Under the pieces are notes generated by a model. That model was not told where the DNA came from. It saw only the letters and a program-made list of their open reading frames with translations, and did no database searches. From positions 1 through 20,093 of the forward strand of contig JAFZDR010000089.1 in the NCBI GenBank assembly GCA_017561105.1: DNA of 20,093 nt, written 5' to 3'. Each line of letters starts with the position of its first letter. Position 1 is the stretch's first letter. The translations under genes and the position numbers were made by a program. Shown piece after piece: positions 1 through 20,093 of the stretch. Source of the DNA: Alistipes sp. GTDB lineage: Bacteria > Bacteroidota > Bacteroidia > Bacteroidales > Rikenellaceae.

Positions 1-835
1 TGTTGTTATCGAGCGCCTTGCTTATGCCGGTTGATGTGATGGTGTGAGCCAACTCGCCATAGTTGCGCAATGGCTCCTTAGTGATAATATTGATTGTACC
101 ACCGATAGCCGATGATCCGTAGAGTGCCGAGCCGCCACCGCGAACAACCTCAATACGCTCCACCATATTTGCAGGGATATGCTCCAATCCGTAAACGCCT
201 GCCAAGGCCGAGAATACAGGGCGTGAGTTGATTACGATCTGCGAGTACTGACCCGAAAGACCGTTGATGCGAACCTGTGCAAAACCGCAGTTCTGACACG
301 AGTTCTCAACACGTACACCCGGCTGGAACGACAAACCCTCGGCCAAAGTAGGAGCCGAAACCTTGTTCAAGAGATCCGAGTCTACGATATTTACGAGTGT
401 CGGAGCCTCGCTGCGCTTTGTGGCGTTACGGTTTGCCGATACTACGACAGCATCAACCGAAATCTGCTCCTCAGTAGTCTCAAAGTTGAGCTGAATGTCT
501 GTTCCGCATTCAACCTCTACCTCCTTATTCTGTGTCGCGTAGCCGATAGCCGATACCGATACTACGAACTTACCTACAGGTACATGGTAGAGGGTGTAGT
601 GGCCGGTTGCATCGGTTGTCGTACCGATTGTAGTGCCGTCGATTGTTACTGTAATATATGGGATATGCTCCTTTGTGCGGGAGTCTGTTACGTGTCCGTG
701 AATTGTAGCTTCGCACTTATCTGCTGCGGGGTGGCTGTAGCCGTTCTTGTGATGGATGTGGTGCGCGTTATTCTGCGCAATGGCTGTTGCGCACATAAAG
801 AGCGCAACAATTATTATTGTTGTGAGTTTTTTCAT
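1..835 (-). CDS. TonB-dependent outer membrane receptor, N-terminal part (partial)
   Basis: This is an outer membrane active-transport channel that imports a ligand using TonB/ExbBD energy. I translated 278 codons from the ATG at 835; the reading frame stays open to the window edge, so the beta-barrel is missing. Residues 1-20 are a signal peptide ending AIA. Residues 24-48 are His-rich (HHIHH at 25-29, plus H35 and H48). A CarboxypepD_reg-like beta domain covers about 43-125, and a TonB-box-like stretch (ISVDAVVVSA) follows. The plug domain starts near 140 and includes CQNCG (180-184), RINGL, YSQIVINSRPVFSAL, VERIEVVRGGGSALYGSSAIGGTINI and ITKEP. The plug resembles siderophore, heme and metal receptors more than SusC sugar transporters. 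The His-rich head and the Cys-rich gene upstream suggest a metal or metal-complex ligand (inference). It lies 67 bases downstream of that gene on the same strand. Confidence 0.93.
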   Translation of the reverse strand, partial: MKKLTTIIIVALFMCATAIAQNNAHHIHHKNGYSHPAADKCEATIHGHVTDSRTKEHIPYITVTIDGTTIGTTTDATGHYTLYHVPVGKFVVSVSAIGYATQNKEVEVECGTDIQLNFETTEEQISVDAVVVSANRNATKRSEAPTLVNIVDSDLLNKVSAPTLAEGLSFQPGVRVENSCQNCGFAQVRINGLSGQYSQIVINSRPVFSALAGVYGLEHIPANMVERIEVVRGGGSALYGSSAIGGTINIITKEPLRNYGELAHTITSTGISKALDNN

Positions 836-845
836 TTCAGTTATT

Positions 846-913
846 GTTTATCGATAAAACGTATGTAAAATTGGCACGTAGTATTGCCAATGTTGTATTG
901 TTTTACGATAAAC
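846..913 (-). promoter_or_regulatory. Nested hairpin in the leader of the TonB receptor gene
   Basis: Read on the minus strand, the arm GTTTATCGTAAAAC (913-900) pairs along all 14 bases with GTTTTATCGATAAAC (860-846), leaving one bulged base. Inside the loop, ATTGGCA (891-885) pairs with TGCCAAT (876-870) around an 8-base loop. The structure ends 10 bases before the receptor ATG. Its 5' arm contains the TAA stop codon of the upstream gene (905-903). It is not followed by a U tract, so it does not look like a simple terminator. A regulatory or coupling role is inferred. The outer arms could alternatively be paired protein-binding sites on DNA. Confidence 0.6.
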
Positions 914-1235
914 AAGGAGGTCCGCGGAGCGATGATACTACAACTATACGATTTGCTGCTGCGGTTGGAACTATCTCATACTCGTAGAGCAAAGTTGTAA
1001 TTATCGGGGTGTAATGAAAATACTCTGCAGCGACCGCGAGGAAATCCTCGGCGTGGCAGATAGGACAGTTACACGACACCCACTCTCCCGCATCGGCAGA
1101 TGGGTGGGCTGTGCGCAGATAGTTCTCGTAGTAACCCCTGTCGTGGGTTATCCATACTCTGCTCGACACTGCGAAAATCATCAGTGCTGCAAGCAGATGC
1201 GCAAGACCTGTTCTATATGTAACTTTCCGTTTCAC
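903..1235 (-). CDS. Small membrane-anchored protein with CNCPIC motif and RGPP tail
   Basis: I cannot name this 110-residue protein with certainty. Residues about 9-29 (GLAHLLAALMIFAVSSRVW) form a signal anchor after a basic start. A soluble part follows, with C55-N-C57-P-I-C60-H at 55-61, a typical metal or thiol site. The protein ends in LRGPPCLS. From memory, small Bacteroidetes proteins with a CPIC motif and an LRxPP tail sit beside TonB receptors, and DUF2946-like proteins sit beside copper receptors; this looks related, but I could not check it. The likely role is periplasmic metal handling for the receptor encoded just downstream (inference). The chosen start is GTG at 1235. It lies only 5 bases after a TATCTTTG -7 box, which implies a leaderless or nearly leaderless message. 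The next in-frame ATG (residue 19) would remove most of the membrane segment. Confidence 0.7.
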   Translation of the reverse strand: MKRKVTYRTGLAHLLAALMIFAVSSRVWITHDRGYYENYLRTAHPSADAGEWVSCNCPICHAEDFLAVAAEYFHYTPIITTLLYEYEIVPTAAANRIVVVSSLRGPPCLS

Positions 1236-1240
1236 GGCTG

Positions 1241-1248
1241 CAAAGATA
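1241..1248 (-). promoter_or_regulatory. -7 promoter box (TATCTTTG) for the CNCPIC gene
   Basis: TATCTTTG on the minus strand matches the Bacteroidetes TAnnTTTG consensus. Upstream of it (1249-1275) is an A/T-tract region resembling the one before rpsP. No clear -33 TTTG is present at the expected spacing. Transcription should start at or next to the GTG codon and continue into the TonB receptor gene. Confidence 0.6.
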
Positions 1249-1320
1249 CAAACTTTAATTAAAAATTAAAAATTATGCAAAAAATCTCTCTTGCACGACC
1301 TATCGACACCCAAATTTTAC

Positions 1321-1328
1321 TATATTTG
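1321..1328 (+). promoter_or_regulatory. -7 promoter box (TATATTTG) for glgB
   Basis: TATATTTG matches the TAnnTTTG consensus and lies 31 bases before the glgB ATG. No convincing -33 element is seen. It is divergent from the promoter at 1241-1248, so the two share an intergenic region of about 120 bases. Confidence 0.55.
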
Positions 1329-1359
1329 TAGAAGGTTTTAATCTAAACAAGCCGATAAT

Positions 1360-3390
1360 ATGGTCGAGAGTAAGAGAAAGCAGTTGGCAATGGTTGCCGA
1401 GGATGAGTGGTTGCAACCTGTTGAGGAGGCGGTAAATGCGCGATATGATATGTACTGTGCGCACCTTGCCGATATCGAGCGCAATGGCTCTATTGTCGAT
1501 TATGCAAACGGCTACCGCTATTTCGGTTGGCAGTACGACGAGGATATGTCGGGCTGGTGGTTCCGCGAGTGGCTGCCTGCAGCAAGCGATGTCTATATCT
1601 TCGGCGATTTCAACAATTGGCAGCGCACCCAGCTCCGTTTGAGCAAGGATGTGCATGGCGTATGGAGTATCTTCCTGCCCGATGCGATGTACTCTTACCG
1701 TCTGACTCACGGCTCGCTCTATAAGCTCCATATTCACGGACAAAACGGCTGGCACGATCGCTTACCGGCATACGCAACGCGCCTTGTTCAGGACGACGAA
1801 ACAAAGAACTATTCGGCTCAATTCTGGATTCCGCAGCCATTCGACTGGGACGACGATAAGCTGGTCGTAGATAAGAATAATCTGCTGATTTACGAGACCC
1901 ACATCGGCATGTCTTCCGAGAAGGAGGGCGTATCGACCTATAAGGAGTTCGAGCGCAAGGTCCTTCCGCGCGTTAAGAAGGCGGGCTATAATGCTATTCA
2001 GGTTATGGCTATTGCAGAACACCCGTACTACGGTTCGTTCGGCTACCATGTGGCAAACTTCTTTGCGCCATCGTCGCGCTTTGGTACTCCCGAGGAGTTG
2101 AAGTCGCTCGTGCGCAAGGCGCATAAGCTTGGTATCGCGGTTATTATGGATATTGTTCATGCCCACTATGTCAAGAACTTCAACGAGGGTATCAACGAGC
2201 TCGACGGCTCACCAAATCACTACTCGAAGGAGGGCGATGCGGGCTATCAGCCATATTGGGATTCGAAGATTTTTGACTACGGCAAGCGCGAGGTTGAGCA
2301 CTTCCTCCTCTCGAATGTTAAGTATTGGCTCGATGAGTTCCACTTCGACGGCTATCGCTTCGATGGTGTAACCTCGATGATATACCACCACCACGGATAT
2401 ACCGATTTCGATTGTCGCGAGAAGTTCTTCGACGAGGGTGTTAATCGCGATGCCTTGGTCTATCTCGCTTTGGCAAATAAGCTCGTTCACGACTTCCGTC
2501 CCGAGGCTGTAACCATTGCCGAGGATGTGAGCGGTATGCCGGGTATGTGCCGTACAATTGAGGATGGCGGTATCGGTTTCGACTTCCGTTTAGGTATGGC
2601 AATTCCCGATTTCTGGATTAGACTTTTGGAGGATGAGAGCGATGAGTCGTGGAATATCGACGAAATGTGGAGCGTGCTGACCAATCGTCTGCCGAAGGTT
2701 AAGACTGTGGCTTATGCCGAGTCGCACGACCAGGCCATGGTGGGCGATAAGACTATAGCCTTCCGCCTGATGGATAAGGAGATGTACTTTGCAATGAACA
2801 AAGGCTCCGAAAACCTTATCGTAGAGCGCGGTATGGCTCTTCACAAGATGATTCGCCTGATGACAATATCGGTAGGTGGCGATGCCTATCTCAACTTTAT
2901 GGGTAACGAGTTCGGACACCCCGAGTGGATCGATTTCCCTCGCGAGGGCAATGGTTGGAGCTATGCTCACGCACGCCGTCAGTGGTCGTTGGCCGATAAT
3001 GGTTTCTTGCGCTACGGACAGCTCAGCTTGTTCGACAAGGAGATGTTGAAGGTCATTAAGAAGTACAAGGTTTTGGCCGACGGATACCCTTACAGATGGC
3101 ACTCCGACTATGAAAACCAAACTATTGCATTCTCGCATAAGGGGTTGTACTTTGTGTTCAATTGGAGCCCCGAAAATTCATGCCCAGACTATCGCGTAGA
3201 GGTGCCTTGGGCCGGTAAATATACGGTTGAGCTATCGACCGACGAGAGCCGTTTCGGAGGTTTCGACCGTCAGGTTAAGGGTCAGGAACACTTTACCGAG
3301 ACAATAAAAGACGAGTGGGATAACGCCCACCACTTTATCAAGATTTATAACACTGCCCGCACGGCAATGGTGTTGAAATGGCATAAATAG
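1360..3390 (+). CDS. glgB: 1,4-alpha-glucan branching enzyme (GH13)
   Basis: This cytoplasmic enzyme makes the alpha-1,6 branches of glycogen by moving segments of alpha-1,4 glucan chains. The 676 residues carry a CBM48-like domain at about 50-150 (WWFREWLPAASDVYIFGDFNNW), a GH13 barrel at about 170-560, and an all-beta C-terminal domain. The conserved GH13 regions are intact. Region I is DIVHAH (264-269). Region II is GYRFDGVTS (331-339) with nucleophile D335. Region III is IAEDVSG with acid/base E388. Region IV is ESHDQ with H456 and D457. The MGNEFGHPEWIDFPR stretch and the overall arrangement resemble the eukaryote-type subfamily (GH13_8) that Bacteroidetes carry, rather than the longer E. 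coli type. The ATG at 1360 gives the usual N-terminus; a second in-frame ATG ten codons on is possible. The next gene follows after 7 bases, so the two are probably co-transcribed. Confidence 0.96.
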   Translation: MVESKRKQLAMVAEDEWLQPVEEAVNARYDMYCAHLADIERNGSIVDYANGYRYFGWQYDEDMSGWWFREWLPAASDVYIFGDFNNWQRTQLRLSKDVHGVWSIFLPDAMYSYRLTHGSLYKLHIHGQNGWHDRLPAYATRLVQDDETKNYSAQFWIPQPFDWDDDKLVVDKNNLLIYETHIGMSSEKEGVSTYKEFERKVLPRVKKAGYNAIQVMAIAEHPYYGSFGYHVANFFAPSSRFGTPEELKSLVRKAHKLGIAVIMDIVHAHYVKNFNEGINELDGSPNHYSKEGDAGYQPYWDSKIFDYGKREVEHFLLSNVKYWLDEFHFDGYRFDGVTSMIYHHHGYTDFDCREKFFDEGVNRDALVYLALANKLVHDFRPEAVTIAEDVSGMPGMCRTIEDGGIGFDFRLGMAIPDFWIRLLEDESDESWNIDEMWSVLTNRLPKVKTVAYAESHDQAMVGDKTIAFRLMDKEMYFAMNKGSENLIVERGMALHKMIRLMTISVGGDAYLNFMGNEFGHPEWIDFPREGNGWSYAHARRQWSLADNGFLRYGQLSLFDKEMLKVIKKYKVLADGYPYRWHSDYENQTIAFSHKGLYFVFNWSPENSCPDYRVEVPWAGKYTVELSTDESRFGGFDRQVKGQEHFTETIKDEWDNAHHFIKIYNTARTAMVLKWHK

Positions 3391-3397
3391 AGCATAT

Positions 3398-6223
3398 ATG
3401 AAACGCTATAAAGAGTTTGTTGAGCGCATAAAAGAGTTCGTTGCCGAGGATAGAGTCTATACCGACGAGTTGCGCCGCTTTGCGTGGGGAACGGATGCGG
3501 GATTTTACCGCCTGACCCCGCAGGTGGTGGTGCGTGCCAAAGACGAGAAGGAGGTATCGCAGTTGCTCAAGGAGACTTCGGCGTTGCATCTGCCAGTGAC
3601 CTTCCGCGCTGCGGGAACATCGCTCTCGGGACAGTCGATAAGCGACTCGATACTTGTTGTGGCGGGTAAACATTGGGAACGCTACTCCGTAGGCAAGGGT
3701 GGCGAAACCATCACACTCGAGCCGGGTATTGTGGGTGCCGAGGTCAATCGCATCCTAAAGCCTTATGGTCGCAAATTTGGTCCCGACCCCGCTTCGATTA
3801 AGAGTGCGATGGTGGGCGGTATCGTTATGAATAACGCCTCGGGAATGAGTTGTGGCGTGTGGGCAAATAGCGACAGGGTGCTGCTCTCGGCGCGATTGGT
3901 CTTTGCCGACGGAACAATTCTCGATACCGCCGACAAGGCGAGCCGTGAGGCCTTTGCCGCGTCGCACAAGGCTCTTTTGGATGAGATTTGTGCCATTCGC
4001 GACGAGGTGCGAGCCGATGCTGAGCTGTCGGAGCGCATCCGCAAGAAGTATGCGATAAAGTGCGTTACGGGTCTTAATCTCCTGCCATTTGTGCAGTATG
4101 ACGATCCGTTCGATATAATTCTCCACTCGATAGTCGGCTCGGAGGGTACTTTGTGCTTTGTGGGCGAGGTTACTATGAGAACATTGCCGTTGTTGCCACT
4201 CCATAAGACCGCCATGGTCTATTTCCGCACAATTCGCGAGGCATGCGAGGCGGTGGTGGCAATTCGCCAATACAATGTTTCGGCAGTGGAGCTGCTTGAT
4301 TCGCGCTCGCTCACCGCTGCGGGCGACACTACGGGTGAGGGGCTTACAGCTCTGTTGATAGAGGTTGAAGAGGCCGAGCAAATGGCTCTTGATGAGAAGG
4401 TTGCGAAAGTTACTGTCGAGCTCGAAAAGTTCGATACCGTTACGGGCGTAAACTTTACCGACAATGAGTCGGAGCGAGCAAAGCATTGGGCTGTCAGAGC
4501 GGGAATCTTCCCTATGGTCGGAGGTCTGCGCAAAGAGGGTACAACCTGTATGATTGAGGATATTGCCTTCCACATCGAGGATCTGCCACAAGCAACCGAG
4601 GAGCTTTCGGCTCTGCTCGATAGATGCGGATATGACGACTCCTGCATCTATGGCCACGCCTTGGAGGGTAACTACCACTTTATTATAAATCAGTCGCTCT
4701 CGACCGAGGAGGAGGTTGCACGATATAAGCGCCTTATCGAGGAGGTTGCCGAGCTTGTGGTCGATAAGTACGACGGCTCGCTCAAGGCGGAGCACGGTAC
4801 GGGCCGCAATATGGCGCCATTTGTCGAGCGTGAGTGGGGCACAAAGGCCTATGCAATGATGCAGCGCGTAAAGCGAGCATTCGACAGCGAAAATCTGCTC
4901 AATCCGGGTGTTATTTTCAACGATGATAAGGAGTGCTACCTCAAAAACTTTAAGTCGTTGCCAATTCTTATCCCTGCCGAGGATGCTTCGGAGGAGGTGC
5001 GCGAGATATATAAGCAGCTTAATCGCTGTATCGAGTGCGGTTTCTGCGAGGTAAATTGCGTGTCGTGCGGATATACACTATCGTCGCGTACCAGAATGGT
5101 CTTACAACGCGAGATTGCGAGCTTGGAGCTTTCGGGCGAGTTGCCTGAACGCCTGGCTCTGCTTCGTAAAGGCTATTCGCACTATGGAAATGACACTTGT
5201 GCGGGCGATGGTTTGTGTTCAAAATCGTGCCCTATGGGCATCAATATGTCGGAGCTTACCCACGAACTGCGTCGTCGCGAAATAGGTGCGATGGGCAATA
5301 GGGTAGGAGGCTTTGTTGCCGACCACTTTGCCGGTGTGAAGGGTGTATTGCGTAGCGTTTTGGCGGTTGCCGATGTGGCACACTCGGTTGTTGGCTCAAA
5401 GGCGATGTCGGCAATTGGTAAGGGGTTGCACAAGGGGTTAAAGATGCCGTTGTGGACACCGTCTTTGCCGAAGAACTACCGCTTCAAGGAGGGCCGTGTG
5501 GAGCATGCCGAGCATAGAGATAAGGTTGTTTACTTCCCAAGCTGCATAAATCAGACTATGGGTACCGAGAAGGCGTCGCGTCACTGCCGACCTTTGGTCG
5601 AGGAGATGATGTCGCTCTTCGAGAAGGCGGGCTATGAGGTTATTTTGCCGAAGGGTATGGAGTCGTTATGTTGCGGTACAATTTGGGAGAGCAAGGGTAT
5701 GCCGGAGGTGGCAGATCGCAAGATTGCCGAGCTTGAAAATGCACTCTGGGAGGCGTCGGAACAGGGAAAGTATGATGTTGTCTGCGACCAGAGCCCGTGC
5801 CTCTACCGTATGAAGCAAAAGATAAAGAGTTTACACCTCTACGACTCTACCGAGTTTGTATGGGAGAAGATGCGTGATAGATTGGAGTTTCGCCAAACTG
5901 AGAAGCCGATAGCACTGCACCTCACCTGCTCGACTCGCAAGATGGGTATCGAGGGTGCGGTTGAGGGGTTGGCTCGATTGTGCTCTTCGAAGGTGCTTAT
6001 CCCCGAGGGTGTCGGCTGCTGCGGCTTTGCGGGCGATAAGGGTATGACTCACCCCGAGCTTAATGCCTACGCGCTGCGTAAGCTCCGTTCGCAGATTGAG
6101 GCTAACGGTATCGAGGTAGGTTACTCGAACTCACGCACCTGCGAAATCGGTCTTGCAACCAATTCGGGTGTGCCGTACCGCTCGATAATTTACTTGGTAA
6201 ATGAGTGTACGGTCAAAAAATAG
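3398..6223 (+). CDS. FAD-linked oxidase fused to Fe-S/CCG subunit (D-lactate or glycolate dehydrogenase type)
   Basis: This is predicted to oxidise a D-2-hydroxy acid such as D-lactate or glycolate and pass electrons through Fe-S clusters to the respiratory chain. It combines in 941 residues what GlcD and GlcF do as two proteins. An FAD_binding_4 domain (about 38-265) contains TFRAAGTSLSGQS, FGPDPAS, MVGGIVMNNASG and VGSEGTLC. An FAD-oxidase C domain (about 270-508) contains YGHALEGNYHFI, KAEHGTGRNMAPF and NPGVI. A 4Fe-4S dicluster region has C544, C547, C550 and C554, then C601, C607, C611 and P612. Two CCG domains show PSC (714-716) with CCG at 758-760, and C844 with CCG at 874-876. The length fits the fused family. 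It lies 7 bases after glgB. The true substrate cannot be told from sequence alone. Confidence 0.92.
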   Translation: MKRYKEFVERIKEFVAEDRVYTDELRRFAWGTDAGFYRLTPQVVVRAKDEKEVSQLLKETSALHLPVTFRAAGTSLSGQSISDSILVVAGKHWERYSVGKGGETITLEPGIVGAEVNRILKPYGRKFGPDPASIKSAMVGGIVMNNASGMSCGVWANSDRVLLSARLVFADGTILDTADKASREAFAASHKALLDEICAIRDEVRADAELSERIRKKYAIKCVTGLNLLPFVQYDDPFDIILHSIVGSEGTLCFVGEVTMRTLPLLPLHKTAMVYFRTIREACEAVVAIRQYNVSAVELLDSRSLTAAGDTTGEGLTALLIEVEEAEQMALDEKVAKVTVELEKFDTVTGVNFTDNESERAKHWAVRAGIFPMVGGLRKEGTTCMIEDIAFHIEDLPQATEELSALLDRCGYDDSCIYGHALEGNYHFIINQSLSTEEEVARYKRLIEEVAELVVDKYDGSLKAEHGTGRNMAPFVEREWGTKAYAMMQRVKRAFDSENLLNPGVIFNDDKECYLKNFKSLPILIPAEDASEEVREIYKQLNRCIECGFCEVNCVSCGYTLSSRTRMVLQREIASLELSGELPERLALLRKGYSHYGNDTCAGDGLCSKSCPMGINMSELTHELRRREIGAMGNRVGGFVADHFAGVKGVLRSVLAVADVAHSVVGSKAMSAIGKGLHKGLKMPLWTPSLPKNYRFKEGRVEHAEHRDKVVYFPSCINQTMGTEKASRHCRPLVEEMMSLFEKAGYEVILPKGMESLCCGTIWESKGMPEVADRKIAELENALWEASEQGKYDVVCDQSPCLYRMKQKIKSLHLYDSTEFVWEKMRDRLEFRQTEKPIALHLTCSTRKMGIEGAVEGLARLCSSKVLIPEGVGCCGFAGDKGMTHPELNAYALRKLRSQIEANGIEVGYSNSRTCEIGLATNSGVPYRSIIYLVNECTVKK

Positions 6224-6239
6224 AATAATCGACAAATAG

Positions 6240-6272
6240 AAGGGGCTGCTCAACAATGTTGGACAGCCCCTT
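6240..6272. terminator. Bidirectional terminator between convergent genes
   Basis: AAGGGGCTG (6240-6248) pairs with CAGCCCCTT (6264-6272). The stem continues inward after one mismatch, CAAC (6251-6254) with GTTG (6258-6261), closing a 3-base loop. It sits 16 bases after the stop of the FAD/Fe-S gene and 25 bases after the stop of the convergent rubrerythrin gene, so it can serve both. Confidence 0.85.
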
Positions 6273-6297
6273 ACCTATTTATTAGAGTAACTATCTA

Positions 6298-6834
6298 CTA
6301 ATAGTTCTCAGCCTTAATCTCGAAGTAAGACTGTGGGTGAGCACATACAGGGCAAACCTCAGGTGCCTGCTTGCCTACTACGATGTGACCGCAGTTCGAG
6401 CACTGCCAAATCATATCGCCCTCGCGCGAGAATACCAAACCACCCTCAACATTCTCCAAAAGCTTGAGGTAACGCTCCTCGTGCTCCTTCTCGATCTTAG
6501 CTACACCCTCGAACAAGTTTGCGATGTGGTCGAAGCCCTCCTCGCGAGCCTCCTTAGCGAAGGTTGCGTACATATCGGTCCACTCGTAGTTCTCGCCCTC
6601 AGCTGCGTGCTTCAAGTTCTCAGCTGTGTTACCGATGCCGCCGAGCAACTTGAACCAAATCTTAGCGTGCTCCTTCTCGTTGTTTGCAGTCTCCTCAAAC
6701 AACTTAGCAATCTGAACATAACCATCCTTCTTCGCCTTCGATGCGTAGTAGGTATACTTATTACGAGCCTGCGACTCACCAGCAAATGCTGTCCACAAAT
6801 TCTGCTCGGTCTTCGAGCCTTTCAAATTCTTCAT
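6298..6834 (-). CDS. rbr: Rubrerythrin
   Basis: This is a cytoplasmic non-heme diiron peroxidase that reduces hydrogen peroxide using electrons received through its rubredoxin domain; it protects anaerobes from oxygen. At 178 residues it has the usual family length. A ferritin-like four-helix domain (1-135) carries the diiron ligands as E20, the ExxH pair E53/H56, E95/E98, and the second ExxH E115/H118. A C-terminal rubredoxin domain has CSNC (145-148) and CPVC (161-164), which bind one iron, and ends with a typical [13 protein letters not shown]. It is a single-gene unit with its own promoter and the shared terminator. Confidence 0.96.
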
Positions 6835-6879
6835 ACTCTATTTTTTTGTTTAGATGTTAATTTTTCTTGTTTGCTACTG

Positions 6880-6911
6880 CGAAGATAGGATATTTTTTTA
6901 ATTTGTGCAAA
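6880..6911 (-). promoter_or_regulatory. Promoter for rubrerythrin
   Basis: On the minus strand, TTTG (6911-6908) is followed by a 20-base spacer and TATCTTCG (6887-6880). This fits the Bacteroidetes -33 TTTG and -7 TAnnTTTG layout with one mismatch in the -7 box. The leader to the ATG at 6834 is about 40 bases and A-rich. Confidence 0.65.
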
Positions 6912-6980
6912 TACTATTTTCTTATAAAAGTATAAATTTTAGTTATACTAACGCCATTTTTGCTTTTCGTCGATGGATAA

Positions 6981-7012
6981 TTCGTTTTTCTAATAATTAT
7001 TCGCTATATTTG
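6981..7012 (+). promoter_or_regulatory. Promoter for the surface lipoprotein gene
   Basis: TATATTTG at 7005-7012 matches the -7 consensus. TTCG at 6981-6984 lies exactly 20 bases upstream, in the place of the -33 TTTG. This leaves a leader of roughly 95 bases, long for this group, which contains the hairpin at 7031-7062. Confidence 0.6.
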
Positions 7013-7030
7013 CATTATAGAAATAATCCA

Positions 7031-7062
7031 ATTACCCTTTCTAATTTTTAGAGAGGGCTAAT
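7031..7062 (+). promoter_or_regulatory. Hairpin in the lipoprotein gene leader
   Basis: CCCTTTCT (7035-7042) pairs with AGAGAGGG (7050-7057), with one G-U pair, around a 7-base AT-rich loop. ATTA (7031-7034) pairs with TAAT (7059-7062) across one bulged C and lengthens the stem to 12 pairs. It starts about 20 bases after the -7 box and ends 49 bases before the ATG. There is no U tract after it, so an mRNA-stability or regulatory role is more likely than termination. Confidence 0.45.
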
Positions 7063-7111
7063 TCGTTGATATAGAAAGATAGTAAATCGTTAACTTAAAC
7101 AAAAAATCAAA

Positions 7112-10060
7112 ATGAAAAACTTGACAAAACTTTTCGTGGCGGTTGCAGCTTTGTTTGCAGGATTTTCTTGCGTAACAGATGTAACCGAGGACCTCGGCGT
7201 AAAGGTTGGAGGTCAGACCACTTTGACCATCTCGTTGGAGGAGTCGCGTACTCAGCTTGGCGAGAAGGCTGACGGCGTCTATCCACTCTATTGGAGCGAG
7301 GGCGACAAGATATCAATCAATGGCGTTGAGTCGAGTGCTGTTTCGGCTGATGTTGCAGGTGCTACAGCTGCCGAGTTTACATTCGATGGCGTACTTAACC
7401 ACCCTTACAATGTGGTTTACCCTGCATCGACTGCAAACGAGGTGACCTTCCCTGCCATTCAGAACTATGTTGCTGGTACATTCGCAGCAGGCGCAGCTCC
7501 AATGTATGGTTATGCAGAGGTCGCAGGCAGTGCAGTTCAGATGCACCACCTTGCAGGTGCGCTTCGTTTCGATGTTGCAGGTACAGCAACTCTCTCGAGC
7601 GTAGTAGTGGTAGCTGAGAGCGGTAGCCTTTCAGGTACCTACACAGTTGATTGCGCAACCGGCGAATTGACTGCCAAGGAGGGCTCGACTTCAAGCTCTG
7701 TATCGCTCACTTTCGGCGAGGGTTTGACACTTACCGATACACCAACACCTCTCTATATCGCAGTTCCTGCGGGCAATTACGGTATGGTTACGGTAAAACT
7801 CTATTCGACTGCAGACGAGGTTATGACCGTTAAGTTTGACACAACCTCGAAGCCGGTTAAGGCTGGTGCAGTACGCGAGTTTGCTCCAATTACCTACGCA
7901 GGCGTTGCTGATACTTCGGACTTTGTCATCGATAGCAAGGATGCACTTATTCGCTTTGCTGCTAACCCAAGCCGCAATGCTGTTGTTACTGCAAATATCG
8001 ATATGACAGGTTACGATTGGACTCCAATTGATGGCTTCGCAAAGTCGTTCGATGGAGGTAACTTCGAGATTAAGGGCTTGAATGATGCGTTGTTCCGCTA
8101 CACATCGGCAACCGAGATTAAGAATGTAAAGTTGGTTGATGTTAATATCACCGTAGACAAGTTCTTTGTTCACTCTGACAATGCGCGCGTTTATGCTGGC
8201 TCGCTCGCTTACTACTTCGAGAATTCGAGTGGTAAGGTTACAAACTGTTCAGCATCGGGTAACATCGTCGTTGATGTAGTCTACAAGAATAGCGATACAA
8301 CTCAGTCTACCGACTCTAACTATGCAGTATCAATCAGCGGTTTGGTAGGTATGGTTTACAAATGTGCCGAGTTCTCGGGCTGTACAAACCGTACAAATGT
8401 AAATGTAAAATCGTTGTTCGGTGCTGATGGCGAGAGTAACTTCTACACCCACTTCGGAGGTATCGTAGGAGGTTTCTACTCTTGTTCGGCACTTTCAAAG
8501 TGTACAAACTATGGTAACATCTCGATCAATACAGGTCAGCAGACAGGTGTAATTCGTTGCGGTGGCGCTATTGGTTACGCAAACACCGCTACATTGTATA
8601 GCGAGGTGAAGAACTATGGCGATATCTACATCAATACCAATACAACAAGCGGTATGTATGTAGCAGGTGTAGTTTCTAATACATACAAGGCTGCAACATT
8701 CGACAAGTGTGAGAATTACGGAGCTATCACTATCGAGAACAATGTGAAGTGCGGTAAGTGCTTTGTTGGTCAGATGGGAGCATCCTGCTCGGGCAATAGC
8801 ACAATTAAGAATTGTATCGGTTCAAATAATGCCAGCGGTAAGGGTATCACAATCGGTTGCGATTGCTCAAATCTCTATGCAGGATTCTTTGGTAAGTATC
8901 CGGCTTCTGAAACAACTTCGGCGAAGGAGACTGCCGGCACATCGAAAGTCTATACAAACTCTATCGCTGATTCAACCAACTCGAGCGACTTGACCATTAC
9001 ATCAGATTTCTCATCAACAAGTTCGAGCTATCCTACATTGGGAATGACCGACACAACAAGCGCTGCTGCTAACGCGCAGACAATTAGCAATTTCCACGTG
9101 TCGGGAGATATTACTGTAAACGGATTGATTAAGGGTTATGCCTATATTGCCGGTATCGTTGGTTATTGGAGATCGTATAATGCGAAGGCTTATAAGTTGA
9201 CTATGACCGATTGCTCTTATAGCGGTAATATCATCGTAAATGGACAGATTGCAAATCGTCCTGCTGTTGGTGGTATTATGGCATACAATAGTGGTAATTA
9301 CGCATCGTTGACAAATGTTCACCACACAGGTAACATTACAGTTCACAATACATTCGATGGTATTGTAAACTATTGGATGTCTATCGGTGGTATTATCGGC
9401 TATGATGGTCAGGAGCCTCCTTTGACAAATTGTACTAATAGCGGTGATATTACCGTTACAGGTAATTTTGTGGGCGTATACAATGATGCAAATCATCCAT
9501 TGCGTGTAGGAGGTATCGTAGGTTACCCTAACAGCTTCGCAAAGGTTAGGGCCGGTGTTGTGAATACGGGCGATATCACTATCGGTGCAAAGGGTGTTGA
9601 GACAAAGGTTAATTTCCTCTGCGTAGGCGGTATTTGGGGAGAGGTAACAAGTGCAAGTGCAACAATGACCGACCCTATCAATACAGGTAATATTACTATT
9701 ACAAATGTAACAAATGCGAGCGTTGCTGATTCGTATGTAGGTGGTGTTGTAGGTAAGACTGTCGCAAAGGTTACAAATGCTCAGTGCTACTGCAATATTG
9801 CTGCAGCGGGCTATACCAACTTGGGTTGGGCAACAGGCTCGGCTCGCGTAAAGGACTCGATTGTAGCAACTAACTGTAAGTTTGGTGGTAATCTTGTCGA
9901 GATAGAGGTTGACGAGGAGGATGAGTCGCAGAAGGAGAAGTTGACTCCGCTCACAAGCGAGAACTTCTTCGACCATATCTTTGGCGGTACAACAGATTGG
10001 ACAGGCGTGGAGAACTACGACGGTTGTACTCTCCTCACCGCAAGTCCACTTTCAGAATAA
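7112..10060 (+). CDS. Large surface lipoprotein: fimbrillin-like head and GLUG-like repeats
   Basis: This is a 982-residue predicted lipoprotein, likely an exported adhesin or fimbria-related protein. The signal peptide (1-19) ends in a lipobox-like LFAGFSC with acylated C20. Residues about 35-260 resemble the Bacteroidetes fimbrillin-like domain: SRTQLGEKADGVYPLYWSEGDKISING, VVYPAS and IAVPAGNYG are characteristic. From about 270 to 925 there is a repeated beta-helix-like pattern. GGIVG-type turns (for example 449-453, 718-722, 759-763, 799-803) alternate with strands such as CTNYGNISIN (464), CENYGAITI (533), CSYSGNIIVNG (701) and CTNSGDITVTG (774), like GLUG repeats. Many repeat Cys are conserved. 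An acidic stretch, VDEEDESQKEK, and a short tail follow. A 38-residue peptide gene lies 21 bases downstream. Function and ligand are unknown; adhesion is an inference from the family. Confidence 0.75.
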   Translation: MKNLTKLFVAVAALFAGFSCVTDVTEDLGVKVGGQTTLTISLEESRTQLGEKADGVYPLYWSEGDKISINGVESSAVSADVAGATAAEFTFDGVLNHPYNVVYPASTANEVTFPAIQNYVAGTFAAGAAPMYGYAEVAGSAVQMHHLAGALRFDVAGTATLSSVVVVAESGSLSGTYTVDCATGELTAKEGSTSSSVSLTFGEGLTLTDTPTPLYIAVPAGNYGMVTVKLYSTADEVMTVKFDTTSKPVKAGAVREFAPITYAGVADTSDFVIDSKDALIRFAANPSRNAVVTANIDMTGYDWTPIDGFAKSFDGGNFEIKGLNDALFRYTSATEIKNVKLVDVNITVDKFFVHSDNARVYAGSLAYYFENSSGKVTNCSASGNIVVDVVYKNSDTTQSTDSNYAVSISGLVGMVYKCAEFSGCTNRTNVNVKSLFGADGESNFYTHFGGIVGGFYSCSALSKCTNYGNISINTGQQTGVIRCGGAIGYANTATLYSEVKNYGDIYINTNTTSGMYVAGVVSNTYKAATFDKCENYGAITIENNVKCGKCFVGQMGASCSGNSTIKNCIGSNNASGKGITIGCDCSNLYAGFFGKYPASETTSAKETAGTSKVYTNSIADSTNSSDLTITSDFSSTSSSYPTLGMTDTTSAAANAQTISNFHVSGDITVNGLIKGYAYIAGIVGYWRSYNAKAYKLTMTDCSYSGNIIVNGQIANRPAVGGIMAYNSGNYASLTNVHHTGNITVHNTFDGIVNYWMSIGGIIGYDGQEPPLTNCTNSGDITVTGNFVGVYNDANHPLRVGGIVGYPNSFAKVRAGVVNTGDITIGAKGVETKVNFLCVGGIWGEVTSASATMTDPINTGNITITNVTNASVADSYVGGVVGKTVAKVTNAQCYCNIAAAGYTNLGWATGSARVKDSIVATNCKFGGNLVEIEVDEEDESQKEKLTPLTSENFFDHIFGGTTDWTGVENYDGCTLLTASPLSE

Positions 10061-10081
10061 CCCTTTAAAACAGTTACGATT

Positions 10082-10198
10082 ATGAAAATGTATTTGAAAC
10101 CACAATTTGAGATTTTCGAGGTAGCTGTCGAGGGCGGCTACGGCGATAGTGTTCTTCTTCCGGGCTTTGGCACGGAGAGCGACGAGTTGGTTTATTAG
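10082..10198 (+). CDS. Short conserved-type peptide, 38 residues
   Basis: The gene starts at ATG 10082 and stops at TAG 10196-10198. The peptide begins MKMYLKPQFEIFEVAVEGGY, continues with GDSVLLPGFG and ends ESDELVY. A basic start followed by KPxxEIxEV, a Gly-rich centre and an acidic tail is a pattern I recall from many short hypothetical peptides next to surface-lipoprotein genes in Bacteroidales; I cannot name a family. It lacks a signal peptide. It lies 21 bases after the lipoprotein gene and is followed one base later by a strong terminator, so the two form one transcription unit. It could be a chaperone-like partner, a regulator, or a peptide that is processed; none of these is shown. 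A second ATG two codons in (10088) is an alternative start. Confidence 0.6.
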   Translation: MKMYLKPQFEIFEVAVEGGYGDSVLLPGFGTESDELVY

Positions 10199-10230
10199 AA
10201 AAATGAGGCTCAATCGAGCCTCATTTTTTT
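10199..10230 (+). terminator. Rho-independent terminator after the lipoprotein-peptide unit
   Basis: A 13-base left arm, AAAAATGAGGCTC (10199-10211), and a 4-base AATC loop precede GAGCCTCATTTTT (10216-10228). The T run continues to 10230. It is a textbook hairpin plus T tract, with no mismatches in the stem. Confidence 0.92.
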
Positions 10231-10278
10231 GTCTGTTTGCTGTTTGCTTTTTCTTTTTTACGGCAATAAAATTCTCAA

Positions 10279-10314
10279 TTTTTCATTTTTAATTTTTCAT
10301 TTTACATTTTTTTT
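10279..10314 (+). repeat. 7-bp-phased T-tract array upstream of the rpsP promoter
   Basis: Four consecutive heptamers read TTTTTCA, TTTTTAA, TTTTTCA and TTTTACA (10279-10306), followed by eight T (10307-10314). The array ends directly at the -7 box region. Such A/T tracts could act as an UP-like or curved element for a strong ribosomal promoter (inference). Confidence 0.5.
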
Positions 10315-10315
10315 G

Positions 10316-10323
10316 TACCTTTG
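10316..10323 (+). promoter_or_regulatory. -7 promoter box (TACCTTTG) for rpsP-rimM
   Basis: TACCTTTG fits TAnnTTTG. No clear -33 TTTG is seen at the usual distance, where the T-tract array lies instead. The leader to the rpsP ATG is about 60 bases. Confidence 0.65.
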
Positions 10324-10331
10324 CAGCCGAT

Positions 10332-10348
10332 TAACCTATTGTGGGTTA
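10332..10348 (+). promoter_or_regulatory. Small hairpin in the rpsP leader
   Basis: TAACCTA (10332-10338) pairs with TGGGTTA (10342-10348), with one T-G pair, around a TTG loop. It sits near the predicted 5' end of the message, about 40 bases before the ATG. Ribosomal protein operons often carry autoregulatory leaders; whether this is one cannot be decided from a single sequence. Confidence 0.35.
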
Positions 10349-10387
10349 GTGAAAACCATTTATTAACAATTAAAATTTTATAGCATT

Positions 10388-10930
10388 ATGGCTGTTAAAA
10401 TTCGTTTGGCACGACATGGTAAGAAGGGTTATGCTTTCTATCACATTGTTGTTGCAGATAGCAGAGCGCCACGTGATGGTAAGTTTATCGAGAAGTTGGG
10501 TACTTACAACCCTAACACGAATCCTGCTACAATCGACCTTAACTTCGAGCAAGCTTTGGGTTGGTTAATGAAGGGCGCACAACCTACTGATACTGCTCGT
10601 GCGATTCTTTCGTACAAGGGCGTATTGTACAAGAAACACCTGCTCGGTGGCGTAGCTAAGGGCGCTTTCTCTGAGAGCGATGCTGAGGCTAAGTTCAACA
10701 AGTGGCTCGGTGAGAAGGAGGGCAAGGTAACCGCTAAGGTTAACAAGTTGGAGGCTGAGAAGTCGGCTGACAAGAAGGCTCGCCTTACTGCAGAGGCTGC
10801 AATCAAGGAGGCTCGTGCTGCTGCTATCGCAGAGCGCAAGGCTGCTGCTGAGGCTGAGGCTGCTGCCGCAGCTGCAGAGGCTGAGGAGGCTCCAGCTGAG
10901 GAGGCAACTGAGACACCTGCTGAGGAGTAG
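10388..10930 (+). CDS. rpsP: 30S ribosomal protein S16 with long Ala/Glu-rich tail
   Basis: S16 is a small-subunit protein that binds 16S rRNA and helps assemble the 5' and central domains. The core (1-85) has the family signature [41 protein letters not shown], and [19 protein letters not shown]. coli S16 has only about 82 residues, whereas this protein has 180. The extra part first forms a charged segment (about 95-150, [19 protein letters not shown] and onward) likely to be a coiled coil. It ends in a low-complexity Ala/Glu tail (about 150-180, [20 protein letters not shown]). Extended S16 tails are usual in Bacteroidetes as far as I recall. It is followed after 8 bases by rimM, the classical partner order. 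Confidence 0.97.
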
Positions 10931-10938
10931 GTCACAAG

Positions 10939-11427
10939 ATGTTGACGGTAGGACGCATAACCAAGCTCTTCGGAGTAAAGGGAGAGGTTGTTATAAACCT
11001 CTACGATACCCTGCCCGACAACTTCAATTGGGAGGAACAACCCTTCTTCACGAAAGTGGAGGAGTTGGTAGTTCCTCTTTTTTGTGACTCCTTCGCGCGT
11101 CGCGGACAGCGCAGTGCTGTTGTGGCATTTGCCGATATCGACACCGAGAAGCGTGCCGAGATGATTCTCGACCACGAGTTGATGCTCGAGGTGGAGGAGA
11201 GCGACAGCGATGAGTTTACATTCGACGATCTTATCGGCTTTGAGGTGCGCATTGGCCGTACCAAGGGCGAGATTGTCGATTTCTACGACAACGAGTTCAA
11301 TCCACTCTTCGAGATTGAGATTAAGGGCAAGCAGCACCTTGTGCCTGCAGTAGAGGAGTTTATCGCAGCGATAGACTTCGACAAGCGTTATATCAAGTTT
11401 GTCCTTCCTGACGGACTTATAGAGTAA
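10939..11427 (+). CDS. rimM: Ribosome maturation factor RimM
   Basis: RimM is an assembly factor for the 30S subunit that binds S19 and helps maturation of the 16S rRNA 3' domain. The 162 residues comprise an N-terminal RimM domain (1-85) starting VGRITKLFGVKGEVVI and a PRC-barrel domain (about 92-162) with DDLIGFEVR, GEIVDF, NPLFEI, LVPAVEEFIAAIDFDKRYI and LPDGLIE. Length and order are normal. It sits 8 bases after rpsP, as in many bacteria, which supports joint transcription and a joint role in 30S assembly. The esterase-like gene follows after 13 bases. Confidence 0.95.
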   Translation: MLTVGRITKLFGVKGEVVINLYDTLPDNFNWEEQPFFTKVEELVVPLFCDSFARRGQRSAVVAFADIDTEKRAEMILDHELMLEVEESDSDEFTFDDLIGFEVRIGRTKGEIVDFYDNEFNPLFEIEIKGKQHLVPAVEEFIAAIDFDKRYIKFVLPDGLIE

Positions 11428-11440
11428 AATCCCCCCAGAT

Positions 11441-12856
11441 ATGAAAAAGAGTTTGAAGGCGACATTATTGTTGCTCTGTTTTGCTATTATACCACTTTGT
11501 GCATCGGCCTACAATGGCGAGATGATTAACTTCGAGATGAAGAACTCGAAGATCTATCCGGGTACAGCCCGCAAGATAACCGTCTATGTACCGAAAGAGT
11601 ATGACGGCGTAAAGCCCGCGTGTCTGCTGGTGAAGCTCGACAAGGGCGAGAAACTGCTTGCCGACCATATCGATGCACTCACGGCTGAGGGCTCAATGCC
11701 CGTAACGATAGGTGTTATCGTGCGCCCGGGACAGATTCGCAACGAGGCGGGCAAGGTTGTGCGATACAATCGCAGCAACGAGTTTGACCGTATGGATGGT
11801 CGCTTTGCGTCGTTCCTCGAAACTGAGGTTTTACCTGCGGTATCTTCCCAGAAGGCATCGGACGGTCGTCAGGTGAAGTTATCGGATAGAGCCACCGACC
11901 GCGCCATAAATGGCAATAGCAGTGGTGGTATCTGCGCCTTCAATGTGGCGTGGCAGCGCCCCGATCTCTTCTCGCGTGTATATGCCTCGTGCGGAACATT
12001 TGTATCGTTCCGTGGTGGCGACCAATATCCTGCACTTATTCGCAAGTGCGAGCCGCGACAGATAAGAGTATTTCTTCAAGATAACGACAAAGATACCTGG
12101 AATCCGCTCTTTGGCAGTTGGTTCGAGTATAACGAGTTGATGCTTTCGGCGTTGCAGTTTGCGGGCTACGATGTGCGCCACTCGTGGGACGAGGGTGGAC
12201 ACTCCTCGAAGAATGCACACCGCATGTTCGGCGATGTAATGCGCTGGCTGTGGAAGGGTTGGCCCGAGTTGCCACAGAAGGGTAAGAGCCAGAGCAAGAC
12301 TTTGGCCTCGATGCTTGTCGAGGGCGAGGAGTGGCGTTGCATTGGCGAGAATATTGCCGAAGGCGCAATGTTGCACCCACGCTCCGAGCAGGAGGTTATC
12401 TTGCAGTCGGGCAAGCTCAAGGAGTTTGTGAAGGCCGACGGCTCGCGCGCAAAGGCAAAGGGTAAGGTTGCATTGAGTAACCCGTACGAGGCGCTATATC
12501 CGGGCGGTGCACATATTGCAAAGCGTGTTGAGGGTAGCAATTGGGTGTGGAGCTATGTGAATACCCCTTCGGGCAAGCTCGATTATGGTCAGCAATTCTA
12601 CTTCCTATATGCCGATGCGGGTCAGATTCTCTACGATGCATCGGGCTATCTCTATGTGGCATCGAAGGTTGGTATTCAGGTGTGCGACCAGAATGGTCGT
12701 GTGCGCACAATTCTCTCGTTGCCGGGCGGTGAGGTAACAACTATTGCCTTTGCGGGTAATAACCTCTTCGCGGTGAGTGGCGGAAAGCTCTATGTGCGCA
12801 AGTTGTTGCGCTCGGGCACTCATAATGGAGCGCCAAAGTCGGAAAGACAGGGATAA
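11441..12856 (+). CDS. Secreted esterase-like alpha/beta hydrolase with beta-propeller-like tail
   Basis: This is a predicted periplasmic or secreted hydrolase of the esterase D/feruloyl-esterase type, possibly acting on carbohydrate esters. Residues 1-23 are a signal peptide (LLLLCFAIIPLCASA). The hydrolase domain (about 28-275) has the nucleophile elbow GNSSGG (158-163, S160), a likely catalytic Asp in LQDNDKD (213-219), and His in EGGHSSKNAH (H254), followed by WLWKGWPELP. Residues about 295-456 (TPSGKLDYGQQFYFLYADAGQILYD, LYVASKVGIQV and LPGGEVTTIAFAG) resemble a fragment of an SMP-30/gluconolactonase propeller, too short for a full six-blade fold. The substrate is unknown. The gene follows rimM by 13 bases, perhaps by read-through, and ends 6 bases from the convergent apbE gene with no terminator visible between them. 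Confidence 0.8.
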   Translation: MKKSLKATLLLLCFAIIPLCASAYNGEMINFEMKNSKIYPGTARKITVYVPKEYDGVKPACLLVKLDKGEKLLADHIDALTAEGSMPVTIGVIVRPGQIRNEAGKVVRYNRSNEFDRMDGRFASFLETEVLPAVSSQKASDGRQVKLSDRATDRAINGNSSGGICAFNVAWQRPDLFSRVYASCGTFVSFRGGDQYPALIRKCEPRQIRVFLQDNDKDTWNPLFGSWFEYNELMLSALQFAGYDVRHSWDEGGHSSKNAHRMFGDVMRWLWKGWPELPQKGKSQSKTLASMLVEGEEWRCIGENIAEGAMLHPRSEQEVILQSGKLKEFVKADGSRAKAKGKVALSNPYEALYPGGAHIAKRVEGSNWVWSYVNTPSGKLDYGQQFYFLYADAGQILYDASGYLYVASKVGIQVCDQNGRVRTILSLPGGEVTTIAFAGNNLFAVSGGKLYVRKLLRSGTHNGAPKSERQG

Positions 12857-12862
12857 AAAAGA

Positions 12863-13834
12863 TTACTGCAGAGTCGAGAACTCACGATACTCGGAGCTTT
12901 CGCCCTCGGGCGCAAGCACAAAATAGACACTGATGCTGTCGCGTAGGCTTTCGGCCAAGGCGATGGCATCTTTTTCGTCGGATGCCATAAATGCAGTGGC
13001 GAGGGCATCGGCTGTAGCACATCGCGGAGCAAGCACCGTAGCTGAGAGTAGCGTTGTTGTCTGCGAATGGCCTGTCTGCGGATTGAGGGTGTGCGATATG
13101 CGCTCACCCGCCTCATTGTAGTAGAAGCGGCGGTAGTTGCCCGATGTGGCGAGTGCTGCACCGCTAATCTGCACTACGCGCTGCTGGAACTTGCCTGGCG
13201 TATTGTTGTTGTCGAATGGCGAATCGACACCTACACGCCATGCGATACCTCTTGCATTTACACCTTTGGCGCGAATTTCGCCACCAACCTCTACAATGTA
13301 GTTCTCGCACATCTGCTCGTCGAGCCACTCGGCAATTATATCGACAACATAACCCTTAGCGATGGAGTTTAGATCGATCTGCAGGCGCGGATCCTCCTTG
13401 ATGATGCGACTATCCTGAAGTCGGAATTTCGAAAAACCGACAAACTGAATTAACGAGTCGATATTTGGCTTGACCTCACGATTTTTTGCTGCGAAACCGT
13501 AGGCATCGACCAAAGGTTTTACCGTGATGTCGTATCGCGGAGTCAGAGCGTTTATCTTCGATGCAATCTCGATATTGCGCACGATATGGATATCCGCCAA
13601 ATCGGTTTCGTTGCGATTGATGCGGCTTAAAAGCGAGTTGGGGTTGAAGATCGACATCGAGGCTATAGCATCGATGTTTATACGCTGCATTTGGTCGAAA
13701 ATCTGCTCGTTCGAGAGCGAAGTTTCGGCTACGATATGATAGGTTGTACCGAGCATCGAACCATCGACGGTGCGATAGTGCGGAGTGGCTGCACATCCTG
13801 CCAAAAGCAGAGCTATAGCTATAATCAAAATCAT
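12863..13834 (-). CDS. apbE: FAD:protein FMN transferase (ApbE family lipoprotein)
   Basis: ApbE enzymes attach FMN from FAD covalently to Thr or Ser of exported flavoproteins such as Nqr/Rnf subunits. The 323-residue form starts at ATG 13834; the longer open frame upstream only shadows trmH. Residues 1-13 plus C14 form a lipoprotein signal (MILIIAIALLLAGC), so it is membrane-anchored outside the inner membrane. Family motifs are present: MLGTTYHI (27-34), DLNSIAKGYVVD (154-165), VEVGGEIRAKG (181-191), SGAALATSGNYRRFY (224-238), ISHTLNPQTGHS (246-257), and the metal-site region CATADALATAFM (272-283). The start codon overlaps the trmH stop by one base (TAATG), so translation is probably coupled. 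It is the last gene of the cvpA-rsgA-trmH-apbE unit. Confidence 0.94.
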   Translation of the reverse strand: MILIIAIALLLAGCAATPHYRTVDGSMLGTTYHIVAETSLSNEQIFDQMQRINIDAIASMSIFNPNSLLSRINRNETDLADIHIVRNIEIASKINALTPRYDITVKPLVDAYGFAAKNREVKPNIDSLIQFVGFSKFRLQDSRIIKEDPRLQIDLNSIAKGYVVDIIAEWLDEQMCENYIVEVGGEIRAKGVNARGIAWRVGVDSPFDNNNTPGKFQQRVVQISGAALATSGNYRRFYYNEAGERISHTLNPQTGHSQTTTLLSATVLAPRCATADALATAFMASDEKDAIALAESLRDSISVYFVLAPEGESSEYREFSTLQ

Positions 13835-14529
13835 TATTTCGAGCCGTATTTGCGTTCGAGTAGAGCCTCCGAGTCGCGTACTGCAAAGCGATACCAATCG
13901 TAGAGTATGCGTGCGCGGACCTCTTCGGAGAGTTGCCAATTGTCGCACTCGAGTCGCATGCGCTGCGAGAGCATATATATAAGAATGGCAGCCGATGCCG
14001 ATACATTCAACGAATCGACCATTCCGCACATCGGAATCTGCAAGAACTCGTCAGCCTCGGCCATAATCTCCTCCGATACGCCCGTCTTTTCGGTGCCGAA
14101 TACGAGGGCAAACTTACCCTTCTTTACATCGAAAGTCTCGGGAGTGCAGCTCTTGTGATGTGGTGTGGTGGCGATTATGCGATAACCCTGTGCACGCAGC
14201 GACTTTATGGCGTCGGCAGTTGTGGCGTGGCGATTTATGTCGATCCACTTGTCGGTGCCGAGAGCGATGTTCAAGGTCGGCAGGAAGGGGCAAAGCTCCT
14301 CTACCGTGTGGATGTTCTGCACGCCAAATGCTTCGCAGTGGCGCACAATGGCGCTGGCATTCTGGGCATGGAACATATTCTCGGTCATCACCGTGATATA
14401 CTCGGTGCGCATGTCGAGGGCGCGATTGAGCGTGTCGGTGCGGCTCTCCAAGAGGAAAGAGGAGAGGTAGTCGATGCGCTCGCACAACTCTTCGAACGAT
14501 AGATTATTTTCGGTATTTGTCATCTTCAT
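13834..14529 (-). CDS. trmH: TrmH-family (SpoU) RNA 2'-O-methyltransferase
   Basis: This is a SAM-dependent methyltransferase with the trefoil-knot (SPOUT) fold, probably forming Gm18 in tRNA. The 231 residues carry the three SpoU motifs. Motif 1 is ENMFHAQNASAIVRHCEAFGV (50-70), with R63 as the likely catalytic Arg. Motif 2 is ALVFGTEKTGVSEE (141-154). Motif 3 is IPMCGMVDSLNVSASAAILIY (165-185), where the knot and SAM site lie. A helical C-terminal tail follows. TrmH is preferred over RlmB because there is no N-terminal L30e-like domain, but the exact RNA target is inferred. The ATG at 14529 overlaps the 3' end of rsgA by 26 bases; the ATG at 14523 is an alternative. Confidence 0.88.
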   Translation of the reverse strand: MKMTNTENNLSFEELCERIDYLSSFLLESRTDTLNRALDMRTEYITVMTENMFHAQNASAIVRHCEAFGVQNIHTVEELCPFLPTLNIALGTDKWIDINRHATTADAIKSLRAQGYRIIATTPHHKSCTPETFDVKKGKFALVFGTEKTGVSEEIMAEADEFLQIPMCGMVDSLNVSASAAILIYMLSQRMRLECDNWQLSEEVRARILYDWYRFAVRDSEALLERKYGSK

Positions 14530-15424
14530 CGAGTATTTTAAGGTAACTTTCGTAGCGCGAGAAGGCTATCTCTTCGCGCTTCACCGCCTCAATTACGGCG
14601 CAATGAGGCTCGTGGGTGTGGGTGCAGTTGAAGAACTTGCACTCGCCTGCTCGCGAGATCATCTCGGGGAAGTAGTGCCACAACTCCTTGTCGTCGATAT
14701 CAATCAAACCGAAGCCCTTGACACCCGGAGTATCGATGATAAAACCATCGGCTACGCGGTACATTGTCGAGAAGGTGGTGGTGTGCTTACCCTTATGGAA
14801 TGAGTCGGAGATCTCGCCTGTGCGAATATCTATTGTCGGGTCTATTGCTCCGATAAGTGTCGATTTCCCAACGCCCGAATTGCCCGAAAGAAGGGTTGTC
14901 TTGCCCTCCAACATCGCCTTTACGCGCTCAACGCCTATGCCCTCGGTTGCTGAGATGTCGATAACCTCGTATCCCGCACCCTCATATACGCTGTGGAACT
15001 GCTCCACCATCTCAGGCGTTTCGCGCAAGAGGTCAATCTTGGCGAGGAGAATGGTTACGGGCACCTTGTACGCCTCGCAAGTTACGAGGAAACGGTCGAT
15101 AAATTCGACTGCGGTGACCGGCTCGACGAGCGTTACGACCAACATTGCGCGGTCGATGTTCGAGGCGATGATATGCGACTCTTTGGAGAGGTTCGATGCG
15201 CGACGGATAATATAGTTGTGGCGCGGAGCGATATCTACGATTACCCACTCGCCATCTTCGCCACACTCGCAGTGGACTGTGTCACCTACGACTACGGGGT
15301 TTGTCGAGCGCACACCGCGCAAGCGGAGCTTTCCGCGCATACGACAGCGCAAAATCTCGTTCTCGTGCAAAACCTCGTACCAGCTGCCTGTGGCACGCAT
15401 CACCAATCCTTCAACTCTCTGCAT
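14504..15424 (-). CDS. rsgA: Ribosome small-subunit-dependent GTPase RsgA (YjeQ)
   Basis: RsgA is a late 30S assembly checkpoint GTPase that binds near the decoding centre and releases RbfA. The 306 residues show an N-terminal OB fold (1-70), then a circularly permuted GTPase (G4-G5-G1-G2-G3). G4 is AKID (128-131), G5 ISA (157-159), G1 GNSGVGKS (181-188), and G3 DTPG (231-234). A C-terminal zinc domain (from about 250) has C262, C267, H269 and C275. The KGKHTTT switch I motif (211-217) is intact. The odd point is G4: it normally reads NKxD, and here Asn is Ala (GCC), which may alter guanine contacts. It starts 3 bases after the CvpA-family stop. Confidence 0.96.
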   Translation of the reverse strand: MQRVEGLVMRATGSWYEVLHENEILRCRMRGKLRLRGVRSTNPVVVGDTVHCECGEDGEWVIVDIAPRHNYIIRRASNLSKESHIIASNIDRAMLVVTLVEPVTAVEFIDRFLVTCEAYKVPVTILLAKIDLLRETPEMVEQFHSVYEGAGYEVIDISATEGIGVERVKAMLEGKTTLLSGNSGVGKSTLIGAIDPTIDIRTGEISDSFHKGKHTTTFSTMYRVADGFIIDTPGVKGFGLIDIDDKELWHYFPEMISRAGECKFFNCTHTHEPHCAVIEAVKREEIAFSRYESYLKILDEDDKYRK

Positions 15425-15427
15425 AGG

Positions 15428-15940
15428 CTAAATAGTCGGTATTTGAGGGGTTACGATGGCCTGCTTTGCCTCGTTCCGGAAGTCGAACAACGGCTCGGCA
15501 CATTTGCGTACGATATCGAACGATATGGAGTTGTCGAAATAGCCCGGCTCAATCAATTGCGAGTTGGCATTGAGTGCGAAAATTGCCGCATAGAGCATGC
15601 TCAATACGAGTAGCCCCTTGACAATAGATAGCGCAATACCGAGCAGTGTATTTACCCAGCCCAATCCGATAAACGACAACATCTTGGAGATAAGTCGTGC
15701 AAGAATGGTTGCGGCGATAAGTACCGCCACAAAGGTTATAAGAAATCCCGCCACGACAGAGAATTTAGGGTCGATATTGAACATTGCACCTACCACTGCG
15801 CCGTAGCGTAATGAGAGAACAATGCCCAAAATAATACCTACCAATCCGAGCAGTTGCGAAACAAATCCGCTTCGCCAACCGCTTACTACAGCCCAAATAA
15901 GGGCTATAAGAGTGAAAATATCAAAAAAATTTACCTCCAT
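15428..15940 (-). CDS. CvpA-family integral membrane protein
   Basis: This is a multi-pass inner membrane protein of the CvpA family, a group first linked to colicin V production and now to envelope stress tolerance; its molecular activity is unknown. From the ATG at 15940 it has 170 residues. It begins MEVNFFDIFTLIALIWAVVSGWRSGF, the usual CvpA start, and has about four hydrophobic helices (7-22, 29-46, 63-84, 92-124). The GxRxGF motif and the glycine-rich LGLVGIILGIVLSL segment fit the family. A GTG 18 bases upstream (15958) is in frame but less likely. It opens the unit that continues with rsgA 3 bases later. TAACTTCG about 20 bases upstream is a weak candidate -7 box. Confidence 0.88.
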   Translation of the reverse strand: MEVNFFDIFTLIALIWAVVSGWRSGFVSQLLGLVGIILGIVLSLRYGAVVGAMFNIDPKFSVVAGFLITFVAVLIAATILARLISKMLSFIGLGWVNTLLGIALSIVKGLLVLSMLYAAIFALNANSQLIEPGYFDNSISFDIVRKCAEPLFDFRNEAKQAIVTPQIPTI

Positions 15941-15962
15941 ATATCCGAATAATCGCACGAAG

Positions 15963-15994
15963 TTAGCAATTTATTTGACAAATACCTATCTTTG
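15963..15994 (+). promoter_or_regulatory. Promoter for the GH2-family gene
   Basis: TATCTTTG at 15987-15994 is an exact TAnnTTTG box. TTAG at 15963-15966 lies 20 bases upstream, in the -33 position. The ATG follows 20 bases after the box. The site shares the short gap with the divergent CvpA-family gene. Confidence 0.6.
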
Positions 15995-16014
15995 TAGCGA
16001 TAAATAGTATTCGT

Positions 16015-17985
16015 ATGAAACGATTTCTGATTTTAGCAATGGTATTGGTTGGCACATTTGCAAGTGTGTCGGCTCGCGAAATATACTCTTTGAATAGTGG
16101 TTGGAAGTTTTTCTACAAGGAGGAGAACTCGAGCGATAATGCTCGTGAGGTAACTCTTCCTCACACTTGGAACCTCGATGCATTCGTTGGCGATGGCTCG
16201 TACAATCAGACCGCTGCCAACTATCAGCGTACACTCTTTGTACCTTCGGAGTGGAAGGGCAAGCGACTCTTCTTGCGCTTCAACGGCGTGCAGAGTGTGG
16301 CCGATGTCTTTGTGAATGGTCGCCATGTGGGCGATCACTATGGCGGTTATACTGCTTTTACATTCGAGATTACCGATAATGTGTCGTATGGCTACAACAA
16401 TGCCCTTTTGGTGGCGGTGAGCAACACCTATCGCAACGATGTTCTGCCTACCTCGACCGAGGAGAATATATATGGCGGCATCTATCGTGATGTTGAGCTT
16501 ATCGTAACCGACAAGACCGCTATTTCGCCATTGTACTACGGTACTGACGGTGTTATGGTGCACCAGACAGATGTGTCGAAGGAGCGCGTTTCGGGCCGCG
16601 TGGATGTGGCACTGCTCGGTCGCAAGGATGCAATACACAATGTAACTGTAGATTTCCTCGCTCCAGATGGTTATGTGTCGTTGACTAAGTCGGTCAAAGC
16701 AAAGATTGATGGCAACCTTGTGGCTGTGCCGTTCACAATCGAGAATGCCGAGTTATGGTCGCCAATGAACCCTCGACTCTACACCGTTCGCGTAACCGTT
16801 GGCAACGATGAGGTGGAGGTTAAGACCGGTTTCCGTCGTCTTGAGGTTACGCCGGAGAAGAAGTTTACCGTAAATGGTCGTCGCGTGCGCGTTCGTGGTG
16901 TTGTACTCGGACACGACAGAGTTCCGAAGGGAAATGCCGTGAGCAGTGCCGAGCTCAACTCCGATTTGGCACTCGTCCGCGAGATGGGCGCAAATGCCGT
17001 TCGTTCTGTTACAGGCCCGCATTCTCAGCACCTATATAGCGAGATGGACCGCCTCGGAATGTTGGCGTGGGTGGATTTTCCGTTTACCCGAGCTCCATTC
17101 TTGAGCGATATACCTTACTACTCGACACCGCGTTTCGAGATGAATGGCTTGCAGCAGCTGCACGAGATAGTTTTGCAGAATATAAACCATCCGTCGGTGG
17201 CTATGTGGGGTGTATTCTCGATGTTGCGAGGTAACTCCAAGCAGCAGATGGACTATATCCGCAAGCTCAACTCAACAGCAAAGAAGCTCGACTCGTCGCG
17301 CCCTACGGTTGCTATGAGCAATCAGGATGGCGATATCAACTTTATCACCGATTTGATCGTATGGCAGCAGGCTGTAGGTTGGGAGAATGGCGAGATTACC
17401 GACCTCGATTTGTGGCAGGGTGCTTTGCGCTCGAGCTGGAACCATCTTCGTCAGGCTGTTTGCTATGGCGAGAGCTCAAATCCTGCAAATGGCGTGGGTG
17501 TGGTAAAGTGCAATAACTCGGTGGCGGCAAGTGCGCGTCAGCAGAGGTTCCATGAGGGCTATTCACGCTTAGTGGATGAGGAGTTGTTCTGGGGAGTATG
17601 GCTCAATTCAATGTTCGATTACGGCTCGGCACGATATATCCGCGGAGTGCGCAACTCGGGTGTTGTTGCGGGCGATCACAAGAGCCGCAAGAACCTCTTC
17701 TACCTCTATAAGTCGCAGTGGAATGGTCGCAAGCCGACACTCCATATTACTGATAAGGATCGCGCAATTCGTTCGGACGAGAAGCAGGTTTTGACCATAT
17801 ATTCGTCGATGGGTCTGCCTGTGATGACTATCAATGGCGATACCGTAGCGTGCCACAATGTTGCACGCACAATCTACCGCACCGACACTCTCACTTTGAA
17901 GGGCGAGAATGCAGTGAAGGTTACTGTGGGTGATAAGGTCGATGAAATGACGCTTACAATTGGCAACTATCTAAGAGTGAAATAG
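16015..17985 (+). CDS. Secreted GH2-family glycoside hydrolase homologue, divergent catalytic site
   Basis: This has the beta-galactosidase/glucuronidase/mannosidase architecture in 656 residues. The signal peptide (1-20) ends VSA. The sugar-binding jelly roll (about 22-165) has LPHTWNLDA, YQRTLFVP, LRFNGVQSVADVFVNGRHVGDHYGGYTAF and NIYGGIYRDVELI. An Ig-like domain (about 180-275) follows. The TIM barrel (about 280-570) contains VRGVVLGHDRVPKGNAVS, VREMGANAVRSV, MDRLGMLAWVDFPF, NHPSVAMWGVFSMLRG, and a conserved late segment FWGVWLNSMFDYG. The GNE that normally carries the acid/base Glu after HPSVxxW is replaced by FSM (401-403). E486 in CYGES could be the nucleophile. It may therefore be a non-hydrolysing homologue or a branch with a different acid. 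A short C-terminal beta domain ends it. The substrate is unknown. Confidence 0.85.
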   Translation: MKRFLILAMVLVGTFASVSAREIYSLNSGWKFFYKEENSSDNAREVTLPHTWNLDAFVGDGSYNQTAANYQRTLFVPSEWKGKRLFLRFNGVQSVADVFVNGRHVGDHYGGYTAFTFEITDNVSYGYNNALLVAVSNTYRNDVLPTSTEENIYGGIYRDVELIVTDKTAISPLYYGTDGVMVHQTDVSKERVSGRVDVALLGRKDAIHNVTVDFLAPDGYVSLTKSVKAKIDGNLVAVPFTIENAELWSPMNPRLYTVRVTVGNDEVEVKTGFRRLEVTPEKKFTVNGRRVRVRGVVLGHDRVPKGNAVSSAELNSDLALVREMGANAVRSVTGPHSQHLYSEMDRLGMLAWVDFPFTRAPFLSDIPYYSTPRFEMNGLQQLHEIVLQNINHPSVAMWGVFSMLRGNSKQQMDYIRKLNSTAKKLDSSRPTVAMSNQDGDINFITDLIVWQQAVGWENGEITDLDLWQGALRSSWNHLRQAVCYGESSNPANGVGVVKCNNSVAASARQQRFHEGYSRLVDEELFWGVWLNSMFDYGSARYIRGVRNSGVVAGDHKSRKNLFYLYKSQWNGRKPTLHITDKDRAIRSDEKQVLTIYSSMGLPVMTINGDTVACHNVARTIYRTDTLTLKGENAVKVTVGDKVDEMTLTIGNYLRVK

Positions 17986-18559
17986 CCTCGCGCCCCTCGC
18001 ACATCAGCAGGTCGAGCATCGATGCGTTCTCGACAAAAGGGGTACGATCCATAAACATCTGAAAGTATTGGGGGGAGCAGAATTGGCTCTCCCTTTTTTT
18101 GTCGCGCAGGTCGATTAACCCCTCGCTCGGCTCGATGTATATCTCCGAGAATTGGTGCTTTGGCTCTATGCCGAGGATATCGAATTCCGCCTGTAATATT
18201 TCGCGGTTGAGGTCGGTCAGGAAGTGCCACTCGCGCTCGTAGATTGGCGCAATGCGGTCGGCAATATAGTCGAAGTAGGGCGATGAACGATACGCCGAAA
18301 GAATTGCCACCCAATGCTGGTGCTGCCAACGCTTCGAATTGTCAATTCGCATGTCGCGCATAGGGGTACGAGGGCGGTTTGCCTTAATCAACGGCACCGA
18401 CAATACCATACCGCCCGTAGGGGTTACAATCTCCGTTCTGTTACGCTCCGAGCGCTTTACATAGTTTTCGCCGAGGTCAATAATTGCCTCTTCGCCGCCC
18501 TGCAAGAGGTTTGCGAAGTATTCGATATTTCCCCAATATGTTAGTGGTAGTATGGTCAT
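17954..18559 (-). CDS. WbqC-family protein
   Basis: This 201-residue cytoplasmic protein matches the WbqC family, which is found with O-antigen and surface-polysaccharide genes and whose reaction is poorly known. Typical features are the start MTILPLTYWGNIEYFANLL, ENYVKRSERNRTEI (a basic, nucleotide-sugar-type region in the family), LSVPL, RIDNSKRWQHQHWVAILSAYRSSPYFDYI, and FLTDLNREI. Its last 32 bases overlap the 3' end of the convergent GH2 gene on the other strand, so it has no room for its own terminator. The ATG at 18559 is 9 bases from the left repeat array of the four-helix-bundle cassette. It may be transcribed from the ispG side through that cassette. Confidence 0.88.
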   Translation of the reverse strand: MTILPLTYWGNIEYFANLLQGGEEAIIDLGENYVKRSERNRTEIVTPTGGMVLSVPLIKANRPRTPMRDMRIDNSKRWQHQHWVAILSAYRSSPYFDYIADRIAPIYEREWHFLTDLNREILQAEFDILGIEPKHQFSEIYIEPSEGLIDLRDKKRESQFCSPQYFQMFMDRTPFVENASMLDLLMCEGREAISLLDSCQL

Positions 18560-18568
18560 AATTTTTTA

Positions 18569-18608
18569 TAGAGGATATTAGAGGATATTAGAGGTGGTTA
18601 GGGGTTGT
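18569..18608 (+). repeat. Left terminal array of 10-bp units (TAGRGGNNNN x4)
   Basis: Four 10-bp units read outside to inside: TAGAGG+ATAT, TAGAGG+ATAT, TAGAGG+TGGT, TAGGGG+TTGT. Six bases are conserved and four vary. The array fills the gap between the start of the WbqC gene and the stop of the four-helix-bundle gene. It is mirrored in inverse orientation at 19170-19209. Confidence 0.85.
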
Positions 18609-19165
18609 TAGCGTTGTTTTTTATTCAGTTCGCCACGGCGAATACGAGATAACTTCTCGCGAAAACCTCCATCTTTAGCAAAACGAGCATATACGCTATT
18701 CATAAATTTATAGAGCATATAATCGGTTTGATATAAGAGAATAATTGCAATATTTGCAATGGTTTCATCGCTTCGAGTTGAGATAATATTCATCCAAAAT
18801 TCGCTATTATCGTGTTCTTTTCCTAATTCTTGTGCCTTGATAAATTCAGCTGAGTCTGCAGGCCATTGCCTTAGACCTCGAGTACGCAAATAGTCTTCGT
18901 AGTCTGCTAATAGCTCTTTAAGACTGCTTTTTGCAACATTGAGTAGCTTTAGCTCGCTTTCTATGGAGGTTTCCGATGCCGCATAACCTTCGATTATGTT
19001 TTGCTTGCCTGAACGAGCCGCTTGTATCATTTGATCTATAGTGCGGTCTGATGTTTTGAAAAATTTGTTAGCAAAGAAATATGTTATATCGTAAATTGCC
19101 TCTGCTTTGCGATAACATAGCAAGTCTCGATAATTACCCTTACGCTTAATAATTCCTTGTTCCAT
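18608..19165 (-). CDS. Four-helix-bundle protein (23S rRNA intervening-sequence protein family) with C-terminal suffix domain
   Basis: This 185-residue basic protein belongs to the family encoded inside 23S rRNA intervening sequences and related to Avd, the accessory protein of diversity-generating retroelements. The core (about 12-95) shows YRDLLCYRKAEAIYDI, RTIDQMIQAARSGKQNIIEGYAA (the family signature QxxxAxxSxxxNIxEG), and then SELKLLNVAKSSLKELLADYEDYL. A suffix region (about 96-160: LRQWP, AQELG, FWMNIIST, DETIANIAIILLYQTDYML) fits the longer version with a suffix domain. The tail is Lys/Arg-rich (RIRRGELNKKQR), suggesting nucleic acid binding. Its codons are A/T-richer than its neighbours'. 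It lies between ispG and the WbqC gene, flanked on both sides by the inverted 10-bp arrays. Its biochemical role is unknown. Confidence 0.85.
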   Translation of the reverse strand: MEQGIIKRKGNYRDLLCYRKAEAIYDITYFFANKFFKTSDRTIDQMIQAARSGKQNIIEGYAASETSIESELKLLNVAKSSLKELLADYEDYLRTRGLRQWPADSAEFIKAQELGKEHDNSEFWMNIISTRSDETIANIAIILLYQTDYMLYKFMNSVYARFAKDGGFREKLSRIRRGELNKKQR

Positions 19166-19169
19166 AACA

Positions 19170-19209
19170 AGACCCCCTAATAACCTCTAATAGCCTCTAT
19201 AAACCTCTA
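19170..19209 (-). repeat. Right terminal array of 10-bp units (TAGRGGNNNN x4)
   Basis: Read on the minus strand from 19209, the units are TAGAGG+TTTA, TAGAGG+CTAT, TAGAGG+TTAT, TAGGGG+GTCT. This is the same phase and unit order as the left array, but inverted. The first TAG (19209-19207) is the stop codon of ispG. The array ends 4 bases before the four-helix-bundle ATG. Confidence 0.85.
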
Positions 19210-20093
19210 CTCGCTCTCCTTCCAATCTCCGTTCACCTTGATAAGTTCGATAAGGTGCTCGAGTGCCTCTTCTTGCGGGATATTGCGCTCGATGCACTCC
19301 TTGCCCTTGTAGAGCGAGATGCGGCCTGCGCCAGCACCGACATAGCCATAGTCCGCATCGGCCATCTCGCCCGGACCATTTACGATGCAGCCCATAACGC
19401 CAATCTTCAACCCCTTGAGGTGTGAGGTGTGAGCCTTAATCTCGGCCAAGGCCTTCTCGATATCGTAGAGTGTGCGACCGCACGACGGACAAGCGATATA
19501 CTCAGTCTGCGAGAATCGTGCGCGTGATGCCTGAAGGATTATCAGCTCGATCTCGTTCAACTCCTCCTCAGAAATCTGCGGTGCATCGATCCATACGCCG
19601 TCAGCCAAGCCGTCGAGCAAGAGCTGTCCCATGTCTGCCGCTGCGCGGAGTGCAACCTCCTCTTTCGTGCCCTCGTAGTGGCGACGAATAACAACGGGTT
19701 GCTCGCTCTCGTTATTGAGAATTGCGGCGCGCCACTCGGCGGTAGGATTTTCGCTTGTGGCCTCTGTAACCATGTAATTGTCAGTTATTTCACTATGTGA
19801 AATAATCGGTGCCGAGGTGCGACGTCGGTACTCTGTCGGAGAGTAGAGTTCGGGGTGCAAAACCTCGAATTCGCCACTGCGATTTTGGAAATGCTCGACC
19901 AACATATTTGCTACAGGAATCTCATTCTCGGGAGCCTCGGCAAGAGAGACACGCACGGTGTCGCCAATACCATCGGCAAGCAGAGCGCCTATACCCACAG
20001 CACTCTTTATGCGGCCATCCTCGGCATCACCGGCCTCGGTAACACCCAGGTGCAGAGGGAATGATATACCCTCGGCAGCCATAACAGCTACAA
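19207..20093 (-). CDS. ispG: 4-hydroxy-3-methylbut-2-enyl diphosphate synthase IspG (partial, C-terminal part)
   Basis: IspG (GcpE) is the 4Fe-4S enzyme of the MEP isoprenoid pathway that converts MEcPP to HMBPP. The frame is open to the window edge, so the N-terminus is missing; the in-frame ATG at 20082 is internal (the codons before it read VAV). The fragment begins with barrel residues [22 protein letters not shown] and [15 protein letters not shown]. It then has the extra middle domain of the long Bacteroidetes/plant-type enzyme, and ends with the Fe-S domain [12 protein letters not shown] and [23 protein letters not shown]. The cluster ligands would be the two Cys of CPSC, the Cys of GCIVNGPGE and its Glu. 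The TAG stop codon is the first unit of the right-hand repeat array. Confidence 0.96.

Follow-up and report, generated by a model that had tools for sequence, protein, structure and literature searches.

A four-helix-bundle gene enclosed by two inverted tandem arrays: a candidate minimal mobile cassette in Alistipes sp.

REP and REPIN sequences are short palindromic non-coding repeats accompanied by a rare cognate gene flanked by them, and RAYTs are Y1 HUH transposases. Avd, a DGR factor, works with a reverse transcriptase and with template and variable repeats. The short tandemly repeated repetitive (STRR) heptamers of cyanobacteria are reportedly known from the work of Elhai and of Mazel. 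We know of no established job for the S23/IVP proteins, a family with solved structures (2gsc, 2rld) and with links to rRNA fragmentation and DGRs. In the available text of PMC4990558, the 23S rRNA intervening sequence (IVS) of Coxiella is 428 nt long, has terminal inverted repeats and an S23 ORF, and the authors cite the idea that the IVS ORF once served mobility. Heptamer arrays are listed in cyanobacteria, Xanthomonas, Beggiatoaceae, and Bacteroidetes (PMC4692102, PMC4679880, available text). They include GGGAATC in Xanthomonas, with 186 repeats in one X. campestris strain, and GGGGA(T/C)T in Nostoc (PMC4692102), and TAACTGA in Beggiatoaceae (PMC4679880). In X. campestris, the intergenic arrays are often inverted pairs (70 cases; PMC4692102). 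In the accessible parts of both papers, these arrays are described without a known way of spreading, and the text searched (for four helix, intervening, and S23) names no four-helix-bundle (FHB)/S23 partner for them. Searches of an open-licence PMC library, outside which most subscription papers lie, brought up no paper linking FHB/S23 genes to tandem arrays.

The locus described here lies in a window of 20,093 nucleotides, which is the whole stretch of Alistipes sp. DNA that was analyzed. It resembles the 23S IVS of Leptospira and Coxiella, as far as the available text describes them, in having a protein of the same family, complementary ends around a single ORF, and a similar size (Coxiella IVS, 428 nt; insert of the cyanobacterial relative L309, 428 bp; window cassette, 641 bp). 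However, IVS lie inside 23S rRNA genes, whereas the window cassette is intergenic, between ispG and wbqC. The ends of the Coxiella IVS are a 28-bp stem, with no tandem repeat mentioned in the part of PMC4990558 available, whereas those of the cassette are tandem arrays; here, moreover, many derivatives consist of arrays only, and in a relative the target site is duplicated. STRR-type heptamers and the window share intergenic arrays. The short FHB relatives have the 7-bp intergenic tandem unit of STRRs; the window does not, its unit being 10 bp and its protein belonging to the suffix-domain branch. With REP/RAYT systems, the cassette family shares short repeats and a rare cognate gene flanked by them, in that many dispersed gene-less copies stand against few gene-bearing copies flanked by the same repeat. 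It differs from them in its tandem-array ends and in its protein, a predicted four-helix bundle. The original prediction had called the element IVS-like or REP/RAYT-like. Both likenesses hold as analogies; membership of either class does not, since the cassette is not in a 23S gene and no HUH transposase was found in its ORF. Inverted ends, one ORF, gene-less two-ended derivatives, and (in the cyanobacterial relative) a target-site duplication recall IS elements and MITEs, but no transposase domain was found in the window ORF, and the tandem arrays that form the ends do not have the same unit in all lineages. The predicted fold is that of Avd, but unlike a DGR the cassette encodes neither a reverse transcriptase nor template and variable repeats.

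The cassette and its protein

The contig is no. 83 of a 246-contig genome of 1.64 Mb (69.6% complete). The positions of the cassette and its neighbors are given in Table 1. The left array reads, in order, TAGAGGATAT, TAGAGGATAT, TAGAGGTGGT, and TAGGGGTTGT; the right array, on the minus strand, reads TAGAGGTTTA, TAGAGGCTAT, TAGAGGTTAT, and TAGGGGGTCT. The core hexamers of paired left and right units are identical at 24/24 positions and the spacers at 8/16. The stop codon of the FHB gene adjoins the left array, and the outermost TAG of the right array doubles as the ispG stop codon. The repeat finder returned arms of 41 nt with 80% complementarity. Direct reading of the units and these arms bear out the predicted four-unit, 10-bp-phase arrays inverted around the gene. 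That the two sides match beyond chance is likewise upheld, both by the local-alignment score (45, versus 20 as the 95th percentile for neighboring ORFs) and by the pattern counts in congeneric genomes given below. A TAGGGG unit next to the gene had also been pointed out. This holds for the window, where TAGGGG is for instance the gene-proximal unit of the left array, but it does not extend to a strong rule: among 38 distinct TAGRGG arrays, TAGGGG is the last unit in 20 and the first in 12, a weak polarity, and the idea of a strong one was dropped.

Table 1. Positions, in the window, of the cassette features and of the genes that mark the insertion site
Feature	Position	Strand	Basis
WbqC-like flanking gene, outside the cassette, insertion-site marker	17954..18559	-	PF08889, E 5.5e-30
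Left array, four 10-bp TAGRGGNNNN units	18569..18608	+	read directly; repeat finder
FHB (four-helix-bundle) gene with suffix domain, 185 aa	18608..19165	-	ORF, TIGR04258/TIGR02436, AlphaFold model
Right array, four inverted TAGRGGNNNN units	19170..19209	-	read directly; repeat finder
ispG, 3' part, flanking gene outside the cassette, other insertion-site marker	19207..20091	-	PF04551, E 3.3e-60

The 185-aa protein scores over the cut-off with TIGR04258 (E 6e-15; 54.9 bits, cut-off 40) and TIGR02436 (E 1.3e-6; 28.6 bits, cut-off 24) and below it with PF05635 (E 4.6e-6; 27.2 bits, cut-off 33.8). Profile searches of the ORF returned only IVP/four-helix-bundle families, with no transposase domain and no Y1 HUH transposase. 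An AlphaFold model built from 31 sequences has a pLDDT of 92.4 and a pTM of 0.86. A fold search of the PDB with this model gave no match at E 0.001 or better, and fold-match probabilities for the best chains were 0.98–1.00. The nearest folds are 2gsc (XCC0516; E 9.1e-3, probability 1.00) and 2rld (BT_0352; E 0.11, probability 1.00), with the Avd structure 4dwl ranked lower (E 0.59, probability 0.98, TM-score 0.74 over the target); none of the best matches is a known nuclease or polymerase. The locus-tag prefix of XCC0516 presumably points to the X. campestris strain with the 186 GGGAATC repeats. With two profile cut-offs passed and an FHB fold predicted, the window protein belongs to the S23/IVP four-helix-bundle family and has the predicted S23/IVP/Avd fold.

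The dN/dS ratio was 0.05–0.19 in 15 of 17 gene pairs, five of these values being rough (dS > 1), and the other two pairs gave no value. The FHB protein is thus under purifying selection, and is therefore needed for something while cassettes come and go. For the two proteins tried in each case, no PHROGs family and no PADLOC defense family was found. No match occurred among 50,697 phage records, and plasmid carriage of the suffix protein was seen in one Prevotella nigrescens record.

Arrays around relatives of the gene

A profile search of the window's own genome found five TIGR04258 genes with four unit types. The four paralogues are also flanked by arrays, of three other units: TTACTAGCC-type on contig C73, TTGATAGGA-type on C156, and AATGGCA-type on both C120 and C138. 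Array-only copies of the window unit occur on C86, C133, and C170. Of 150 genomes from the family, 27 had TIGR04258 matches (26 over the cut-off), as had 50 of 395 from the phylum; each time, none of 14 control genomes did. Suffix genes were pooled from the window-genome and family searches (32), the phylum (26), and a named genome collection (80, the best of 568 confirmed), giving 138. Duplicates or fragments (L032, L041, L044) and truncated frames (L054, L055, L068, L073) were left out; the pool retains ORFs with a wrong start or end (for example, L095, L131, L136, and L146) and, in some cases, one contig seen through two collections. Contig 66 of genome G597 and L075, both 17006 long with identical flank sequence, were taken as one contig. 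Identical proteins were removed for the flank-periodicity, 8-mer, and inverted-alignment tests, leaving 130, and kept for the period count.

A periodic array, judged against 20 shuffles of each flank, is present on at least one side of 110 of the 130 genes, on both sides of 48, and on neither side of 20. Arrays around homologues elsewhere were thus borne out as predicted. By flank, 158 of 260 are periodic; for control stretches at a distance of about 1 kb, the figure is 18 of 205. In local alignment, 71 of the 130 suffix genes passed the inverted-flank test and 60 the direct one (control ORFs: 10/217 inverted, 25/217 direct). Direct similarity is nearly as common as inverted because many flanks hold both orientations. 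For this reason, and because variable spacers defeat exact matching, exact 8-mer sharing was uninformative (75 inverted and 77 direct of 130 at three or more shared words, no separation), and local alignment replaced it.

Short relatives without the suffix domain show a similar layout. A TIGR02436 search of 18 genomes gave 27 genes classed as short by open-frame length. Nineteen were read, some of them mutually orthologous (seven had no locus and one was a fragment), and their flanks hold inverted copies in 15/19 and direct copies in 1/19 (same controls). Plasmid searches with two short proteins returned 11 and 40 overlapping records. From these, 21 regions were read, 19 cyanobacterial (12 Nostocales), one from Riemerella, and one from Azospirillum. 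Inverted flanks were found in 15/21 and direct ones in 4/21 of these regions, which are partly dependent (L293 and L294 are related, as are L295, L304, and L309). The cyanobacterial FHB/S23 genes are flanked by heptamers. On the Azospirillum lipoferum plasmid (L307), inverted heptamers of GGACAGA type enclose an FHB-like frame that has no listed annotation; the array–FHB layout therefore also reaches Alphaproteobacteria.

The array unit follows the protein and not the site. Length and flank filters were passed by 121 genes, 120 of which had repeated hexamers, and 7091 of their 7140 pairs, those with outer flanks not alike, were compared. Flank-hexamer similarity rises with protein similarity, from a mean cosine of 0.005 to 0.36. 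The Spearman coefficient is 0.31, versus a maximum of 0.10 in 1000 permutations that ignore shared descent and host kinship. When any pair with tblastx-detectable likeness of neighbors was excluded (7056 pairs left), it was 0.309, versus a maximum of 0.094 in 500 permutations. The length of the unit likewise goes with protein type, at 7 bp for plain FHB proteins and 9–11 bp for FHB with the suffix domain. Periods were counted where the lag identity of a flank reached 17 of 21 or more. Such flanks of suffix genes (n = 115) have a period of 9 in 92, 10 in 19, 11 in one, and another in three. Short FHB genes of Bacteroidota have a period of 7 in 23/25 flanks, and plasmid FHB genes (n = 25) have 7 in 18, 14 in four, and 8 in three; the threshold was passed by 3/218 control flanks. 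It had been argued that a 10-bp period places the conserved bases on one face of the helix. This idea is rejected because periods of 7, 9, 10, and 11 occur by protein type, with 9 dominating the suffix-domain family and 7 the short family.

Relocation, empty sites, and gene-less copies

Two loci of the window's own genome, L013 and L014, share 720 bp at 82% identity, bounded by the arrays, with no match outside. The wbqC gene is present in 59 of 61 genomes, and 30 wbqC loci were fetched. At nine of these, wbqC and ispG occur together: the window and eight others. The FHB gene is absent at all eight of the other junctions, so that the expected empty sites in relatives were found. Since homologues elsewhere do carry arrays, both points on which a mobile cassette could have failed came out in its favor. 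The L013 site is filled by the same cassette in G591 (81% over the region), empty in G547 and G602, and occupied by an array remnant in G583 and by a short filler in G138. In G137, in G597, and, as far as its contig reaches, in G576, it holds other sequence with heptamer arrays. In G137 (contig 21, L352), the site contains about 1.25 kb with a non-FHB ORF bordered by arrays of two heptamer units.

A site upstream of a peptidyl-prolyl isomerase-like gene, identified by eye, carries a TAGAGG cassette in L075 and an AATGACA-type cassette in L023. Both outer flanks of the two loci are alike, and the cassettes and units differ. L040 has a cassette resembling that of L023 and a downstream flank common to this site. 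The same chromosomal places receive different cassettes in L022/L033 and L031/L038 as well, where neighboring DNA that is 89–92% identical and in inverted orientation lies beside different cassettes.

The cassette L309, on a Trichormus plasmid, gave the clearest insertion. Six records, which include several close strains, match both of its flanks at 97.9–98.6% identity over 1233 bp instead of 1661. In the one that was read, L343, 428 bp are absent and GTAAT occurs once instead of twice, which is a 5-bp target-site duplication at the L309 insertion. A decayed copy occupies the same site in L344. L295, compared with L368, has TTCTA on both sides by eye (flanks roughly 90% identical), and L308, compared with L368, has either ATG exactly or five bases with one mismatch. 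A clean duplication is thus seen in one cyanobacterial cassette only; at the window, L013, L011, L298, L293, L304, and L291, the sites are too diverged or re-used for a duplication to be read.

Three phased TAGRGG units were searched in 151 congeneric genomes, overlapping matches within one array being counted. They gave 77 matches in 10 genomes, versus six in three genomes for the backwards pattern. Thirty genomes, including nine of these ten, were searched for the gene. A close gene (at least 76%) was found in two: in G597 it lies between arrays, and in G602 it has an array found on one side. TAGRGG arrays without a close gene were found in G591 (24 matches) and G576 (7), genomes that are 86–87% complete. 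Many copies lack the gene but retain both array ends, for example in G591; in some of those in G597 and G591, a short loop joins an array to an inverted one.

Inserts that form small triloop hairpins separate array units in the D-side array of L013 and in copies in G591, G583, and G000 (L356–L367). Their stems vary on both sides (GCAATC/GATTGC, GCAGTC/GACTGC, GCACTCT/AGAGTGC, and ACAGTC/GACTGT). Among 107 inserts in arrays, 39% have stems of at least 5, versus 17% in shuffles. We take these inserts to resemble the small dispersed hairpins reported in cyanobacteria. In G591 (L271–L281, L356–L361), several arrays of more than one unit type are embedded in a larger repeat, which is bordered by GGCGCA/TGCGCC and has an outer part resembling GAGGTTGTCGGAACTC, with elements nested in one another. 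One of these loci, L271 on contig 10, has a 209-aa non-FHB ORF between outward-facing TAGRGG arrays.

A probable mobile element and the rival explanations

At the level of sequence, comparison shows whole-cassette relocation, empty sites, site reuse, gene-less derivatives, unit/protein coupling, and purifying selection. We consider it likely that the cassette is a minimal mobile DNA element with one FHB gene, whose ends are the two inverted tandem arrays. Gene and arrays would move as one block into intergenic sites, with a 5-bp target-site duplication in at least one cyanobacterial member, and the gene-less array-plus-loop copies, which are MITE-like, would presumably be mobilized in trans. 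FHB lineages have their own units, and the coupling of unit and protein suggests that the protein probably recognizes its unit. Binding could be to the unit in DNA, or to a folded RNA or single-stranded form. Several units along an array would give avidity, and two inverted arrays would let the protein hold, pair, or deliver both ends for insertion. Cutting might be done by the bundle itself or by a recruited enzyme. The protein could instead be a passenger or a regulator and not the actor in mobility.

One rival is an RNA element of the 23S IVS type: pairing of the arrays in the transcript would leave the ORF as a loop, the RNA would be processed and would spread by way of a host reverse transcriptase, and the FHB protein would be Avd-like. 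This seems to us rather unlikely, although several observations favor it. The predicted fold matches S23 family structures and Avd (4dwl). In the Coxiella IVS, an S23 ORF occurs together with terminal inverted repeats, and the element is excised by RNase III (PMC4990558, available text). In addition, the fold of the cassette RNA, in which the arrays pair, is better than those of 20 shuffles (z −5.1), and the triloop hairpins inside arrays show compensatory stems. However, none of the sites read in detail, the window included, lies in an rRNA gene, and the cassette encodes no reverse transcriptase. In the window, paired cores match throughout and spacers at only half of their positions; a continuous stem is therefore not what is conserved. 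Constant cores with loose spacers would suit core binding more than a long RNA stem.

Alternatively, the arrays themselves could be the mobile or expanding entity, through slippage, template switching, or homologous recombination between arrays, with the FHB gene as a hitch-hiker or array-binding regulator. Short tandem repeats do expand by slippage, in G591 and G597 arrays without the gene are more numerous than those with it, and the non-FHB ORFs of L271 and L352 also lie near arrays. Yet unit and protein change in step between sites that are unrelated, the protein is under purifying selection, and a clean 5-bp duplication is unexpected from slippage or inter-array recombination. We regard this explanation as unlikely. 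The last rival takes the arrays for regulatory or terminator repeats of the ordinary kind found at gene ends, with the enclosed gene incidental. It fits their place in short intergenic gaps and proposals of a regulatory role for such arrays in other bacteria (PMC4679880, available text), but is highly improbable, as the periodicity of the flanks far exceeds that of control stretches and this explanation leaves no room for empty sites, relocation, and unit/protein coupling, which already contradict it together with the comparison of the L013 site.

If the cassette is a minimal mobile element, its only protein would be a four-helix bundle, roughly 120 to 185 residues long. The layout across bacteria suggests that this type of mobile element is widespread but has been overlooked, and that the cyanobacterial repeat arrays have a protein partner. 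It would join these arrays and the S23/IVP family in a testable way: each unit would have its cognate protein, the type of protein would determine how long the unit is, and insertion would leave a short target duplication. More tentatively, and with somewhat more doubt than confidence, S23/IVP four-helix bundles may be dedicated mobility proteins, perhaps recombinases, of an unrecognized cross-phylum class of elements with protein-specific tandem-unit ends. The orphan heptamer arrays of cyanobacteria and Xanthomonas would then be gene-less derivatives of this class. The 23S IVS would be members left stranded within rRNA, and Avd would be a relative that was domesticated.

The entry ‘23S rRNA IVP’ appears in a figure legend that deals with CRISPR-linked genes (PMC10910872, available text). 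An FHB cassette hitch-hiking among cas genes may explain this entry and, if the mobile-element reading is true, the ‘S23’ genes that lie between cas genes. On the cyanobacterial plasmids L299 and L303, array-flanked FHB genes lie between cas6 and cas4, and on L305 such a gene lies between cas10 and a cmr3-type gene.
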